57,559 nt of DNA from Oscillospiraceae bacterium (GTDB lineage Bacteria > Bacillota > Clostridia > Oscillospirales > Oscillospiraceae): assembly GCA_017624915.1 (NCBI GenBank), contig JAGAMC010000023.1:1-57559 (forward strand), written 5' to 3'. Positions 1 to 57,559 of this stretch are shown one piece after another. Made by a program: the position numbers and the translations under genes. The stretch's first letter is position 1; every line of letters starts with the position of its first letter. A model generated the notes under the pieces. The model was given only the letters and a program-made list of their open reading frames with translations. It made no database searches and was not told the origin of the DNA.

Positions 1-192
1 CAAGGGCACAGCTGGGTAGCTACGTTCGGACGAGATAAACGCTGAAAGCATCTAAGCGTGAAACTCCCCCTAAGATAAGATCTCTCATCCTTTATGGAGT
101 AAGGCTCGACGTAGACTATGTCGTTGATAGGTCGGAGGTGTAAGCGCAGTAATGCGTGTAGCTGACCGATACTAATAAGCCGAGGGCTTGAC
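1..192 (+). rRNA. 23S ribosomal RNA, 3' end (partial)
   Basis: The first ~190 bases match the conserved 3' terminus of bacterial 23S rRNA: the pattern GTAAGCGCAGTAATGCG, then a GACCGATACTAATAAGCCGAGG-type tail and GCTTGACC. The gene enters from the left edge, so the 16S and most of the 23S lie outside. The exact 3' end is set by analogy with E. coli and may be off by a few bases. It heads a spacer containing tRNA genes and then the 5S gene. Confidence 0.95.
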
Positions 193-279
193 CTACAAGG
201 TCGTAAAGAAGAATGCAGGCGTTTGCAGTATTGCTGGAAATACATTGTTCGGTTTTGAGGGTGCAGGAAGCGCTCTATT

Positions 280-301
280 TGCGCCTTTAGCTCAGTTGGT
301 A
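280..301 (+). repeat. Orphan 5' fragment of tRNA-Lys, copy 1 of a 22-bp direct repeat
   Basis: These 22 bases are identical to positions 423-444, which are the base before tRNA-Lys and its first 21 nucleotides (acceptor strand, D arm). After position 301 the sequence diverges completely, and no matching tRNA 3' half follows before the intact gene. This is therefore a truncated tRNA duplicate, not a functional tRNA. The two copies are 143 bp apart and flank the structured insert at 302-422. Confidence 0.85.
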
Positions 302-422
302 CACCGTCCGCAGACGGCGTGCCGAGGACAACCGCCACAGGCGGCACTTAGTCCGAGGCTGAGCAACGAAGTTGCCAAGCGCAAGGCAACAAGGACGTAC
401 ACCTTTGGGTGAACGTTAAAAA
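302..422 (+). other. Structured ~121-nt insert between the tRNA-Lys repeats
   Basis: This non-coding stretch has several short perfect stems: CCGTC/GACGG (304-308 with 313-317), CCGCC/GGCGG (332-336 with 340-344) inside GGAC/GTCC (326-329 with 351-354), and two mutually exclusive stems, GCAAC/GTTGC (363-367 with 371-375) or GTTGCC/GGCAAC (371-376 with 385-390). Bases near 298-309 can also pair with 393-403, closing the whole insert. It could be a folded RNA in the rRNA precursor, a processing element, or a trace of insertion into the tRNA gene. I recognise no known RNA family. Confidence 0.5.
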
Positions 423-444
423 TGCGCCTTTAGCTCAGTTGGTA
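423..444 (+). repeat. 22-bp direct repeat, copy 2 (start of intact tRNA-Lys)
   Basis: This is the second copy of the repeat at 280-301. It covers one leading base and the first 21 bases of the intact tRNA-Lys gene, so here the repeat is part of a working tRNA. Confidence 0.85.
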
Positions 445-499
445 GAGCAACTGACTCTTAATCAGTGGGTCCCGGGTTCGAATCCCTGAAGGCGCACCA
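424..499 (+). tRNA. tRNA-Lys(CTT)
   Basis: The 76-nt cloverleaf has acceptor strands GCGCCTT/AAGGCGC, D arm AGCTCAGTTGGTAGAGC, anticodon stem ACTGA/TCAGT with loop CTCTTAA giving anticodon CTT (codon AAG), and a T arm with GGTTCGAATCC. An encoded CCA follows. It lies in the 23S-5S spacer and is presumably cotranscribed with the rRNAs. Confidence 0.95.
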
Positions 500-500
500 T

Positions 501-575
501 GGCCCGTTGGTCAAGCGGTTAAGACGGCGGCCTCTCACGCCGCAAACATGGGTTCGATTCCCGTACGGGTCACCA
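501..575 (+). tRNA. tRNA-Glu(CTC)
   Basis: The 75-nt cloverleaf has acceptor strands GGCCCGT/ACGGGTC with one G-T pair, anticodon stem GCGGC/GCCGC, loop CTCTCAC giving anticodon CTC (codon GAG), T-arm GGTTCGATTCC and encoded CCA. It starts one base after the CCA of tRNA-Lys. This tRNA would also be a substrate relevant to the GlnRS/GatCAB genes near 6-11 kb. Confidence 0.94.
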
Positions 576-737
576 GTCAAAAGCAAGCTGCGGATCGTTC
601 GCTTCCACGTGAACGTGAAAGCTCATTTCCTCCGCTGCTTTTTCCTTCCAAACTTCAAACGCTTCGCTGGTTTGAAGTTTGGGCATAAGTAAATTTAATA
701 TTGATTTTAGTTGTCACATGTGTGATAATTAAAATAG

Positions 738-852
<115 letters not shown>

Positions 853-856
853 CAAG

Positions 857-886
857 AAGGAACTGCAGAAATGCAGTTCCTTTTTT
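857..886 (+). terminator. Rho-independent terminator of the rRNA operon
   Basis: An 11-bp stem AAGGAACTGCA / TGCAGTTCCTT with a GAAA tetraloop is followed by a run of T, directly after the 5S gene. Confidence 0.93.
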
Positions 887-933
887 CTTTGTCCTGTGTT
901 AGACTGGTACTGACAGGAAAGGAGCTAAATTTT

Positions 934-1458
934 ATGGAGTTTACCTTTGATACCGTATATGACCAGAAGGCGGTAACGGCAATGGCCCGGGGACTGCGCA
1001 TGACCATCCGCAAAAAGCGCAGCCGTCGCTCCCATATATTCGGCTGGTTTGTGATTGGGCTGGTACTGTTGCTGACCCTGCCGCTGGACGGTAGTCCGCT
1101 GGTGATCGAAGGAAGGACCGTTGTGACTTGGGCGGCGGGCCTGCTGATTTTTGTGACCCTGCTGTTTGAGGATAGAATTAATGCGTGGCTGGCTCGCAGG
1201 CGGATGCTGGCGGGTACAGACCGTGCCGTCAGCACATTTACAGAGGATGGCTATTGTACCGAGACCGCTGTTGGAAAAACTGAGTGGCGGTATGAGAATA
1301 TTCAGCACGTCGCCGAGGATAAGGACTACTTTATCTTTGTGTTCGACAAACGCTACGCGCAGGTCTATGCCAAGGACGGAATGACCGGTGGCACGGTGGA
1401 GGAGTTCCGTGCTTTTATTTCGAAAATGACGGGTAAAGAGCTGCAAAGCATGAAATAA
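934..1458 (+). CDS. YcxB-like small membrane protein
   Basis: Predicted 174-aa protein. The start MEFTFDTVYDQK is chosen because AGGAAAGGAG lies 8-17 bases before this ATG; a longer frame from 871 would start inside the rRNA terminator. Two hydrophobic segments at about residues 37-50 and 65-78 are preceded by a very basic RKKRSRR stretch. The cytosolic C-terminal part (about 95-170) is polar, with alternating strands (YFIFVFDKRYAQVY). This arrangement resembles the YcxB-like family (a PH-like domain after two TM helices), whose function is not known. Next comes another small membrane protein, 37 bp downstream. Assignment rests on overall pattern only. Confidence 0.7.
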   Translation: MEFTFDTVYDQKAVTAMARGLRMTIRKKRSRRSHIFGWFVIGLVLLLTLPLDGSPLVIEGRTVVTWAAGLLIFVTLLFEDRINAWLARRRMLAGTDRAVSTFTEDGYCTETAVGKTEWRYENIQHVAEDKDYFIFVFDKRYAQVYAKDGMTGGTVEEFRAFISKMTGKELQSMK

Positions 1459-1495
1459 AGGTTTCTGTTAACTGTATTTTCAGGAAGGTGGCAAT

Positions 1496-1813
1496 ATGGA
1501 GAAAATGATATTTAAAGTCAGGTGTTTGTTTTTTGCGGCCTTACTTTTATGTGTAGTTTTCTTCATGCTCTCTGCCTTTCATAATGATAGAATAGTCGCA
1601 ACCGCACAGGGGAACAAGATTCTTTACAATAATGAGACCTATATTGAGAGCTTTGAGGTTTTTAATTTTAAGAAGGGGAGATGTTTGGGGTCGGTAAGGC
1701 TCTCAGAAAACAACTCAAGATACAAAATGTATTCCCTTCACGGAAAGCCTGAATACATTTATGTTGACATGTGGGCAGATCATAGACTATATACGAGAGT
1801 GTTGGATGAGTAA
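1496..1813 (+). CDS. Small membrane-anchored or secreted protein, unknown function
   Basis: Predicted 105-aa protein with start ATG behind AGGAAGGTGG. Residues 8-27 form one strong hydrophobic segment (RCLFFAALLLCVVFFMLSAF), so it is either a single-pass membrane protein or exported by an uncleaved signal anchor. The rest (28-105) is a small polar, beta-looking domain with many Asn/Tyr residues. The gene is clearly AT-richer than its neighbours and uses codons such as ATA, AGA and TTT that are rare around it, which suggests recent acquisition. I do not recognise a family. It could share a transcript with the YcxB-like gene upstream. Confidence 0.6.
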   Translation: MEKMIFKVRCLFFAALLLCVVFFMLSAFHNDRIVATAQGNKILYNNETYIESFEVFNFKKGRCLGSVRLSENNSRYKMYSLHGKPEYIYVDMWADHRLYTRVLDE

Positions 1814-1861
1814 ATCCGCAGTACACATGGCTGGCAGTGTTAAGGAAAGAGGAGCGAACGC

Positions 1862-2542
1862 GTGCGCTACAAAAATATCATCCGGGGCAAATTTTTGGAC
1901 CGCCCCAACCGCTTTATCGCCCATGTAGAGATCGACGGGCAGCAACAGACCGTGCACGTGAAGAATACCGGCCGCTGCCGGGAACTGCTTGTGCCCGAAG
2001 CGGCGGTGTATCTGGAGGGCAGCAACGATCCCAAACGCAAAACTGCATGGGATCTGGTGGCGGTGGAAAAGGGAGAACGCCTGATCAACATGGACTCTCA
2101 GGCACCCAACAAGGTTTTTGAAGAGTGGGTGCGGGCAGGGAAATTCCTGCCTGAGGTGACCCTGATCCGCCCGGAGACACGTTACAGAGACTCGCGCTTT
2201 GATTTCTATGTGGAGGCGGACGGCAAACGCCACTTTATAGAAGTCAAGGGCGTCACGTTGGAAGCGGGCGGCGTAGTGCGCTTTCCCGATGCCCCGACTG
2301 AGCGGGGGGTGAAGCATCTGCGGGAACTGCTTCGAGCCCGGGAGGAGGGCTATGAGTGCTGGGTTTGTTTTGTGATCCAGATGAATGGCGTGGAATGTTT
2401 CGAGCCTAACGACAGGACGCACCCTGAATTCGGACAGGCGCTGCGGCAGGCTGCAGCAGGAGGCGTACAGATCCTGGCGCTCGACTGCTCGGTCACACCC
2501 GACAGCCTTGTGATAGGCGACCCTGTTCCGGTTAAACTGTAA
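1862..2542 (+). CDS. sfsA: SfsA family DNA-binding protein / nuclease
   Basis: Predicted 226-aa protein, the normal SfsA length. It opens with an N-terminal OB-like domain (FLDRPNRFIAHVEIDG, VHVKNTGRCRELLVPEA) and continues with a PD-(D/E)XK-like nuclease domain: SRFDFYVEADGKRHFIEVKGVTLE carries the D...E-x-K signature, then FPDAPTERGVKHLREL. SfsA was first named for effects on maltose fermentation in E. coli, and the family is now regarded as nucleases. The GTG start is preceded by AGGAAAGAGGAG. It lies 20 bp upstream of the uridine phosphorylase gene and is probably cotranscribed with it. Confidence 0.93.
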   Translation: MRYKNIIRGKFLDRPNRFIAHVEIDGQQQTVHVKNTGRCRELLVPEAAVYLEGSNDPKRKTAWDLVAVEKGERLINMDSQAPNKVFEEWVRAGKFLPEVTLIRPETRYRDSRFDFYVEADGKRHFIEVKGVTLEAGGVVRFPDAPTERGVKHLRELLRAREEGYECWVCFVIQMNGVECFEPNDRTHPEFGQALRQAAAGGVQILALDCSVTPDSLVIGDPVPVKL

Positions 2543-2562
2543 ACATTAAGTGAGGTGTTTTT

Positions 2563-3330
2563 ATGCAGGAACGTGAACTTCAGTACCATATTCAATGTGC
2601 TCCCGGTGATGTGGGCCGCTACTGTATTCTGCCGGGAGATCCGGGCCGGTGTGAAAAAATTGCCGCATGGTTTGACAGCCCGGTCCATGTCTCAACCAAC
2701 CGGGAGTATGTCACCTATACCGGAACGCTTCTGGGGGAGAAAGTCAGTGTAGTATCCACCGGCATCGGCGGGCCCTCGGCTGCCATTGCCATGGAGGAGC
2801 TTGTTAAAATCGGTGCGGATACCTTTATCCGTGTGGGCACCTGTGGCGGCATCAAGCTGGATGTGCGCGCCGGTGACGTGGTGATCGCCACCGGCGCCGT
2901 GCGCATGGAGGGGACCAGTCGGGAGTATGCACCCATCGAGTTTCCCGCGGTTTCCGATTACCGCATCCTGCATGCCCTGACCCGGGCCGCGGACGGCCTT
3001 GGACAGAACTGGCACGCCGGTGTGGTACAGTGCAAGGATTCCTTCTACGGTCAGCATTCTCCGGGCCGGATGCCGGTCGCCTATGAGCTGGAGCAGAAGT
3101 GGCAGGCATGGAAACGGCTTGGGGTGCTGGCATCCGAGATGGAGTCGGCCGCGCTGTTCACCGTAGCGGCGGCACTGGGTGTGCGCTGCGGGGCGGCATT
3201 CCACGTGGTGTGGAATCAGGAACGGGAACTGGCGGGACTGGATCAGAAGGAATCCCACGATACGTCCGCTGCCATCCGCACAGCCATCGAGGCGTTGAAG
3301 CTGCTCATTATAGAGGACAGAGAAAAATAA
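2563..3330 (+). CDS. udp: Uridine phosphorylase (nucleoside phosphorylase family 1)
   Basis: Predicted 255-aa cytosolic enzyme that would cleave uridine with phosphate to uracil and ribose 1-phosphate (pyrimidine salvage). Family marks: phosphate-binding LPGDPGR near residue 25, [24 protein letters not shown], and the ribose-contacting SEMESAALF near residue 190. Length and motif order fit Udp better than purine DeoD, but substrate choice cannot be settled by eye. Its own ATG follows a GAGGTG site. A strong terminator lies immediately downstream. The uracil permease at 24.5 kb could supply the same salvage route. Confidence 0.88.
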
Positions 3331-3331
3331 C

Positions 3332-3373
3332 AAAAACTGCGTCATCTTCCGAGTGAAGATGACGCAGTTTTTT
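3332..3373. terminator. Bidirectional intrinsic terminator after udp
   Basis: An 18-bp stem AAAAACTGCGTCATCTTC / GAAGATGACGCAGTTTTT with a 5-nt loop has A/T tracts on both sides. It can stop transcription from udp (+) and anything reading leftward from the 3.4-3.6 kb region. Confidence 0.93.
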
Positions 3374-3452
3374 ATGCAGGTTCGCAGGAGATGAGCGGTG
3401 TGCCATTCTGGGCGAAGATGATGCCGCAGCGGACAAAGTCTGCCTTGGAAAG
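3372..3452 (-). pseudogene. Possible remnant of a leftward gene (C-terminal end)
   Basis: Between udp and spoIIAA (3374-3628) there is no intact gene. On the minus strand one frame reads LSKADFVRCGIIFAQNG and ends TPLISCEPA plus TAA right at the bidirectional terminator, as a real gene would. The same frame is interrupted upstream by a TAG at 3453-3455, beyond which it continues with a protein-like HEAAYMIRIAVPTAPD stretch. This looks like the tail of a decayed gene. No start or RBS is evident and I do not recognise the family. Confidence 0.3.
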
Positions 3453-3562
3453 CTAAGCCTGAATACACCGGGCATCCGGAGCGGTGGGAACGGCTATGCG
3501 TATCATATAAGCGGCCTCATGAAATGTGGGCGTGTTAGAATGGACGATGGGAGCAAAAACGG

Positions 3563-3592
3563 CTGAAAGCGACAAGGGCTGTGCCGTATAAT
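3563..3592 (+). promoter_or_regulatory. Candidate promoter of the spoIIA operon
   Basis: A perfect -10 TATAAT (3587-3592) has a weak -35 CTGAAA 18 bp upstream, 36 bp before spoIIAA. In Bacillus and Clostridium this operon is normally read by sigma-H with Spo0A-P. I do not see a convincing sigma-H or 0A box, so the assignment is tentative. Confidence 0.35.
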
Positions 3593-3628
3593 CGTTGCAG
3601 AACCAAAACTTTGTCAGGGGGGACAAGC

Positions 3629-3934
3629 ATGGCAGTAAGCTGTACATGTGACCGACGCAGTCTCACCGCGGTGCTCAGCGGCGAACTGGATCATCATGGA
3701 GCCAAGCAGATCATGGAAGAACTGGACCGCCGCGTGGAGCAGGAACTGCCCCGTCAGCTCACTGTTGATATGGGAGCAGTGACCTTTATGGACAGTTCGG
3801 GCATTGCGGTGCTGCTGCGTGCCCATCGCCGGATGGCGCAGCTGGAGGGCAGCATGTCGGTGATCAACGTGCCCAAGCAGGCCCAGCGGGTGTTCCGCGC
3901 GGCAGGTCTGCACCGGATCATTAAATTTCTGTGA
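3629..3934 (+). CDS. spoIIAA: Anti-sigma-F factor antagonist SpoIIAA
   Basis: Predicted 101-aa STAS-domain protein, first gene of the sigma-F operon. Unphosphorylated SpoIIAA binds SpoIIAB and releases sigma-F in the forespore; SpoIIAB inactivates it by phosphorylating a serine. The key motif FMDSSGIAVLL (residues 53-63) contains the phosphoacceptor DSSG serine. Start MAVSCTCDR is chosen for its upstream CAGGGGGG site. The gene is 21 bp from spoIIAB, and the order AA-AB-sigF is the classical one. Confidence 0.95.
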   Translation: MAVSCTCDRRSLTAVLSGELDHHGAKQIMEELDRRVEQELPRQLTVDMGAVTFMDSSGIAVLLRAHRRMAQLEGSMSVINVPKQAQRVFRAAGLHRIIKFL

Positions 3935-3955
3935 GAGGAGAGAGGGGATATACAT

Positions 3956-4402
3956 ATGAAAGCGAAAGCCAGCAATTTTGTGTCCGTGGATTTTCCCAGC
4001 CGCTCGGCCAACGAGGGGTTTGCACGCACGGTGGCGGCCTGTTTTGCCGCCCAACTGGATCCTACACTGGATGAGGTCAACGACATTAAAACGGCGGTCA
4101 GCGAGGCGGTGACCAACGCCATTGTCCACGCCTACCCGGATACCATTGGAAAGGTGTCCATGAAGCTGCGCATATACGAGGACAACGGCATGGAGATCGT
4201 CATTCGGGACTGGGGTGTGGGTATCGAGGATGTGGAACAGGCCCGGGAACCCATGTTCAGTACCGGTGGTGAGGAACGGGCAGGCATGGGCTTTACCATC
4301 ATGGAGAGTTTTATGGACAAGCTGCGGGTGCGCTCTGCGCCGGGCAAGGGGACGACCGTCACCATGCGCAGGCGGATCTCCCGCAGAGCGGGGGTAAAAT
4401 GA
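3956..4402 (+). CDS. spoIIAB: Anti-sigma-F factor / serine kinase SpoIIAB
   Basis: Predicted 148-aa GHKL-type serine kinase that holds sigma-F inactive and phosphorylates SpoIIAA. The Bergerat ATP-binding motifs are in order: N box SEAVTNAIVHAYPD, G1 RDWGVGIED, and G2 ERAGMGFTIMESFMD, followed by a GKGTTVTM strand. Length matches the family (about 146 aa). The gene overlaps sigF by 4 bp (ATGA), implying translational coupling and balanced production of the sigma factor and its inhibitor. Confidence 0.96.
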   Translation: MKAKASNFVSVDFPSRSANEGFARTVAACFAAQLDPTLDEVNDIKTAVSEAVTNAIVHAYPDTIGKVSMKLRIYEDNGMEIVIRDWGVGIEDVEQAREPMFSTGGEERAGMGFTIMESFMDKLRVRSAPGKGTTVTMRRRISRRAGVK

Positions 4403-5115
4403 GCGGGACGCTGTCCGCACCGGAACTGCTGCAGGCGGCCAAAGAAGGGGACAACCGGGCCTGTGAGCAGGCGCTGCGGGAAAATGCGGGGCTGATCTGG
4501 TCCATCGTGCGCAGGTATTATGGTCGGGGCGTGGACCCGGACGACCTGTACCAGCTGGCCTGTCTGGGATTTGTCAAGGCTGTGCGGGGCTATGACCCCG
4601 CCTTCGGCACCCAGTTCTCCACCTATGCCGTGCCCAAGATCGCCGGAGAGATCCGCCGCTTTCTCCGGGATGACGGGGCTGTGAAGGTCAGCCGGGGGGT
4701 AAAGGAACGGGCGGTCACCATCCGTACGGCCCAGACCAGACTGCAGGGGAAGCTGAACCGGGAACCTACCCTGTCAGAACTTGCTCTGGAGACCGGGCTG
4801 GAGCCGGAGGAGATCGCCGCCACCCAGACGGCCATGGAGCCTGTAGCCTCCCTCCAGATGGAGACAGGGGAGGGCATGACCCTTGAAAGTGTTCTGGGGA
4901 CCGGCGGAATGGAGGAGCAGGTGGTGGAGCAGGTCGTGCTGCGGCAGGCACTGCGACAACTGCCCGATCAGGAGCGGCGGGTGCTGCTTCTGCGGTATTA
5001 CAGGGGATTGACCCAGAGCAATACCGCGCGCATCGTGGGGGTGTCCCAGGTGCAGGTGTCACGCATCGAACGCAGGGCGGTTCAGCGGCTGCGGGAACAG
5101 CTGAGCGGGGAATAG
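4399..5115 (+). CDS. sigF: RNA polymerase sigma-F factor
   Basis: Predicted 238-aa forespore-specific sigma factor (SpoIIAC). Region 2 reads DPDDLYQLACLGFVKAVRGYDP and GTQFSTYAVPKIAGEIRRFLRDDG; region 3 is REPTLSELALETGLEPEEI; region 4 ends LPDQERRVLLLRYYRGLTQSNTARIVGVSQVQVSRIERRA with its HTH. Gene order and length fit SigF rather than SigG. It ends 6 bp before the convergent threonine aldolase gene with no obvious terminator between them. Confidence 0.95.
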   Translation: MSGTLSAPELLQAAKEGDNRACEQALRENAGLIWSIVRRYYGRGVDPDDLYQLACLGFVKAVRGYDPAFGTQFSTYAVPKIAGEIRRFLRDDGAVKVSRGVKERAVTIRTAQTRLQGKLNREPTLSELALETGLEPEEIAATQTAMEPVASLQMETGEGMTLESVLGTGGMEEQVVEQVVLRQALRQLPDQERRVLLLRYYRGLTQSNTARIVGVSQVQVSRIERRAVQRLREQLSGE

Positions 5116-5121
5116 GGAATC

Positions 5122-6138
5122 TTATAGAAGGGCGCGCAGGAAATCGTCCACCTGCTGCTGTGTTGTGGCCCAGGAGGTGACCAGCCGGATCACCCGGCGG
5201 CCATCGGGCAGGGTGCTCCAATCCTCAAACAGGGCCAGCGATTTGAATCTTGCATACAGATCGGGTGTGAGAATGGGGAAGATCTGGTTGGTAGGGGAGC
5301 GCAGCAGCATGGGGATGCCCGCGTCCTCCAGATCCTCCTGAAGCTGCTGTGCCAGTGTGTTGGCGTGGCGGCCAAGCTGGAAGTAAAGGTCGCTGCGGAA
5401 CAGCTCCTCAAACTGGATGCCCAGCAGGCGGCCCTTGGCCAGCATGCCGCCCCGCTGCTTGACAAAGAAGCGAAAGTCGGGCTTGAGAGCTTCGTTGACA
5501 ATGACCAATGCCTCGCCGAACAGGGCGCCGTTCTTGGTCCCGCCAATGTAAAATGCATCGCACAGGCGGCTCAGGTCGGCAGGACGCATATCGCAGTCCG
5601 CAGATGAAAGGGCGCAGCCCAGCCGGGCGCCGTCCAGATAGAGCAGCAGCCCGTTTTCCCGACAGCAGTGGGAGATAGCTTCCAGCTCTGCCAGCGTGTA
5701 GACCGTACCCAGCTCTGTGGACTGGGAGATATACACAAGTCCGGGCTTGACCATATGCTCGTCTGTATGGTCGGCTGCCAGCTGCTGAATGTGTTCGGGG
5801 GTCAGCTTGCCCTGCTCGGCGGGCAGGGTGATGACCTTGTGCCCTGTAGCCTCGATAGCGCCCGTCTCGTGGACGTTCACATGACCGGTGGAGGCAGCAA
5901 TGACGCAGTGGTGGGGGCGCAGAAAGGCTGCGATGGCGGTGAGGTTGGTCTGGGTCCCGCCGCACAGGAAGTGGATGTCCGCATCGGGGCAGGAGAAAGC
6001 GTTCCGAATCAGTTCCGAGGCATGGATGCAATGCTCATCCAGACCGTAACCCACAGTCTGCTCCAGATTGGTGCGGGTCAGTGCCTCCAGAATAAGCGGG
6101 TGGCAGCCCTCGGAATAGTCGTTTTTAAAGCTGAACAT
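5122..6138 (-). CDS. ltaE: Low-specificity L-threonine aldolase
   Basis: Predicted 338-aa PLP enzyme (fold type I) that would split threonine or allo-threonine into glycine and acetaldehyde. It has the aldolase opening SFKNDYSEGCHPLILEAL, the histidine-bearing TGHVNVHETGA segment, the cofactor-aspartate strand LLLYLDGARLG, and the Schiff-base lysine in YIGGTKNGALFGEAL. The start MFSFKND is chosen because its upstream site is AGGTGC and the family begins this way; a longer upstream frame is an overlap artefact. It lies downstream of glnS on the same strand but beyond a strong terminator, so it may be expressed separately. Confidence 0.92.
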   Translation of the reverse strand: MFSFKNDYSEGCHPLILEALTRTNLEQTVGYGLDEHCIHASELIRNAFSCPDADIHFLCGGTQTNLTAIAAFLRPHHCVIAASTGHVNVHETGAIEATGHKVITLPAEQGKLTPEHIQQLAADHTDEHMVKPGLVYISQSTELGTVYTLAELEAISHCCRENGLLLYLDGARLGCALSSADCDMRPADLSRLCDAFYIGGTKNGALFGEALVIVNEALKPDFRFFVKQRGGMLAKGRLLGIQFEELFRSDLYFQLGRHANTLAQQLQEDLEDAGIPMLLRSPTNQIFPILTPDLYARFKSLALFEDWSTLPDGRRVIRLVTSWATTQQQVDDFLRALL

Positions 6139-6160
6139 AACAAGCACCTCAATTGAAATA

Positions 6161-6194
6161 AAAGCGCGCACCGCCGGGAGGGGTGCGCGCTTTT
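6161..6194 (-). terminator. Intrinsic terminator of glnS
   Basis: Read on the minus strand, the 12-bp stem AAAGCGCGCACC / GGGTGCGCGCTTT is followed by a T-rich tail, 7 bp after the glnS stop codon. Confidence 0.9.
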
Positions 6195-6200
6195 GCGGGT

Positions 6201-7916
<1,716 letters not shown>

Positions 7917-7969
7917 ATGAAAACCCTCCTGTCTTCTGTAGGGAAATGCATAATATATCAACTTTGTTA

Positions 7970-7998
7970 TTTTACACCAAAACAGGGTGATAATGCAA
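7970..7998 (-). promoter_or_regulatory. Predicted sigma-A promoter of glnS
   Basis: On the minus strand TTGCAT (7993-7998) and TAAAAT (7970-7975) are 17 bp apart, about 50 bp before the glnS start. A second possible set, TTGGTG/TATATT (7976-7981, 7953-7958), lies just downstream. Confidence 0.55.
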
Positions 7999-8036
7999 GA
8001 TTTTCTTGCGGGGAGAAAGCCTTGAGCGTATAGGAT

Positions 8037-8065
8037 TTGAAGTTGCGGGAAATGTGCGCTATAAT
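8037..8065 (+). promoter_or_regulatory. Predicted sigma-A promoter of gatCAB
   Basis: TTGAAG (8037-8042), a 17-bp spacer and a perfect TATAAT (8060-8065) lie 46 bp before the gatC start. Confidence 0.7.
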
Positions 8066-8111
8066 ACGGGTAACAAAAGTGGGCGGCTGCCCGGAAAAGA
8101 GGGTGAGGAAT

Positions 8112-8390
8112 TTGCGGATCACATCCGAAACAGTGGAGCATACCGCCGCGCTGGCAAAGCTGAAGCTGACCCATGAGGAGTTGGCGCAGGCGGCCGAGCA
8201 GCTGGAGGATATTCTGAACTGTATGGATGTTCTGGCCGGAGTGACCTGCGACACGCAGCAGCAGGCGCAGATGCGGAAAAATGTTCTGCGGGAGGATGTG
8301 TGCCGACCCGGACTGGAACGCAGTCAGCTGCTGGTCGGTGCACCTGCCACCGACGGGACGTATTTTCTCGTGCCCAAAACGGTGGAGTGA
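8112..8390 (+). CDS. gatC: Asp/Glu-tRNA amidotransferase subunit C
   Basis: Predicted 92-aa small subunit of GatCAB, which wraps the A-B interface and stabilises the amidotransferase. It shows the usual GatC pattern: ITSETVEHTAALAKLKLTHEEL, then LEDILNCMDVL and, near the end, LREDVCRPGLERSQLL. The start chosen is TTG at 8112, preceded by AGAGGGTGAGGA; a longer upstream frame lacks a site and would begin within the promoter. It is followed by gatA after 8 bp. Confidence 0.88.
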   Translation: MRITSETVEHTAALAKLKLTHEELAQAAEQLEDILNCMDVLAGVTCDTQQQAQMRKNVLREDVCRPGLERSQLLVGAPATDGTYFLVPKTVE

Positions 8391-8398
8391 GGGCGGCT

Positions 8399-9874
8399 AT
8401 GAACGAAATTCTGAACATGACCGCCCTTGAGTTGAGCGCGGGCATCAAAAAGGGTGAGGTTTCCTGCCAAGAGGCGGCGCAGGCGGCTCTCAATGTGATC
8501 CGTACCCGGCAGGATCAGCTGAATACATTCATCACCGTGACCGGACGGCAGGCCTTGGAGCGGGCAGCTGCGCTTGACAGGAGAAAGGGCAGCGGACCGC
8601 TGTTCGGTGTTCCGGGTGCGGTGAAGGACAACCTGTGTACCCAAGGACTGCGCACCACGTGCGCGTCCCTTATGCTGGAGCGCTATGTTCCGCCTTACAA
8701 TGCCGGGGTGATCGACCTGCTGGATGAGGCGGGGACGGTTTTACTGGGCAAGCTGAATATGGATGAATTCGCCATGGGCTCTACATCCGAGACCTCCTGC
8801 TTTGGCCCGGTGAAAAATCCGTGGGATCTGTCGCGCGTTCCCGGCGGCTCTTCCGGCGGCGCGGCGGCCGCTGTGGCGGCCGGGGAGGTTTGGTTCGCTC
8901 TGGGTTCGGACACCGGTGGCTCGGTACGTCAGCCCGCGGCCTGGTGCGGCGTGACCGGGATCAAGCCCACCTACGGCACGGTGTCCCGCTATGGACTGGT
9001 GGCCTATGCCTCCTCCTTTGATCAGGTGGGTGCCATCTGCCGGGATGCTGCCGACTGCGCGGCTGTGCTGGACGCCATACAGAACCATGATCCCCGGGAC
9101 AGCACCGGCCTGCCCGGTGAATACGGCGGGCTGCTTGCGGGGCTTAACGGGGATATTCGGGGCATGAGGATCGGTATGCCTGCGCAGCTGTTCGGCGACG
9201 AACTGGATCCGCAGGTGCGTCATCGTGTTCTGGACGCGGCCCGGGTGCTTCGGGACAGGGGAGCGCAGGTGGAGGAATGTTGTCTTCCTGCTGCGGACTA
9301 TGCGCTGGCCGCCTACTATGTGATCGCCTGTGCCGAGGCCAGTTCCAATTTGGCCCGCTATGACGGCGTCCACTATGGGAAGCGGTGTGCGGGGGACGTG
9401 GGACTGGAGGAGCTGTACCTGCGCTCCCGCAGTGAAGGTTTCGGTTCGGAGGTCAAACGGCGTATCCTGCTGGGCACCTTCGTGCTGTCGGAGGGGCACT
9501 ACGATGCCTACTACGCAAAGGCTTTGGCGGCCAGGGACATGGTGCGCAAGAGCTTTGAGGAGCTATTCTCCCAATACGACCTGCTTCTTGCGCCTGTGAC
9601 CCCAAGCGTTGCCCCCAAACTGGGGCAGAGTCTGGAACATCCTGCCCGTATGTATCAGACGGACAGCTATACAGTGTGTGCCAATCTGACGGGACTGCCT
9701 GCTATGTCCATACCATGCGGACAAAGCGAGGGCGGCATGCCTGTGGGCGTTCAGCTGATCGGGCCGGCGTTTGGTGAGCAAACGCTGCTTAACGCGGCCC
9801 ATGCGGTCCAGCGGGAGACCCATTGGCACAAACTCCGCCCGCCCTGCTTTGGAACAGGGGGTGAGGGTACATGA
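8399..9874 (+). CDS. gatA: Asp/Glu-tRNA amidotransferase subunit A
   Basis: Predicted 491-aa amidase-signature enzyme that frees ammonia from glutamine for transfer to Glu-tRNA(Gln) or Asp-tRNA(Asn). The Ser-cisSer-Lys triad is visible: lysine in LFGVPGAVKDNLCTQG, and the two serines in VPGGSSGGAAAAVAAGE and GSDTGGSVRQPAAWCG. The start MNEILNMTALEL fits the family. Its stop overlaps the gatB start by 4 bp (ATGA), so the subunits are translationally coupled. Confidence 0.96.
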   Translation: MNEILNMTALELSAGIKKGEVSCQEAAQAALNVIRTRQDQLNTFITVTGRQALERAAALDRRKGSGPLFGVPGAVKDNLCTQGLRTTCASLMLERYVPPYNAGVIDLLDEAGTVLLGKLNMDEFAMGSTSETSCFGPVKNPWDLSRVPGGSSGGAAAAVAAGEVWFALGSDTGGSVRQPAAWCGVTGIKPTYGTVSRYGLVAYASSFDQVGAICRDAADCAAVLDAIQNHDPRDSTGLPGEYGGLLAGLNGDIRGMRIGMPAQLFGDELDPQVRHRVLDAARVLRDRGAQVEECCLPAADYALAAYYVIACAEASSNLARYDGVHYGKRCAGDVGLEELYLRSRSEGFGSEVKRRILLGTFVLSEGHYDAYYAKALAARDMVRKSFEELFSQYDLLLAPVTPSVAPKLGQSLEHPARMYQTDSYTVCANLTGLPAMSIPCGQSEGGMPVGVQLIGPAFGEQTLLNAAHAVQRETHWHKLRPPCFGTGGEGT

Positions 9875-11301
9875 GATGGGAGACGGTGATCGGCCTCGAG
9901 ACCCATGTGGAGTTGAACACGGACACGAAAATTTTCTGCTCCTGCTCCACGGCCTTCGGTGCGCCGCCCAACACCCAGTGCTGCCCTGTGTGCATGGGGC
10001 TGCCCGGGTCGCTGCCCGTGCTGAACAGGCGGGTGGTGGAATACGCCGCGCGTATCGCCCTTGCCCTGAACTGCAGCATTACACCGCTCAACCGGTTTGA
10101 CCGGAAAAACTACTTTTATCCTGATCTGCCCAAGGCCTATCAGATCAGTCAGCTGTATTTGCCTATTGCAAGGGAAGGCTGGCTGGATGTGGAGATGGAA
10201 CAGGGGCGGAAGTCCATCCGCATCCATGAGATGCATATGGAGGAGGACGCGGGCAAGCTCATTCACCATCCGGACGGGGGCGATACCAGGATCGACTATA
10301 ACCGCTGCGGTGTGCCTCTGGTGGAGATCGTCACCGAACCGGACTTCCGCAGCGCGGATGAGGTGGTGGCCTATCTGGAGCAGCTGCGGTCTGTGCTGTT
10401 GTATCTGGGCGTATCCGACGGCAAACTGCAGGAGGGCTCCCTGCGCTGCGATGTGAACCTTTCTGTGCGGCCCGAGGGCAGCCAGACGCTGGGCGTGCGC
10501 ACGGAGATGAAAAATCTCGGCTCTTTCCGCGCTGTTCGCCGTGCCATAGAGTACGAGAGTCAACGGCAGATCCGAATACTGGAAAGTGGCGGCCGGGTGA
10601 TCCGGCAGACCCTGCGATGGGATGAGGATGCGGATCAGAGCATACCCATGCGCACCAAGGAGGATGCAGCGGATTACCGCTATTTCCCCGAACCGGATCT
10701 TCCGCCTGTGGAGCTGGATGAGGCGTTTCTGACCGACCTGCGGACGCAGCAGCCCGAACTGGCGGCACAGAAGCGGGCGCGCTACTGTAAGGATTGGGGA
10801 CTGAGCGCCTATGATGCCCGGATGCTGACCGGGCAGAGAAGTCTGGCTGAGTTTTTTGAGCGGACGGTGGCCCTCGGCGCACCCCCGAAAAAAGCGGCCA
10901 ACTGGATCATGGGACAGGTGCTGCGCCAGCTGTCTGCAAGAAATTTGCAGGCGCAGGATATGACGCTGCAGCCCAAAGTTCTTGCCCGGCTGATCGCGCT
11001 GGTGGAGCAGGGCAGGATCAACCGCAACACCGCCGTAGAGGTCTTTGACGCGGTTTTTGACGGCGGAGACCCGGAAGAGTATATCGCGGCCCACGGGCTG
11101 GAGCGGATCTCCGACTGTGCGCAGGTTCGGCAGGCGGTGGAGCAGGTGTTTGCGGAAAATCCCCGTTCCGTTGCCGACTGGCGGGCGGGCAAGGAAAAAG
11201 CCCTCGGATTTTTGGTGGGTCAGACCATGCGCATGCTGCAGGGAAAAGCAGACCCCCAAACGGTCAATAAGTTGATTCGGGACAGGCTGACTGAGGAATA
11301 G
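9871..11301 (+). CDS. gatB: Asp/Glu-tRNA amidotransferase subunit B
   Basis: Predicted 476-aa kinase and tRNA-binding subunit. The N-terminal cradle has the family's VIGLETHVELNT, CSCSTAFGAPPNTQCCPVC (with the paired zinc cysteines), ALNCSITPLNRFDRKNYFYPDLPKAYQISQ, and EEDAGKLIH. The C-terminal YqeY-like tail begins near residue 330. Last gene of gatCAB; a terminator lies 100 bp downstream. Because GlnRS is encoded next door, its essential duty here may be Asn-tRNA rather than Gln-tRNA synthesis; whether an AsnRS exists cannot be seen in this window. Confidence 0.97.
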   Translation: MRWETVIGLETHVELNTDTKIFCSCSTAFGAPPNTQCCPVCMGLPGSLPVLNRRVVEYAARIALALNCSITPLNRFDRKNYFYPDLPKAYQISQLYLPIAREGWLDVEMEQGRKSIRIHEMHMEEDAGKLIHHPDGGDTRIDYNRCGVPLVEIVTEPDFRSADEVVAYLEQLRSVLLYLGVSDGKLQEGSLRCDVNLSVRPEGSQTLGVRTEMKNLGSFRAVRRAIEYESQRQIRILESGGRVIRQTLRWDEDADQSIPMRTKEDAADYRYFPEPDLPPVELDEAFLTDLRTQQPELAAQKRARYCKDWGLSAYDARMLTGQRSLAEFFERTVALGAPPKKAANWIMGQVLRQLSARNLQAQDMTLQPKVLARLIALVEQGRINRNTAVEVFDAVFDGGDPEEYIAAHGLERISDCAQVRQAVEQVFAENPRSVADWRAGKEKALGFLVGQTMRMLQGKADPQTVNKLIRDRLTEE

Positions 11302-11400
11302 AACACAAGATATTGTGCCTGCAAAACGAGGGAAAACTACAAATTGCGACAAGGGAAAGCTGTACAGGAAAACACAGTTGTCGAACATATGTTTTAATGC

Positions 11401-11440
11401 AAAAAACCGTGGATTTTCAAGGAAATCCACGGTTTTTTCT
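11401..11440 (+). terminator. Intrinsic terminator between gatB and the dcw cluster
   Basis: A stem of about 16 bp, AAAAACCGTGGATTT / AAATCCACGGTTTTT, has a 5-nt loop and a T tract. The preceding 100 bp after gatB contain no gene. Confidence 0.92.
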
Positions 11441-11463
11441 TTGAAAAAAATTCAAAAAAACAC

Positions 11464-11492
11464 TTGCTTTTTGGTACGGGTAATCGTATACT
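11464..11492 (+). promoter_or_regulatory. Predicted sigma-A promoter of the dcw (mra) operon
   Basis: TTGCTT (11464-11469), 17 bp, TATACT (11487-11492). It sits between the upstream terminator and the MraZ-type repeats, as in other dcw clusters. Confidence 0.8.
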
Positions 11493-11501
11493 AAAAGCAT
11501 A

Positions 11502-11556
11502 GTGGAGCGAAATGGAGCAAATTCCACTAAAATGACACAAAGTGGAGGAGGTGGAG
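11502..11556 (+). promoter_or_regulatory. MraZ-box repeats (autoregulatory operator)
   Basis: Four TGGA repeats lie between the promoter and mraZ: GTGGAG and ATGGAG 10 bp apart (11502, 11512), and GTGGAG twice 9 bp apart (11542, 11551). Regularly spaced TGG-type repeats are the known operator of MraZ, which represses its own operon. The last two overlap the mraZ ribosome binding site. Confidence 0.72.
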
Positions 11557-11559
11557 CAG

Positions 11560-11979
11560 ATGACCGGTACATATGAACACGCCATCGACGGTAAGGGTCG
11601 TTTGTTTATCCCCTCCCGTTTGAAGGAAGAACTGGGTGACAGCTTCCACCTTTCCATGGGTGCTGACCAGTGCCTGACCATCTATCCCCAGCAGGCGTGG
11701 GACGCCCTGTGTGCCCGGGCAGAGGAGTTGGAGGAGGACGAGGATATCGAGGCCATGGAGGTCTTCTTCGCCCAGACTTACCGCTGCACCGTGGACAGCC
11801 AGAACCGCATCGTCATTCCGCCCCTGCTGCGTGAGTATGCGGGACTGGAAAAGGACGTGGCCATCGTGGGCGCCAACAAGGTGGCCCGCATCTGGAACGC
11901 CCAGCGCTGGGAGGAGAAGAAGAGCACCTACATGACTCGGGACCAGATGAAGGGTCTGACCCGCAAAGTCCACCTGTAA
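11560..11979 (+). CDS. mraZ: Transcriptional regulator MraZ
   Basis: Predicted 139-aa protein with two AbrB-like SpoVT halves: GTYEHAIDGKGRLFIPSRLKEELGD near the N-terminus and CTVDSQNRIVIPPLLREYAGL at about residues 70-95. MraZ forms a ring-shaped multimer that binds the repeats upstream and usually represses dcw transcription. The start at 11560 is chosen over an upstream GTG because AGGAGGTGG precedes it and the family starts here. First gene of the cluster, 16 bp before rsmH. Confidence 0.95.
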   Translation: MTGTYEHAIDGKGRLFIPSRLKEELGDSFHLSMGADQCLTIYPQQAWDALCARAEELEEDEDIEAMEVFFAQTYRCTVDSQNRIVIPPLLREYAGLEKDVAIVGANKVARIWNAQRWEEKKSTYMTRDQMKGLTRKVHL

Positions 11980-11995
11980 GCGGTGGGAGGCGGAT

Positions 11996-12931
11996 ATGGA
12001 GTTTACTCATTATCCGGTGCTGCTGGAGGAGTGCCTGGACGGGCTGGCCATCAAGCCGGACGGGATCTATCTGGACGGCACACTGGGCCGGGCGGGACAT
12101 TCCCGATGCATTGCCCAGCGGCTGGACACAGGCCGGCTGATCTGTGTGGATCGGGATCAGGCGGCGCTGGACGCGGCGCAGGAGCGCCTTGGCCCGTGGA
12201 TGGACCGGGTGACGCTGATTCACAGCAACTTTGCTGAGATAGACAACATTCTGGACGGACTGGGTCTGGACGGGATCGACGGCATGCTCTTTGATCTGGG
12301 CGTGTCCTCTCCGCAGTTGGACGACAGCTCCAGAGGGTTTTCCTACATGGCGGATGCGCCGCTGGATATGCGCATGGACCGGTCGGAGGGGCTGACCGCC
12401 GCCGATGTGGTCAATACATGGTCGCAGGACGAGCTTAGACGTATCCTGCTGCAGTACGGCGAGGAGCGGTACGCCGGCCTCATCGCCGCGGCCATCGTCC
12501 GGCGCAGGGCGGACAAGCCCATCGAAACCACGCTGGAGCTGGTGGACACTGTTAAAAGCGCCATGCCCAGTAAGGCGCTGAAAGAAAAACAGCACCCGGC
12601 CAAGCGCAGCTTTCAGGCCATCCGCATTGCGGTGAATGACGAGCTGACCGCTGTGGACAGAATGATCCGCGCGGCGGTTCCCCGTCTGAAAAAGGGTGGG
12701 CGGCTGGCGGTGATCACCTTCCACTCGCTGGAGGACCGCCTCGTCAAAACCGGAATGGCTGAGTTTGCAAAGGGCTGCACCTGCCCGCCGGACTTCCCGG
12801 TGTGTGTGTGTGGCAAGACGCCGGACATCAAACTGATTACAAAAAAACCGGTCCTGCCCAGTGAGCGGGAACTGGAAGAGAATCCCCGTTCCCGCAGCGC
12901 AAAGCTCCGGGTAGCGGAAAAGGTGAAATGA
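11996..12931 (+). CDS. rsmH: 16S rRNA (cytosine-1402-N4)-methyltransferase
   Basis: Predicted 311-aa SAM-dependent methyltransferase modifying C1402 in the 16S decoding centre (formerly mraW). Motifs: HYPVLLEECLDGL, the SAM-binding YLDGTLGRAGHS, LICVDRDQAAL, DGMLFDLGVSSPQLDDSSRGFSY, MRMDRS, and the substrate-loop RSFQAIRIAVNDEL followed by VITFHSLEDRLVK. The C-terminus RSRSAKLRVAEK is typical. Second gene of the dcw operon, 17 bp from ftsL. Confidence 0.97.
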   Translation: MEFTHYPVLLEECLDGLAIKPDGIYLDGTLGRAGHSRCIAQRLDTGRLICVDRDQAALDAAQERLGPWMDRVTLIHSNFAEIDNILDGLGLDGIDGMLFDLGVSSPQLDDSSRGFSYMADAPLDMRMDRSEGLTAADVVNTWSQDELRRILLQYGEERYAGLIAAAIVRRRADKPIETTLELVDTVKSAMPSKALKEKQHPAKRSFQAIRIAVNDELTAVDRMIRAAVPRLKKGGRLAVITFHSLEDRLVKTGMAEFAKGCTCPPDFPVCVCGKTPDIKLITKKPVLPSERELEENPRSRSAKLRVAEKVK

Positions 12932-12948
12932 TTTAGGAGGGAAAGGCC

Positions 12949-13497
12949 ATGGCAGCGCGACAGAGAACGACTGCGTACCGTACCAATGGCAGCGCGGCAT
13001 ACGCGCCGGTATATGAGGGAAATGTGATCCGCAGCCCCCGCCGTCAGGAGGAGCAGTGGAGCGCCCCCAAGCGGACAGTCCGAAAGAAGCCTGCTGCCCG
13101 GCCTCAGGTGCAGGTGCGCCCTGCCGGCCGCGTAGCCCCCTTTGCCGTTATCGGTTTTCTGGCAGTGGGCGTGTTTGCGGCGCTGCTGCTGGTGACCTAC
13201 ATGCAGCTGCATATCACTGCGGACAACGTGGTCTCCCTGCGCAATCAGGTCACCACCCTGCAGGCTGAGCAGGCGGTCCTGTCGGCGCAGTATGAGCAGG
13301 TGTTCGATATGGAGCAGCTGCAGGCAGCGGTTGGTTCCGCCATGATCCGGCCCACGGCGGACCAGATCACTTATATCGATATGTCCCAGCCCGACAGCGT
13401 GGTGCTGCATGGACACCAGACCCGGGTGCCGGGTGCCGCGGGCGCGCTGGAGGGTGCCAAGGAGATTTTTTCGAGTCTCATCGAATATTTCCGCTGA
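12949..13497 (+). CDS. ftsL: FtsL-like cell division protein
   Basis: Predicted 182-aa bitopic membrane protein. A basic, proline/arginine-rich cytosolic region occupies residues 1-60; one TM helix (VAPFAVIGFLAVGVFAALLL) follows at about 61-80, then a short coiled coil (VVSLRNQVTTLQAEQAVLSAQYEQ) and an extracytoplasmic tail. This topology and its place between rsmH and the class B PBP identify it as the FtsL-type partner in the FtsQLB divisome subcomplex; sequence identity in this family is always low. The tail after residue 140 is longer than in Bacillus FtsL. An internal terminator-like hairpin follows it. Confidence 0.75.
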   Translation: MAARQRTTAYRTNGSAAYAPVYEGNVIRSPRRQEEQWSAPKRTVRKKPAARPQVQVRPAGRVAPFAVIGFLAVGVFAALLLVTYMQLHITADNVVSLRNQVTTLQAEQAVLSAQYEQVFDMEQLQAAVGSAMIRPTADQITYIDMSQPDSVVLHGHQTRVPGAAGALEGAKEIFSSLIEYFR

Positions 13498-13539
13498 GCA
13501 CAGACATATAGTGGACCAGATATAGAAGCTTGAGTGAGA

Positions 13540-13570
13540 GGGCGCAAGAAAACAGTTCTTGCGCCCTTTT
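13540..13570 (+). terminator. Terminator-like hairpin inside the dcw cluster
   Basis: GGGCGCAAGAA / TTCTTGCGCCC stem (11 bp), short loop, then TTTT, lying between ftsL and the PBP gene. As the tail is only four T, it is likely partial, which would lower expression of downstream genes relative to mraZ-rsmH-ftsL. Confidence 0.7.
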
Positions 13571-13591
13571 GACCATAAGAGAGGTGATGGT

Positions 13592-16045
13592 ATGGCACAG
13601 CAGAATGAACGCAGGGAGCGCAGGGAGCGGCAGGAACGTACCTCCAAACAGCTGATTTTTCGGCGTACCGTCATGCTGATGGTGATTTTTGGCATGCTGA
13701 CCTTCATCCCTCTGGGCTGGAAGCTGTGGGATGTTGCCATCGTCCACCATGAGGAGTACCAGCTGCGCCAGCTGCAGCAGTCCACCCGGGATGTGGAGGT
13801 CAAATCCAGCCGCGGCATGATCCGGGACGCCAAGGGCAACATCATGGCCATGTCCGCCACGGTGTACAACCTGATCCTGTCACCTCTGGACCTGATCAAC
13901 GGCTTTGATCAGAAGGACTATAAAAATGCGGATGGGACACCTGACGTGCAGGCCTATGAGGCCGCCATCCGGCAAAGAAGGGACATGATCACCGACAAGG
14001 TCTGTGCCGTGCTGGATTTGGACCGGGAGACGGTGTCCAAACGCATGGAGTACACCTGGTCCCAGTACGAGGTGCTCAAAAAGAACGTCGAGGGCGAGCA
14101 GGCGGAGGAGCTGCGGGCCTTCATCGCCGACAACAAACTGGGCTACTCGCTGGTCATGACGCCCACCACCAAACGCTATTACCCCCTGTCCAGCGTGGCG
14201 TCTCACGTTGTGGGCTTTGTGAACGACAGCGGCGGCGCCTATGGTGTGGAGGCCGCCTACGAGGATGTTCTGGAGGGCGTTTCCGGCCGCGTGGTCACCT
14301 CCAAGACCGGCGCGGGCACCGAGATCTATAACAGCTACTCCAACTATGTGGATGCTGTCAACGGAAACGACATTACCCTGACCCTTGACAGCAACATCCA
14401 GCGCATGGCTGAACAGACGCTGGCCGCGGGGATCGAAAAGTACGACATCCGAAACGGCGGTATCTGCCTTGTTATGGAGCCTAAAACGGGGGCCATGCTG
14501 GCTATGGCAAGCTCGCCCAACTATGACCTGAACCACTACGGGACCATCTACGACGAGGTGCTCAACCAGCAGGCGGCCGCTCTGAAGGAACAGAAATATC
14601 AGGAGCTGAAAAGCCAGAACCTGAAGGACGAGGACGGCAAGCCCCTGACCGAGGAGGAGCTGCGCAAAAAAGCGTCTTCCGCAGCGGTCTCTGATGCGCT
14701 GAACAGACAGTGGCGCAACAAAGTGCTCAACGACACCTACGAGCCGGGCTCTACCTTCAAGTCCATGGTGCTGGCGGCGGCTCTGGAGACGGGCGCGGTG
14801 TCCGAAAGTGACACCTTCTACTGCCCGGGCTACTATGTGGTAAGCGGGCGGCGCATCAGCTGCCACGACCATTCCGGCCATGGCAGCCAGACCCTTGCCG
14901 AGGCAGTGCAGAACTCCTGCAACCCGGCTTTTATGATGATTGGACAAAAGCTGGGAGCAGAGGCGTTTTACGACTACTTTGAAGCCTTTGGCCTGAAGAG
15001 CAAGACGGGCATCGACCTGCCCGGCGAGGCTACCGGTCTTGTGTGGAGCCGCGACTACTTCACCAGTGCCGAGGGCTACCAGTCTTTGGCCACCGCCTCT
15101 TTCGGCCAGCGCTTTACCGTCAGCCCCCTGCAGCTGCTTACAGCAGTTTCCGCCACGGTCAACGGCGGTTACCTCATGCAGCCCTATGTGCTGCAGTCTG
15201 TCAGTGATGCTTCGGGCAATATCATCCGTCAGACCGAACCCACTGTGGTGCGTCAGGTCATCAGCGAGCAGACCAGCCGTCAGGCTGCGGAGATCCTGGA
15301 GAGCGTGGTGTCCGAAGGAACAGGCCGCAACGCCTACGTGGCCGGCTACCGCATCGGCGGCAAGACCGGTACTGCTGAGGGTGAGGTAGGCGTGAAGGAC
15401 GAGGAGATCGTCTCCTTTGTGGGCTTCGCCCCCGCCAATGACCCTCAGGTCATCGTGCTGCTCTATTTTGACACCCCGGGCCGAAACGTGTCGGGCAGCA
15501 AGTACGGATCTACAGGCTACTACATCAGCGGCGGACAGATGGCAGCCCCCATGGCGGGCCAGCTGATTGCCGACGTGCTGGACTATATGGGCGTGGAGCG
15601 GCAGTACACTCAGGAAGAAGCCAACGCGGCCGATGTGTCCGTCCCCAAGGTGGTGGGCTATGACCTGACCACCGCACAGGCCGCACTCAAGCGCAAGAAC
15701 CTTACCTGCCGCACGGTGGGGCAGGGCGATGTGGTCACCGGGCAGATCCCTGCCGTGGGTGCCACCATCCCGGGCAACAGCACCGTCATCCTCTACATGG
15801 GTGAGGAGACCCCCACCGATCAGGTGATCGTTCCCGACCTGAGCGGTCTGACTTATGATCAGGCAAAGAAGAAACTCAACGATCTGGGCCTGTACCTGCG
15901 CGCCTCCGGCGTGTCTTACTACAGCGCCGTGACCAAGGCGCAGGATCAGAGCGTGGGTCCGGGCGAGACTGTGGACCGGGGCACGGTGATCCCGGTGCGC
16001 TTTGTGGATACCAGCGTAACTGACTCTTTTACTCCTCTGGAATAA
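13592..16045 (+). CDS. Class B penicillin-binding protein with PASTA domains (SpoVD/FtsI type)
   Basis: Predicted 817-aa peptidoglycan transpeptidase. Layout: short basic cytosolic tail, TM helix at about 27-46, N-terminal dimerisation region (SSRGMIRDAKGNIMAMS), transpeptidase domain with nucleophile S387 in EPGSTFK, the SxN motif in QNSCNPAFM, and the KTG motif at K591 (GGKTGTAEG). Two C-terminal PASTA domains follow (about 690-745 and 750-815: VPKVVGYDLTTAQAALK, VPDLSGLTYDQAKKKL). The PASTA domains and genome position match SpoVD/PbpB enzymes; the division versus spore-cortex role cannot be separated here because only one such gene is in the cluster. Start at 13592 follows GAGGTGATGG. Works with FtsW at 18.6 kb. 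Confidence 0.93.
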   Translation: MAQQNERRERRERQERTSKQLIFRRTVMLMVIFGMLTFIPLGWKLWDVAIVHHEEYQLRQLQQSTRDVEVKSSRGMIRDAKGNIMAMSATVYNLILSPLDLINGFDQKDYKNADGTPDVQAYEAAIRQRRDMITDKVCAVLDLDRETVSKRMEYTWSQYEVLKKNVEGEQAEELRAFIADNKLGYSLVMTPTTKRYYPLSSVASHVVGFVNDSGGAYGVEAAYEDVLEGVSGRVVTSKTGAGTEIYNSYSNYVDAVNGNDITLTLDSNIQRMAEQTLAAGIEKYDIRNGGICLVMEPKTGAMLAMASSPNYDLNHYGTIYDEVLNQQAAALKEQKYQELKSQNLKDEDGKPLTEEELRKKASSAAVSDALNRQWRNKVLNDTYEPGSTFKSMVLAAALETGAVSESDTFYCPGYYVVSGRRISCHDHSGHGSQTLAEAVQNSCNPAFMMIGQKLGAEAFYDYFEAFGLKSKTGIDLPGEATGLVWSRDYFTSAEGYQSLATASFGQRFTVSPLQLLTAVSATVNGGYLMQPYVLQSVSDASGNIIRQTEPTVVRQVISEQTSRQAAEILESVVSEGTGRNAYVAGYRIGGKTGTAEGEVGVKDEEIVSFVGFAPANDPQVIVLLYFDTPGRNVSGSKYGSTGYYISGGQMAAPMAGQLIADVLDYMGVERQYTQEEANAADVSVPKVVGYDLTTAQAALKRKNLTCRTVGQGDVVTGQIPAVGATIPGNSTVILYMGEETPTDQVIVPDLSGLTYDQAKKKLNDLGLYLRASGVSYYSAVTKAQDQSVGPGETVDRGTVIPVRFVDTSVTDSFTPLE

Positions 16046-16090
16046 CAACCATCATAGAGAGAATGAAACCGCCCTGTGAGGGTGACAGCA

Positions 16091-17476
16091 TTGAAACTGC
16101 GCGATCTTCTGGTCGACGTCCCCCTCACAGGGGGCTCACTCGACCCGGAACTGGAAATAAATTCCATATCTGTGGAAAAACAAGGCGGGCAGCGGGGGGT
16201 TCTGTACATGGAACTGTCCCAGGACAGCCCGGGGACTTCGTCCGGCGGAGCCGTGTGCGTAAATGGAAGCTGTCTGCAAACGGATGATCCGTGGCTGACT
16301 CTGGCCCGACTGGGCGCCAACTGGTACTGCAGACCGGGCTCGGGTATGGTGCTGACTGCGGTGGCGGGCGGGGGCGACAGCGCTCTTGTTGTCCATCTGC
16401 TGCAGATAGTGCTGGAGACCGTGCCACATGTCCGCGTGGGTGTTATCGCGCCGGACAGAGTGTGGATCGACGGCGTGGAACTGCCCCGGGGGCAGCGGGA
16501 GCCGGGTGGCCTTTGCGTGCAGCGGCTGCTGCGGCGCATGGCAGACGCGCGCTGCACCCATGTGATCCTGCATCTGGACGATGGGGCGCTGATGCGCCGG
16601 GAGTATGCGGGACTGCGCATGAGTGTGACGGCCCTGACCGGCCCCACCCGGCACAGGCAGGAACTGGGCGCCCTGCTGGCCGGAAGCGATATGACCGTTT
16701 TAAATCTTGACGAACGGGACTGGGAGGATTATGTTAGTATCATCCCGGAAAATACCTTTACATATTCTGAAAACAAGGCCCGGGCAGACCTGACGGCGAG
16801 GAATCTGCGGCTGTTTCCCGGCCATGTGGAATTTGAGGCGGTAGCGGTGGGGAAGATCCGCCGCATACACCTGCCGGTGCCCGGCGGCTTTGCGGTGTAC
16901 CACGGCCTGTGCGTGCTTGCCTGCGGCCTGTGTCTGGGCCTCAGACTGGAGCGCATGGCGGGTGTCCTGCGCTCGGCTCAGGGCCTGCGGGGACGCATGG
17001 AGGTGCTGCCCGTCTGTGCTGCTTACACCGTGGTGATGGATGAAGCGTGTACGCCCGAAAGCCTTGAGCGCTCGCTGACCAGCGCCCGGGAATTTACCGC
17101 GGGCCGGCTGACCTGTCTGCTGGGATGCCCGGCGCAGGGGGAGCAGGAGACGCTCAGACAGCTTGGCAGCGTGGCGGAACAGCTGGCGGACCGCGTGATC
17201 CTGACCGGGACGGACTGTCAGCGTCAGGCGGCTATGCGTGCCATTGAAGATGTGATGTCCGGTATGGGCGGCTGGCACAGGCCATGCACCGTGGAACCCG
17301 ACCGTGAACGGGCCATCTGCAGCGCTCTGGAGCGGGCAGACCCGGGGGACGTGATCCTGGTGACCGGGGCCGGTGTACATCAGGGGCCGGACAGTTCTGA
17401 TGAGCGGGAATTGATACACAGCTATATCCGCAGGCAGCACGCCTGCAGGGAAAAAGGCGCCCGGGCCGTTGTATGA
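16091..17476 (+). CDS. MurE-like Mur-ligase homologue lacking catalytic motifs (pseudoenzyme candidate)
   Basis: Predicted 461-aa protein exactly where murE belongs, between the class B PBP and mraY. The Mur fold signature persists: MKLRDLL start, ELEINSISV, HLPVPGGFAVYHGLCVLA (MurE LPLPGRFNVYNAL), LRGRMEVLP, TPESLERSLTSAREF, LADRVILT, AIEDVMSGM and ALERADPGDVILVTG. Yet each active-site motif is altered: the P-loop TGTNGKT reads VAGGGDSA (91-98), DYAHTP reads DEACTP (317-322), GCGGDRD reads GCPAQGE (345-351), the substrate-selecting DNPR is TGTDCQRQ (372-379), and GKGHE is GAGVH (426-430). No carbamylated-lysine KARLF segment is recognisable. ATP binding and ligation look impossible, but the frame is intact and well translated. 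TTG start at 16091 follows GAGGGTGA. Inference: a retained structural or regulatory paralogue; a true MurE must be encoded elsewhere. Confidence 0.8.
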   Translation: MKLRDLLVDVPLTGGSLDPELEINSISVEKQGGQRGVLYMELSQDSPGTSSGGAVCVNGSCLQTDDPWLTLARLGANWYCRPGSGMVLTAVAGGGDSALVVHLLQIVLETVPHVRVGVIAPDRVWIDGVELPRGQREPGGLCVQRLLRRMADARCTHVILHLDDGALMRREYAGLRMSVTALTGPTRHRQELGALLAGSDMTVLNLDERDWEDYVSIIPENTFTYSENKARADLTARNLRLFPGHVEFEAVAVGKIRRIHLPVPGGFAVYHGLCVLACGLCLGLRLERMAGVLRSAQGLRGRMEVLPVCAAYTVVMDEACTPESLERSLTSAREFTAGRLTCLLGCPAQGEQETLRQLGSVAEQLADRVILTGTDCQRQAAMRAIEDVMSGMGGWHRPCTVEPDRERAICSALERADPGDVILVTGAGVHQGPDSSDERELIHSYIRRQHACREKGARAVV

Positions 17477-17521
17477 CCGCTGGGGCAGACCAAAGAAAAA
17501 ACTCCATTGGAGGTTGCGGCG

Positions 17522-18508
17522 ATGTCTTTGTTAATCGGTTTTGTTGTGGCTTTTGCGGTCACCTATCTGCTGGGCAAGGTGCTTATCCCTGTTCTGCGCC
17601 GGCTGAAGGCGGGCCAGTCCATTAAGGAGATCGGGCCCACCTGGCACATGTCCAAGCAGGGAACGCCCACCATGGGCGGCCTGATGTTCATCGCCGGCAT
17701 CGGCGCGGCGGTGCTGATCGCCGGCTGGCAGCAGATGCGGCAGGGCGTGTATACCCACCTGCTGGTGTTCCTGTTTGCACTGGTATTTGGTGCCATCGGC
17801 TATGTGGACGACTATGAGAAGGTCAAGCACCACCACAACACCGGTCTCACCGCGCCCCAGAAGTTTTTGCTGCAGCTGGCGGCATCCATTGCCTTTGTGG
17901 TGCTGCTGCGCCACCTGGGTGTCTTGAATCCGAACCTGTATATTCCTTTTGTGGGCAAAGAGCTGATCCTGCCCTGGCCTGCCTATATGGTTTTTGCTGC
18001 CTTTGTCATGGTGGCTACGGTGAATGCCGTGAACATCACCGACGGCGTGGACGGTCTGGCCACCGGCGTGACGATCCCTGTGGCTCTGTTCTATGTGGCG
18101 GCGGCTGTGTGGTGCGGCCGCATGGAACTGGGTGTGTTCGGCGCGGCGCTGGCCGGCGGGCTGGCCGCCTTCCTGATCTACAACTTCCACCCGGCCAAGG
18201 TGTTTATGGGGGACACCGGCTCGCTGTTTCTGGGCGGCGCGGTGTGCGGCATGGCCTTTGCCCTGAATATCCCGCTGGTCATCCCCATGATCGGCCTGAT
18301 CTATGTGGCGGAAGTGCTTTCCGACATTATTCAGGTGGCTTACTTCAAGCTTACCCATGGAAAGCGGATCTTCCGCATGGCGCCCCTGCATCATCATCTG
18401 GAGATGGGCGGCTGGAGTGAAGTGAAGCTGTTCAGTGTATTTTCTTTGATCACCGCCCTGATGTGTGTGCTGGCCTTCTGGGGCGTAATGGCGCGAATGA
18501 CAATTTGA
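17522..18508 (+). CDS. mraY: Phospho-N-acetylmuramoyl-pentapeptide transferase
   Basis: Predicted 328-aa polytopic membrane enzyme that moves phospho-MurNAc-pentapeptide onto undecaprenyl phosphate to form lipid I. Signatures: KEIGPTWHMSKQGTPTMGGL, the catalytic FGAIGYVDDYEKVKHHHNTGL, VNITDGVDGLATG, FHPAKVFMGDTGSLFLGG, and the C-terminal MAPLHHHLEMGGWSE. About ten TM helices. Start MSLLIGF is chosen because GGAGGT precedes it. Between mraY and ftsW the usual murD is absent. Confidence 0.97.
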   Translation: MSLLIGFVVAFAVTYLLGKVLIPVLRRLKAGQSIKEIGPTWHMSKQGTPTMGGLMFIAGIGAAVLIAGWQQMRQGVYTHLLVFLFALVFGAIGYVDDYEKVKHHHNTGLTAPQKFLLQLAASIAFVVLLRHLGVLNPNLYIPFVGKELILPWPAYMVFAAFVMVATVNAVNITDGVDGLATGVTIPVALFYVAAAVWCGRMELGVFGAALAGGLAAFLIYNFHPAKVFMGDTGSLFLGGAVCGMAFALNIPLVIPMIGLIYVAEVLSDIIQVAYFKLTHGKRIFRMAPLHHHLEMGGWSEVKLFSVFSLITALMCVLAFWGVMARMTI

Positions 18509-18569
18509 GTGCGCGGGGCTTATCGACCCGACCGTGCGCCCAATCCGGAGCCTGACAGATTTGAGTGCG
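18503..18569 (+). repeat. 11-bp direct repeat at the missing murD position
   Basis: ATTTGAGTGCG occurs at 18503-18513, overlapping the mraY stop, and again at 18559-18569. The 116-bp gap between mraY and ftsW contains no gene. Short direct repeats can mark an old deletion, but this one may be chance. Confidence 0.35.
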
Positions 18570-18624
18570 GCGGATAGGCGCGCAGGGGAGATAAGACCCA
18601 ACAAAGTTGAAAGGAGGGGCTGCC

Positions 18625-19839
18625 ATGGCACGAAAAGCGAAACGGGACCTCACGGTAGAGGAACAGCTGGCTCGGGGACCGGTGGATCTGCCCCTGCTGA
18701 TGCTGACCATGCTGCTGCTGGGTGTAGGCCTGATCATGGTGCTGTCGGCCTCCTATGCAACGGCCTATTATGACCCCAAGACCGATTCGCCTCTGGCCTA
18801 TGCCATTGCCCAGGCGCGCTTTGCTCTGCTGGGTGTGGCGGTCATGTACGGGGTATCCAGATTCAATTATCAGTATTTGCGCGTGCTTTCTGTGCCCATG
18901 CTGGTGGGCGCTGCCATCCTTCTGGTCATGGTGCTCACACCTCTGGGCGTGACCCTGAACGGCGCGACGCGCTGGCTGAAGCTGCTGCTGGTGGCCGGAC
19001 CTACCTTCCAGCCCTCGGAGATCGCAAAGATCGCGGTCATTCTGTTTTTTGCCGCCCGCCTTTCAAAGCGCGACTCCATAAAGAAAAAGAAGTGGAACCG
19101 CCGCACCCGGCTGGGACGCACACTGGCATGGCTGGACAAGGTCGGCTTTCTGGAACTGGTCCCTTACGGCGTGGTGCTGATCATCATCGCCGCCCTGCTG
19201 CTCAAGGAGCCCCACCTGTCCGGTACCATTCTGGTCATGGCCGGCGGCGCGGCGGTGCTGTTCGCGGCGGGCGTGAAGATGTACTGGTTTGTGCTGGGCG
19301 GCACTGTGGCGGTGGCCGGCATGGCCATCATTGTAAAATTCACCCCCTACATGACCTCGCGCATCCAGCTGTGGCTTGACCCCTGGAGCGACTCTCTGGG
19401 CAAGGGGTATCAGACCATCCAGTCCCTTTACTCCATTGGCTCCGGCGGCCTGCTGGGCCTTGGCCTTGGCAAGAGCCGCCAGAAGTTCCTGTTCCTGCCT
19501 GAGTCAGAGAATGACTTTATCTTCTCCGTGGCGGTGGAGGAGCTGGGCCTTGTGGGCGGCGTGCTGATCCTGGGGCTTTTTATGATGTTCATCCTGCGGG
19601 GCTACTGGATCGCCCTGCACGCCAGGGACCGGTTCGGCGCGCTGACGGCGGTGGGCATTACAACCCTGTTTGCTGTGCAGGTGTTTTTGAACATCGGCGT
19701 GGTGACCAATCTGATCCCCAATACCGGTATCTCCCTGCCGTTTTTCAGCTACGGCGGAACGGCGCTGATCATCCAGCTGGCGGAGGTCGGCATCATGCTG
19801 AGCATATCGAGGCAGATTCCAGCACCTAAACAAGACTGA
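18625..19839 (+). CDS. ftsW: SEDS peptidoglycan glycosyltransferase (FtsW/SpoVE type)
   Basis: Predicted 404-aa membrane protein with about ten TM helices. SEDS motifs: VLSASYATAYY, GATRWLKLLLVAGPTFQPSEIAKIAV, ARLDPWSD-like QLWLDPWSDSLGKGYQTIQSLYSIGSGGLLGLGLGKS, LPESENDFIFSVAVEELGLVGG, and NTGISLPFFSYGGTALI. The enzyme polymerises glycan strands from lipid II and pairs with the upstream class B PBP. FtsW and SpoVE cannot be told apart by eye. Start follows AAGGAGGGG. Confidence 0.95.
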   Translation: MARKAKRDLTVEEQLARGPVDLPLLMLTMLLLGVGLIMVLSASYATAYYDPKTDSPLAYAIAQARFALLGVAVMYGVSRFNYQYLRVLSVPMLVGAAILLVMVLTPLGVTLNGATRWLKLLLVAGPTFQPSEIAKIAVILFFAARLSKRDSIKKKKWNRRTRLGRTLAWLDKVGFLELVPYGVVLIIIAALLLKEPHLSGTILVMAGGAAVLFAAGVKMYWFVLGGTVAVAGMAIIVKFTPYMTSRIQLWLDPWSDSLGKGYQTIQSLYSIGSGGLLGLGLGKSRQKFLFLPESENDFIFSVAVEELGLVGGVLILGLFMMFILRGYWIALHARDRFGALTAVGITTLFAVQVFLNIGVVTNLIPNTGISLPFFSYGGTALIIQLAEVGIMLSISRQIPAPKQD

Positions 19840-19863
19840 GATTAAAGACTGCGGAGTGATGGA

Positions 19864-20982
19864 ATGAACATCCTGTTTACCTGCGGCGGCACGGCGGGAC
19901 ATGTGAATCCCGCGGTGGCCCTGGCACGCATTTTTCAGCAGCGGCATCCCGGGTGCAAGGTGCTGTTCGTCGGCGCGGACGGCGGCATGGAAAACCGCCT
20001 TGTGCCCAAGGAGGGCTATGAGATCCGCACGGTGAAGATCACCAACTTCCGCCGCTCCCTGCGGCCTGAAAATATCGCGCACAATGTGGGAACACTTGTG
20101 AATATGTACACCTCCCGGGCACAGGCCCGGCGCATCCTGGATGAATTCAAGCCCGACCTTGTGGTGGGAACGGGCGGTTACGCATCCTACCCTGTGGTGA
20201 AGCAGGCGGCCCGCCGGGGCATCCCCACCGCCGTGCACGAGTCCAACGCGTTCCCCGGCCTGACCACGCGGATGCTGGCGAAAGTGGTGGACTGCGTGAT
20301 GGTGGGCTTTGAGGAAAGCCGCGCCCACTACGATGACCCGGACAAAGTTGTGGTCACGGGCACGCCAGTGCGCGGAGATTTCTTTCGCTATACCCGTGCC
20401 GAGGCCAGAGCACAGCTGGGCATCACCGATGAGCGGCCGCTGCTGCTGTCCTATTGGGGCTCGCTGGGGGCAAGGGCGATGAATGATATGACGGCAGAGC
20501 TTATGGTTCTGGAGCAGAAATACGGCCTGCCCTTCCACCATATCCACGGCGCGGGCAGGGACTACGCCCGGCTGACCCGGCTGCTGGAAGAGCAGGGTGT
20601 CAACGCACAGCAGGGCGACCTGCAGGTGCGGGAATATATCTACGACATGCCCCTTGTCATGGCGGCCGCCGACGTGGTGCTGTGCCGTGCGGGCGCGTCC
20701 ACCATTTCCGAACTGACCGCCATCGCAAAGCCCAGTATCCTTGTGCCCTCACCCAACGTCACCGCCAACCATCAGGAGAAGAACGCCCGGGTGCTGGAGC
20801 ATCAGGGGGGCGCGGTGGTGCTGCTGGAGCAGGATTGCACCGGGCAGGGACTCTATGACGCTGTGTGGGGGCTGATGAATGATACCAAGCGCCGGGACGA
20901 GATGGTCCGGGCCCTGAGCGCCGTGGCGGTTCCCGACGCGGGAGAGAGTATCTATACCACCCTTTGCAAGCTTATGAAGTGA
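19864..20982 (+). CDS. murG: UDP-GlcNAc:lipid I N-acetylglucosaminyltransferase
   Basis: Predicted 372-aa peripheral membrane GT-B enzyme that turns lipid I into lipid II. N-terminal loop TCGGTAGHVNPAVALA, hydrophobic membrane patch, VVGTGGYASYPVV, HESNAFPGLTTRML, and the UDP-GlcNAc site CRAGASTISELTAIAKPSILVPSPN followed by HQEKNARVLE. One deviation: the usual GGSLGA loop opening the C-terminal domain reads YWGSLGA, so the first glycine is Trp. Lies 24 bp after ftsW. Confidence 0.95.
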   Translation: MNILFTCGGTAGHVNPAVALARIFQQRHPGCKVLFVGADGGMENRLVPKEGYEIRTVKITNFRRSLRPENIAHNVGTLVNMYTSRAQARRILDEFKPDLVVGTGGYASYPVVKQAARRGIPTAVHESNAFPGLTTRMLAKVVDCVMVGFEESRAHYDDPDKVVVTGTPVRGDFFRYTRAEARAQLGITDERPLLLSYWGSLGARAMNDMTAELMVLEQKYGLPFHHIHGAGRDYARLTRLLEEQGVNAQQGDLQVREYIYDMPLVMAAADVVLCRAGASTISELTAIAKPSILVPSPNVTANHQEKNARVLEHQGGAVVLLEQDCTGQGLYDAVWGLMNDTKRRDEMVRALSAVAVPDAGESIYTTLCKLMK

Positions 20983-21049
20983 TTTGAAAACCAAAACCGT
21001 GTCAACGGCATAGAATGGCCTGAATACCGAGAGGTCTGGAGGCTGTTCC

Positions 21050-22303
21050 ATGAGTTTTTTTGAGATCACCGGCCGCCGGCGGCTGTCCGGCAGCATTGGG
21101 GCCCACGGGGCCAAAAACAGCGTTCTTCCCATCTTGGCCGCCTGTGTGCTGGCACCGGGGGAGAGCGTGATCGAAAATTGCCCCGGTCTGTCTGACGTGG
21201 CGGCTACCGTGGAGATCCTGCGGGGTCTGGGCTGCCGTGTGGGGCGGGAGGGGGATGTCGTGACGGTGGATGCCGCCTGTGTGGAGGGGGGCGTCATTCC
21301 GGAACATCTCATGCGCGAAATGCGCTCGTCGGTCATTTTCCTCGGTGCGGTTCTGGGTCGGGTAGGCCGGGCGCAGATGTGTTATCCCGGCGGATGTGAG
21401 CTGGGCCCGCGGCCCATTGACCTGCATCTGGATGCCCTGCGAAAACTGGGCGCGGAGATCCGGGAGGAGGAGGGCGTGCTGCACTGCCGGGTCCCAGACA
21501 GGCTGCGGGGCTGCCGATTAGCCCTGCCCTTTCCCAGTGTAGGTGCCACGGAAAATGCCATGCTGGCCGCTTGTACGGCCCGGGGCGTTACCACTATCAC
21601 CGGAGCGGCCTGTGAGCCGGAGATCGAGGATCTGCAGATTTTTTTGAACAAGCTGGGTGCCAGGGTTCATGGTGCGGGCACACCGGTAGTGACGGTGGAG
21701 GGGGTAGAAACCCTCCATCCGACCCGCCATCGTGTAATGGGGGACCGCATCGTGGCGGCCACCTATCTGGCCGCTGTGGGCGCAGCGGGCGGCGAGGCGG
21801 AGGTGACAGGAGTTGATCCATGTCACTTGGCTACGGTGCTTGAGGTGCTGGAGCAGGCGGGGTGCAGTCTGAAAAGCGGGGGGCATAGCGTGCGCATTTG
21901 CAGCACAGGCCGCCTGCGCGGTGTGAGGCCCATACGCACGGCGCCCTATCCGGGATTCCCCACAGATGCTCAAGCCGTGACCATGGCCGCGCTGGCCGGG
22001 GGCGAGGGGACCACCGTGTTTGAGGAGAATATTTTCCAGAGCCGCTATCGACACGTCAGCGAGCTTGCCCGCATGGGTGCGGACATCCGCCTGACCGGGC
22101 GGACGGCCATTGTCACTGGAGCGCCGCTGCATGGTGCGCATGTGTGCAGCACCGATCTGCGGGGCGGGGCGGCCCTTGTGGTGGCGGCACTGGCGGCGGA
22201 GGGAACCAGCCGCGTGGGCGAGCTGCACCACATTGATCGGGGTTATGACCATCTGGAACACGCCCTGACCCAACTGGGCGCGCAGATAGAGAGAATCAAC
22301 TGA
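21050..22303 (+). CDS. murA: UDP-N-acetylglucosamine 1-carboxyvinyltransferase
   Basis: Predicted 417-aa EPSP-synthase-fold enzyme transferring enolpyruvate from PEP to UDP-GlcNAc, the first committed step of peptidoglycan synthesis. Active-site lysine in GAHGAKNSVLPIL, the catalytic cysteine in YPGGCELGPRPIDLHLDAL (fosfomycin-sensitive type), and ATENAMLAA, GFPTDAQAVTMA, ENIFQSRYRHVSEL, HIDRGYDHLE. A full-length active-looking enzyme, in contrast with the murE-like gene of the same cluster. Confidence 0.96.
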   Translation: MSFFEITGRRRLSGSIGAHGAKNSVLPILAACVLAPGESVIENCPGLSDVAATVEILRGLGCRVGREGDVVTVDAACVEGGVIPEHLMREMRSSVIFLGAVLGRVGRAQMCYPGGCELGPRPIDLHLDALRKLGAEIREEEGVLHCRVPDRLRGCRLALPFPSVGATENAMLAACTARGVTTITGAACEPEIEDLQIFLNKLGARVHGAGTPVVTVEGVETLHPTRHRVMGDRIVAATYLAAVGAAGGEAEVTGVDPCHLATVLEVLEQAGCSLKSGGHSVRICSTGRLRGVRPIRTAPYPGFPTDAQAVTMAALAGGEGTTVFEENIFQSRYRHVSELARMGADIRLTGRTAIVTGAPLHGAHVCSTDLRGGAALVVAALAAEGTSRVGELHHIDRGYDHLEHALTQLGAQIERIN

Positions 22304-22320
22304 CAGGAGAGACGCAGCAG

Positions 22321-23082
22321 ATGTCATCAGCCAGAAACAAGCGCAGACGGTACAGAAGAAGGGGACGCTTCGGCTTCCTCTATAAAATGTTGGCCGTAAT
22401 TGCTCTGGCTACGGCGGTTTTCATGGGTGCCACTGTGTTCTTCCGTGTAGAAGAGGTGGTGGTGGAGGGGAACGTCCGCTACCGGACGCAGGCGGTTATC
22501 GACGCGTCGGAAATCGTTCAGGGTGACAATCTGTTCGGACTAAACAAGTTTGAAATAGCCCGGCTTATTCGCAAACGGCTGCCCTATGTGGAGGCGGTGA
22601 ACATCCGCCGCAGTCTGCCCGCAACGCTGCTGATCAACGTGACGGAATGCCGGGCAGCGGCGCAGGTGCCGGGTGAGGATGGACAATGGCTCATCAGCCG
22701 GACCGGCAAGGTGCTGGAGCGCGCGCCTGAAGATGCGGCTGGCGCGACCATCGTAGAGGGACTCAATGCGGTGCAGCCGGAGGCGGGCTCCACGCTGGTG
22801 GTCAGAGAGGGGCAGCAGCTGCGCACGGCGGGCCTGCTGGCGCTTTTGAGCCAACTGGAACAGAACAATATGCTGGGGCGTGTGGCGCATATCGATGCAG
22901 GCTCCGATGCCCGTTTTATCATGTCTCTGGACGACCGGTTCACCGTCAAGCTGCCGGTGGGGGGTGACTATGCTTACCTGCTGGGCGCCATGGAGAAAGC
23001 TATCGCCACGCTGGAACCCTATGAGGCCGGAACGCTGGACCTGACGGTGAAGGATTATACCGTTATTTTCAGTCCTGCGTGA
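22321..23082 (+). CDS. ftsQ: FtsQ/DivIB cell division protein
   Basis: Predicted 253-aa bitopic membrane protein. A strongly basic cytosolic tail (RNKRRRYRRRGRFG), one TM helix at about 22-42, a POTRA domain (FFRVEEVVVEGNVRYRTQAVIDASEIVQGDNLF...), and a beta domain with VNIRRSLPATLLINVTECRAAA form the FtsQ/DivIB pattern. It acts in the FtsQLB complex with FtsL. Position between murA and ftsZ supports the call. Confidence 0.92.
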   Translation: MSSARNKRRRYRRRGRFGFLYKMLAVIALATAVFMGATVFFRVEEVVVEGNVRYRTQAVIDASEIVQGDNLFGLNKFEIARLIRKRLPYVEAVNIRRSLPATLLINVTECRAAAQVPGEDGQWLISRTGKVLERAPEDAAGATIVEGLNAVQPEAGSTLVVREGQQLRTAGLLALLSQLEQNNMLGRVAHIDAGSDARFIMSLDDRFTVKLPVGGDYAYLLGAMEKAIATLEPYEAGTLDLTVKDYTVIFSPA

Positions 23083-23133
23083 GCCTTCGACGCAAAAAGG
23101 CAGGAAAAGTATCGAAAAAATCTGTTTCGGTAC

Positions 23134-23162
23134 TTGACCTGCCTGAGAAAGAGCGATACAAT
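23134..23162 (+). promoter_or_regulatory. Predicted internal promoter for ftsZ
   Basis: TTGACC (23134-23139), 17-bp spacer, TACAAT (23157-23162), about 90 bp before ftsZ and after the ftsQ stop. It would let FtsZ be made independently of the long upstream operon. Confidence 0.8.
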
Positions 23163-23250
23163 GAACTAAATATGGATGACAGGCGGAGGGATGACCCCAA
23201 CAGCTTGTTTTTTCGAGTTTTTTCCACTTTTGTACTTAGGAGGAACAACA

Positions 23251-24393
23251 ATGGCATTCGGATTGGATATCGGGCCTGACAGCGTAGTCAGCATCAAAGT
23301 GGTGGGCGTCGGCGGCGGCGGCGGCAACGTGGTTAACCGCATGGTCCGTACCGGCACCAAAAACGTGGACTTCATTTCCGTCAACACAGATAAGCAGGCG
23401 CTGACTGTTTCCGGTGCCACTTACAAGATCCAGATCGGCGAAAAGCTGACCAACGGTCAGGGTGCCGGCTCCGATCCTGAGGTGGGCCGCAAGTCCGCCG
23501 AGGAGAACCGTGCCCAGATCGCAAAGGCCCTGGAGGATGCGGACATGGTCTTCATCACCGCGGGCATGGGCGGCGGCACCGGTACCGGTGCGGCTCCCAT
23601 CGTGGCTGACATTGCCAAGGAGATGGGCGTGCTCACCGTGGGCGTGGTCACCAAGCCCTTCCGTTTCGAAGGCGCCCGCCGCATGGCCCGGGCGGAAGAG
23701 GGCATTGCCGAGCTGCGGGGCAAGGTGGATTCTCTGGTCATCATCCCCAACGAGCGGCTGAAGATGGCCACCGATCAGAAGATCACCATGCTCAACGCCT
23801 TTGAGATCGCGGACGACGTTCTGCAGCAGGCAGTTCAGTCCATCTCCGATCTGATCAAGAACACCGGCTTCATCAATCTGGACTTTGCAGACGTGACCGC
23901 CGTCATGAAGGACGCCGGCCGTGCCCATATGGGCGTGGGTCGTGCCGCCGGAAAGGGAAAGGCCGAGGAGGCTGCCCGTATGGCCATCTCCAGCCCCCTG
24001 CTGGAGACCTCCATCAACGGCGCCCGGGGCGTGCTGATCAACGTCACCGGCTCCATGGACATCGGTCTGGAGGAAGTGGAGACTGCCGCCAATCTGGTGC
24101 AGGAGGCCGCCCATCCCGATGCCAACATCATCTTCGGTGCCGCTTTTGACGAGGAGTTGGAGGATGAGATCCGGGTCACCGTCATTGCCACCGGCTTTGA
24201 CGAGAAGCCCGCCGAGATGCCCGTTGCCCCCTATACCGAGGCCAAGGCCAAGGTGGAGGAGCAGCAGGCTGAGGCCCCCGCCCCTGTTGCTGAGGAGCAG
24301 TCTGTGGAGGCCAAGCCCGCCGAGGAGGAGAGCTCTGCCGTGTCTCAGGAGGACTGGGATATCCTGCAGAAGATCTTCAGCAAGCGCAGCTGA
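23251..24393 (+). CDS. ftsZ: Cell division GTPase FtsZ
   Basis: Predicted 380-aa tubulin homologue forming the Z-ring. GTP-binding VGVGGGGGNVVNRM, NTDKQAL, the tubulin signature FITAGMGGGTGTGAAP, FRFEGARRM, and the T7 loop NLDFADVTAVMKDAGRAHMG. A Glu/Ala/Pro-rich linker (about 318-360) ends in the conserved C-terminal peptide QEDWDILQKIFSKRS that binds FtsA/SepF-type partners. Start MAFGLDIG is preceded by TAGGAGGAAC. Last dcw gene, with its own promoter and a terminator. Confidence 0.98.
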   Translation: MAFGLDIGPDSVVSIKVVGVGGGGGNVVNRMVRTGTKNVDFISVNTDKQALTVSGATYKIQIGEKLTNGQGAGSDPEVGRKSAEENRAQIAKALEDADMVFITAGMGGGTGTGAAPIVADIAKEMGVLTVGVVTKPFRFEGARRMARAEEGIAELRGKVDSLVIIPNERLKMATDQKITMLNAFEIADDVLQQAVQSISDLIKNTGFINLDFADVTAVMKDAGRAHMGVGRAAGKGKAEEAARMAISSPLLETSINGARGVLINVTGSMDIGLEEVETAANLVQEAAHPDANIIFGAAFDEELEDEIRVTVIATGFDEKPAEMPVAPYTEAKAKVEEQQAEAPAPVAEEQSVEAKPAEEESSAVSQEDWDILQKIFSKRS

Positions 24394-24403
24394 TAAGAGA
24401 ATA

Positions 24404-24437
24404 AAAAGCAGGACCGGAGCTCCGGTCCTGCTTTTTT
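24404..24437 (+). terminator. Intrinsic terminator of ftsZ
   Basis: Stem AAAAGCAGGACCGGAG / CTCCGGTCCTGCTTTT followed by T, 11 bp after the ftsZ stop. Confidence 0.94.
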
Positions 24438-24442
24438 GCGTG

Positions 24443-24474
24443 AAAAAGCCCCGGCGCACAGCGCCGGGGCTTTT
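24443..24474 (-). terminator. Intrinsic terminator of the uracil permease gene
   Basis: Read leftward, AGCCCCGGCGC / GCGCCGGGGCT with a 3-nt loop is followed by a T tract. It is a separate hairpin back to back with the ftsZ terminator. Confidence 0.92.
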
Positions 24475-24485
24475 GATACAGGGGA

Positions 24486-25805
24486 TCAGTGATGGATGCC
24501 GCGGTTCTGGTCGCCTTCGGGGTTGACGCCGAACTCATAGTCGTTGCCGGGCAGGATGGCATTGAGCACGATGCCGGCGATGGCGGCGAGGGCCAGACCG
24601 GTCAGGGTGATGGAGGTGCCGGCCACGGTAAAGGTCAGACCGTCGGAGAAGCCCAGACCGCACACCAGGATAACGGCGGCGATGATCAGGTTGCGGGAGT
24701 TGGTAAAGTCCACCTTGTTCTCCACGATGTTGCGCACGCCGATGGCGGAGATCATGCCGTACAGGATGAAGGACACGCCGCCGATAATGGCGGAGGGCAT
24801 GGTTCCGATCAGAGCGGCAAAGGCGGGGGAGAAGGACAGCGCGATGGCGTAGATGGCGGCCAGACGGATGACCTTGGGGTCATGGACGTTGGACAGAACC
24901 AGAACGCCGGTATTCTCACCGTAAGTGGTGTTGGCGGGGCCGCCGAACATGGCGGACAGGGAGGTGGCGATGCCGTCACCGATCAGGGTGCGGTGCAGAC
25001 CGGGATCTTCGATGAAGTTCTGTTCGGTGGTGGCGGAGATGGCGGACATATCACCGATGTGCTCCATCATGGTAGCCAGAGCAATGGGGGCCATGACCAG
25101 AATGGCGGTCAGGTCAAACTTGGGCAGGCTGAAAGGCTGCAGGCCGACCACCTGAGCAGCGGCCACGGAGGAGAAGTCCACCTGCTTGGTCAAAACAGCA
25201 ACGATGTAAGCGCCAACCACGCCCAGCAGGATGGGGATGATCTTGATCATACCCTTGCCCCAGATGTTGGCAACCACAACGATGGCCATGGTGACCAGAG
25301 CCAGCCACCAGCATTTGGAGGCGTTGTCCACCGCGGAGGGGGCCAGATTCAGACCGATGCAGATGATGATGGGGCCGGTGACCACGGGGGGCAGGAAGCG
25401 CATGACCTTCTTCACGCCAACCAGCTTGATCACGGCAGCCAGCACCAGATACAGCAGGCCGGCGATCACAATGCCGCCCAGAGCGTAGGCCAGTTTATCC
25501 TCTGGGGTAACATCCTTGTAGACTTCCAGACCGGAAACGGTAGCGAAGCCGCCCAGGAAGGCGAAGGAGGAGCCCAGGAAGGCAGGCACCTTCATCTTGG
25601 TGCACAGATGGAAAAACAGCGTGCCGATGCCGGCAAAGAGCAGGGTGGTCTGGATGCTCAGGGGCAGGTTGGCACCGTTGGGGTCTGCCACGATGATGGG
25701 GACCAGGATGGTGGCGCCAAACATGGCGAACATGTGCTGCAGACCCAGAATGAGCATCTTGGGAATGCCCAGCTGGCGCGCGTCGCGGATTGCTTCGTTG
25801 TTCAT
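24486..25805 (-). CDS. uraA: Uracil permease (NCS2 family)
   Basis: Predicted 439-aa nucleobase:cation symporter with about 12-14 TM helices. It starts LGIPKMLILGLQHMFAMFGATILVPIIV, the NCS2 opening with the QH motif in TM1, and has the substrate-site segment MAPIALATMMEHIGDMSAIS with its conserved Glu, followed by LIGDGIATSLSAMFGGPANTTYGENTGV. This last pattern is typical of the uracil-specific branch (UraA/PyrP). ATG follows AGAAGGGAG. Its leader contains a terminator-like hairpin, which suggests attenuation by pyrimidines. Confidence 0.94.
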   Translation of the reverse strand: MNNEAIRDARQLGIPKMLILGLQHMFAMFGATILVPIIVADPNGANLPLSIQTTLLFAGIGTLFFHLCTKMKVPAFLGSSFAFLGGFATVSGLEVYKDVTPEDKLAYALGGIVIAGLLYLVLAAVIKLVGVKKVMRFLPPVVTGPIIICIGLNLAPSAVDNASKCWWLALVTMAIVVVANIWGKGMIKIIPILLGVVGAYIVAVLTKQVDFSSVAAAQVVGLQPFSLPKFDLTAILVMAPIALATMMEHIGDMSAISATTEQNFIEDPGLHRTLIGDGIATSLSAMFGGPANTTYGENTGVLVLSNVHDPKVIRLAAIYAIALSFSPAFAALIGTMPSAIIGGVSFILYGMISAIGVRNIVENKVDFTNSRNLIIAAVILVCGLGFSDGLTFTVAGTSITLTGLALAAIAGIVLNAILPGNDYEFGVNPEGDQNRGIHH

Positions 25806-25836
25806 TTGTTTTTTCTCCCTTCTTTTTTGTTTGCGC

Positions 25837-25866
25837 AAAAAAAGACAACCACAAAAACTGTGATTG
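25837..25866 (-). promoter_or_regulatory. Candidate attenuator hairpin in the uraA leader
   Basis: In the minus-strand leader the 8-bp stem CAATCACA / TGTGGTTG (one G-T pair) with a U-rich loop runs into TCTTTTTTT, 31 bases before the uraA ATG. Pyrimidine transport genes in Firmicutes are often controlled by PyrR-type attenuation at this position. I could not identify a clear PyrR-binding loop or an antiterminator. Confidence 0.5.
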
Positions 25867-25960
25867 CCGAATTAAAAAGAAAATGAGGCACAGAAGACGG
25901 AAGTGGACAGACCGTACACCCCAAACGTCATCTCTACCCCTCCTCTTTTTTACTTTTATC

Positions 25961-25989
25961 ATCATAACAGAACCTGAGGAAGAACGCAA
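25961..25989 (-). promoter_or_regulatory. Predicted sigma-A promoter of uraA
   Basis: On the minus strand TTGCGT (25984-25989), 17 bp and TATGAT (25961-25966). This leaves a leader of about 150 nt, long enough for attenuation. The 314-bp gap 25806-26119 is AT-rich and holds only this leader and the divergent lysA promoter. Confidence 0.65.
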
Positions 25990-26051
25990 GGGGAAAAGTG
26001 CTTTTTTGTCAATTTACGGGGAAGAAAAGGAAAATGTGCGGGCGGTGCCGA

Positions 26052-26080
26052 TTGACAAGCGCAGGGAAAACAGATACACT
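26052..26080 (+). promoter_or_regulatory. Predicted sigma-A promoter of lysA
   Basis: Consensus TTGACA (26052-26057), 17-bp spacer, TACACT (26075-26080), 39 bp before the start codon. Confidence 0.82.
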
Positions 26081-26119
26081 GATAACGATTTGCTTCAACA
26101 TGTCGAGGAGTGAGCATAA

Positions 26120-27379
26120 ATGAAAAAAACCTTTGTAAACAAGCAGCAGCTGGAGAACATCGCGGCGCAGTACCCCACGCCTTTCTACATCTACGATGAG
26201 CAGGGGATCCGGGAGAATGCCCGCCGCCTGAACAAGGCCTTTGCCTGGAATTCCGGCTTTAAAGAGTATTTCGCAGTCAAAGCCACCCCCAATCCCCAGA
26301 TCCTGAAGATCCTGCGGGAGGAGGGCTGTGGTACCGACTGCTCGTCCCTGACCGAGCTGATCATGTCCGACCGGTGCGGATTCAAGGGCGGGGAGATCAT
26401 GTTCTCCTCCAACGACACCCCGGCAGAGGAGTTTAAGCTGGCTGCGCAGCTGGGCGCCACCATCAATCTGGATGATATCACCCACATCGACTTTCTCAAG
26501 GATACCATTGGCTATATCCCCAAGAAGGTCTGCTGCCGCTATAATCCCGGCGGCGTGTTCACGCTGGGCGAGAGCAAAGAGGGCTTCCAGGTCATGGACA
26601 ACCCCGGAGATGCCAAGTACGGCATGACCCGCCGGCAGATTTCCGAGGCGTACAAAAGACTGAAGGAACTGGGTGCGGAGGAGTTCGGAATCCACGCCTT
26701 CCTTGCCTCCAACACCCTGTCCAACGACTATTATCCTGCACTGGCCCGGATCCTGTTCCAGCTGGCTGTGGAACTGAAGGAGGAGACCGGCTGCCACATT
26801 ACCTTCATCAACCTGTCCGGCGGTGTGGGCGTGCCCTACCGTCCGGAGCAGACGGAAAACGACATTGCGGTGATCGGCGAAGGTGTGCGCAAGGCCTATG
26901 AAGAGGTGCTGATCCCCGCCGGTATGGGCGACGTGTCCATCTGCACCGAACTGGGCCGGTTTATGCTGGCTCCCTACGGTGTGCTGGTTACCCGGGCAAC
27001 CCATGAAAAGCACACCTATAAGGAGTATATCGGTGTGGACGCCTGTGCATCCAATCTGATGCGTCCTGCCATTTACGGCGCCTATCACCACATCACGGTC
27101 ATGGGCAAGGAGAACGAGGCCTGCGACCACAAGTACGATGTGACGGGCGCTCTGTGCGAAAACTGCGACAAGTTCGCCGTGGACCGCATGCTGCCCCGCA
27201 TTGACAAGGGCGACCTGCTGGTCATCCATGACGCGGGTGCTCACGGCCACGCCATGGGCTATCAGTACAACGGACGACTGCGCAGTGCGGAACTGCTGCT
27301 CCAGACCGACGGCGACATCCGTCTGATTCGCCGGGCGGAAGTGCCTGAGGATTATTTCGCAACGGCGATTTGGGATTAA
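26120..27379 (+). CDS. lysA: Diaminopimelate decarboxylase-like PLP enzyme
   Basis: Predicted 419-aa fold-type III PLP decarboxylase, giving lysine from meso-diaminopimelate. The PLP lysine is in EYFAVKATPNPQIL; phosphate-binding glycine-rich loop FINLSGGVGVPYRPE; substrate-binding region ICTELGRFMLAPYGVLVTRA; C-terminal domain cysteine motif VTGALCENCDKFAVDRMLP and HDAGAHGHAMGYQYNGRLR. Length and the CENCD motif support LysA over ornithine or carboxynorspermidine decarboxylases. The lrgAB pair starts 60 bp downstream without a terminator. Confidence 0.9.
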   Translation: MKKTFVNKQQLENIAAQYPTPFYIYDEQGIRENARRLNKAFAWNSGFKEYFAVKATPNPQILKILREEGCGTDCSSLTELIMSDRCGFKGGEIMFSSNDTPAEEFKLAAQLGATINLDDITHIDFLKDTIGYIPKKVCCRYNPGGVFTLGESKEGFQVMDNPGDAKYGMTRRQISEAYKRLKELGAEEFGIHAFLASNTLSNDYYPALARILFQLAVELKEETGCHITFINLSGGVGVPYRPEQTENDIAVIGEGVRKAYEEVLIPAGMGDVSICTELGRFMLAPYGVLVTRATHEKHTYKEYIGVDACASNLMRPAIYGAYHHITVMGKENEACDHKYDVTGALCENCDKFAVDRMLPRIDKGDLLVIHDAGAHGHAMGYQYNGRLRSAELLLQTDGDIRLIRRAEVPEDYFATAIWD

Positions 27380-27439
27380 ACGAGAAAAATCAACATCTGT
27401 AAAGCTGACCGACTTTGCGGATGATATGGAGGTGGCTCC

Positions 27440-27817
27440 ATGAGTGTTATTGCGGAAATGGCGCTGATTTTTGGCATCTGCCTTGTGAGTGAGGGGATCG
27501 CGGCCATTCTTCCGGTGAGCTTCCCTGCCAGCGTGATCGGCATGATCCTGCTGACGGTGCTGCTGCTTACCGGCATCATCAAGACCCGGTATATCCGGCG
27601 CATCACCGAGTTTCTGATGGCGAATATGGCCTTTGTATTTATTCCGGCCTGTGTCAGTGTTATGGAACAGTTTGAACTGATCCGCCCCTGGCTGCTTCCT
27701 TTTGTGGCCATCTGCTTTTTGACTACGCCTGTGGTGTATCTGGTGACGGCGTGGACGGTGCAGGGCATGATGGCCCTGCGGGCAAAGCGGAGAAAGGAGG
27801 GCGCGCGAAATGCTTGA
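27440..27817 (+). CDS. lrgA: LrgA/CidA family holin-like protein
   Basis: Predicted 125-aa membrane protein with four hydrophobic helices. The family core IPVSFPASVIGMILL appears as ILPVSFPASVIGMILLTVLLL, followed by FLMANMAFVFIPACVSVMEQFELI. LrgA/CidA proteins form holin-like oligomers that influence murein hydrolase activity and, in some bacteria, pyruvate movement. ATG follows ATGGAGGTGG. It overlaps lrgB by 8 bp. Confidence 0.88.
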   Translation: MSVIAEMALIFGICLVSEGIAAILPVSFPASVIGMILLTVLLLTGIIKTRYIRRITEFLMANMAFVFIPACVSVMEQFELIRPWLLPFVAICFLTTPVVYLVTAWTVQGMMALRAKRRKEGARNA

Positions 27818-28490
27818 CGCTATGACCACTTCGCCTTTCTTCGGGCTGACCCTGTCGGCGCTGGCCTGGTGCTTCGGAAGCTGGGTGCGCAGAAAGACGG
27901 GCTCCATCCTCTGCAATCCCATGATTTTTGCGGTGGGCGGCATTATTCTGTTTCTGGTGATCACCGGCATCCCCTATGAGCACTATGCGGTGGGCGGAGA
28001 TATCATCAAGATGATGCTGGCCCCTGTGACGGTTGTTCTGGCGTTCAACATTTACAACCAGCGCAAAGTGCTGGGAGAATACTTTGTTCCGGTTCTGGTG
28101 GGATGCACTGTGGGCAGTGCGGCCAGCATGGGCAGCATTCTGGGTTTGTGCTATCTGTTTGACATTGACCGGGTGCTGACAGTGTCCATGATGCCCAAGA
28201 GCTGTACCACGGCCATTGCCATCGGCATCGCCGAGAGCGGCGGCGGTGTGGCCGGTCTGGCCGCGGCAGGCGTGATGATCGCGGGACTGACCGGTGCGGT
28301 GTTCGCCCCTGTCTTTTCCAAGCTGTTCCGGATAAAAGACCCTGTTGCCGAGGGACTGGCCATCGGTGCGTGCAGTCACGCACTGGGTACCACCAAGGCC
28401 ATGGAGATCGGTCCCATTCAGGGCGCCATGAGCAGCATCGCCATCTGTCTGTGCGGCATTATTTCTTCCGTGCTTGCCCTGTTTGTGTAA
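27810..28490 (+). CDS. lrgB: LrgB family membrane protein
   Basis: Predicted 226-aa polytopic membrane protein, partner of LrgA. Motifs: FFGLTLSALAWCFGSWVRRKTG, NPMIFAVGGIILFL, SMMPKSCTTAIAIGIAESGGGVAGLAAAGVMIAGLTGAVF, and the conserved end GACSHALGTTKAMEIGPIQGAMSSIAI. Start is translationally coupled to lrgA with GAAAGGAGGG before it. The convergent KdpDE-like two-component system lies immediately downstream, but LytSR, the usual LrgAB regulator, is not present. Confidence 0.93.
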   Translation: MLDAMTTSPFFGLTLSALAWCFGSWVRRKTGSILCNPMIFAVGGIILFLVITGIPYEHYAVGGDIIKMMLAPVTVVLAFNIYNQRKVLGEYFVPVLVGCTVGSAASMGSILGLCYLFDIDRVLTVSMMPKSCTTAIAIGIAESGGGVAGLAAAGVMIAGLTGAVFAPVFSKLFRIKDPVAEGLAIGACSHALGTTKAMEIGPIQGAMSSIAICLCGIISSVLALFV

Positions 28491-28497
28491 TAACAAA

Positions 28498-28542
28498 AAA
28501 GAACGGCCTCACGTCCAAATCTCGGACGTGAGGCCGTTCTTT
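28498..28542. terminator. Bidirectional terminator between lrgB and the response regulator
   Basis: A 19-bp stem AAAGAACGGCCTCACGTCC / GGACGTGAGGCCGTTCTTT with A and T tracts on both flanks. The stem's right end touches the stop codon of the convergent response regulator. Confidence 0.94.
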
Positions 28543-29248
28543 AATTGTCCTCCAGCATACGGTAGCCGATGCCAAGCACAGTGAGGATGTACTTGGGCTG
28601 GGACGGGTTTTCGTTCAGCTTGCGGCGGATATTGGCCATATGGACCCGCAGGATCTGGTTGCTGCTGCCGCCGTAGGGACCCCAGACGTGGTTGATGATC
28701 GCGTCGTAGGTCAGCACCCGACCGGCATGGAGACAAAGCAGCTCAATAATTTTGAATTCATTCTGTGTAAAGTGAATTTCGTTGTCGCCTATAAACACCT
28801 GATGGCGGCGGATGTCCACCAGAAGGTCACCAACCCGATACTGGTCTTTGGCACTGTCCTCGGCCAGCAGCAGGCGGTCGGTATGGCGCAGGGTGGCGCG
28901 GATGCGGGCCAGCAGCTCCGACACGCCGAAGGGCTTGGTAATGTAGTCATCCGCACCCAGATCCAGAGCACGGACCTTTTCCCCCTCCTGATCCCGGGCG
29001 GAGACCACGATGATGGGGGTGTTGGGGGACAGGTCCTTCAGCTCCACCAGCAGGTCGATGCCGTCCCGGTCAGGCAGGCCCAGATCCAGCAGGATCAGAT
29101 CCGGGTGCTCGCTGCAGAACAGGACGCCGGCCTCCCGGGCGGTGGAGGCGGTGATGGGCTGATATTCGTTGACAGTGAGGGCGCGGCAGATAAAGTTGCT
29201 GATGGCAATTTCATCCTCTACCACAAGAATGGTGCGCTTATCCGTCAT
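28541..29248 (-). CDS. KdpE-like response regulator (OmpR family)
   Basis: Predicted 235-aa two-domain regulator. The receiver has acidic pair EDE (11-13), phosphoacceptor D55 in LILLDLGLPDRDG, T/S in IIVVSARDQ, and K in DYITKPF. The winged-helix effector domain ends with VHMANIRRKLNENPSQPKYILTVLGIGYRM. The receiver's wording (HPDLILLDLGLPDRDGIDLL, GADDYITKPFGVSELLARIRATLR) is closest to KdpE. The gene overlaps its kinase by 11 bp. No kdpFABC potassium pump is in the window. Confidence 0.88.
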   Translation of the reverse strand: MTDKRTILVVEDEIAISNFICRALTVNEYQPITASTAREAGVLFCSEHPDLILLDLGLPDRDGIDLLVELKDLSPNTPIIVVSARDQEGEKVRALDLGADDYITKPFGVSELLARIRATLRHTDRLLLAEDSAKDQYRVGDLLVDIRRHQVFIGDNEIHFTQNEFKIIELLCLHAGRVLTYDAIINHVWGPYGGSSNQILRVHMANIRRKLNENPSQPKYILTVLGIGYRMLEDN

Positions 29249-30401
29249 GGTAAGATCCCTCCGTTTCCATTGGCAGTTCAAAGCGGAACAACGCGCCGCC
29301 GTCCGGGCGGTTTTCCGCGCTGAAGCTGCCGCTATGTGCACTGATGATGCTCCGGCAGGCGGAAAGGCCGATGCCCATACCCCGGGATGCGTCGCTGTCG
29401 CCGCTGAGCGGCAGTTCTTTGCCCTGATTAATGTCCTCCAGCGTCTGGGGCGGGATGCCCCGACCACGGTCACTGACGGTGACAACGGCGTGGTTTTCTT
29501 CCTGATACAAAGACAATTCGATATGCTCCAAATCACCGGAGTGCCGGATGGCATTCTCCAGCAGGTTAACGATCACCTGCGTGATAAGAATAGGTTCCAT
29601 GGGGAGGATGATAAGCTCCTCCGGCAGGTTCAGTGTGATGCTGCAGTTGGGAAAGCGTTTGCGGGTCTTCATCAGGGCGTCGCCGGCAACCTCCTCCAAT
29701 ACCTCGGGAACCTTGTGCAGACGCATGTCCTCCTGGCGGATGCGGGTGACGGACAGCAGGTTTTCCACCATGGCGGTCAGCCAATCGGCATTCTCCTTGA
29801 TGTCCTGAATGAGATAGGCGTTCTGTGCGTGCTGCACAGCCTCGTCCTCCATCAGGACAGAGGCCGCTCCGGAGATGGCGGTGAGGGGGGTGCGCAGGTC
29901 GTGAGACACGGAGCGCAGGATGTTGGTGCGGATGGCCTCCTGCGCGGCTTCCAGCTCAATGCGGTTTTTTTCCTGTGTCAGCTTCCGGTTCTGCTCATAC
30001 AGGGCCTTTGTGCGCAGCTCCCGGTGGATGGCTTCGGTCTTTTGTAGCTTGTTGCGGGAGGTGAGGGCAGAGACGATACAGGCGATGCACAGAAAGCTGA
30101 GAAAGGCCACGGGATAGCCGGTCAGCGTCACGTTAAACCGCCCAAAGGGATACATGAAGAAAATGTTGATGGCCAGTGCGCTGAGCACGGATGCGATAAT
30201 CCCCGGAACATAGCCCGTAGACAGCAGGGAGATGCAGGCCACAGCCAGCGTAAACACCAGAGCGGAGTTGTTCTCCTGACCGGTGTGGTCCAGAAGGATA
30301 CTGCTGACTGCATATGCCGAAGTCAGAAAAAAGGCGGTGACGATGGTGTTTTTCAGCGTAGAGGGGAGCTTTGAATGAAAATGGCGCAGTTCCTCCCGCA
30401 C
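29238..30401 (-). CDS. KdpD-like sensor histidine kinase without the KdpD sensor domain
   Basis: Predicted 387-aa membrane kinase. A DUF4118-type four-helix membrane domain (about residues 18-112: FFLTSAYAVSSILL, IASVLSALAINIFFMYPFGRFNVT) precedes a coiled coil, a DHp domain with phosphoacceptor H167 (SVSHDLRTPLTAISGA), and a HATPase domain (NLLENAIRHSGD, DRGRGIP, RGMGIGLSACRSI). True KdpD (about 900 aa) carries an N-terminal KdpD/USP region that is absent here, so potassium or turgor sensing cannot be assumed. GTG start follows AAGGAGGG. Confidence 0.88.
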   Translation of the reverse strand: MREELRHFHSKLPSTLKNTIVTAFFLTSAYAVSSILLDHTGQENNSALVFTLAVACISLLSTGYVPGIIASVLSALAINIFFMYPFGRFNVTLTGYPVAFLSFLCIACIVSALTSRNKLQKTEAIHRELRTKALYEQNRKLTQEKNRIELEAAQEAIRTNILRSVSHDLRTPLTAISGAASVLMEDEAVQHAQNAYLIQDIKENADWLTAMVENLLSVTRIRQEDMRLHKVPEVLEEVAGDALMKTRKRFPNCSITLNLPEELIILPMEPILITQVIVNLLENAIRHSGDLEHIELSLYQEENHAVVTVSDRGRGIPPQTLEDINQGKELPLSGDSDASRGMGIGLSACRSIISAHSGSFSAENRPDGGALFRFELPMETEGSYHDG

Positions 30402-30442
30402 AGGAGTCCCTCCTTTCCGGGTATCAGGTGCATTTTGTGTAT

Positions 30443-30471
30443 ATTATAGCAGGCGAAAGCCAAAGAGTAAA
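30443..30471 (-). promoter_or_regulatory. Predicted promoter of the two-component system
   Basis: Minus strand TTTACT (30466-30471), 17 bp and TATAAT (30443-30448), about 40 bp upstream of the kinase start. Confidence 0.6.
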
Positions 30472-30515
30472 GCGGTGGCCGGACTTGGTTTTTTCTAAAA
30501 AAACGGTGCCTTTCC

Positions 30516-30544
30516 TTGTAAGAAAGACGGGAAAGTGATATAAT
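30516..30544 (+). promoter_or_regulatory. Predicted sigma-A promoter of pyrE
   Basis: TTGTAA (30516-30521), 17 bp and TATAAT (30539-30544). The 60-nt leader has a weak GCCCG/CGGGC hairpin without a T tract, so no attenuator is claimed. Confidence 0.78.
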
Positions 30545-30607
30545 CTTTCCGACATTTTTTGCCCGGGTTTTTTCGGGCGCATTACAAAAAGAAAGAGGGC
30601 CTTTATT

Positions 30608-31285
30608 ATGACCACTTATCAGCAGGAGTTTATTACCTTTATGGTGCGTTCCGGTGTGCTGACCTTCGGCGATTTTACCACCAAGAGCGGACGCAAGACC
30701 CCCTACTTCATCAACACCGGAAACTATAAGACCGGCGCGCAGGCCGCCCGGCTGGGCGACTACTATGCCGCCTGCATTCAGGAGAACCTGCCCGAGGGCA
30801 TTACCGCCCTGTTCGGCCCCGCGTACAAGGGCATCCCGCTGGCGGTGACCGCCGCGGCGTCTCTGTACCGCAATTACGACCGGGACCTGCCCTACTGCTT
30901 CAACCGCAAGGAAGTCAAGGACCATGGTGAGGGCGGCTCCATGGTGGGCTACAAGCCTCAGGACGGGGACGACATCGCTATCGTGGAGGATGTTGTCACC
31001 GCAGGCACCGCCGTGCGTGAGACCATTGAGCTGTTCAAGCACGTGGCCGCAGTCAACCTCAAGGCCCTGTTCGTCAGCGTTGACCGCATGGAGCGGGGTA
31101 CCGGCGACTGCACCACTCTGGACGAGCTGCGCCGGGAGTACGGCATTCAGGTCTATCCCATCGTCACCGTGCGCGACATCATTGCCTACCTGCACAACCG
31201 CCCCATCGACGGTAAGGTGTATATCGACGATGATATGAAGGCGAAGATGGAGGCCTATCTGAAGGAGTACGGCCCCAGAAACTGA
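30608..31285 (+). CDS. pyrE: Orotate phosphoribosyltransferase
   Basis: Predicted 225-aa enzyme joining orotate and PRPP to give OMP in UMP synthesis. Orotate-site segments FTTKSGRKTPYFINTGNYKTG and FGPAYKGIPLA; the lysine loop FNRKEVKDHGEGGSMVGY; PRPP-binding IAIVEDVVTAGTAVRE. Slightly longer than E. coli PyrE (213 aa), as in many Clostridia. It stands apart from pyrCFKD at 44-48 kb and is followed by radC. Confidence 0.96.
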   Translation: MTTYQQEFITFMVRSGVLTFGDFTTKSGRKTPYFINTGNYKTGAQAARLGDYYAACIQENLPEGITALFGPAYKGIPLAVTAAASLYRNYDRDLPYCFNRKEVKDHGEGGSMVGYKPQDGDDIAIVEDVVTAGTAVRETIELFKHVAAVNLKALFVSVDRMERGTGDCTTLDELRREYGIQVYPIVTVRDIIAYLHNRPIDGKVYIDDDMKAKMEAYLKEYGPRN

Positions 31286-31315
31286 GTAAACTGCAAACCG
31301 AAAGGATGTGAGACC

Positions 31316-32002
31316 ATGCCGGATAAGCCCAAAAACCCGCACGCCGGACACCGCAGCCGGGTGAAGGAGGAATTTCGTCTGCGTGGTCTGGACTCCTTTC
31401 CTGAGCACCGGGTGCTGGAACTGCTGCTGTTCTATGCCATCCCGCAGGGAGATACCAATGTTCTGGCCCATGCACTGATAGACCGCTTCGGTTCTCTGGC
31501 CGGTGTGCTGGACGCATCGGTGGAGGACCTGTGCACCGTACCCGGGGTGGGGGAGCACACCGCCCTGCTGCTGCGTATGGTCCCGGGTATTTGTGCCCGC
31601 TACGTAGCCAGCCGCAGCAGCGTGGACGGTATCGCAGACAGCTCCGAGCGGGTGCGGGAGGTGCTGGAACCCTATTTCTTCGGCGCGCGTAGCGAGATGG
31701 TATATCTGCTGTGTCTGGACGGAAAGCATAAGGTGCTGGGCGTGCGGAAAATATCCGAGGGAACGGTCAACGCCGCTCAGGTCACATCCCGCCGCATCGT
31801 GGAGGAGGCCATGAGCCTGCGGGCATCCGCAGTCATTCTGGCCCACAACCATGTGAGCGGACTGGCCATCCCCTCGGCTGAGGACTGCGCTACCACCCGC
31901 TACCTGCGGCAGATCCTGACCCCTGTGGGCATCGAACTTCTGGATCATGTGATCTTCTGTGATGATGATATGGTGTCTATGCAGGAGAGCGCTATGATCT
32001 AA
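31316..32002 (+). CDS. radC: RadC family JAB-domain protein
   Basis: Predicted 228-aa protein. An N-terminal helix-hairpin-helix region (LCTVPGVGEHTALLLRMVP) is followed by an MPN/JAMM domain with the metal motif ILAHNHVSGLAIPSAEDCATT (HxH...D), and GIELLDHVIF. RadC was once thought to repair DNA; its true role is uncertain. Start ATG follows AAAGGATG. Lies 30 bp after pyrE, perhaps cotranscribed. Confidence 0.93.
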   Translation: MPDKPKNPHAGHRSRVKEEFRLRGLDSFPEHRVLELLLFYAIPQGDTNVLAHALIDRFGSLAGVLDASVEDLCTVPGVGEHTALLLRMVPGICARYVASRSSVDGIADSSERVREVLEPYFFGARSEMVYLLCLDGKHKVLGVRKISEGTVNAAQVTSRRIVEEAMSLRASAVILAHNHVSGLAIPSAEDCATTRYLRQILTPVGIELLDHVIFCDDDMVSMQESAMI

Positions 32003-32015
32003 ACTGAAATTCCCC

Positions 32016-32044
32016 TTGCAATCGAACAAATATTCTATTATAAT
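32016..32044 (+). promoter_or_regulatory. uvrB promoter with a LexA-like SOS box
   Basis: TTGCAA (32016-32021), 17 bp, TATAAT (32039-32044). Inside the spacer, CGAACAAATATTCT (32023-32036) resembles the Gram-positive LexA box CGAAC-N4-GTTCG with a perfect left half and a 3/5 right half, so LexA would block RNA polymerase here. SOS control of uvrB is known in Bacillus. Confidence 0.7.
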
Positions 32045-32073
32045 GGGGCATACTGAGGGAGAGGGGGGAGAAC

Positions 32074-34044
32074 ATGCCGGAATTCAAAGTGGTATCTGAT
32101 TATAAGCCTGCGGGCGATCAGCCGCAGGCCATCAAGGCGCTGGCGCAGGGGCTTGAAATGGGACTGGACGAACAGACCCTGCTGGGTGTCACCGGTTCGG
32201 GTAAGACCTTTACCATGGCCAAGATCATTGAAAAGGTGCAGCGGCCCACCCTGGTGCTGGCCCACAACAAGACGCTGGCGGCCCAGCTGTATGCCGAGTT
32301 CCGGGAGTTTTTCCCCGACAACGCGGTGGAGTATTTCGTAAGCTACTACGACTACTACCAGCCCGAGGCCTATATCCCCCATACCGATACGTTTATCGAA
32401 AAGGATTCCTCCATCAACGATGAAATCGACCGGCTGCGCCTGTCCGCTACCGCCTCCCTGATGGAGCGGCGGGACGTGATCGTGGTGTCCTCGGTGTCCT
32501 GCATCTACGGGCTGGGCGAGCCTGCGGACTTTGCCCAGATGATGGTGTCCCTGCGGGTGGGGGCCGAGATCAAAATCGAGGAGCTGCTCAAGCGGCTGGT
32601 GGACATCCGTTATGAGCGCAACGACATTGCGTGGGAGCGCAACAAGTTCCGTGTCCGGGGTGACACGGTGGAGATCTGGCCCGCCTACTGGAAGGATACC
32701 GCCCTGCGGGTAGAGTTCTTCGGGGACGAGATCGACCGCATCAGCGAGGTGAATGTGGTCACCGGCGCTCCTGTGCGCCGGCTGATCAACGTGCCCGTGT
32801 GGCCCGCCACCCACTATGTGACCCCCAAAGAGAAGATGGATGCCGCCATTCAGGAGATCTACCGGGAACTGGAGGAGCGGGTGGCCTTCTTCGAGGCCAG
32901 CGGCAAGCTGGTGGAGGCACAGCGACTGAAGCAGAGGACCATGTACGACGTGGAGATGATGCAGGAGCTGGGCTACTGCTCCGGCATCGAAAACTATTCC
33001 AGGGTCATTGAGGGGCGGCCTGTGGGCTCGCCGCCCCATACTCTGCTGGACTATTTCCCTGATGACTTCGTGCTGTTCATTGACGAGAGTCATGTGACTC
33101 TGCCTCAGGTGCGGGCCATGTACAACGGAGACCGGGCCAGAAAGGATTCGCTGGTGGAGTACGGCTTCCGTCTGCCCTGCGCCTACGATAACCGCCCCCT
33201 GAAGTTTGGGGAGTTTGAGGACAGGGTGCACCAGATCGTCTATGTCTCCGCCACACCGGGGGAGTACGAGCGCACCCGGTCCGGTCAGATCGTGGAGCAG
33301 GTCATCCGGCCCACCGGCCTTCTGGATCCGGAGGTGGAGGTGCGCCCTGTAGAGGGACAGATCGACGATCTGATCGGAGAGATCCATGCCCGAACTCAGC
33401 GCAAAGAGCGGGTGCTCATCACCACCCTGACCAAGAAAATGGCGGAGGACCTGACGGCTTACCTGCAGAATACAGGCATCAAAGTGCGCTATATGCACCA
33501 CGCCATCGACACTGTGGAACGCATGGAGATCATCCGGGATCTGCGTCTGGGCACCTTCGATGTGCTGGTGGGCATCAACCTGCTGCGCGAGGGCCTTGAC
33601 CTGCCGGAGGTGTCCCTTGTGGCCATTCTGGACGCGGACAAGGAGGGCTTTTTGCGCAGCGAGACCTCGCTGGTGCAGACCATCGGCCGCGCGGCCAGAA
33701 ACGCCGGGGGCAAGGTCATCATGTACGCGGATACCATCACTCCGTCCATGCGCCGGGCCATTGACGAGACACAGCGCCGCCGGGCCAAGCAGGACGCATT
33801 CAACAAGGCCAACGGCATCGTACCCAAGACGGTCATCAAGTCCGTGCGGGAGCTGCTGGAGGTGTCCGGTGTGTCCGAGGACTCGGAGCAGCGCCGGGGC
33901 ACGGGCAGAGCCATGAACAAGCAGGAGCGGGCTGCCGAGATCGCCCGGCTGGAGAAGGCTATGAAAGAGGCGGCCAAAATGCTGGAGTTCGAGCTGGCCG
34001 CCGACCTGCGGGACCAGATCATCCGCCTGCGGGGGGAGAAGTGA
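32074..34044 (+). CDS. uvrB: UvrABC system protein B
   Basis: Predicted 656-aa helicase-like damage-verification subunit of nucleotide excision repair. Walker [17 protein letters not shown]; the beta-hairpin [39 protein letters not shown]; helicase motifs [15 protein letters not shown] and [33 protein letters not shown]; the UvrC-binding coiled coil [27 protein letters not shown] at the end. Full length. Its stop overlaps the ybaK start by 4 bp. Confidence 0.98.
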
Positions 34045-34538
34045 CCGTGGCAAAACAGAAAGAAGAAAAAACCAATGTGATGCGCATACTGGAGCAAAAG
34101 GGGATCGCCTACACCGCCCACACCTATGAGCATGAGGAGGGTGTGGCGGTGGACGGGGTCACCGTTGCCCGCAGTCTGGGGCAGGATCCCGAGTGTGTGT
34201 TCAAAACCCTGGTGGCCCGCGGCGCATCTAAAAATATCTACGTTTTTGTTATCCCGGTGGCGGACAGCCTTGACCTGAGAAAGGCGGCCCGGGCCGTGGG
34301 GGAGAAGTCCATTGAGATGGTACAGGTCAAGGAGATCAACGCCCTGACCGGCTATGTCCGGGGCGGCTGTTCCCCTGTGGGCATGAAAAAGGAGTATACC
34401 ACCACCTTCCACGAGACTGCCGAGATCGTGGATACCATTATGGTTTCTGCCGGGAAAATCGGATATCAGGTGGAGTTGGCGCCTGCGGTTCTGATCGGGC
34501 TGGTGGGCGGACAGCTGGCGGATATTACGGTGGAGTGA
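34041..34538 (+). CDS. ybaK: Cys-tRNA(Pro)/aminoacyl-tRNA deacylase YbaK/EbsC type
   Basis: Predicted 165-aa cytosolic editing enzyme that hydrolyses misacylated tRNA (Cys-tRNA-Pro for YbaK). Family marks: [49 protein letters not shown], and [26 protein letters not shown] with the conserved GGxSPxG loop. Translationally coupled to uvrB (GTGA). Its last 14 bp overlap the convergent small gene of the next islet. Confidence 0.92.
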
Positions 34539-34815
34539 GGGAATTTGCCGGGTCCTCGAAAGAAGTTCGCGCTTCAGCGATGGATAGACCCAAATCCAGT
34601 CCCAACAAAAAGGCGTGGTGAGCGTGTTCGTAATCGAGGATATTCATGCTGTCGGTTAATTCAAATAAGTCGTGTTGGTATTGCTCGTTAAGAGCTTCCA
34701 ACCTTGCTTTGGCCTCGGCAAGTCGTTGAGCGGTACGTTGGTCAGCCGGAGCGGAAGGATAGTAGGGATTACGATTTTTGCATAGCTCAAATAGAATGTA
34801 GGAACAGTCGTTCAT
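34525..34815 (-). CDS. Small helical protein of an accessory islet (DUF6809-like)
   Basis: Predicted 96-aa soluble protein, AT-richer than its neighbours. It is mostly helical: AQRLAEAKARLEALNEQYQHDLFELTDS, then YEHAHHAFLLGLDLGLSIAEA, an ending resembling the FxxGFRLG pattern of small Clostridia proteins of unknown function (DUF6809-like; similarity by eye only). The leftward promoter at 34860-34888 and a perfect 20-bp inverted repeat lie directly in front of it, with GAGGAG 9-14 bases before the ATG inside the repeat. It is divergent from an XRE regulator, and the pair is wedged between ybaK and uvrA. Confidence 0.7.
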   Translation of the reverse strand: MNDCSYILFELCKNRNPYYPSAPADQRTAQRLAEAKARLEALNEQYQHDLFELTDSMNILDYEHAHHAFLLGLDLGLSIAEARTSFEDPANSLTPP

Positions 34816-34820
34816 AAAAT

Positions 34821-34863
34821 CACTCTCCTCATCACGAGATCAAATCTCGTGATGAGGAGAGTG
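34821..34863. repeat. Perfect 20-bp inverted repeat (operator or leader hairpin)
   Basis: CACTCTCCTCATCACGAGAT (34821-34840), spacer CAA, then its exact reverse complement (34844-34863). It starts in the -10 of the leftward promoter and ends 5 bp before the small gene's ATG, including its Shine-Dalgarno. There is no T tract, so it is not a usual terminator. It could be the XRE protein's operator, or a hairpin at the mRNA 5' end controlling translation. Confidence 0.85.
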
Positions 34864-34888
34864 TAACACGAAATAAAATCTCTGTCAA
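34860..34888 (-). promoter_or_regulatory. Predicted promoter of the 96-aa islet gene
   Basis: Minus strand TTGACA (34883-34888), 17 bp and TACACT (34860-34865). The -10 overlaps the outer end of the 20-bp inverted repeat. Confidence 0.8.
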
Positions 34889-34900
34889 GGGGGATGCCGC

Positions 34901-35122
34901 ATGGAAATTAAGATGCCGGAATTGAGTTTGCGACTGAAGAAACTGCGTCAGGAAAGAGGAGTTACCCAAAAAGATTTAGCACAGCTGTTGGAGAAAACAG
35001 AACGTCATTATCAGGATATTGAAGCTGGAAAGATTAATGTGCCTGCGTTGACGCTTATAAAATTGGCTGACTATTTTTCGGTCAGTCTGGACTATCTGGT
35101 TGGTCGGACAGACAAGAGGTAA
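34901..35122 (+). CDS. XRE-family transcriptional regulator (HTH_3)
   Basis: Predicted 73-aa protein that is little more than one Cro/C1-type [65 protein letters not shown]. The five-helix pattern and the [10 protein letters not shown] ending are classical for stand-alone regulators. The gene follows AAGGGGG. It is divergent from the 96-aa gene, with the perfect inverted repeat in the gap as its likely binding site. It ends 10 bp before uvrA, so uvrA may be read from this side as well. Confidence 0.88.
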
Positions 35123-35132
35123 GGAGAACCCC

Positions 35133-37967
35133 ATGCAGGATAAGATCTATATCAAGGGTGCGCGCGAAAACAACTTAAAAAACATTGACGTGGAGATCCC
35201 CCGGGATAAGCTGGTGGTACTCACCGGCCTGTCCGGCTCGGGCAAGTCCTCTCTGGCCTTTGACACCATTTATGCCGAAGGACAGCGGCGCTATGTGGAG
35301 TCCCTGTCTTCCTACGCACGCATGTTTCTGGGACAGATGGAGAAGCCGGACGTGGACTACATTGACGGCCTGAGCCCTGCCATCTCCATCGACCAGAAGA
35401 CCACCAGTAAGAATCCACGTTCCACCGTGGGTACGGTGACGGAGATCTATGACTACCTGCGCCTTCTGTGGGCACGGGTGGGCACGCCCCACTGCCCCCA
35501 GTGCGGTAAGGAGATCCGCCAGCAGACCATTGACCAGATCATCGATCAGGTCATGGCCCTGCCAGAGGCCGCCCGGATCCAGATCATGGCTCCGGTCATC
35601 CGGGGCAAAAAGGGCGAGCACCAGAAGATCTTTGAGGACGCCCGCAAGTCCGGCTATGTCCGTGTGCGGGTGGACGGCTCGCTGTACGAGCTGTCCGAGG
35701 AGATCGTGCTGGACAAGAACAAAAAGCACAACATCGAAGTTGTGGTGGACCGTCTTGTTATCCGGGAGGATATCACCCGCCGGCTTACCGACAGTGTGGA
35801 GGTCGCCTCCAACCTGTCCGGCGGCCTTGTGGTGGTCAATATCGTGGGGGAGGACCGGGACATTATGTTCTCCCAGAACTACGCCTGTGAGGACTGCGGC
35901 ATCTCCATCGAGGAGCTCACCCCCCGTATGTTTTCCTTCAACAATCCCTTTGGTGCCTGCCCGGCCTGTACGGGTCTTGGCAGTCAGCTGAAGGTAGATC
36001 CGGACCTGATCATCCCCAACAAAAACCTGTCCCTGCTGGAGGGGGCCGTTACCGCCTCGGGTTGGAACAGCATCAAGTCCGACGGCATCTCACGCATGTA
36101 TTTCGACGCGCTGGCAAAGCGCTATAAATTCAAGCTGAACACCCCGGTCAAGGACCTGCCTCAGGAGGTCATCGACGTCATCCTCTACGGTACCAACGGG
36201 GAGAAACTCCAGCTGTTCTATGACCAGCCCAGAGGGCAGGGGACCCTCTATCAGGCCTTTGAGGGCATCTGCAACAATCTGGAGCGCCGTTACCGGGAGA
36301 CCCAGTCCGACGCGGTCAAGCGGGAGCTGGAGGAGTGCATGAGCGAAAGCCCCTGTCCCCAGTGCAAGGGCCGCCGCCTGCGCCGGGAGTCGCTGGCGGT
36401 GACGGTGGGAGGACTGGCCATCGACCGGTTCTGCGACAAGTCGGTGACGGAGGCGCTGGAGTTTGCCGAAGGGCTGGAACTGACCACCACCCAGATGCGC
36501 ATCGCCGAGCGGATCCTGAAGGAGATCAGGTCCCGGCTGGGCTTCTTGCGCAGTGTGGGCCTGCAGTATCTGACCCTGTCCCGGGGAGCCGCTTCCCTGT
36601 CCGGCGGCGAGAGCCAGCGCATCCGGCTGGCCACCCAGATCGGCTCATCCCTCATGGGTGTGCTCTATATTCTGGACGAGCCGTCCATCGGCCTGCACCA
36701 GCGGGACAACGATAAACTGCTGTACACCCTCAAGCACCTGCGGGATCTGGGCAACACCCTTCTGGTGGTGGAGCACGACGAGGACACCATGCGTGCCGCC
36801 GACCACATCGTGGATGTGGGCCCCGGCGCGGGCATCCACGGCGGACGCATTGTGGCCGAGGGCACGCCGGAGCAGATCATGGCAAACCCTGACTCCATCA
36901 CCGGCGACTACCTGTCCGGCCGAAAGAAGATCCCCGTGCCCATCACCCGGCGCAAGGGGAGCGGGAAGTTCCTGCGCATCATGGGTGCAAAGGAAAATAA
37001 CCTGCGTGACATTGACGTGGAGTTCCCTCTGGGCACCTTCACTTGCGTTACCGGCGTGTCGGGAAGCGGGAAGTCCTCTCTGGTCAACGAGATCCTGTAT
37101 AAAAAGCTGGGCGCGGACCTGAACCGCACCAAGACCCGGGCGGGCAAGCACCGGGCCATCGAGGGCGAGGAGCATCTGGACAAGGTCATCAACATTGACC
37201 AGTCCCCCATCGGCCGCACCCCGCGCTCCAACCCCGCCACCTATACTGGGCTGTTCAATGACATCCGGGACCTGTTCGCCTCCACCCCCGATGCCAAAAG
37301 CCGGGGCTATGGGCCGGGCCGGTTCTCCTTCAATACCCGGGGCGGCCGGTGCGAGGCCTGTCAGGGTGATGGCCTGCTGAAGATCGAGATGCACTTCCTG
37401 CCGGACATCTATGTGCCCTGCGAGGTGTGCAAGGGCCAGCGCTACAACCGCGAGACGCTGGAGGTCCGCTACAAGGGCAAGAATATCTATGATGTGCTGG
37501 AGATGACGGTGGACGAGGCCCTGCCCTTTTTCGAGAACCTGCCCCGGATCCGCAACCGCCTGCAGACCCTGTGGGATGTGGGCCTTGGCTATGTAAAGCT
37601 GGGACAGGCATCCACCACCCTGTCCGGCGGCGAGGCCCAGCGGGTGAAACTGGCTACCGAGCTTTCCAAAGTCTCCACCGGCAAGACCATCTATATTCTG
37701 GACGAGCCCACCACCGGACTGCATACCGCCGACGTCCATAAGCTGGTGGAGGTGCTCCAGCGGCTGGTGGAGGCGGGCAACACCGTGGTGGTCATCGAAC
37801 ACAATCTGGACGTGATCAAGACCGCCGACCATATCATCGATCTGGGACCCGAGGGGGGCGATGGCGGCGGCAGCATCGTCTGTCAGGGCACGCCGGAGCA
37901 GGTGGCCGCCTGCCCCGGGTCCTATACAGGAAAATATCTGAAGAGAGCACTGGAGCAGAAAGGTTGA
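35133..37967 (+). CDS. uvrA: UvrABC system protein A
   Basis: Predicted 944-aa ABC-type ATPase that finds DNA damage and loads UvrB. Two ABC modules: Walker [16 protein letters not shown] near residue 35 and [13 protein letters not shown] near 645; signature motifs [12 protein letters not shown] and [12 protein letters not shown]. Zinc-binding cysteine pairs appear as CEDC...CPAC, CPQC and CEAC...CEVC. Start [13 protein letters not shown] follows AAGGAG. Full length. Normally paired with uvrB, from which it is separated by ybaK and the two-gene islet. Confidence 0.98.
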
Positions 37968-37997
37968 AAAGGGAGAAAGCCTTACAGAGAAAACTGG

Positions 37998-38018
37998 GTG
38001 CTGTCCATAGGACAGCAC
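37998..38018. other. Short perfect hairpin upstream of the transporter gene
   Basis: GTGCTGTCC / GGACAGCAC, a 9-bp perfect stem with a 3-nt ATA loop and no T tract, 17 bp before the next start codon. It could be a small operator or a weak uvrA terminator. Confidence 0.45.
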
Positions 38019-38034
38019 GGAATTGAGGGAAGAA

Positions 38035-38535
38035 ATGGAACTGTTTGAATGGCTGACACAGACCACCGAGGGTCAGATCCTGTTTACCATGCTGGTGTCT
38101 ATGATCCCCATTATCGAGCTGAGGGGCGGTCTGCCCTTCGGCGTGGCACTGGGGCTGCCGTATCATATCGCATTTCCTGCCGCCGTGATCGGAAACCTGA
38201 TCCCCACACCGTTTATCATTGTGTTTATCCGCCGGATATTCGCTCTTATGCGCCACTATATGCCCAGACTGAACGGTCTGGTGGATAAGCTGGAGAAAAA
38301 GGCGCACCTGAAAGGCCGCACGGTGCAAAAGTATCAGCACATCGGCCTGTGGCTGTTCGTGGCCATCCCTCTGCCCGGCACTGGGGCGTGGACCGGCTCG
38401 CTGGCGGCCGCCTTTATGGATATGCGGCTGAAGAAAGCGCTGCCCGCCGTGGTTCTGGGTGTGCTGACAGCCGGGTGCATCATGCTGGCCCTGACCCATG
38501 TGGGCATCAATCTGTTTTCCGGCGCCATCAGCTGA
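38035..38535 (+). CDS. Small multi-drug export-like membrane protein (COG2426 family)
   Basis: Predicted 166-aa membrane protein with about four TM segments. Family features: MLVSMIPIIELRGGLPFGVALGLPYHIAF, IGNLIPTPFIIVFIRRIF, and VAIPLPGTGAWTGSLAAAFMDMRLKKALPAVVLGVLTAGCIM, the Sm_multidrug_ex core with its PxPGTGAWTG loop. The export function is a family label, not proven. ATG chosen because GAGGG lies 5 bases before it. Confidence 0.85.
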   Translation: MELFEWLTQTTEGQILFTMLVSMIPIIELRGGLPFGVALGLPYHIAFPAAVIGNLIPTPFIIVFIRRIFALMRHYMPRLNGLVDKLEKKAHLKGRTVQKYQHIGLWLFVAIPLPGTGAWTGSLAAAFMDMRLKKALPAVVLGVLTAGCIMLALTHVGINLFSGAIS

Positions 38536-38585
38536 AAAACACCCTTTCCGGCCTGTTTTCATAGAATGAGCAGGAGGTGAGGGCG

Positions 38586-38909
38586 TTGTTTCTGGAGGTC
38601 GTGCCGGTTCTGCTGGTGCTGGCTGGTATGTGCTGTGCCATGTGCCTGCTTTACGGCCGTATGCTGCTGCCCCGATCCCCGCAGGGGACATGGGCGGTGC
38701 TGTGGGCATACGGTGCGGGGGAGGGACTTGAACAGCGGGTGCGCAGCCTGATGTGGCTGCACAGCTGCGGATTTCTGCGCTGTGCCGTCGTCATCGCTGA
38801 CGGCGGGCTGAACGAGGAGGGCCGCGCCCTTGCGGCGCGCCTGCTTGAGCGCTGGCCTGTGCTGACCCTGTGCAGCCGGCAGCAGCTGATGGAACGGATG
38901 GAACTGTGA
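38586..38909 (+). CDS. Small membrane-anchored protein upstream of recD2, unknown function
   Basis: Predicted 107-aa protein. The start is taken as TTG at 38586 because a near-perfect AGGAGGTGA ends 5 bases before it; a GTG at 38577 would lie inside that site. Residues 2-25 (FLEVVPVLLVLAGMCCAMCLLYG) form one TM helix. The cytosolic part contains a short alpha/beta unit (LRCAVVIADGGLNEEGRALAARLLERWPVLTLC). No family recognised. It ends 11 bp before recD2. Confidence 0.65.
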   Translation: MFLEVVPVLLVLAGMCCAMCLLYGRMLLPRSPQGTWAVLWAYGAGEGLEQRVRSLMWLHSCGFLRCAVVIADGGLNEEGRALAARLLERWPVLTLCSRQQLMERMEL

Positions 38910-38920
38910 GGTGAGAGCGG

Positions 38921-41134
38921 GTGGAGGAACAACTGAATATGGTGGAAGGTACCGTGTCCTCCATCGTCTTTCAAAACGAGGATAACGGATATACCATCCT
39001 GCGTCTGGAGGCGGGGCAGGGGGAGATCACCGTGGTGGGCTGTATGCCCGGCGTGGCCCCTGGTGAGTCCCTGACCGTCCGGGGCGGCTGGGTGCGGCAT
39101 CCATCCTACGGCGAGCAGTTCAAGGCTGAGAGCATCGAGCGCCGTCTGCCCCGGGGAGTGAAAGAGGTATTCCACTATCTGTCCTCCGGCGTGGTCAAGG
39201 GGGTGGGCCAGTCCACTGCCCGCCGGCTGGTGGAGGAGTTTGGCGAGGACGCGCTTACCATTCTGGCGGAGGAGCCGGAAAAGCTCACGTGCATCAAGGG
39301 CATCACCCTCAAGCGGGCGCAGACCATGAGCGAGGCCTTTCGCCAGCAGATGGGCATGCGCCGCCTGCTGGAGTTTCTGTCTCAGCACGGTCTGCCGGTG
39401 GAGCTGGGCGCGGCCCTGTACCGCCGGTGGGGAAACGCCGCGCTGGATGTGATCCGCGCCAACCCCTACATACTGGTCAGTGAGGAGTGGGGAGTGGACT
39501 TCGCCGCGGCGGATGCGCTGGGCGTTGACTTGGGCGTGGAGGCGGAAGACCCGCTTCGGCTGGAGGCGGCACTGCTGTTTGAGCTGAGCCACAACCTGAA
39601 CAACGGACACAGCTTCCTGCCCCGGGGCAAGCTCCTGTGGGCCACGGCCCAGCTGAGTGAAGCGGGCGAAGGGGTGCTGGAGCGCTGTCTGGACGCCCTT
39701 TTGGAGCGGGGCGAAGCGGTGCAGGAGGAGATTGCCGGCGAAACGGCCATCTATCTTGCTGACCTGTATACGGCAGAGGCCTATGTGGCCCAGAGGCTGG
39801 CAGATATGAGCGCCGAACACCTGCTGCCGCCGGACGACCTGCCCAAGCTGTTGAGAAGGCTCCAGAAGGAGCAGAAGATCACCTACGCGCCCCAGCAGGT
39901 GCAGGCGGTGGAGCTTGCCGCCTCCTGCCGGGTTATGCTGCTGACCGGCGACCCGGGCACGGGCAAGACCACCACCCTGCGGGGTGTTTTGGGCCTGTTT
40001 GACGCGCTGGGGCTGGATACCGCCCTTGCCGCCCCTACCGGGCGGGCCGCCAAACGGCTGGGCGAGCTGTGCGGCACCCAGGCAGCCACCATCCACCGGC
40101 TGTTGGAGACGGGCTTTGACCCCTACAGCGGACGGCTGGTGTTCAACAGGGACGCTGACGATCCGCTGCCCGCCGATGCGGTCATTGTGGACGAGGCGTC
40201 CATGGTGGATGTGCATCTGATGGCGGCCCTGCTCAGCGCCCTGCGTGAGGACTGCCGCCTGATTTTGGTGGGCGACCCGGACCAACTGCCCTCTGTGGGG
40301 CCGGGCTGTGTCTTTGCAGACCTGATCCGCAGCCGGGTGGTGCCTACCGTGCGCCTGACCGAGATCTTCCGGCAGGCGGCTCAAAGCGCCATTGTGCGCA
40401 GCGCCCATATGGTCAACGGCGGACAGATGCCCGACCTGCAGGCCAATGACAACGACTTCTTCTTCCTGAGAAGAAAAGACCCTGTTTCAGCGGCGGAGAC
40501 CATCGTGGACCTGTGCCGCCGGCGGCTGCCCGAGCGCATGGGCATCCCCACCGACCAGATCCAGGTCCTCTCGCCCACACGGCGGCGGGGGACAGGCACC
40601 GCGTCTTTGAACCGGGCCCTGCAGGACGCCCTCAATCCTCCCCGGGAGGACAAGGGCGAGCGCCGCTTTGGCGAGTATATCTTCCGTCAGGGCGACCGGG
40701 TCATGCAGGTGAAGAATAACTACGACATCCTCTGGCGGGAGGAGGGTGGAACGGAATCCGGCATGGGCGTGTTCAACGGCGACATCGGCACGATCACTTC
40801 CGTAGCTCCGAGGGGGGAAACGGTGACGGTAGACTTCGACGGTCGGATTGCGGAGTATACGCCGGACATGCTGGGTGAGCTGGAGCCGGCCTATGCCGTC
40901 ACCGTTCACAAGTCCCAGGGCAGCGAGTACCGGGCGGTCATCCTTGCCGCGGTGGACGGTGCGCCCATGCTGCTGACCCGCGGGGTGCTCTATACCGCCA
41001 TCACCCGGGCACGGTCGCTTTTTATTATCGTGGGTGACGAGAATGTGGTGGCCCGGATGGTGGAAAATGACCGACAGACACGCAGATATTCCGGCCTGCG
41101 GGCGAGGCTTTCCCTGCTTGGGCAGGACATATAG
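38921..41134 (+). CDS. recD2: ATP-dependent 5'-3' DNA helicase RecD2
   Basis: Predicted 737-aa SF1B helicase of the RecD2 (YrrC) type, acting without RecBC. The N-terminal OB-fold region (VEGTVSSIVFQNEDNGYTILRLE) and helix-hairpin-helix motifs (LSSGVVKGVGQSTARRLVEEFG, LTCIKGITLKRAQ) distinguish it from classic RecD. Helicase motifs: Walker A LTGDPGTGKTTTLRG, AAPTGRAAKRL, Walker B VIVDEASMVD, VGDPDQLPSVGPG, and AVTVHKSQGSEY, LYTAITRARSL near the C-terminus. GTG start after GTGAGGTGAG. Confidence 0.96.
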   Translation: MEEQLNMVEGTVSSIVFQNEDNGYTILRLEAGQGEITVVGCMPGVAPGESLTVRGGWVRHPSYGEQFKAESIERRLPRGVKEVFHYLSSGVVKGVGQSTARRLVEEFGEDALTILAEEPEKLTCIKGITLKRAQTMSEAFRQQMGMRRLLEFLSQHGLPVELGAALYRRWGNAALDVIRANPYILVSEEWGVDFAAADALGVDLGVEAEDPLRLEAALLFELSHNLNNGHSFLPRGKLLWATAQLSEAGEGVLERCLDALLERGEAVQEEIAGETAIYLADLYTAEAYVAQRLADMSAEHLLPPDDLPKLLRRLQKEQKITYAPQQVQAVELAASCRVMLLTGDPGTGKTTTLRGVLGLFDALGLDTALAAPTGRAAKRLGELCGTQAATIHRLLETGFDPYSGRLVFNRDADDPLPADAVIVDEASMVDVHLMAALLSALREDCRLILVGDPDQLPSVGPGCVFADLIRSRVVPTVRLTEIFRQAAQSAIVRSAHMVNGGQMPDLQANDNDFFFLRRKDPVSAAETIVDLCRRRLPERMGIPTDQIQVLSPTRRRGTGTASLNRALQDALNPPREDKGERRFGEYIFRQGDRVMQVKNNYDILWREEGGTESGMGVFNGDIGTITSVAPRGETVTVDFDGRIAEYTPDMLGELEPAYAVTVHKSQGSEYRAVILAAVDGAPMLLTRGVLYTAITRARSLFIIVGDENVVARMVENDRQTRRYSGLRARLSLLGQDI

Positions 41135-41544
41135 AGAGTGTTTCCAAATACCCACCGGGGCGCCTGCCTTGGTGGGTATTTGCGTTCCCACTCAGTTATC
41201 GTCACAGGACAATCTGCCGGAAACAACCGCAGTCCGGCGCGGTGGGTCGGCCGCTGAGTCTGGCAGGTCCGGGCAGACAGCGGCAGCAAGCGGGCGCGGA
41301 GGGTGTGGACACCCGGCGCCGGATGGGAAGCAGTCAGCGACGTGTCATGCAGAAAGGAAGTTCTTAGAAACCTTGGTTTCTAAGCTGACTTTTGGTTTCT
41401 TTTGTTCAGCGAAAAAAGAAACCCGCCGCCGGAGCGGCGGAACAACCCCCAATAGCACAAATAGTGCGCGCAGAATGAGCGCACAATCGAGCAGAATAAG
41501 AAAGAAAACGATACCATAAACTCATTGAGCACGCAATTGCGTGC
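41135..41544. other. 410-bp hairpin-rich intergenic region
   Basis: No credible gene is seen between recD2 and the RHH gene. It holds several inverted repeats: CAAATACCCACC / GGTGGGTATTTG (41145-41156, 41171-41182) just after recD2; CTTAGAAAC / GTTTCTAAG near 41364-41383; GGTTTCTTTT / AAAAGAAACC near 41393-41424; and CCGCCG / CGGCGG near 41426-41440. The clustering and low complexity resemble intergenic repeat elements seen in gut Clostridia, but a genome search is needed to show it is repeated. A rightward frame through it is not protein-like. Confidence 0.45.
41529..41544. promoter_or_regulatory. Perfect 16-bp palindrome touching the RHH start codon
   Basis: GCACGCAATTGCGTGC is fully self-complementary and ends at the base before the ATG of the small RHH gene. 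Arc/CopG-type dimers bind such palindromes, so this is a plausible autoregulatory operator. Confidence 0.6.
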
Positions 41545-41742
41545 ATGAAGGATGTGGATGTCGTGAAAGAAATCAAATATGTTGGCCTGCGGATTACACC
41601 TGAAATGCATGAGAAACTGGTGTATATTGCCAAATATGATGCCCGGACGATTAACAGCTTGGCGTTGAATCTTTTTAACAAATGTATCCGCGACTTTGAA
41701 AAGGAGCACGGACCCATTCAGTCCGAGGACATGGACAATTAA
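41545..41742 (+). CDS. Ribbon-helix-helix (Arc/CopG-like) small regulator
   Basis: Predicted 65-aa protein: a strand KYVGLRIT, helix PEMHEKLVYIAKYDAR, a turn TIN, and helix SLALNLFNKCIRDFEKEHG, the RHH layout in which the strand pairs in a dimer and enters the DNA major groove. No toxin gene follows; comF starts 2 bp after its stop, so it is not a classic toxin-antitoxin pair. The ATG has no good Shine-Dalgarno, and GTG codons at 41554 or 41563 are alternatives. AT-richer than neighbours, suggesting acquisition. Confidence 0.65.
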   Translation: MKDVDVVKEIKYVGLRITPEMHEKLVYIAKYDARTINSLALNLFNKCIRDFEKEHGPIQSEDMDN

Positions 41743-41744
41743 GC

Positions 41745-42389
41745 ATGCTATCCCCGCTGCTGGACCTGCTCTTTCCGCCTAAATGCCCCTTTTGCAGACG
41801 CCTGCTGGAACGGGACGAAATGCTCCTGTGTTCCGACTGCCAGCGTGACCTGCCCTGGACACAGGGGCTGACGGGGGAACGGACAGGCGAATTCTTTGAC
41901 CGGTGCGTGTCGCCCCTATGGTATCTGGATACCGTGCGGGAGTCCCACCACCGATACAAATTTTCCGGCGCACGCAGTTACGCCGCACCCTACGCCACCC
42001 TCATGGCCCAATGCGCCGCAGACCGGCTTGAGGGTGGATTTGACATGCTCACATGGGTGCCATTAAGTCCAAAACGGCGCAGGAAACGAGGGTATGACCA
42101 GGCAGAGCTTCTGGCCCGGGAGCTGGCACAGCGGCTTGAGCTGCCGGTGGAGTGCCTGCTGGACAAGGTCCGCGATGCCCCTGCCCAGTCCGGGCTGAAG
42201 GGGGAGAGCGCCCGCCGGGCCAACGTACTGGGGGCCTACGACCTGCGGCCCGGCGCGCAGGCGGCGGGCAAGCGCATCCTGCTGGTAGACGATGTGGTGA
42301 CCACCGGGACCACACTGTCCGAATGTGCCCGGGTGCTGCGCACCGCGGGAGCGGACCGGGTGACATGTATTACTCTGGCCCGGGCATAA
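41745..42389 (+). CDS. comF: ComF family phosphoribosyltransferase-like protein
   Basis: Predicted 214-aa protein. N-terminal zinc ribbon CPFCRRLLERDEMLLCSDC, then FSGARSYAAPYATLMAQ and the double-arginine WVPLSPKRRRKRGYDQAELLARELA typical of ComF/GntX, and a PRPP-binding loop ILLVDDVVTTGTTLSECARVL. In naturally competent bacteria ComF is needed for DNA uptake; a com system is not otherwise visible here. Starts 2 bp after the RHH stop without a clear Shine-Dalgarno, suggesting coupling. Confidence 0.9.
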   Translation: MLSPLLDLLFPPKCPFCRRLLERDEMLLCSDCQRDLPWTQGLTGERTGEFFDRCVSPLWYLDTVRESHHRYKFSGARSYAAPYATLMAQCAADRLEGGFDMLTWVPLSPKRRRKRGYDQAELLARELAQRLELPVECLLDKVRDAPAQSGLKGESARRANVLGAYDLRPGAQAAGKRILLVDDVVTTGTTLSECARVLRTAGADRVTCITLARA

Positions 42390-42414
42390 TTTAGAAAATC
42401 TTCATATTTTTGTG

Positions 42415-42443
42415 TTGAAATGACCGCTGTAAACCGATATAAT
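42415..42443 (+). promoter_or_regulatory. Predicted sigma-A promoter of mreB
   Basis: TTGAAA (42415-42420), 17 bp and perfect TATAAT (42438-42443), 85 bp upstream of the mreB ATG. Confidence 0.82.
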
Positions 42444-42528
42444 AATTTGGCAAACGCAAGTGCCGGGATATTTCCGGCTTTAAAAGGATAAAATACGCTG
42501 TAAGCGAAAACAGACAGGTGTGTGTAAT

Positions 42529-43572
42529 ATGGGAATTTTCAGCGGACTGTTCAGTAAGGACATTGGTATCGATTTGGGTACCGCCTCCATTCTGGTGTAC
42601 ATCAAGGGCAAGGGCGTTGTCCTGCGCGAGCCCTCTGTGGTGGCTATGGACAAGAACACGGGCAAGCTGCTCAAGGTGGGCTCTGACGCTCAGGCCATGC
42701 TGGGCCGCACCCCCGGCAACATCGTTGCCATGCGTCCTTTGCGTGAGGGCGTCATCTCCGACTACGATATGACCGAGCGCATGCTCAAGGAGTTTATCAA
42801 AAAGGTGAGCAGTGTCAGCCTGTTCAAGCCACGCCTCATCATTTGCGTGCCCTCCGGCATCACCGAGGTGGAGGAACGTGCCGTTATCGACGCGGGCATC
42901 CAGGCCGGCGCGCGCAAGGTCTACCTCATTGAAGAACCCGTTGCCGCCGCCATCGGCGCCGGCATTGACATTGCCAAGCCCGACGGCCACATGATCGTGG
43001 ACATCGGCGGCGGTACTGCCGACGTGGCGGTCATCTCCCTGTCCGGCGTGGTGGAGTCCGCTTCCATCAAGACCGCCGGCGACAAGTTTGACGAGGCCAT
43101 CATCAAGTATATCCGCCGCAAGCACAATGTGCTCATTGGCGAGCGCACTGCCGAGGAACTGAAGATGACCATCGGCTGCGTGTTTCCCCGGCCCGAGGAA
43201 GTGTCCATGCAGATCAAGGGCCGCTGCCTGATGACCGGTCTGCCCCGGGAGTTTACCGTCACCTCCAGCGAGACCATCGAAGCCTTTGAGGAAGTTTCCG
43301 GCCACATTCTGGAGGCCATCCACGGCGTTCTGGAGCGCACGCCTCCCGAACTGGTGGCCGACATCTCCACCAACGGCATCGTGATGACCGGCGGCGGAAG
43401 CCTGATTTGGGGCTTTGACAAGCTGATCGAGTCCCACACCGGCATCCAGACCCACGTGGCCGATGACGCCATCTCCTGTGTGGCCTACGGCACCGGCAAG
43501 AGTCTGGACAGTCTGGACGAGATGCAGGACGGCACCATGAACCTGTCCCGCCGCAAGCAGATGAATTATTGA
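42529..43572 (+). CDS. mreB: Rod shape-determining protein MreB/Mbl
   Basis: Predicted 347-aa bacterial actin that positions the elongation machinery. Actin-fold motifs: phosphate 1 DIGIDLGTASILVYI, connect 1 PLREGVISDYDMTERMLKEFI, VCVPSGITEVEERAV-like segment, IEEPVAAAIGAGIDI, phosphate 2 MIVDIGGGTADVAVIS, and the adenosine loop GIVMTGGGSLIWGFDKLI. The N-terminal GIFSGLFSKD amphipathic stretch likely touches the membrane. MreB and Mbl cannot be resolved by eye; mreC and mreD are not adjacent. Start ATG chosen over a GTG 9 bases upstream. Confidence 0.96.
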   Translation: MGIFSGLFSKDIGIDLGTASILVYIKGKGVVLREPSVVAMDKNTGKLLKVGSDAQAMLGRTPGNIVAMRPLREGVISDYDMTERMLKEFIKKVSSVSLFKPRLIICVPSGITEVEERAVIDAGIQAGARKVYLIEEPVAAAIGAGIDIAKPDGHMIVDIGGGTADVAVISLSGVVESASIKTAGDKFDEAIIKYIRRKHNVLIGERTAEELKMTIGCVFPRPEEVSMQIKGRCLMTGLPREFTVTSSETIEAFEEVSGHILEAIHGVLERTPPELVADISTNGIVMTGGGSLIWGFDKLIESHTGIQTHVADDAISCVAYGTGKSLDSLDEMQDGTMNLSRRKQMNY

Positions 43573-43581
43573 TCCGAAACG

Positions 43582-43613
43582 AACACCCCGCAGCTCAGGC
43601 TGCGGGGTGTTTT
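43582..43613 (+). terminator. Intrinsic terminator after mreB
   Basis: Stem AACACCCCGCAGC / GCTGCGGGGTGTT followed by TTT, 9 bp after the mreB stop; symmetric enough to also serve the convergent YtxH-like gene. Confidence 0.92.
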
Positions 43614-43625
43614 GTGTCCGGGGAC

Positions 43626-43832
43626 TTATTTGCCCATCATACCCGCAAAGTTGTCCACAACATTGGCAATGCTGTCCATGGCCTCGTTTACGGCGCAGTT
43701 GACACTCTTGACCGCCCGGTGGGTGGCCCGGCGGATGTCGCGCTTGGAGGGGGCGAGACTCATTCCCAGCGCCGCGCCCGCAACAAACCCGATCACGATC
43801 CCGCAGCCGAATTTTCCGCACATCATTTCCAT
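43626..43832 (-). CDS. YtxH-like small membrane protein
   Basis: Predicted 68-aa protein. ATG is chosen because AAAGGAGG lies just upstream. A glycine-rich TM helix FGCGIVIGFVAGAALGMSLAPSK (residues 8-30) is followed by a basic amphipathic helix (RDIRRATHRAVKSVNCAVNEAMDSIANVVDNFAGMMGK). This matches the YtxH layout (G-rich helix ending in LAPxxG/S, then helical tail), a family of general-stress or envelope-associated proteins. Confidence 0.72.
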   Translation of the reverse strand: MEMMCGKFGCGIVIGFVAGAALGMSLAPSKRDIRRATHRAVKSVNCAVNEAMDSIANVVDNFAGMMGK

Positions 43833-43888
43833 TTTTCCTCCTTTCCCTGAACTCACGATTATTCTGCCCCGAAAAAGCGAAAAATCCG

Positions 43889-43917
43889 TTGCTAAAATAT
43901 GCCCGTTCTTTTATAAT
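43889..43917 (+). promoter_or_regulatory. Predicted sigma-A promoter of the pyrCFKD operon
   Basis: TTGCTA (43889-43894), 17 bp and TATAAT (43912-43917). The ~70-nt leader contains a short GTCAGC/GCTGAC hairpin but no terminator-like T tract. Confidence 0.78.
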
Positions 43918-43992
43918 ATAAATTAGAAACCGTATGCGTACGTCAGCTGCGGCTGACAGGAACAAGAACCATTACAGGCAAGGAGAACGACC

Positions 43993-45270
43993 ATGAAACT
44001 GCTTATCAAACGCGGCCGTCTGGTAGACCCTGTGGGCGGCATCGGCGGCATTATGGACCTGCTGATCCAGGACGGCAAAATTGCCGGCCTGGGCAGTGAT
44101 CTGGGCAGCGAGGCGGATGAGATCATCGATGCCGAAGGCAAGGTGGTCTGCGCGGGTCTGGTGGATATGCACGTCCACCTGCGGGATCCGGGCTTTGAGT
44201 ACAAAGAGGACATTATCACCGGGACCATGGCTGCCGCCCGGGGTGGCGTGACCGCCGTGGCCTGCATGCCAAATACCAAGCCCGTTACCGACAGTCCCGA
44301 GCAGATCCGCTATGTAATAGAAAAGGCGGCCACCGCCTGCGGTGTGCGTGTGTGGCCCATCGGCGCCGTGTCCGTTGGGCAGCAGGGGCAGCAGCTGACT
44401 GATGCCGAGCAGCTGAAACAGGCCGGTGCAGTGGCCCTGTCCGACGACGGCGTGCCCGTGGACAGCGCCAACCTTATGCGCGATGCCCTCATCCGGGCCA
44501 AGCGGTATGACATGAGTGTGCTGTCCCACTGCGAGTACGGCGACATGGTGAAAAACTACGCCGTCAACGAAGGGCGCATCTCCCGCCAGCTGTGGCTGGA
44601 GGGCCGCCCCGCCATCGCCGAGGAACTGATGGTCATGCGGGACGCCATGCTGGCCGAGGAGACGGGCGCCCATGTGCACATCCAGCACGTGTCCACCGGA
44701 AAGAGCGTGGATATTATCCGCAGGATGAAGAAAAAGGGCGTGCCCATCACCTGCGAGACCTGCCCCCAGTACTTCACCCTCACCGAAGACGAGATCCTGA
44801 CTCAGGGCTCCATCGCCCGGGTCAACCCGCCTCTGCGCACCAAGCGGGATGTGGAGGAGATCATTCGAGGTCTGCAGGACGGCACCATCGACGTCATCGC
44901 CACCGACCACGCACCCCACTCCAGGGAAGAGAAGGCAAAGCCCCTGACCAAGGCGCCCAGCGGCATGGTGGGGCTGGAGACCTCGCTGGCTGTCACCCTC
45001 ACCGCCCTGTATCACACGAAGAAAATGGACCTGTCCGCCATCCTGCGCTGTATGGCGGCCAATCCCGCCGCCATCCTGCGTGTGCCCGGCGGCAGACTGG
45101 CCATCGGAGCTGACGCGGACGTGACCATCTTCGACCCGGACGAGGTGTGGGTGGTGGACCCGGACGAGTTTGCCTCCAAGGCCCGCAACACCCCCTTTGT
45201 TGGCCATGAGCTGAAGGGCAGGGTCAAGTATACCATTGTGGGCGGAAAGGTCATCTATCAGGACAAGTGA
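43993..45270 (+). CDS. pyrC: Dihydroorotase
   Basis: Predicted 425-aa zinc amidohydrolase that closes carbamoyl aspartate to dihydroorotate. Metal motif VDMHVHLRDPGFEYKEDI, then TAVACMPNTKPVTDS, SHCEYGDM, HVHIQHVSTGKSVDIIRRMKKKG, NPPLRTKRDVE, and the catalytic-aspartate loop VIATDHAPHSREEKAKP. Type I (PyrC class of Gram-positives, about 425 aa) by length. Start ATG follows AAGGAGA. First gene of pyrC-(unknown)-pyrF-pyrK-pyrD. Confidence 0.96.
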   Translation: MKLLIKRGRLVDPVGGIGGIMDLLIQDGKIAGLGSDLGSEADEIIDAEGKVVCAGLVDMHVHLRDPGFEYKEDIITGTMAAARGGVTAVACMPNTKPVTDSPEQIRYVIEKAATACGVRVWPIGAVSVGQQGQQLTDAEQLKQAGAVALSDDGVPVDSANLMRDALIRAKRYDMSVLSHCEYGDMVKNYAVNEGRISRQLWLEGRPAIAEELMVMRDAMLAEETGAHVHIQHVSTGKSVDIIRRMKKKGVPITCETCPQYFTLTEDEILTQGSIARVNPPLRTKRDVEEIIRGLQDGTIDVIATDHAPHSREEKAKPLTKAPSGMVGLETSLAVTLTALYHTKKMDLSAILRCMAANPAAILRVPGGRLAIGADADVTIFDPDEVWVVDPDEFASKARNTPFVGHELKGRVKYTIVGGKVIYQDK

Positions 45271-45289
45271 ACAGAGGAGGTCATACAGT

Positions 45290-45676
45290 ATGAAAAAACA
45301 GTACGCAATCTGGCTGGGCGGCGTAGCCGTCCTGTGCGGCGGCGCCTTCGCCGTTGCCTGCACCAAGATCCTGCCTGTGCAGAGCGGGCTGATCATGATG
45401 GGCGTGTACTGGCTGTGGACGGGCCTGCTGTGCATGCTGAACCAGCACCCGGAATTTCGCAATAAAGACCGCTGGGAGAAGCAGGTGTGGGGGCTGACCC
45501 TTTTTGTAATGGGTGTGCTGTGGACCGTCATGAGCTTTACGCAGTATGCCCGGCACTGGCTCCCCATGGTCCTGAGCCTCATCCCACCGGCAGTGATCCT
45601 TGCCATCGGACTTGGCTGGTATGTGGATAAGAAACGCAACGAAGAATACCATAAAAATCAAACAGAAAAGGATTGA
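45290..45676 (+). CDS. Four-helix membrane protein inside the pyr operon, unknown function
   Basis: Predicted 128-aa protein with four TM helices (about 6-22, 31-48, 67-84, 91-108) and a charged cytosolic tail KKRNEEYHKNQTEKD. ATG follows AGAGGAGG. Only 19 bp after pyrC and 5 bp before the pyrF start, so it is certainly cotranscribed. No pyrimidine-related or transport motif is recognised. It could be a passenger or an uncharacterised helper of the pathway. Confidence 0.75.
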   Translation: MKKQYAIWLGGVAVLCGGAFAVACTKILPVQSGLIMMGVYWLWTGLLCMLNQHPEFRNKDRWEKQVWGLTLFVMGVLWTVMSFTQYARHWLPMVLSLIPPAVILAIGLGWYVDKKRNEEYHKNQTEKD

Positions 45677-45681
45677 TCGAT

Positions 45682-46605
45682 ATGTCTTTTGATATTCTGC
45701 AGGATAAGATCCGCGCCATGAAAAACCCCACCGTGGCCGGCCTTGACGCACGCATCGAGTATGTGCCCGAGTACATCCGCAAGCAGGCTTTCGAGCAGTA
45801 CGGCGTGGGACTGAAGGGCGCGGCCGAGGCCATCTGGCAGTTCAACGTGGGTCTGATCGACGCCCTGTGCGACATCGTTCCCGCCGTCAAACCCCAGGCC
45901 GCCTATTACGAAAATCTGGGCTGGCAGGGCATGGAGATGCTGGAGCGCACCATCCAGTACGCCAAGAGCAAGGGAATGTTCGTCATCGCCGACATCAAGC
46001 GGGGCGACATCGGCTCTACCGCCTCGGCCTATGCCGAGGGCTGGCTGTCCGGCGCGCAGATCGAGGGACAGACCTTCAAGTCCTTTGACGCCGACTGCGT
46101 CACCCTGAACGGCTACATGGGCTCTGACTCCATCAACCCCTTCCTTGAGGCCGCCAAGCTGGAGGACAAGTGTGCCTTCGTGCTGGTCAAGACCTCCAAC
46201 CCCGGCTCCGGTGAGCTGCAGGACATCGTGGCCGGCGACCGGCTGGTCTATCAGGTCATGGGCGACCTGAACCAGCGCATCGCCAAGGGCACTGAGGGCA
46301 AGTACGGCTATACCATGGCCGGTGCAGTCACCGGCGCCACCTATCCCTCCGACATCCGCGCCCTGCGTAAGCGTCTGGAGCACACCTTCTTCCTGGTGCC
46401 CGGCTACGGCGCGCAAGGCGGCACTGCCGAGGACGTGCAGTATGCCTTTGACAAGTACGGTCACGGTGCCATTGTCAACTCCTCCCGCGGCATCATGTGC
46501 GCGTGGAAAAAGACCGGCGGCGACGGACACGACTTCAAGGAGGCGGCCCGCAACGCTGCCATCGCCATGCGGGACGACATCAAGCAGTTTGTGACCATCG
46601 TGTAA
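45682..46605 (+). CDS. pyrF: Orotidine-5'-phosphate decarboxylase, type 2
   Basis: Predicted 307-aa enzyme converting OMP to UMP. The active-site charge tetrad motif is in MFVIADIKRGDIGSTASAYAEG; substrate-binding VKPQAAYYENLGWQG; phosphate-gripper ITMAGAVTGATYP-like and PGYGAQGGTAEDV. The length of ~307 aa and the DIKRGDIGSTA wording mark the type 2 subfamily (longer than Bacillus PyrF, 239 aa). ATG at 45682 follows AAAGG; a TTG 9 bases upstream is possible. Confidence 0.95.
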   Translation: MSFDILQDKIRAMKNPTVAGLDARIEYVPEYIRKQAFEQYGVGLKGAAEAIWQFNVGLIDALCDIVPAVKPQAAYYENLGWQGMEMLERTIQYAKSKGMFVIADIKRGDIGSTASAYAEGWLSGAQIEGQTFKSFDADCVTLNGYMGSDSINPFLEAAKLEDKCAFVLVKTSNPGSGELQDIVAGDRLVYQVMGDLNQRIAKGTEGKYGYTMAGAVTGATYPSDIRALRKRLEHTFFLVPGYGAQGGTAEDVQYAFDKYGHGAIVNSSRGIMCAWKKTGGDGHDFKEAARNAAIAMRDDIKQFVTIV

Positions 46606-46626
46606 TAACAACAAGGGTGTGTTTTT

Positions 46627-47400
46627 GTGAAAGTAGAACGCAAGTGTAAGATCGTGGAAAAGACCCGCATGGGCGACGCGGTCTATATGGTTTTGGAGGC
46701 GGGGGACATGGTCCGCACCTCCTTCAAGGGCCCCGGCCAGTTTGTCCATATCAAGTGCGGCGACGCCCAGCTGCTGCGCCGCCCCATCTCCGTGTGTCTG
46801 TGCAGCGAGGACGAGCCGGACGATCTTGTGTCCATCGTGTTTGAGGTGCGTGGTGAGGGTACGGCATGGCTTGCCGAACGTCAGGTAGGGGATGAACTGG
46901 ACGTGCTGGGCCTTGCCGGAAACGGCTTCCAGCTGGAGCAGGACAAGCGCTGTCTGCTGGTGGGCGGCGGCATCGGCATCCCCCCCATGCTGGGCTGTGC
47001 CGCTTACTTTGACCGCAGCACCGCCATTCTGGGCGGGCGCTCCAAGGACAAGATCATCCTCACCGACCGCTTTGAGGTGTGCAGCGACAAGGTCATGATC
47101 GCCACCGACGACGGTTCTTTGGGTCATCACGGCTTTGTGGATGCGCTGGTGCGGCAGGAGCTGGAGCAGGACAGGGCGTATGACTGTGTTCTGGCCTGCG
47201 GACCCAAGCCCATGCTGCGCAACGTGGCCAAGGTGGCTGCGGAATTTGGCGTACAGTGTTTTGTGTCCATGGAGGAGCGCATGGGCTGCGGCATCGGCGC
47301 ATGCCTTGTGTGCGCCTGCGACATGACAGACGGCAGCCGCAGGCACGTGTGCAAAAACGGCCCTGTGTTCGACGCTGAGGAGGTGGACTGGAATGCCTGA
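46627..47400 (+). CDS. pyrK: Dihydroorotate dehydrogenase B, electron transfer subunit
   Basis: Predicted 257-aa iron-sulfur flavoprotein passing electrons from PyrD to NAD+. FAD-binding LLRRPISVCLCSEDEPDDLVSIVFEVRGEGTAWL, NAD-binding LVGGGIGIPPMLGCA, and a C-terminal [2Fe-2S] cluster with spaced cysteines in MEERMGCGIGACLVCACDM...VCKNGPVF. GTG start. Overlaps pyrD by 8 bp, consistent with the obligate PyrK2-PyrD2 complex. Confidence 0.96.
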   Translation: MKVERKCKIVEKTRMGDAVYMVLEAGDMVRTSFKGPGQFVHIKCGDAQLLRRPISVCLCSEDEPDDLVSIVFEVRGEGTAWLAERQVGDELDVLGLAGNGFQLEQDKRCLLVGGGIGIPPMLGCAAYFDRSTAILGGRSKDKIILTDRFEVCSDKVMIATDDGSLGHHGFVDALVRQELEQDRAYDCVLACGPKPMLRNVAKVAAEFGVQCFVSMEERMGCGIGACLVCACDMTDGSRRHVCKNGPVFDAEEVDWNA

Positions 47401-48307
47401 TATGAAAGTGACTCTGGCGGGCATGACCATGAAAAACCCCGTCGTGGTGGCCTCCGGCACCTTCGGCTTTGGCCGGGAATATAACGAGTTTTTTGATCTG
47501 TCCGAGCTGGGCGGCATCTGCGCCAAGGGTCTGACCCTCCACCGCAGAGAGGGCAACCCCGCCCCCCGCATCGCCGAGACCCCCATGGGTATCCTGAACT
47601 CCGTGGGCTTGCAGAACCCCGGCGTGGACGCCTTTGTGGAGGAGGAACTGCCTTTCCTGCGTCAGTTTGATACCAAAGTCATCGCCAACATTTCGGGCAA
47701 CACCCCCGAGGAGTACGGCATCATGTGCGACAAGCTGTCCGCCGCCGGCGTGGACATGATCGAGGTAAATATCTCCTGCCCCAACGTGAAGGCGGGAGGA
47801 CTTGCCTACGGCACCCGCCCCGATCTGGCCGCCGAGGTGACCGAAATGGCCAAGAAGCACGCGGGCAGCGTGCCTGTTATGGTCAAGCTGTCCCCCAATG
47901 TCACCGACATTACCGAGATCGCCAGGGCGGTGGAGAGTGCCGGTGCGGACGCGGTGTCCCTGATCAACACTATCCGGGGCATGCGCATCGACGTGAATAC
48001 CCGCCGCCCGGTGCTGAAAATGAACACCGGCGGTATGTCCGGCCCCGCCGTGCTGCCCGTTGCGGTACGTATGGTGTGGGAGGTGTCCAATGCGGTCAAC
48101 ATCTCCGTTCTGGGCATGGGCGGCGTTGCCAGGGGTGAGGACGCGGCCCAGCTCATGCTGGCCGGTGCCACGGCTGTGGCGGTGGGCACCAGCCTGTTTG
48201 CCGACCCCTACGCCGCCATCCGTGTCCGGGATGAGCTTGCAGCCATCGCGGACAGACAGGGACTTGCATCCGTCAGTGAGCTGACGGGCGGGGTCAAACC
48301 TTGGTAA
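47393..48307 (+). CDS. pyrD: Dihydroorotate dehydrogenase type 1B, catalytic subunit
   Basis: Predicted 304-aa FMN TIM-barrel enzyme oxidising dihydroorotate to orotate. MKNPVVVASGTFGFGREY, KGLTLHRREGNPAPRIAETPMGILNSVGLQNPG, the active-site cysteine in IEVNISCPNVKAGGLAYG, KLSPNVTDITEIA, and the FMN-phosphate loop VLGMGGVARGEDA / GATAVAVGTSLF. The pairing with pyrK defines class 1B, NAD+-linked and quinone-independent, fitting an anaerobe. Last pyr gene here. Confidence 0.97.
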   Translation: MPDMKVTLAGMTMKNPVVVASGTFGFGREYNEFFDLSELGGICAKGLTLHRREGNPAPRIAETPMGILNSVGLQNPGVDAFVEEELPFLRQFDTKVIANISGNTPEEYGIMCDKLSAAGVDMIEVNISCPNVKAGGLAYGTRPDLAAEVTEMAKKHAGSVPVMVKLSPNVTDITEIARAVESAGADAVSLINTIRGMRIDVNTRRPVLKMNTGGMSGPAVLPVAVRMVWEVSNAVNISVLGMGGVARGEDAAQLMLAGATAVAVGTSLFADPYAAIRVRDELAAIADRQGLASVSELTGGVKPW

Positions 48308-48338
48308 ATCTGCGATTTCCATGTAAAGGAACGATGCT

Positions 48339-49490
48339 ATGACGACCATCTACCTGATCCGCCATGCGGAGGCGGAGGGCAACCTCTACCGCCGCATCCA
48401 TGGACAATATAACGCTCTGGTCACCGACAACGGGTACAGCCAGATCGCCGCGCTGGAGCGCCGCTTTGCGGATATCCACATCGACGCGGTGTATTCCAGC
48501 GACCTGTTTCGCACCATGACCACCGCCGGGGCGGTCTATAAGCCCAAGGGGCTCACTCTGCACACCGACCCGGAGCTGCGGGAGATCAGCATGGGCCAGT
48601 GGGAGGACACCACCTGGGGCTATCAGGGTCATTTCAGTCATGACCAGCTGCGCCAGTTCAATGTTCTCAATCCCCATTGGAAAGCCCCCGGGGGAGAGAG
48701 CCGGGTGGAATTGGGTGAGCGCGTGTTCCGGGCCATCCGCCGCATTGCCCAGGCGCACCCGGACCAGACTGTGGCCGTGGTCAGCCACGGCACCGCCATC
48801 CAGCAGTTTACAGCTCTGGCCCGGGAACTTCCTCCGGAGCGCTGGTGCGAGATCCCCCACACGGACAACACCTCCGTCTCCTGCTTCACATGGGATGGGG
48901 AGAGGTTCACCATGTGCTGGGAGGGGGACAACTCCCATCTGGATGAAAACAATTCCACCCTCGCCCATCAGAACTGGTGGAAGGGGCTTGAGGCGGAGCG
49001 GGACATCAACCTGTGGTACCGGCCCATCGACTGGGAAACGGAGCGGGACCTCTATATCGCCGCCCGCAGCGACGCATGGCACAATACCCATGTGAACGGC
49101 CCGGCATTTGAGCCACACGGCTTCCTGCGGGATGCCCGGGAGCATTTGAGTCAGTCCCCCTGGGCGGTATCCATGGCCTTTGACGGCGACGACTGGGTGG
49201 GTATCGTACAGATGGACGCCCGGCGGTACAGTGAGGACAACGCGGGCTACATCCCGTTTTGTTATATCGACTATCAGCGCCGGGACCAGAATCTGGGCAT
49301 CCAGCTCATCGGGCAGGCGGTGTCCTACTTCCGCCCCATGGGCCGGGACAAGCTGCGCCTGCGCTGTGCGCCCTACAACGCCCACGCCCAGCACTTCTAT
49401 GCCAAGCACGGCTTTGTGAAGATCGGCGAGGAACAGGATAGCCGGGTGCCGCTGGATATTCTGGAAAAATATATCGGTTATGACCGCTGA
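48339..49490 (+). CDS. Histidine phosphatase-GNAT acetyltransferase fusion protein
   Basis: Predicted 383-aa two-domain cytosolic protein. Residues 1-215: histidine phosphatase (phosphoglycerate-mutase-like) with catalytic H9 in IRHAEAEGN, acid E82 region LREISMGQWED, and H150 in VAVVSHGTA. Residues about 225-383: GNAT domain, with AMAFDGDDWVGIVQMD, the acetyl-CoA loop YQRRDQNLGIQLIGQAVSYF (R/Q-x-x-G pattern), and CAPYNAHAQHFYAKHGFVKIG. Each domain looks complete. Substrates are unknown. It follows pyrD by 31 bp, with ygiQ 17 bp downstream. Confidence 0.88.
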   Translation: MTTIYLIRHAEAEGNLYRRIHGQYNALVTDNGYSQIAALERRFADIHIDAVYSSDLFRTMTTAGAVYKPKGLTLHTDPELREISMGQWEDTTWGYQGHFSHDQLRQFNVLNPHWKAPGGESRVELGERVFRAIRRIAQAHPDQTVAVVSHGTAIQQFTALARELPPERWCEIPHTDNTSVSCFTWDGERFTMCWEGDNSHLDENNSTLAHQNWWKGLEAERDINLWYRPIDWETERDLYIAARSDAWHNTHVNGPAFEPHGFLRDAREHLSQSPWAVSMAFDGDDWVGIVQMDARRYSEDNAGYIPFCYIDYQRRDQNLGIQLIGQAVSYFRPMGRDKLRLRCAPYNAHAQHFYAKHGFVKIGEEQDSRVPLDILEKYIGYDR

Positions 49491-49507
49491 ACGAAAAGGT
49501 GTTTGCA

Positions 49508-51478
49508 ATGAGCTTTGACCGTGATCTGTTTCTCCCAGTGACAATTGAAGATATGCGCCGCCGGGGGTGGGACGGTTACGACTTTCTGCTCATTACCGGC
49601 GACGCCTATGTGGACCACCCCTCCTTTGGCACGACCATCATCGGCCGTGTGCTGGAGGCGGAGGGCTACCGGGTTGCCGTTCTGGCCCAGCCCGACTGGA
49701 AAGACCCTGCGGCGTTCACGGTTCTGGGCCGCCCCCGGCTGGCGGTGATGATCAGCGCGGGTAATATCGATTCCATGGTGGCCCACTATACCGCCGCGAA
49801 AAAGCGCCGCCATGACGACGCCTATTCCCCCGGACGCAAGGCAGGCCTGCGGCCCGACCACGCCACCGTGGTCTACTCCAACCGCATCCGGGAGGTGTAC
49901 GGCGACATCCCCATCGTCATTGGCGGGCTGGAGGCGTCCTTGCGCCGCTTTGCCCACTATGACTATTGGGAGGATAAGGTGCGCCGCTCCGTCCTCTTTG
50001 ACGCCCAGGCGGACATTCTGACCTACGGCATGGGAGAGCGGGCCACCCGTGAGATCGCCGCCCGCCTTGCAAGCGGCACTCCCGTGAGCGAGATCACCGA
50101 TGTGCGGGGCACCTGTGTGGCGGCCAAGTTTCCCGGCGTGTGTGCCTACCCCAAGGTGGAGGTGCCCTCCTTCGAGGCGGTGGCATCCTCCAAACAGGCC
50201 TATGCCCAGGCCAACATGGTGGAGTATCAGGAGCACGATCCCTTCGTTGGCAAGGCCATCCTGCAGAAGCACGGCAAGGAGTTTCTGATCGTCAATCCTC
50301 CTGCCATGCCCCTGACCACGCAGGAGATGGACCAGGTGGCGCAGCTGCCCTATGTGCGCGAACCCCACCCCATGTACGACAGCATGGGTGGCGTGCCCGC
50401 CATCGAGGAGGTGCGCTTTTCCGTCACCCACAACCGGGGCTGCTTCGGCGCGTGCAATTTCTGCTCCCTTGCATTCCATCAGGGGCGCACCATCTCCTGC
50501 CGCAGCCACGAAAGTGTTGTGCGGGAAGTGAAAGAGCTTACCCAGCACCCCGGCTTCAAGGGCTATATCCACGATGTGGGAGGCCCGTCGGCCACCTTCC
50601 GCCGACCCTCCTGCCAGAAGCAGCTCAAGCACGGTATGTGCAAAAACCGTGCCTGCCTTGCCCCGGAGCCCTGTCCCAATCTGGACGCGGACCATACCGA
50701 CTATATGATGCTCCTGCGCAAGCTGCGGCAGATCCCAAAGGTCAAAAAGGTGTTCATCCGCTCGGGTATCCGCTTTGACTATCTGATGCGCGACCCCAGC
50801 GGCGAATTTTTCACCGACCTTGTACAGCACCATATCTCCGGGCAGCTGAAGGTGGCACCGGAGCACTGTGTGGCGCACACGCTGGACTACATGGGCAAGC
50901 CCCACATCGAGGTGTATGAGAAGTTCCGGGAAAAGTACTTCAAGCTCAACCGCCGCTACGGCAAGGAGCAGTACCTTGTCCCTTATCTGATCTCCTCCCA
51001 TCCCGGCTGTACGCTGGATGACGCGGTGCGTCTGGCCGAGTGGCTGAATCAGCAGGGGCACATGCCTGAGCAGGTGCAGGACTTCTATCCCACCCCCGGC
51101 ACGCTGGCTACCTGTATGTGGTATACCGGCATCGACCCCCGGACCATGAAGCCGGTGTTCGTGCCCAAAACGCCCCACGACAAGGCCCTTCAGCGCGCCC
51201 TTATGCAGTGGCGCAAGCCCCAGAACCGCAAGCTGGTGCTGGAGGCACTGCACAAGACCGGACGGGAGGACCTGATCGGCTTTGGCAAGCGGTGCCTGAT
51301 ACGCCCGGACAAGCCTGCCGGCAGCGAAAGGCCGAAGGACGCTCAGCGGGGAAGAAAAACCGCTGCCCGCAATACGAAAGCACCGGAAAGACCTGCAAGA
51401 CCTGCAGGAGGTTCGCGCAAACCTGCCGGGTGGGCCAAGGCCGCACCGAAAAAAGCGGGCAAGCGAACAAAGAAATGA
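49508..51478 (+). CDS. YgiQ family radical SAM protein
   Basis: Predicted 656-aa protein of the YgiQ (UPF0313) family. N-terminal YgiQ domain (SFDRDLFLPVTIEDMRRRGWDGYDFLLITGDAYVDHPSFG, VIGGLEASLRRFAHYDYW); radical SAM core with the CxxxCxxC cluster motif in HNRGCFGACNFCSLAFHQGRTI; a second cysteine-rich segment CKNRACLAPEPCPNLD; and a basic Arg/Lys/Ala/Pro tail from about 600. Enzymatic role of the family is not known. ATG chosen behind AAAGGTG; a GTG 9 bp upstream is possible. Terminator follows. Confidence 0.93.
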   Translation: MSFDRDLFLPVTIEDMRRRGWDGYDFLLITGDAYVDHPSFGTTIIGRVLEAEGYRVAVLAQPDWKDPAAFTVLGRPRLAVMISAGNIDSMVAHYTAAKKRRHDDAYSPGRKAGLRPDHATVVYSNRIREVYGDIPIVIGGLEASLRRFAHYDYWEDKVRRSVLFDAQADILTYGMGERATREIAARLASGTPVSEITDVRGTCVAAKFPGVCAYPKVEVPSFEAVASSKQAYAQANMVEYQEHDPFVGKAILQKHGKEFLIVNPPAMPLTTQEMDQVAQLPYVREPHPMYDSMGGVPAIEEVRFSVTHNRGCFGACNFCSLAFHQGRTISCRSHESVVREVKELTQHPGFKGYIHDVGGPSATFRRPSCQKQLKHGMCKNRACLAPEPCPNLDADHTDYMMLLRKLRQIPKVKKVFIRSGIRFDYLMRDPSGEFFTDLVQHHISGQLKVAPEHCVAHTLDYMGKPHIEVYEKFREKYFKLNRRYGKEQYLVPYLISSHPGCTLDDAVRLAEWLNQQGHMPEQVQDFYPTPGTLATCMWYTGIDPRTMKPVFVPKTPHDKALQRALMQWRKPQNRKLVLEALHKTGREDLIGFGKRCLIRPDKPAGSERPKDAQRGRKTAARNTKAPERPARPAGGSRKPAGWAKAAPKKAGKRTKK

Positions 51479-51480
51479 CA

Positions 51481-51520
51481 AAACGGCGTACAGCAGATCA
51501 GCTGCTGTACGCCGTTTTTT
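51481..51520. terminator. Intrinsic terminator after the ygiQ-like gene
   Basis: Stem AAACGGCGTACAGCAG / CTGCTGTACGCCGTTT and a T7 tract, 2 bp past the stop; also usable by the convergent lipoprotein gene. Confidence 0.94.
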
Positions 51521-51528
51521 TGCCGTTG

Positions 51529-51969
51529 TCAGTTGTGTGTCATGTCGTTGATGGCGTTGCCCACGGAGTCGCCGGCGCGGCGGACACCGTCCATCATGTC
51601 ACCGGTCATGTCACGCATGTCATCACCGATGGTGGTGTGGTGGCCGTCGCGCACATCGCCGCTGTCGTCGGCAAAGTAGCGGCCATTGGAAAGGGCGCTG
51701 CCGGAGCCGCCGGAGTTGCCGGAACTGCTGCTGCCAGAGCTGCCGGAGCCACCGGAGCCGCTGCCCATGCTGCCGGAACCGCCGGAACCGCTGCCGTTGT
51801 TGGAAGTGCCCATGCGGGAACGGCTGCCTGCGGCGTTGTCGGTAACGGAGCTGCCGTTTGTACCGGCGGTGTTATTATTCGCGCCGGAGCCGGAGGGACG
51901 GGCGGTACAGGCCGCCAGAGGGGCAATCATCATCAAAGACAGGACAAGGGCGGGAAAAACTCGTTTCAT
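51529..51969 (-). CDS. Lipoprotein with a long Gly/Ser-rich linker, unknown function
   Basis: Predicted 146-aa exported lipoprotein. Signal peptide MKRVFPALVLSLMMIAPLAAC has a lipobox with lipidated C21. Residues 24-92 are a low-complexity Gly/Ser/Asn linker with short SGSGGSGSS-type repeats. The C-terminal 45 residues are charged (DVRDGHHTTIGDDMRDMTGDMMDGVRRAGDSVGNAINDM) and resemble short conserved tails in other Clostridia lipoproteins. Start follows AGGAGG. It is read in the same direction as the metal importer but beyond that operon's terminator. Confidence 0.8.
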   Translation of the reverse strand: MKRVFPALVLSLMMIAPLAACTARPSGSGANNNTAGTNGSSVTDNAAGSRSRMGTSNNGSGSGGSGSMGSGSGGSGSSGSSSSGNSGGSGSALSNGRYFADDSGDVRDGHHTTIGDDMRDMTGDMMDGVRRAGDSVGNAINDMTHN

Positions 51970-52055
51970 GGTTTCCTCCTGCGTTGTCGGTGTCATATTA
52001 CGGGGATGTTCCATCTGACGGTTAGTATTTGCAAAGCGGTTTTGAATACAAGAGG

Positions 52056-52091
52056 AAAAAATCCCAAGAAACGGAGTTTCCTGGGATTTTT
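52056..52091 (-). terminator. Intrinsic terminator of the metal importer operon
   Basis: On the minus strand AAAAATCCCAGGAAAC / GTTTCTTGGGATTTTT (one mismatch) then T, 4 bp after the permease stop. Confidence 0.88.
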
Positions 52092-52094
52092 GTA

Positions 52095-52943
52095 TCAGTT
52101 ATACTTTTTGCGCAGAATGAATGTAACAAGGAAAAATGCCGCCAGATACAGGGTGATGGAGGCACCGGCGGAGGAGCCCAGATAGTAGGAGGTCATCAGA
52201 CCGGCAATGCCGCAGACCACCGCACCAAGCATACTCAGCAGGTGATATTGGGCGGTGTTGCGGGCGGTGTTGCGGGCCGCGGCGCCGGGAAGTACCAGCA
52301 GGGAGTTGATCACCAGCAGTCCCACCCAGGTCATGGACAGGGTGACCACCACGGCGATGGCCGCGGAAAAAACAGTCTCCTGCCAGAACACCCGGATACC
52401 CCGGCTGCCCGCCAGAGCGGGGTGGACAGTAGACAGCATCAGATGGTTAAAGGACACCAGCCACAGTACAATTACCGCCAGCAGGATCAGCGCAAGGATA
52501 CCAATCTTGGCCGGTTCCACAGACAGGATGTCGCCAATGAGCAGACTGTTGAATTTGGTGAAAGAGCGGCCGCCCAGGGTGGACAGGAAGATACCTGCCG
52601 CCATGGCGGTGGAGGCGAATACGCCGATGACCGTGTCGCTTGCAAGGGCGGTGTACCGGCGCACCACGTTAAACAAAACAGCAAAGACCACCGCAAAGAT
52701 GACGGCGGCCCAGGTGGGCTCGTGAAAGCCGCACAGAGCACCGATGGCCATGCCGGTAAAGGCGGAGTGTCCCAACGCGTCGGAGAAGAAAGACATCCGG
52801 CTGTGCACCACCATAGTGGACAGCAGGCCAAACAGGGGGGAGATGACCAATACCGCCAGCAGGGCGTTTTTCATGAAGTACATGGAGCCGGACTGCGCCC
52901 ACTCGAAGGGGAGAAGGTCAACAAGATGATACCACAGATCCAT
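52095..52943 (-). CDS. znuB: Metal ABC transporter permease (ZnuB/MntB type)
   Basis: Predicted 282-aa membrane protein with about eight TM helices of the ABC-3 family. It shows MKNALLAVLVISPLFGLLSTMVV, SFFSDALGHSAFTGMAIG (the conserved SDALSHS-type loop that faces the ATPase), and LLVINSLLVLPGAAARNTARN. It overlaps the ATPase gene (TAATG). Metal specificity, zinc versus manganese, is not visible from the permease. Confidence 0.93.
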   Translation of the reverse strand: MDLWYHLVDLLPFEWAQSGSMYFMKNALLAVLVISPLFGLLSTMVVHSRMSFFSDALGHSAFTGMAIGALCGFHEPTWAAVIFAVVFAVLFNVVRRYTALASDTVIGVFASTAMAAGIFLSTLGGRSFTKFNSLLIGDILSVEPAKIGILALILLAVIVLWLVSFNHLMLSTVHPALAGSRGIRVFWQETVFSAAIAVVVTLSMTWVGLLVINSLLVLPGAAARNTARNTAQYHLLSMLGAVVCGIAGLMTSYYLGSSAGASITLYLAAFFLVTFILRKKYN

Positions 52944-53749
52944 TATTCCACGCCCCCTTTCCCCATACGCAGATGGAAGGTGTCGTAAAACGCCGGAGAG
53001 GACAGCACCTGAGCGGGGGTGCCGGCGCACAGGACCTTTTTGTCCAGCAGGATGACCTCGTCCGCGAAGTTGTCCAGCGTGGCAAAGTCGTGGGTGGTCA
53101 GGAAGATGGACAGGTCGTACTGGGTGCGCAGTTCGTCCAGCATTTCAAGCAGCTGGTGTTCGCCCTCGGCGTCCACGCCGGACAGTGGCTCGTCCAGCAG
53201 CAGGATATGGGGGACGGGGTCCAGCGCAAGTGCCAGCAGCACGCGCTGCAGCTGCCCTCCGGACAGGGCACCCATGGGCTTGTCCAGAAGCTCCTGTGCG
53301 TGGACCCGGGCAAGGCAGGCGGCGGCCTGTTCCCGATGTTTTTTGGGGATGGGCAGCCAGACAGGCCAGCGGGAGGTGGCGGCGGTGAAGAAGTCCAGCA
53401 CGCTTACCGGATCGCCCCGGTCAAAGGTGGGGGATTGGGGCACATAGCCCACAAGGGGGCGGCTGCCCTTTGCAGCGCCGGTGGGGTCGCTCAGGCGGAT
53501 GGCGGGCCCGCCGGCGGGGGAAAAGGTGATGGAACCGGTGTAGGGCATCTGGCCCAGAATGGCCCGCAGCAGGGAGGACTTTCCCGCACCGTTGGGGCCA
53601 ATGAGGGCCACGATCTCCCCACAGTGCAGGTGGAAAGACACGCCGTCAAGAATCTGTTCCGAATCCAGAGCGATGCTCAGATCCTCAAGCTTCAGACAGC
53701 ATGCGTCGGAACAGCCGCCGGCCAGTTTTCCGTGTTTGATCTTTCTCAT
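52943..53749 (-). CDS. znuC: Metal ABC transporter ATP-binding protein (ZnuC/MntA type)
   Basis: Predicted 268-aa ABC ATPase. Walker A IGPNGAGKSSLLRA, Q-loop VGYVPQSP, signature LSGGQLQRVLLALAL, Walker B HILLLDEPLSGVD, and H-loop FLTTHDFATL. The N-terminus (KHGKLAGGCSDACC) is His/Cys-containing and could touch metal, though this may be chance. It overlaps znuA by 4 bp and znuB by one base, giving a compact operon. Confidence 0.94.
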   Translation of the reverse strand: MRKIKHGKLAGGCSDACCLKLEDLSIALDSEQILDGVSFHLHCGEIVALIGPNGAGKSSLLRAILGQMPYTGSITFSPAGGPAIRLSDPTGAAKGSRPLVGYVPQSPTFDRGDPVSVLDFFTAATSRWPVWLPIPKKHREQAAACLARVHAQELLDKPMGALSGGQLQRVLLALALDPVPHILLLDEPLSGVDAEGEHQLLEMLDELRTQYDLSIFLTTHDFATLDNFADEVILLDKKVLCAGTPAQVLSSPAFYDTFHLRMGKGGVE

Positions 53750-54666
53750 GGCAGGACGATCGCCTCTTCCTGTAAAAAGCCGTTAATGAGGGTGACGATG
53801 TTGCGGACCTGCGCGTTGTAGTAGGGCATAATAAAGTTGATATCAGCCGGATCCGGCTCAGGTCCGTCCATGATCATGGACAGCTGGGCAACGCTGCAGC
53901 CCGTCTCCCGGGCAATGGCATTGGCGGTGGCGTCGGAGCCGTTGGCCTCGGTGAAAACAACGGGGATGTTGTTATGGAGTATCATGTGAGAAATCTCCGA
54001 GATCTCCGCGGCGGAGGCTTCGCTGCCCGGTTCTTCCTCGATAGCAGCGATCAGGGGAAGCTGGAAAGCCTGCGTAAAGTACCGGAACCCGTCGTGGAAC
54101 GTGATCACACCGGGGATGGAAACGTTTGCAGACTCGAGGTATGTGAAGCAGGTCTCCATGCAGGCGTCCATGATTTGACGGGCGGTGGTTGCATTGTCCA
54201 TGCAGATATCCACATCCTCAGGCAGGAGCGGGATAAAGGCCATGGACAGAGTCTCCAACGCGATCTTGACTCTGGCGGGATCCATCCAGTAGTGGGGATC
54301 GGGCTGCGATTCCTCATCGTACATCAGAGCCATGCCTTCCGAGCAGTCAATGATGGTGGCATCTGAGGCGGCAAGGGCGTCGGACATGAAGTCCTCCAGT
54401 CCCGCTCCGTTTATGACGATGACATCGGCCCGCTCGATCTTCTTCATGTCGCTGACGGACAGGGTATAGTCGTGCAGGCAGCTGACACTGCCCGTGTCCA
54501 GCCGTTCCACCTCCACATTGTCAATACCACGGGTCACGGTCCGGACAAACAGATACATGGGGTAGGTAGTGGCCGTTATGGTAAAGGTGTCGTCCTGCTC
54601 GGGCACATGGGCAGAACAGCCCGCCAGAAGCAGTAGGGCACAGAAAAGGGCACAGATTCGTCTCAT
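53746..54666 (-). CDS. znuA: Metal ABC transporter substrate-binding lipoprotein (ZnuA/TroA type)
   Basis: Predicted 306-aa lipoprotein, cysteine C17 in ALLLLAGCSA. The cluster A-I fold shows the three metal histidines in SCLHDYTLSVSDM, DPHYWMDPARV and ITFHDGFRYFTQAF, plus the acidic ligand region PVVFTEANGSDATANAIARETG. The His-rich loop typical of zinc-specific ZnuA is absent, leaving zinc or manganese open. First gene of znuA-C-B. Confidence 0.92.
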   Translation of the reverse strand: MRRICALFCALLLLAGCSAHVPEQDDTFTITATTYPMYLFVRTVTRGIDNVEVERLDTGSVSCLHDYTLSVSDMKKIERADVIVINGAGLEDFMSDALAASDATIIDCSEGMALMYDEESQPDPHYWMDPARVKIALETLSMAFIPLLPEDVDICMDNATTARQIMDACMETCFTYLESANVSIPGVITFHDGFRYFTQAFQLPLIAAIEEEPGSEASAAEISEISHMILHNNIPVVFTEANGSDATANAIARETGCSVAQLSMIMDGPEPDPADINFIMPYYNAQVRNIVTLINGFLQEEAIVLP

Positions 54667-54698
54667 ATCTTACCTCCATGTGGGGAAAATGATGATAC

Positions 54699-54727
54699 AT
54701 TATAACACTTTTTTTTGCCCTTGTAAA
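54699..54727 (-). promoter_or_regulatory. Predicted sigma-A promoter of znuACB
   Basis: Minus strand TTTACA (54722-54727), 17 bp and TATAAT (54699-54704), 33 bp before znuA. The imperfect inverted motif AATGATGATACATT overlaps the start region, a possible Fur/Zur/MntR-type site, not convincing alone. Confidence 0.7.
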
Positions 54728-54751
54728 TGAGCAGTGCAGCGGGCCTTTCAC

Positions 54752-54780
54752 TTGACACCCATAAAATTCCAATGTAAAAT
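54752..54780 (+). promoter_or_regulatory. Predicted sigma-A promoter of xpaC-telA
   Basis: Consensus TTGACA (54752-54757), 17 bp and TAAAAT (54775-54780), about 50 bp before the first ATG. Confidence 0.82.
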
Positions 54781-54828
54781 TACAATAGAATCGGCCGCGT
54801 TGTCAGCGGCGGACAGGAGGCGTTTGAA

Positions 54829-55485
54829 ATGGCTAAAGTGGTGAAAAAACCGGTCCTGCCTATCTACAGCGTGGGCTTTGTGTGGCTGGCCTTTGCCCTG
54901 ATGGGGATGCTGAGCTCTGTGTGGAACTATGTGTTCTGCGGGGCGGCCAGTGCCCTTTGCTATGCGGTGGTGTCCGCACTGTGCCCGGAAAAGAGCGTTG
55001 AAGTGCCGGAGCAGCCTAAAAAGGAGGAGCAGCCCAAGACCACCGGAAACAAAGAGATCGACGACCTGCTTAAAGAGCGCCAGCGGGCCATCTCCGAAAT
55101 GCGCCGGCTCAACGACGCCATCGAGGACGAGAAGATCTCCGACCAGATCGACCATCTGGAGGCTGTGACCGGGAAGATCATTGACCATGTGGCGCAAAAC
55201 CCCAAAAAGCTGCCCCAGATCCGCAAGTTCATGAACTACTACCTGCCCACCACACTGAAGATACTCAACGCCTATGACCGGATGGACGACACCGGCATCT
55301 CCGGTGAGAACATCTCCGCCACCAAGGACAAGGTGGAACGCATGCTGGACACCATTGTCAAGGCCTTTGACAAACAGCTGGACGGCCTGTTCGGGGCAGA
55401 GGCGCTGGACATCTCCACCGACATCACCGTCATGGAGAACCTGTTGGCCCGGGAGGGCTTTGGACCCATGAATATAGAGCCTTGA
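54829..55485 (+). CDS. xpaC: XpaC-like membrane protein
   Basis: Predicted 218-aa protein. Two close TM segments (about 11-30 and 33-51: IYSVGFVWLAFALMGML, YVFCGAASALCYAVVSAL), then a long helical cytosolic domain with coiled-coil character (EIDDLLKERQRAISEMRRLNDAIEDEKISDQIDHLEAV) ending LPTTLKILNAYDRMDDTG and LDISTDITVMENLLAREGF. XpaC (5-bromo-4-chloroindolyl phosphate hydrolysis) proteins are usually encoded with TelA, as here. Start after GGAGGCG. Likely envelope or stress related. Confidence 0.88.
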   Translation: MAKVVKKPVLPIYSVGFVWLAFALMGMLSSVWNYVFCGAASALCYAVVSALCPEKSVEVPEQPKKEEQPKTTGNKEIDDLLKERQRAISEMRRLNDAIEDEKISDQIDHLEAVTGKIIDHVAQNPKKLPQIRKFMNYYLPTTLKILNAYDRMDDTGISGENISATKDKVERMLDTIVKAFDKQLDGLFGAEALDISTDITVMENLLAREGFGPMNIEP

Positions 55486-55519
55486 TACAATAACGTTAAA
55501 TGTTCAGGAGGAAAGAAAA

Positions 55520-56674
55520 ATGAATGAAATGAATATGACCCCCGAACTGACTCTGACCCCCGAGGTCGTTCCTACTCTGGTGGTGGAGCCCACCCAGACC
55601 GCTGCCGCGGCAGTGGAGGTGAAGCCTGAGACCATGATCGCCAAGGTGGATGAGAGCATCCTCAGCGAGGCCGAGCGCAAGATCGTGGATGATTTTGCCC
55701 AGAAGATCGACGTTACCGACACCAATCTGGTGCTTCAGTACGGTGCCGCCGCACAGAAAAATATCGCCGCCTTTTCCGAAAGTGCCCTGGGCAATGTGCG
55801 CACCAAGGATCTGGGGCAGGTGGGCGATGCCCTGTCCGATCTGGTTGTGGAGCTGAAAACCTTCGGTCAGGAGGAGAAGAAGGGGATCTTCGGCTTCTTC
55901 CAGAGAAAGAAGAATCAGCTGGAGGCCCTTAAGGCCAGCTACTCCAAGGCCGAAGCCAACGTGGATAAGATCGTGGATATGCTGGAGGGCCATCAGGTGG
56001 TGCTCATGAAGGATATCGCCATGTTCGACCAGATGTATGAGCTGAACCTGAAGTACTACAAAGAGTTGACCATGTATATCATCGCCGGCAAGAAGCGGCT
56101 GGAGCAGCTGCGGGCCAACGAGCTTGCCCAGCTCAAGCTGAAGGCGGAGCAGACCGGCGCACAGGAGGATGCCCAGGCGTACAACGACTATGCCAACCTG
56201 TGTAACCGGTTTGAGAAGAAGCTCCATGATCTGGAGCTGACCCGCATGATCTCCATCCAGATGGGGCCCCAGACCCGTCTGCTGCAGAACAACGACGCGC
56301 TCATGTTGGAGAAGATCCAGTCCTCTCTGGTCAATACCATCCCCCTGTGGAAAAGCCAGATGGTGCTGGCGCTGGGGCTGGAGCACAGCCGTCAGGCCAC
56401 TGCGGCCCAGACTGCCGTGACCAATATGACCAACGATCTGCTGAAAAAGAATGCCGATATGCTCAAGATGGGCACCATCGAGACCGCCAAGGAGTCGGAG
56501 CGCTCCATCGTGGACATCCAGACCCTGCAGCACACCAATCAGCAGCTGATCTCCACTCTGGACGAGGTGGTCCGCATCCAGACCGAGGGCGCGCAGAAGC
56601 GCAAAGAGGCCGAGACAGAGCTTGGCCGCATTGAGGGCGAGCTGAAGCAGAAGCTGCTGGAACTGCGGGGCTGA
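55520..56674 (+). CDS. telA: Toxic anion resistance protein TelA family
   Basis: Predicted 384-aa mainly helical soluble protein. After an acidic, Pro/Thr-rich start it has the TelA core: LVVELKTFGQEEKKGIFGFFQRKKNQLEALKASYSKAEANVDKI, LEGHQVVLMKDIAMFDQMYELNLKYYKELTMYIIAGKKRL, RMISIQMGPQTRLLQNNDALMLEKIQSSLVNTIPLWKSQMVLAL. TelA was found through tellurite resistance but is widespread, also affecting antibiotics and cell-wall agents. Follows xpaC by 35 bp with AGGAGGAAAG. Confidence 0.93.
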   Translation: MNEMNMTPELTLTPEVVPTLVVEPTQTAAAAVEVKPETMIAKVDESILSEAERKIVDDFAQKIDVTDTNLVLQYGAAAQKNIAAFSESALGNVRTKDLGQVGDALSDLVVELKTFGQEEKKGIFGFFQRKKNQLEALKASYSKAEANVDKIVDMLEGHQVVLMKDIAMFDQMYELNLKYYKELTMYIIAGKKRLEQLRANELAQLKLKAEQTGAQEDAQAYNDYANLCNRFEKKLHDLELTRMISIQMGPQTRLLQNNDALMLEKIQSSLVNTIPLWKSQMVLALGLEHSRQATAAQTAVTNMTNDLLKKNADMLKMGTIETAKESERSIVDIQTLQHTNQQLISTLDEVVRIQTEGAQKRKEAETELGRIEGELKQKLLELRG

Positions 56675-56716
56675 GCGGGACCCGGGCTCAAACCCACACG
56701 CTTCGGAGGATAAAGT

Positions 56717-57559
56717 ATGAAGTTTTTGAAAAAACGTTCGGTTGCGTGGACCCTTACCGCTGTTATGATCGCCGCAGCCGTGCTCATTGGCTGGACGGGG
56801 AGCGGCCCCGCGGCCCAAAGACCGGCAGGATTGGATACCAGCCTGTCCACAGGGGCCTATGAACAGTGGGTGGGCGATTTTGCCGGCGTGCTCAGCGATG
56901 AGCAGGTGGAGCAGATCTGCCTTTACAACGCCAACTGGGATGAGCGTTACGGCAGCGTCATCGTGGTGGAACTGCTGGCCGACGCCCCCGGTATCAGTCT
57001 GGAGAACTACACCTACAATCAGGCCAACGCATTTGAGCTGGGTGCTGTTGATGGGTATCTTGCCATCGTGCCCGATACGGGGGAGGCCTACTTCGCTGCC
57101 GGAATAGACTACCCCCTGTCCGACAGCCAGATCGGCGTGTATATGAGCCAGTACCTTTACGACTACGTCAAGGATGAGAACTATGGCGCGGGCGTACTGA
57201 ATCTGTTTGCCCATCTGAACGAGTATTATCTTGAAAACTATGGGAACGGGTCGGGATACGCAGGTGACAGCCACCACTATGTCAGCTACGGCTTTGACTG
57301 GATCTCGGTGATTTTCTGGCTCATCATGCTGGTGGTGGTCCTCAGCATTATCGACAGCATGCGCTTTAACAGCTACCGGACCCGCTATTACGGGGTGGCA
57401 CACCCGCCCTATGTGTTCCGGCCCATCTTCTTCTGGCACGGGCCCCGGTACGGCTGGTACCACAGGCGCTGGCACAGACCTGCACCGCCCCCTCCGCCTC
57501 CTCCCGGACATCACAGACCGGGCGGCTTTGGCGGCGGTCCGAGACCCGGCGGTTTCGGC
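56717..57559 (+). CDS. TPM-domain (YgcG-like) membrane protein, truncated by window edge
   Basis: The first 281 residues are present. A signal anchor at about 9-27 (AWTLTAVMIAAAVLIGW) leads to an extracytoplasmic TPM domain (about 45-172: WVGDFAGVLSDEQVEQI, YGSVIVVELLADAPG, VDGYLAIVPDTGEAYFAAGIDYPLSDSQ), then one TM helix (194-212), and a His/Pro/Gly-rich tail. TPM proteins have been linked to envelope stability and photosystem repair. ATG follows CGGAGGA. Third gene of the xpaC-telA operon. C-terminus is outside the window. Confidence 0.85.
   Translation, partial: MKFLKKRSVAWTLTAVMIAAAVLIGWTGSGPAAQRPAGLDTSLSTGAYEQWVGDFAGVLSDEQVEQICLYNANWDERYGSVIVVELLADAPGISLENYTYNQANAFELGAVDGYLAIVPDTGEAYFAAGIDYPLSDSQIGVYMSQYLYDYVKDENYGAGVLNLFAHLNEYYLENYGNGSGYAGDSHHYVSYGFDWISVIFWLIMLVVVLSIIDSMRFNSYRTRYYGVAHPPYVFRPIFFWHGPRYGWYHRRWHRPAPPPPPPPGHHRPGGFGGGPRPGGFG

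Follow-up and report, generated by a model that had tools for sequence, protein, structure and literature searches.

The stretch of DNA analysed here (the window) is 57,559 nucleotides of contig JAGAMC010000023.1, from assembly GCA_017624915.1 of an Oscillospiraceae bacterium, and it carries a division and cell-wall (dcw) cluster in which profiles identify a penicillin-binding protein (PBP), mraY, ftsW, murG and murA. Between the PBP and mraY, ending about 20-40 nt before the latter in a tight operon, lies a degenerate murE (Table 1). Among the cluster ORFs between 10000 and 27000 there is no murF, murD or murC; these are found on other contigs, where murF has a D-Ala-D-Ala ligase as its neighbour. 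An Rfam scan returned only 23S, 5S and two tRNAs.

Table 1. The degenerate murE, its parts and its immediate neighbours (window positions; residue numbers refer to the 466-aa frame from 16076)
Feature	Position	Strand	Basis and remarks
SpoVD-like PBP (under the spoVD cut-off) with PASTA and transpeptidase domains	13592..16045	+	profile; ATG 13592 preferred over the mechanical start at 13559
Hairpin (CGCCCU/AGGGUG) enclosing most of the Shine-Dalgarno GAGGGTGA	16070..16084	+	folding
Degenerate MurE (pseudoenzyme)	16091..17476	+	likely TTG start, 461 aa and stop; profile and motif alignment
Domain 1 remnant (UDP binding in MurE)	16091..16342	+	limits by alignment; in 3/7 clade members only
Former P-loop, now AGGGDSALV (TGTNGKTTT in intact orthologues)	16364..16390	+	alignment
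Where the DHLDxH loop was deleted and the carbamoyl-lysine lost (residues 192-197)	16649..16666	+	alignment
Best kept stretch, residues 226-289 (NTFTYSENKARADLTARNLRLFPGHVEFEAV...YHGLCVLACGLCLGL), domain 2 strands and next helix	16751..16942	+	alignment, omega
Domain 3 (Mur_ligase_C), fold retained; DYAH, GCGGDRD, DNPR and GKGHE broken	16991..17473	+	profile, alignment
mraY, over the TIGR00445 cut-off	17507..18508	+	profile; own GGAGG Shine-Dalgarno in 7/7

Where does this gene begin? The frame around it is open from 16067 to 17476 (+), and the mechanically called start, a GTG at 16076, overlaps a good Shine-Dalgarno sequence (GAGGGTGA, 16078-16085). The likely start codon is the TTG at 16091, which we prefer because it is in register with the ATG of intact orthologues (TTGAAACTGCGC versus ATGAAACTGCGC) and lies 5 nt past GAGGGTGA. 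The initial annotation, made from the letters of the window, had described an intact frame with a strong Shine-Dalgarno, and that description stands.

By homology and by locus the gene is a MurE homologue, as had also been proposed. Pfam finds Mur_ligase_C (E 7.4e-22, over the cut-off) and Mur_ligase_M (E 5e-4, under it), and the nearest NCBIfam model is the DAP-adding MurE, NF001126, matched at E 2.4e-39; the protein falls within the Mur ligases by profile, though below the family cut-offs (135 bits where NF001126 requires 373, and 124 bits where TIGR01085 requires 257). The homology to MurE ligases runs along domains 2 and 3, and the nearest solved structures by sequence are MurE enzymes, followed by the plastid MurE-like protein PAP11. 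A structure model of the window protein (pLDDT 88.4, pTM 0.87) has as its best Foldseek matches first the PAP11 chain of the plastid polymerase (8r6s_Q, E 4.4e-31) and then MurE 8g6p (E 2.1e-29), and the 331-aa, two-domain protein of a relative (G051), also modelled confidently (pLDDT 87.3, pTM 0.82), has MurE 8g6p and PAP11 as its first matches; both models were built on alignments that include intact MurE and are therefore biased toward the MurE fold.

How widespread is the degenerate form? We searched all 64 genomes of a genus set for MurE and for the upstream PBP, the marker by which we define the clade discussed here. At the cluster locus, a MurE over the cut-off is found in 57 of the 64 and the dead form in seven, which make up one clade of gut bacteria: the window genome, G024, G029, G051, G052, G056 and G061 (1.5-1.9 Mb, 78-98% complete). 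The PBP of the six clade relatives is 69-81% identical to that of the window, while identity is 52-59% in 51 genomes and six have no match at E 1e-250. A search for the same degenerate gene between the PBP and mraY thus found it in the six nearest relatives; in all seven genomes it is in frame at that place (336-472 aa), and none of the seven copies exceeds the curated MurE cut-off. In the other 57 genomes MurE is over the TIGR01085 cut-off at E 2.5e-136 or better; by coordinates compared by eye, 49 have it on the contig of the PBP match and at most 1 kb downstream, G019 and G053 have the two matches on different contigs, and for the six without a PBP match the placement in the cluster is taken from the MurE match. 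Because the loss of motifs is common to 7/64 genomes, with the frame open in every one, we do not regard it as chance, and an assembly error is ruled out by the same loss in seven genomes.

A wider scan took 250 genomes of the family, drawn from a larger group, 75 of which matched at E 1e-60 (a threshold that would miss a weaker degenerate copy); among the matches listed there were 30 loci, and no second, independent loss of motifs appeared, all five motifs being present in the 29 loci other than the window's (four of them from the same genus). In a tree of 51 proteins a branch supported at 100/100 sets the seven dead copies apart from the rest; the tree program cautions that long branches meet, and that of G056 is very long (3.03).

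What, then, has been lost? Our reference was a set of 34 aligned intact MurE orthologues; some of the proteins came from named contigs (Flintibacter muris, Pseudoflavonifractor, Lawsonibacter), and one duplicate was dropped, since the MurE of G022 is the same as the Flintibacter muris DSM 110149 protein (equal scores). Judged against these sequences, the ATP-, UDP-MurNAc- and DAP-binding motifs are broken and the catalytic residues are lost. In the window protein, the P-loop VTGTNGKTTT has become VAGGGDSALV; the substrate motifs TTP and SSH have become REP and DDG; AKG, with its carbamoyl-lysine, has become ELG, and the DHLDxH loop is deleted; YN, DYAH and GCGGDRD read YH, DEAC and GCPAQGE; and in the amino-acid site, DNPR reads TDCQ and GKGHE reads GAGVH. 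We take SSH, TTP, DYAH and GKGHE to have their usual roles in MurE, GKGHE forming the amino-acid site together with DNPR. The roles of the P-loop, the carbamoyl-lysine and DNPR, and those of the domains (domain 1 being the one that binds UDP), are described in PMC3829189.

The same losses recur throughout the clade, and the claim that every catalytic motif was gone (P-loop, DYAHTP, GCGGDRD, DNPR and GKGHE all altered) extends from one protein to seven. In 7/7 copies the G, the K and the next two T of GKTTT are absent (no copy keeps the lysine), the DHLDxH metal loop is deleted, the carbamoyl-lysine is absent, and SSH and both T of TTP are lost; so are the Y and H of DYAH, the R of GCGGDRD, the P and R of DNPR and the K and H of GKGHE, with neither of the last two motifs whole in any copy. 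Other letters of the catalytic motifs persist in single rows. In columns fixed before the count was made, 66/350 conserved motif cells are kept versus 595/1232 other conserved cells, and the loss has therefore been aimed at the active site. Domain 1 has suffered as well: a remnant survives in three of the seven and the domain is absent from four, deleted near the domain 1/2 boundary, and at E 0.1 Pfam's N-domain model PF01225 matches none of the seven proteins but both intact controls. The sequence at the domain junction of G056 is unlike that of G029, G051 and G052, so domain 1 may have been lost once or twice.

The leader has fared better than the active site. The Shine-Dalgarno and a start codon in register are retained in all seven degenerate copies. 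A hairpin around the Shine-Dalgarno (16056-16099 in the window), approximately AAACCGCCCT-nn-GAGGGGTGA, precedes the degenerate murE in 7/7 clade members, with CCACCC in G061 and one G fewer in the window; its folding z is -2.46 in the window, and the three further sequences folded give weaker values (-1.91, -0.49 and -0.18). An equivalent hairpin, found by pattern at five distinct loci, also stands before intact murE in some relatives; since the hairpin is common to the degenerate clade and to those relatives, the leader has outlived the catalytic site.

A true MurE, the initial annotation had argued, must lie elsewhere in the genome, since murA, mraY and murG look active. It is there: on another contig, adjoining dapF, lies a MurE that scores 486 bits as a DAP ligase (cut-off 373), and a genome without MurE is ruled out. 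Each of the seven clade genomes has exactly one MurE over the TIGR01085 cut-off, and in each it adjoins dapF, which a profile identifies in the window genome. MurC, MurD, MurF and PgsB of the window genome are on other contigs, each over a cut-off; PgsB, the poly-gamma-glutamate synthase (313 bits, cut-off 222.7), is the fifth Mur_ligase_M protein of the genome, at L005:447-1703. Of the 57 genomes with a MurE over the cut-off in the cluster, seven have a further one that by score and length is of the dapF type (the dapF neighbour was seen in the two checked, G007 and G008), and the second MurE may therefore well predate the decay of the cluster copy.

Some observations on the surroundings belong here. 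Many other members of the genus have a second MurE-like protein in a long open frame (589-891 aa); in G039 (L158:4095-6464) a MurE-like ligase in which EEDSGEED replaces DNPR is fused to the acetylglutamate kinase argB (233.5 bits, cut-off 151.3), and in G044 (L159) the kinase part is no longer recognised by Pfam. Between murG and ftsQ, G052, G051 and G029 (L053, L054 and L055) have no murA match, unlike the window. All 11 genomes searched for MreB have it, and it does not set the clade apart.

Is the protein itself still being kept, as the initial annotation had supposed? We fitted a GY codon model to 324 ungapped codons of the seven degenerate genes, comparing it with omega fixed at 1 (the best of three fixed kappas), and obtained an omega of 0.139 (lnL -6298.9); omega 1 is 326 log units worse (lnL -6625.3). 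Two trios fitted separately agree: omega is 0.109 for G052/G051/G029 (lnL -2645.6 versus -2804.0 at omega 1, 158 units) and 0.142 for the window genome (G000) with G024 and G061 (-2916.4 versus -3042.1, 126 units). By region of the trimmed alignment omega is 0.23, 0.08 and 0.10, the lowest value belonging to codons 110-200, and pairwise dN/dS is 0.17, 0.18 and 0.21 by NG86 (three pairs) and 0.08 by YN00 (one pair). All estimates thus lie within 0.08-0.23; synonymous sites are near saturation, which makes the values rough, yet all are far from 1. For comparison, eight intact cluster MurE sequences give 0.119, and NG86 values for mraY, murG and ftsW over the same pairs (0.055-0.129) are below those of the degenerate gene. 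An omega of 0.135 for the PBP (seven genes) was dropped: G024 and G061 differ at 751/799 sites of the codon alignment where their proteins are 91% identical, a frame slip in G024 that was probably caused by stops inside its match.

Neutral evolution on the fitted tree, simulated 500 times, leaves on average 0.10 of the seven tips free of stops and at most two; we observe seven. Constraint is relaxed though real, for at a given mraY distance the degenerate protein has diverged further than intact MurE: at an mraY identity of 84-87% it is 64-66% identical, and intact MurE is there about 72-77% identical on average (the two identities being counted in slightly different ways). Where mraY is 73-80% identical the figure falls to 46-50%, and for G056 it is 39-46% at an mraY identity of 71-78%. 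Selection on the protein is nevertheless strong, and the degenerate MurE has been preserved as a protein by purifying selection after the loss of its catalytic residues; with its open frames and an omega far below 1, the pseudoenzyme reading stands. Simple decay, which the initial annotation had associated with intact motifs in close relatives and a dN/dS near 1, is rejected on both the dN/dS and the open frames: motifs are indeed intact elsewhere in the genus, but the loss extends to the six closest relatives.

Particular residues have been kept. Seventy-six columns are identical in the seven dead copies, 63 of them with the residue of the intact majority and 13 derived, and at 30 of the 63 the same genome's dapF-linked MurE has a different residue, so that what is kept has the character of the cluster type and is not the generic fold alone. 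The densest run is 226-289, whose intact counterpart, YSENK.ADLTAKNIRLFP..VEFEA...LPIPGGF.IYNAL, is itself strongly conserved (24/29 loci, 22 from other genera, in a set biased by our own choice of search pattern).

What might such a protein do? Our best explanation, which as a whole we hold to be somewhat more probable than its negation, is that the gene descends from the dcw cluster's murE and has become a pseudoenzyme with a docking or scaffolding role in cell-wall assembly. The dapF-linked MurE would first have covered catalysis; the cluster copy would then have been freed from chemistry and yet bound by an older second role of MurE, in which domains 2 and 3 would dock to MreB and to the membrane-side proteins encoded nearby (MraY, MurG and FtsW). 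The dead MurE would now be a non-catalytic scaffold or place-holder in a MraY-MurG-FtsW assembly, and four of the seven lineages have since dropped the UDP-binding domain, which a docking part would not need. A scaffold role is plausible in the light of what Mur enzymes bind: a MurE-MurF protein binds MurG with a KD of 0.57 µM (PMC6420597), and MreB, MraY and MurG are recognised by Mur enzymes (PMC4929429). The initial annotation had offered a scaffold or a sensor of UDP-MurNAc peptides; we reject the sensor because the substrate site is gone (the UDP-binding N-domain absent from 4/7, and TTP, SSH and DNPR broken in 7/7).

That selection has retained the dead MurE suggests a second, non-catalytic task for MurE-like proteins. 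More tentatively, and with rather less than even confidence, we would propose that MurE encoded in the cluster does two jobs that can be separated, and that the second is to dock, without catalysis, in the MraY-MurG-FtsW machinery through 226-289 and domain 3; the clade would then be a natural separation-of-function experiment, in which the enzyme was removed and the dock was kept. The stretch 226-289 could instead be kept for core packing and not as a docking face.

The strongest competitor, to our minds unlikely but deserving attention, would make the dead MurE a regulatory partner of the living one, setting its activity or bringing it to the membrane. Dead paralogues that act on living ones are a common theme among pseudoenzymes, and the two proteins co-occur in 7/7 genomes. 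PMC6420597 also describes a MurE-MurF fusion protein that can dimerise. The two paralogues, however, share only about 26% identity, and the 7/57 genomes that pair a dapF-type MurE with an over-cut-off cluster MurE need no dead regulator.

Could the old adenine pocket have found a new ligand, or a metal? We consider this improbable, more so than a regulator. The helix that carries the invariant H276, C279, C283 and C286 presumably borders that pocket; position 276 is H in all seven dead copies and N in 34/34 intact proteins, and position 279 is C in all seven and A, S or G in 34/34. The degenerate protein is also rich in cysteine in 7/7 genomes (3.1-4.6%, versus 0-1.9% in PBP, mraY, ftsW and murG), with 12-16 cysteines per copy versus a mean of 8.3 in the 34 intact MurE. 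Yet C283 and C286 are already present in 7/34 and 27/34 intact enzymes, which leaves only H276 and C279 as new; no one metal can be reached by all four positions, spread as they are over ten residues of helix; and the only invariant cysteines in the seven are these three and C347. A radical-SAM-like reading of C279-x3-C283-x2-C286 was rejected, as the residues sit on a Mur-fold helix and are partly present in intact enzymes.

Less probable still, and disfavoured, is that we are watching slow decay: a redundant gene, still unbroken, in lineages that are losing genes. The clade genomes are small (as are some others of the genus, at lower completeness), domain 1 is gone from four of the seven, and the protein evolves faster than intact MurE, with G056 very diverged. 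Against this stand the seven open frames with Shine-Dalgarno and start codon in register, an omega far below 1 in both trios, and a neutral simulation that never left more than two of seven copies free of stops. Finally, the notion that the frame survives only to pass ribosomes to mraY, which the tight operon might invite, is rejected and very improbable indeed, for it predicts amino-acid drift and an omega near 1 (we observe 0.08-0.23 and open frames), and mraY has a separate Shine-Dalgarno of its own in 7/7.

Why should a dead MurE that has been kept matter? Do the cytoplasmic Mur enzymes act as a complex, with a structural part for MurE? A clade whose MurE is free of chemistry makes this testable, in that its binding partners would tell us what MurE is for besides ligation. 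There is a warning for annotation pipelines, too: a gene in this place, flanked by the PBP and mraY, is readily mistaken for the MurE of the cell.

Pseudoenzymes are known and so is the MurE family; a selected, dcw-encoded MurE pseudoenzyme in a bacterium looks to be new. Our search for an earlier account of a bacterial MurE or Mur ligase pseudoenzyme covered open-licence papers by title and the start of the abstract, which is weak evidence, and found none. The dead MurE resembles the MurE of the dcw cluster (UDP-MurNAc-L-Ala-D-Glu:meso-DAP ligase) in locus, in descent and in the fold of domains 2 and 3, with the three-domain order in 3/7, and differs from it in the broken ATP, UDP-sugar, carbamoyl-lysine and DAP motifs (7/7) and the lost domain 1 (4/7). 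Its closest parallels are in plants, PAP11 and PpMurE2 (PMC9434261 and PMC9456514). PAP11, a MurE-like subunit of the plastid-encoded RNA polymerase of seed plants, is likewise a MurE descendant, serves as a subunit of a complex and comes first among the structural matches of the full model; its partner and organism are different, and its origin was probably independent. In plants the MurE-like proteins are extended at both the N- and the C-terminus, and DNPR is retained by most homologues in seed plants (PMC9434261), unlike the dead MurE, which at 336-472 aa has no such extensions in 7/7. PpMurE2 of Physcomitrium patens is also a second MurE, a non-ligase in preliminary tests, beside a working MurE1 (PMC9434261), but it keeps DNPR and other DAP residues, and it has long extensions instead of a lost domain. 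A further parallel is the complexes of MurE-MurF, MurG, MraY and MreB, in which MurE-type proteins dock to the very machinery that is encoded beside this gene (PMC6420597 and PMC4929429): there the ligase is active, whereas here it is dead.
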